A DNA stretch of 5,641 bases from assembly GCA_030673425.1 (NCBI GenBank), contig DAOVJB010000091.1, positions 1 through 5,641 of the forward strand. Reading direction: 5' to 3'. The notes beneath the pieces are model-generated. The model ran no database searches. It was not told the DNA's origin and saw only the letters and a program-made list of their open reading frames with translations. Each line of letters starts with the position of its first letter. Within the stretch, counting starts at the first letter, position 1. Positions 1 through 5,641 of the stretch are shown here, piece after piece. Position numbers and translations under genes: made by a program. This stretch comes from Elusimicrobiota bacterium. GTDB taxonomy: Bacteria; CAYTYR01; UBA6262; DAOVJB01.

Positions 1-120
1 ATAATTGACAGGGCTTATCTTATGTATGAAGGCAAGATACTTTTCTCCGGCACGGCGGATGATCTGCTTGATAACGAAGATGCAAGGAAAGTATATCTTG
101 GCGAAGAATTTTCGATGTAG
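1..120 (+). CDS. lptB: LptB-like LPS export ABC transporter ATPase, 3' end only
   Basis: The window opens inside a reading frame of 39 codons ending in TAG at 118-120. The peptide contains IIDRAYLMYEGKILFSGTA and ends KVYLGEEFSM. From memory, this matches the C-terminal tail of LptB, where the E. coli protein has ITDRAY, a G-T turn and then a VYLGEDF ending. LptB is the cytoplasmic ATPase of the LptBFG complex that extracts lipopolysaccharide from the inner membrane and drives it towards the outer membrane. The Walker motifs lie upstream of the window and cannot be checked. Another branched-chain-type ABC ATPase is possible, but the YLGE(D/E)F tail and the hpf-ptsN genes downstream, the same neighbours as in Proteobacteria, favour LptB. 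The call implies a cell with an LPS outer membrane. Confidence 0.85.
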   Translation: MIDRAYLMYEGKILFSGTADDLLDNEDARKVYLGEEFSM

Positions 121-149
121 AAAACAGAATTAACCAACAGAGCTTTTAA

Positions 150-179
150 TTGACAAGTATTATAACATTTTTATATAAT
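150..179 (+). promoter_or_regulatory. Consensus sigma70-type promoter driving hpf and downstream genes
   Basis: TTGACA lies at 150-155 and TATAAT at 174-179, separated by 18 bases. Both hexamers are perfect consensus and the spacer is within the normal 16-18 range. A start would be expected near 186, leaving a leader of about 25 bases before the hpf start. It sits in the 90-base gap after lptB. No hairpin terminator is visible between the lptB stop and this promoter, so read-through from lptB may add to it. A chance match in AT-rich DNA is possible, but two perfect hexamers at good spacing in an intergenic gap is a strong signal. Confidence 0.75.
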
Positions 180-193
180 AGATAAGATAAGAT

Positions 194-202
194 GGAGGTG
201 AT
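194..202 (+). promoter_or_regulatory. Strong Shine-Dalgarno site of hpf
   Basis: GGAGGTGAT at 194-202 is complementary over nine bases to the usual 3' end of 16S rRNA, with eight bases to the ATG at 211. It fixes the hpf start and suggests high translation. Confidence 0.85.
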
Positions 203-210
203 TATCTATA

Positions 211-771
211 ATGAAGGTAACCATAACAGCAAGGCATCTTGAACTGACTAAAGCGTTGCATGACTATGCTGAGAAAAAAGTAAAACGGGTAAAAAAATAT
301 TTTACTAATGTTATTGATGCTCATATAATACTTACCGTGAGAAAATATATACAGATAGCCGAGGTCATAATACATACTCCGGGAATAACCATAAACGGCC
401 AAGAGGAAGCAGGTGATATGTATGCGGCTATTAACATGGTAATGGATAATATCGAAAGGCAGGTTAAAAGATATAAAGAGAAACTTAAGGCTAAATCCCG
501 CCTTCATCGTGCTGCGAGGAGGAATAAAATCAGGAGTATAAGAGAGGACATAGCCACTGAACAGGATATTGAGGAATTTGTAAAAGGGCAGCTGGTTGTT
601 ACTGAAACGAAAAAATTTGATATTAAACCGATGAGTCTTGATGAAGCGGTTACTCAAATGCGCGTTTTAAAACATGACCAGTGGGCATTTGTTAGTACAG
701 ATACGGGCAAGATAACTTTTATTTATAAAAAAGCAAAAGGTGACTATGGTATAATTGAACCGAATTATTAA
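211..771 (+). CDS. hpf: Long-form ribosome hibernation promoting factor (HPF)
   Basis: This 186-residue protein has the two-domain layout of long HPF. Residues 1 to about 100 form the S30AE/RaiA fold, starting MKVTITARHLELT and carrying VRKYIQIAEVIIHTPG and an INGQEEAGDMYAAI helix, followed by a basic stretch (RYKEKLKAKSRLHRAARR). After a linker, residues about 129-185 form the C-terminal dimerisation domain, with KPMSLDEAV, KHDQWAFV and the final YGIIEP. In the family, the N-domain sits in the 30S decoding channel and the C-domain pairs two ribosomes into inactive 100S dimers during starvation. The length is typical of long HPF, unlike the short enterobacterial Hpf of about 95 residues found at the same lptB-ptsN locus. 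The ATG follows an excellent Shine-Dalgarno site and a consensus promoter, so it is probably well expressed. The ptsN gap is 69 bases. Confidence 0.95.
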   Translation: MKVTITARHLELTKALHDYAEKKVKRVKKYFTNVIDAHIILTVRKYIQIAEVIIHTPGITINGQEEAGDMYAAINMVMDNIERQVKRYKEKLKAKSRLHRAARRNKIRSIREDIATEQDIEEFVKGQLVVTETKKFDIKPMSLDEAVTQMRVLKHDQWAFVSTDTGKITFIYKKAKGDYGIIEPNY

Positions 772-788
772 TATGTAAGAGTAGAAAG

Positions 789-815
789 ATAATGCTCAGC
801 AATATATAGCATTAT
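789..815 (+). repeat. Perfect 8-bp inverted repeat in the hpf-ptsN gap
   Basis: ATAATGCT (789-796) and AGCATTAT (808-815) are exact reverse complements separated by an 11-base loop. The structure ends just before the ptsN ribosome-binding site. There is no T-run after it (the following bases are ATTAAAAAAGG), so it is not a good intrinsic terminator. It could be an mRNA stability or processing hairpin, an operator, or chance. The AT-rich stem would be weak in RNA. Confidence 0.35.
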
Positions 816-820
816 ATTAA

Positions 821-833
821 AAAGGAGGAGGAT
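821..833 (+). promoter_or_regulatory. Shine-Dalgarno region of ptsN with two overlapping cores
   Basis: AAAGGAGGAGGAT contains two GGAGG cores (824-828 and 827-831). The second leaves nine bases to the ATG at 841, a normal spacing, and supports that start over the in-frame ATG three codons later. Confidence 0.75.
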
Positions 834-840
834 AATTGTA

Positions 841-1299
841 ATGCGTATCATGGATTATATGTGCAAGGGTGCGGTAGCAGTAGACCTGAAAGGCAAGGAT
901 AAAAAAGACGTAATTAATGAATTGGTTGATCTCTTGTTGAAAGCCAAGGAGATTTCCGACAAAGAAAAAGTTGTCAAGATTCTCTTAGAAAGAGAGGAAT
1001 TAGGTTCAACAGGTATCGGACAGGGAATTGCCATTCCCCATGGGAAAACAAAGCAAGTTGATGATGTAGTAGTGGCTTTTGGTTCTTCAAAACAAGGGAT
1101 AGATTTCGAAGCTTTGGATGGAGAACCTGTGTATATTGTATTTTTATTGCTTGCGCCAACGGAATCATCAGGTGTTCATCTTAAAACTTTAGCTAAGATT
1201 TCGCGCTTATTGAAGGATAAATATTTCCGTCAGGCTTTAAGAGATGCCAAGAATACAGATGAGGTGATAAAAGTAATAAAAGAAGAAAACGGATACTAA
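841..1299 (+). CDS. ptsN: PTS EIIA-Ntr / fructose-type EIIA protein (PtsN)
   Basis: A 152-residue single-domain PTS EIIA type-2 protein. The phosphorylation site is visible as GIAIPHGK with His67, equivalent to His73 of E. coli PtsN. It is preceded by LLEREELGSTGIGQG and followed by the conserved FLLLAP and SGVHLKTLAKISRLL segments. No EIIB or EIIC domain is attached, so it is a stand-alone cytoplasmic protein as in the nitrogen-related PTS, where EIIA-Ntr receives phosphate from HPr/NPr and acts by binding regulators rather than by moving sugar. Its place directly after hpf is the usual Gram-negative arrangement. The next gene here is hprK, where Proteobacteria often have rapZ. Phosphate donors (EI, HPr) are not in the window. 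A fructose-transport EIIA is less likely given the context. Confidence 0.93.
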   Translation: MRIMDYMCKGAVAVDLKGKDKKDVINELVDLLLKAKEISDKEKVVKILLEREELGSTGIGQGIAIPHGKTKQVDDVVVAFGSSKQGIDFEALDGEPVYIVFLLLAPTESSGVHLKTLAKISRLLKDKYFRQALRDAKNTDEVIKVIKEENGY

Positions 1300-1351
1300 A
1301 CCCATTATAGGAATATATAGGGAGTTTATTTCTTCCATATTGTTCAGGATA

Positions 1352-1357
1352 AGGTGA
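1352..1357 (+). promoter_or_regulatory. Ribosome-binding site deciding the hprK start
   Basis: AGGTGA at 1352-1357 lies five bases before ATG 1363. It overlaps the alternative in-frame GTG at 1354, which has only a poor AGGAT at about three bases. This favours the ATG. An in-frame TAG at 1318-1320 limits the start to these two codons. Confidence 0.6.
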
Positions 1358-1362
1358 GAAAG

Positions 1363-2313
1363 ATGATTAAATTCATCACAGTAAAAGAAATGTTTGAGGA
1401 AAAAAGAGAGGAGTTAAAACTTGAGGTAATCTCAGGAGGTAGAAAGGGACTTTCAAGGAAGATAAAAGTCTTTTTGATTAATCGTCCGGGACTAGCTCTG
1501 GCTGATTATTTCGATTATTTTGGTTACGGAAGGTTGCAGATATTAGGTAAGACGGAGTTTTCTTACCTGAGGAAGCTTTCTAAGAAAAAAAGATACGAAA
1601 TATTCAAGAAATTATTTTCATATAATATTCCATGCGTTGTAATAACAAGAAAAATACGGGTACCTCATGACTTGATTAGAGCAGCCCAGAAAGAGGATAT
1701 CTCCATTTTAAGAACGGCATTAATGACTAATAAGTTTATTAATAAGATAAGTTTTTATCTGGAAGAGAAATTTGCTCCCAGTACGAGTTTACATGGTGTA
1801 TTGATCGATATTTATGGAGTAGGAGTATTAATATTAGGCGATAGCGGGATAGGTAAAAGTGAATGTGCTTTAGAACTGATAAAAAGAGGCCATAGGCTAG
1901 TTACTGACGATGTAGTGGAGATAACCCTTAAACCTGATGGTGTTCTTACAGGTTGTAGCGGTGTGGAGTTTGCTAAACACCACATGGAAGTTAGAGGTTT
2001 AGGTATTATTGATATTAAGAATTTATTCGGTACTGGTGCTATTCGTGACTTCTGCCAGATTGATTTAGTTATTAATCTGGAAGGGTGGGATAGTTCAAAA
2101 GAGTATGACAGGCTGGGATTCGAGGATTACAAATTTAGTATATTAGGAATAGAACTTCCCCAGTTGATCATTCCTGTTGGTCCCGGTAGAAATGTTGCGA
2201 TTATTGCAGAAGTAGCAGCAATGAATTGGAGATTGAAAGCCAAAGGCTACAACGCAGCTAAAGAGCTTAATAGAAGATTGATTAATGTAATGCACGCTAA
2301 GAAGGGGAAATAA
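1363..2313 (+). CDS. hprK: HPr kinase/phosphorylase (HprK)
   Basis: A 316-residue bifunctional HPr(Ser) kinase/phosphorylase of normal length, starting MIKFITVKEMF; a GTG three codons earlier would give 319. Residues 1 to about 130 are the N-terminal domain. The catalytic domain then shows HG at 144-145, the Walker A loop GDSGIGKSE (159-167), the acidic pair D182-D183 in RGHRLVTDDVVEI, the family signature MEVRGLGIIDIKNLFG (208-223), R250 in the phosphatase-loop segment YDRLG, and the C-terminal PVGPGRNVAIIAEVAAMN (271-288). These correspond to the known active-site set of the Lactobacillus casei enzyme, so it should be active. The family phosphorylates HPr on Ser46 using ATP or PPi and also reverses this. 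It sits between ptsN and two mannose-type PTS genes, the usual place for a PTS regulatory operon outside Firmicutes. HPr itself is not seen. The gap to the next gene is 23 bases. Confidence 0.95.
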   Translation: MIKFITVKEMFEEKREELKLEVISGGRKGLSRKIKVFLINRPGLALADYFDYFGYGRLQILGKTEFSYLRKLSKKKRYEIFKKLFSYNIPCVVITRKIRVPHDLIRAAQKEDISILRTALMTNKFINKISFYLEEKFAPSTSLHGVLIDIYGVGVLILGDSGIGKSECALELIKRGHRLVTDDVVEITLKPDGVLTGCSGVEFAKHHMEVRGLGIIDIKNLFGTGAIRDFCQIDLVINLEGWDSSKEYDRLGFEDYKFSILGIELPQLIIPVGPGRNVAIIAEVAAMNWRLKAKGYNAAKELNRRLINVMHAKKGK

Positions 2314-2321
2314 TTCCCTTT
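2302..2321 (+). repeat. Small hairpin over the hprK stop codon
   Basis: Bases 2302-2309 (AAGGGGAA) can pair with 2314-2321 (TTCCCTTT) as an 8-bp stem including one G-T pair, with a four-base loop that holds most of the TAA stop. No T-run follows, so it is not a terminator. It may affect coupling to the following EIIA gene, whose Shine-Dalgarno AAGGTGGA begins at 2326, or it may be chance. Confidence 0.3.
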
Positions 2322-2336
2322 ACCTAAGGTGGACAG

Positions 2337-2762
2337 ATGATTGGTGTAATTATTGTTACCCATGGAGATTTAGGCAAGCAATTGGTGAAAACCAGCGAGG
2401 CTATTGTGGGAGTGCAGAAAGGTGTCATCAGTCTTTCTTTGTTTCCCGAAGAGGGTATTGGCGACTTGAAGCGAAAAATTACCGAGGCACTCGATAACTT
2501 AGGTGCAGAAGATGGCGTAATAATCTTTACTGATATGATAGGAGGAACTCCTACTAATACAAGTTTATCCTTCGCTCAACGTGAAAGATTAGAAGTTATT
2601 ACTGGCATTAATTTACCAATGCTTCTGGGATTCTTTTCTTGTAGAGAAGTGATGTCATTGGACGAGCTTTCTGATAAACTTTGCCAGACAGGGCATAAGA
2701 GTATTGTTAACGCAAAAAAAATTTTCTTAAAAAAATTGGAAGACCAGAAAAATAAAAAATAA
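2337..2762 (+). CDS. Mannose-family PTS EIIA component (ManX N-domain-like)
   Basis: A 141-residue stand-alone EIIA of the mannose/fructose/sorbose PTS family. It starts MIGVIIVTHGDLG, with His9 as the phosphorylated histidine (His10 in E. coli EIIAB-Man). Asp66 in FTDMIGGTPTN is equivalent to E. coli Asp67, which orients that histidine. The LPMLLGF strand after TGINLP is also typical. The last 20 residues are lysine-rich. In complete systems this cytoplasmic subunit takes phosphate from HPr and passes it to EIIB for sugar uptake through EIIC/EIID. Here EIIB follows after 27 bases, but no EIIC or EIID does, so a regulatory role is plausible. AAGGTGGA at 2326-2333 lies very close to the ATG (three bases). 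A dihydroxyacetone kinase DhaM-type EIIA is an alternative but unlikely, since no Dha genes are near. Confidence 0.9.
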   Translation: MIGVIIVTHGDLGKQLVKTSEAIVGVQKGVISLSLFPEEGIGDLKRKITEALDNLGAEDGVIIFTDMIGGTPTNTSLSFAQRERLEVITGINLPMLLGFFSCREVMSLDELSDKLCQTGHKSIVNAKKIFLKKLEDQKNKK

Positions 2763-2789
2763 CTCTCATTTATAAATGGTGTCTTGATC

Positions 2790-3269
2790 ATGAGTTCAGT
2801 TTTTTTCCGTATCGATGACCGTCTTATCCATGGAGTGGTAGTGCAAAGCTGGGTTAAGGCCTTAGATATAGAACATATTGTTGTGGCTGATGATAGGGTT
2901 GCTAATGATCAGATGCAAAAAACCCTTCTTATTATGGCAGTGCCTCCTTCCTTAAAAATTTCAATCTTCAGCATCAAGGAATCCGTACAAAGGCTTAAAA
3001 AGGGAGAGTTTAATAACGAAAATGTTTTAGTTCTTATATCTACTCCGTGTGATGCCTTATTTTTAGTGAAGGATGGATTAAATCCCGTCTCGATTAATGT
3101 TGGTGGATTGCATTTTGCCCCCGGGAAAAAGCAGATATTAAAGGCTATATCTGTAAATGATAATGATATAGATGCATTTTGCCAGATTAATGATATGGGG
3201 ATTAAATTAGAAGTGAGAATAATTCCCTCCGATACCAGCGTTGATATTATGAAATACATAAAGAAATGA
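2790..3269 (+). CDS. Mannose-family PTS EIIB component
   Basis: A 159-residue EIIB of the mannose/sorbose family. FFRIDDRLIHG near the N-terminus holds the active-site His14, and VADDRVANDQMQKTLL, PPSLKISIFS and the INVGG turn (102-106) are family-typical. The end, RIIPSDTSVDIMKYI, is complete, so the length is normal. EIIB takes phosphate from EIIA on this histidine and normally gives it to the sugar bound in EIIC/EIID. Family members usually read HGQV after the histidine; this one reads HGVV. The start is ATG 2790. A TTG two codons upstream (2784) is in frame, but the only Shine-Dalgarno-like bases (GGTG, 2778-2781) sit eight bases from the ATG and two from the TTG. That site is weak, so translation may depend on coupling to EIIA. 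It is followed by the GH57 gene after only 14 bases, not by permease genes. Confidence 0.9.
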   Translation: MSSVFFRIDDRLIHGVVVQSWVKALDIEHIVVADDRVANDQMQKTLLIMAVPPSLKISIFSIKESVQRLKKGEFNNENVLVLISTPCDALFLVKDGLNPVSINVGGLHFAPGKKQILKAISVNDNDIDAFCQINDMGIKLEVRIIPSDTSVDIMKYIKK

Positions 3270-3283
3270 GCTGAGAGGACTAG

Positions 3284-5641
3284 ATGAAAAAAATCAATTT
3301 TGCTATCGGGATTCATAACCACCAGCCCACAGGTAATTTTGATTTTGTTTTTGAGGATGCCTCCAAGAAGGCATACGGTCCTTTTTTAGGGGTGTTAAAA
3401 AAGCATCCCTGGATAAAGGTAACCTTACATTATAGCGGTTGTTTGTTTGAATGGCTCCTGAGGAACCGGCCGGACTTGATAAAGACAATAAAAGAAATGA
3501 TTCAAAAAGGTCAGGTTGAATTAATGACAGGCGGATTCTATGAGCCTATACTAACTGTCTTACCTGACAGGGATAAGTCAGGACAGATTGATAAATTATC
3601 AGGTTTTATAAAAAAACATTTTGATTGCAGCCCCAGAGGAATGTGGCTTGCTGAACGTATATGGGAGCCTCATTTGGCCAAATCCATTAATGAGGCCGGG
3701 GTTGAATATGTAGTGGTTGATGATGCCCATTTTAAGCTGGTAGGACTCACTGAAGAGGAGTTGTTCGGGTATTATGTAACTGAAGAACAAGGGGCAACGC
3801 TAAAAATATTTCCCATAAGTAAAAAGTTAAGATATTATATTCCGTTTGAAACTCCTGAGAAAACTATTGACTATCTTGCCGAATGTGGGAATGAGGACGG
3901 TGAACGTCTTGTTGTTTTAGCCGATGACGGTGAGAAATTCGGAATCTGGCCTGAGACATATAATTCTGTATATAAAGAAAAGTGGCTGGAAAGATTTTTT
4001 AATCTCATTAAAGATAACCAGGACTGGATTAACATTACCACCTTTGGCGAATATATAGATAAATATTCTGCCCGGGGCAGAGTATATTTACCGTGTGGTG
4101 CTTATAGTGAGATGATGGAATGGGCTTTGCTACCAGAGGCGGGACAACAGTATAGGGAAGTATTAGAAGAGATTAAGGCATCAGTCAATTTCTCTAAATA
4201 TGAACATTTTTTTAAGGGTGGTTTCTGGCGTAATTTTTTCATCAAGTATCAGGAGGCTAACAACTTACATAAAAAAATGCTTTATGTTAGCGATAAAGTG
4301 GCAAAAATGTCTTGCGATAGGAGCAAATTTAAACAAGCTCAAGATGAATTATGGCAGGGGCAGTGTAACGATTCTTACTGGCATGGAGTTTTCGGCGGAT
4401 TATATATGGCTCACTTGAGAGAAGCTGCTTACGAGCATTTAATAAATGCAGAGATTTTAACTGAGGGGGCTTTGTATAAAAATAAAAAATCCTGGATTGA
4501 GAAAGAAGTCGTCGATTTTGATAAAGATGGTCAAGATGAAATTCTCATTAATACGCCCAAGTTTAATCTCTATTTTGATCCCCAGGATGGGGGATCTTTG
4601 TTCGAGCTGGATTATAAAGAGAAATCTCTCAATTTAACTAATATATTGACAAGAAGAAAAGAAGCATACCACGAAAAGATTATTGAGTTTGTAAGGAATA
4701 AATACCTTCCGCTGGAAGAGGAGTCTAAAAAGTCAGAAACAATCCATAACATGTTGACAGTTAAAGAAGAAGGGCTGGAGGAATATCTTAAATATGACTG
4801 GTATCGCAGGGCATCATTTCTGGATCACTTTCTGCCTCCTTTTGCGAATTTGGAATCGTTCTATAGCTGTGATTATCGGGAAGCCGGAGATTTCGTAAAC
4901 CAGCCGTATGATTTCAAACTGAATAAAAAAAATGATAGTTTGGTTCTACAGCTCTTCCGTGACGGGCATGTATGGATCGGGGATGATTTTTTACCTTTAA
5001 GAATAGAAAAAGAGATTGTTATTGGGCAATCTTCGAAGTTAATAGTTAATTATTCAATACTTAATTTAGCAGACAGGAAAATCCCTGTTTGGTTTGGCGT
5101 GGAGTTTGGTTTTATGGCAACAAGCGGGAATGATAAGAAATGTTATTATTCTCTTGGGAAAAAGGATATTTCTGATAATAAACTGGACAGTATTAGAGAA
5201 GAAAGCAAGGTAGACGAGATCAGCATGGTTGATGAATATAAAGGGGTAGATATTTGTTTAGAATTTGATAAGACGGCAACTTTATGGCGTTTTCCTTTAG
5301 AAACAATCTCTCAGTCAGAGAGCGGGTTTGAAAGAAGCTATCAGGGCTCAGTCATTTTTCCTAATTGGAAGATTGAGCTGGAACCGGAACTTCCCTGGAA
5401 GAGATTTACTGCTTTTTATGATTTATCGGTTTCGGCAGAGGATATTGTTGACCGCTGGGATTATGACCTTTCAACTCTTAAGTTTATGGGTGATGCTTTT
5501 CCCTATGCATGGCCGAGTTTCGGGCCAGGTGTTTTTTCCGCATTTCTGGGCGCCGAAATTCATACTGACGATAGAACCTGTTGGTTTTATCCGGTGAACA
5601 ATGTTGAGATTAACGAAATCAGCCTTTCTTATAATCAAGAG
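3284..5641 (+). CDS. GH57 4-alpha-glucanotransferase-type enzyme, 3' end beyond window, with unexpected C-terminal extension
   Basis: An open frame of 786 codons with no stop before the window edge. It begins MKKINFAIGIHNHQP after a GAGAGGA site. All five GH57 regions are visible: HNHQP (11-15), GQVELMTGGFYEP (76-88), WLAERIWEP (121-129) with nucleophile Glu124, DDGEKFG (214-220) with acid/base Asp214, and KGGFWRNFFIKYQEANNLHKKM (311-332). The sequence follows Thermococcus litoralis 4-alpha-glucanotransferase closely, with nearly identical numbering of the two catalytic residues (123 and 214 there). It continues with QCNDSYWHGVFGG (360-372), DFVNQPY (536-542) and YQGS (686-689) of the DUF1925/DUF1926 beta domains. 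The family transfers alpha-1,4-glucan segments or cuts them, in glycogen and maltodextrin turnover. No signal peptide is seen, so it is cytoplasmic. The family enzyme ends about where residue 716 is here; the frame then runs on into a different-looking sequence (see 5435-5641). Alpha-amylase activity is the main alternative. Confidence 0.92.
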   Translation, partial: MKKINFAIGIHNHQPTGNFDFVFEDASKKAYGPFLGVLKKHPWIKVTLHYSGCLFEWLLRNRPDLIKTIKEMIQKGQVELMTGGFYEPILTVLPDRDKSGQIDKLSGFIKKHFDCSPRGMWLAERIWEPHLAKSINEAGVEYVVVDDAHFKLVGLTEEELFGYYVTEEQGATLKIFPISKKLRYYIPFETPEKTIDYLAECGNEDGERLVVLADDGEKFGIWPETYNSVYKEKWLERFFNLIKDNQDWINITTFGEYIDKYSARGRVYLPCGAYSEMMEWALLPEAGQQYREVLEEIKASVNFSKYEHFFKGGFWRNFFIKYQEANNLHKKMLYVSDKVAKMSCDRSKFKQAQDELWQGQCNDSYWHGVFGGLYMAHLREAAYEHLINAEILTEGALYKNKKSWIEKEVVDFDKDGQDEILINTPKFNLYFDPQDGGSLFELDYKEKSLNLTNILTRRKEAYHEKIIEFVRNKYLPLEEESKKSETIHNMLTVKEEGLEEYLKYDWYRRASFLDHFLPPFANLESFYSCDYREAGDFVNQPYDFKLNKKNDSLVLQLFRDGHVWIGDDFLPLRIEKEIVIGQSSKLIVNYSILNLADRKIPVWFGVEFGFMATSGNDKKCYYSLGKKDISDNKLDSIREESKVDEISMVDEYKGVDICLEFDKTATLWRFPLETISQSESGFERSYQGSVIFPNWKIELEPELPWKRFTAFYDLSVSAEDIVDRWDYDLSTLKFMGDAFPYAWPSFGPGVFSAFLGAEIHTDDRTCWFYPVNNVEINEISLSYNQE
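5435..5641 (+). other. In-frame extension resembling the interior of URO-D-like / corrinoid methyltransferase-like proteins
   Basis: After the GH57 C-terminal domain, residues about 718-786 read EDIVDRWDYDLSTLKF, then MGDAFP (735-740), FGPGVFSAFLGAE (746-758) and a T-x-WFYP motif (765-770). From memory, the combination of GDAFP, GPGxxxAFLGAE and T-x-WF-x-P is typical of uroporphyrinogen-decarboxylase-family proteins annotated as URO-D-like or trimethylamine-corrinoid protein 2-like. In those proteins this block lies some 50-100 residues inside the protein, so the usual start of the domain appears to be missing. No start codon with a ribosome-binding site exists near the junction; the first in-frame ATG (5486) falls inside the conserved block. 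GC content by hand count is about 42% after the junction and 40% before, giving no sign of a composition break. It is a fusion, a hybrid gene from a deletion, or an assembly join; the window edge hides the rest. Confidence 0.55.

Follow-up and report, generated by a model that had tools for sequence, protein, structure and literature searches.

An apparent in-frame fusion of a GH57 glucanotransferase with a URO-D-like piece at the end of an Elusimicrobiota contig is almost certainly an artefact

The window, meaning the whole stretch of DNA analysed here (5,641 bp), is the entire contig C170 (G000:C170) of a metagenome-assembled genome (MAG) of 1.32 Mb in 199 contigs, 88% complete and with 4.7% contamination. 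At its left edge (positions 1-120) lies what we take to be the C-terminal end of an LptB-like ABC-transporter ATPase, cut by the contig start. The + strand then carries genes for a ribosome hibernation promoting factor (211-771; TIGR00741, E 1.4e-24, above cut-off), a type 2 PTS EIIA of the PtsN/fructose type (841-1299; PF00359, E 3.3e-42), an HPr kinase/phosphorylase (1354-2313; TIGR00679, E 1.9e-110, above cut-off), and two upstream operon partners of the gene considered below, a mannose-type PTS EIIA (2337-2762; PF03610, E 7.6e-29) and a mannose/sorbose-type EIIB (2784-3269; PF03830, E 1.3e-48). The order EIIA type 2, HPr kinase, mannose-type EIIA, EIIB, GH57 recurs in two phylum relatives, G001 and G002, apart from one additional gene, and in G001 the hibernation factor also stands first, as it does in the window. 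What is presumably a rapZ-like gene lies between hprK and the mannose-type EIIA gene in both relatives (L037:5324-6214; L036:8632-9516). It is absent from the corresponding place in the window (2313-2337), and a search for a homologue elsewhere in the MAG gave no convincing match (best E 0.019).

From an ATG at 3284 a single frame stays open through 786 codons to the last base, 5641, as the preliminary description of this DNA had stated, and it ends there because the contig stops. Nearly all of it (3284-5404) is a GH57 4-alpha-glucanotransferase gene, complete except for about its last 10 codons, as judged from its Pfam domains, from the alignment with the Thermococcus litoralis enzyme (1k1w) and from the tails of about 25 relatives. 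By Pfam, Glyco_hydro_57 spans residues 7-270, the middle domain residues 313-392 and AmyA-gluTrfs_C residues 411-706; these matches (PF03065, PF09094, PF09095) lie within residues 1 to about 708, and each is far above its cut-off. Residues 1-700 align with 1k1w at E 2.7e-158, and the conserved E124 and D215 are aligned to E123 and D214 of 1k1w, which we take to be the catalytic nucleophile and the acid/base residue, respectively. By similarity to 1k1w, the protein would be a glucanotransferase rather than a hydrolase or a branching enzyme. When the approximately 25 GH57 relatives are aligned, their proteins end shortly past the point equivalent to window residue 708 or so.

Beyond this point the frame enters a different protein family. 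The last part of the window (5405-5641) is a piece of a URO-D-like, methyltransferase-like gene, whose N-terminus is absent and which is cut by the contig end. Window residues 700-783 match residues 43-126 of the stand-alone protein L055 with 62% identity and an E value of 4e-30 among the frames compared, which is far beyond chance. Both parts had been correctly identified in the preliminary description. The relatives of the tail are stand-alone proteins of about 360 amino acids, found in Latescibacterota (L055, 62% identity), Poribacteria (L056, 53%) and further genomes. Full-length members open with a segment of about 42 residues that carries the pattern W..WW.GxxxRP or a related form; such a segment occurs in nearly all of the full-length relatives, and in 11 members W21 is invariant and R27 nearly so. 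The WW.GxxxRP-type segment was not found in the window, where GH57 sequence precedes the URO-D-like part. The domain start had been reported as missing, and indeed the first 42 or so residues of the family are not there.

The label "URO-D/methyltransferase-like" is reasonable for this family, and not firm, because the likeness to Pfam URO-D, CdmB and MetE is weak. A profile search of residues 700-786 had been proposed as a check. The tail alone gave no match in Pfam or NCBIfam, and PF01208 (URO-D) was matched weakly by 4 of 11 full-length family members (best E 1.1e-4). When the family profile was compared with the PDB, CdmB came up at E 0.013 and MetE at E 0.53. A structure prediction of the family from two sequences had a mean pLDDT of 42 and was unusable. 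One candidate tail relative, L057, was rejected as an unrelated chance match to the peptide WKRFTAFY.

Several further arrangements were seen in this family. A second, divergent URO-D-like gene adjoins the first in several genomes (L031:585-2864; L100, L104, L106), which suggests a paired arrangement. In L031 this pair is followed immediately downstream by a gene for a 517-residue GH57-like protein (PF03065, E 8.6e-27), which itself stands upstream of a transporter-like gene; it is a gene-neighbour link of the GH57 and URO-D-like families in another genome. In genome G019 (L029, - strand) the URO-D-like gene looks like a frameshifted pseudogene, since it occupies two frames, at reverse positions 1325 and 1396, which cover family residues 2-59 and 61-144.

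A genuine functional enzyme, in which GH57 carries a C-terminal URO-D-like domain and the GH57 tail replaces the N-terminus of that domain, would represent an enzyme architecture not described before, as had been suggested. Its attraction lies in the frame, which has no stop up to the contig end, and in L031, where a URO-D-like gene (1770-2864) adjoins the GH57-like gene (2980-4533). Against it, no GH57-URO-D fusion was found in 471 distinct genomes, a scope that comprised 386 genomes of the relatives set, 5 of the window's own phylum, and 9, 82 and 3 of three other phyla. Some of these genomes hold both genes separately: G049, G435, G436 and G448 carry them on separate contigs. In two other phyla, about 40 additional GH57 tails were compared and none stays open through the URO-D-like part; in a scan of GTDB species, none of the three loci returned holds a fusion, and the two relatives of the tail that came up are not fused. 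The search for other genomes with the same two-domain protein, which had been recommended, thus came back empty among the 471. The segment with the invariant tryptophan is missing as well, and a native-looking GH57 end followed by EIIC exists elsewhere in the same MAG, as described below. We therefore consider a functional two-domain protein very improbable, and the idea of a lineage-specific enzyme that would connect alpha-glucan remodelling with one-carbon or demethylation chemistry deserves just as little credence.

What normally follows the GH57 gene can be seen in other members of the phylum. In all four of the other phylum genomes examined, the GH57 gene ends with a stop codon, 13 residues past a conserved Trp, and is followed by a mannose-type PTS EIIC gene, with gaps of 8, 1, 4 and 243 bp. 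The gap of 243 bp belongs to G003, so tight spacing is not universal; in that genome the GH57 gene itself is divided between two contigs. The URO-D-like gene was absent from all four relatives when they were searched for it.

A search of the MAG for EIIC and EIID led to one place, the very start of contig C60, on the + strand. Bases 2-34 of C60 encode GIQLEIKEKR followed by a stop codon, and the ATG of EIIC comes 2 bp later; the order is then EIIC, EIID, HPr, PtsI, SIS and LepA, close to that of G002. The peptide has only 10 residues, and its alternating pattern is like that of the final strand in GH57 tails, for example WKTKIDIQLNKT or WQTTIKFTLKNIED. It has no other obvious owner, since the MAG contains one GH57 gene of this type, and it would thus belong to the GH57 gene of the window, of which the start of C60 is the likely natural continuation. 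If base 1 of C60 were the last base of the codon AGA at 5402-5404, the GH57 protein would end 12 residues past the conserved Trp, compared with 11-13 in the nearest relatives. Because no overlap of at least 8 bases was found between the end of C170 near the join and the start of C60, this exact fit is only a proposal, and the connection of the two contigs depends on synteny and reading frame, not on sequence in common.

The content of C60 bears directly on another proposal, that of a simple genomic deletion fusing GH57 to a downstream URO-D-like gene. A deletion end point could well produce a URO-D-like part that starts at about residue 43. However, contig C60 of this MAG keeps EIIC, EIID, HPr, PtsI, SIS and LepA, all in their native order, and a deletion is contradicted by the presence of the very genes that it would have removed, unless C60 comes from another strain. 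We regard such an event as scarcely credible.

The reading that we favour, with a probability of roughly 0.88, is that the 3' end of the window is an assembly chimera whose last 240 or so bases are a wrong join. An apparent fusion is almost certainly an artefact here, because the likely real end of the GH57 gene, together with its normal neighbours, starts contig C60. Among the three explanations originally put forward (undescribed fusion, deletion hybrid, assembly chimera) it is the last that is supported; the first finds no support, and the second, as a simple deletion, is contradicted.

GH57 gives way to the foreign tail at some point within about 5381-5404, a zone delimited by the GH57 tails, the URO-D-like alignment and the DNA itself. 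These codons read EPELPWKR; GH57 tails have P..W here, and the URO-D-like family has the pattern EPxLPxxxF in the same register. During assembly or library preparation, a normal GH57 gene of a mannose-type PTS operon would have been joined, about ten codons before its end, to an internal piece of an unrelated URO-D-like gene. Chance would have kept the frame, probably since EPELPW-like codons occur in both parents in the same register: if they shared a nearly identical stretch of about 20-24 bases, assembly with a short k, or a template switch, could pass between the two genes with the frame intact, and we infer that the join was due to such a short common stretch. The true gene would end in GIQLEIKEKR and a stop codon and run straight into EIIC, as at the start of C60. 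The join lies about 240 bases from the contig end, and the foreign stretch would thus correspond to about one to two short-read lengths.

The donor of the tail piece was not found; its nearest relatives are proteins with about 50-62% identity, and no other parts of the URO-D-like gene were detected in the MAG, where a DNA search with the tail gave only matches of chance length. Composition and codon usage were uninformative as a test of foreignness: the tail falls inside the range of the MAG, with 18% of coding segments having an equal or higher GC content. For this reason the piece could stem from the same genome or from one of similar GC.

The composition and codon usage of the piece are compatible with a real recombinant in part of the population, where insertion of a URO-D-like piece into the 3' end of GH57, or recombination with it, would give a hybrid or a pseudogene in some cells, other cells keeping the order seen on C60. 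The in-frame join fits with this as well. C60 could be an insertion's far junction or derive from a different strain, and in a MAG of this completeness and contamination the remainder of the URO-D-like gene may have been missed by chance. But the URO-D-like gene occurs in no phylum relative, a piece that lacks its N-terminus offers no obvious reason for retention, the join is near the contig end, and there is no second GH57 copy that would mark a second strain. We find a recombinant of this kind unlikely, and prefer the chimeric join.

Such a case calls for some caution, as about 240 bases of in-frame chimeric sequence at the end of a contig can be mistaken for a new domain fusion. A cheap check is to seek the next gene of the operon at the start of another contig in the same bin.

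The two parts of the frame can be set beside known proteins. The T. litoralis GH57 enzyme 1k1w matches window residues 1-700 over its full length, and the window retains the three Pfam domains and both catalytic residues; 1k1w ends at 659 residues with no extension, whereas the frame of the window runs about 80 residues further into an unrelated piece. The stand-alone URO-D-like proteins L055 and L056 match window residues 700-783 through their residues 43-126, with 53-62% identity. In the window, by contrast, residues 1-42 are missing, as is all that would lie past the contig end, and none of these relatives is fused to GH57. GUNC detects chimerism from the lineage homogeneity of contigs (PMC8201837). 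The window resembles chimeric contigs of metagenome-assembled genomes in that two unrelated genes are joined in one contig, near its end. Its foreign piece is only about 240 bases long, however, and a detector of chimeras that works gene by gene would probably miss so short a stretch.
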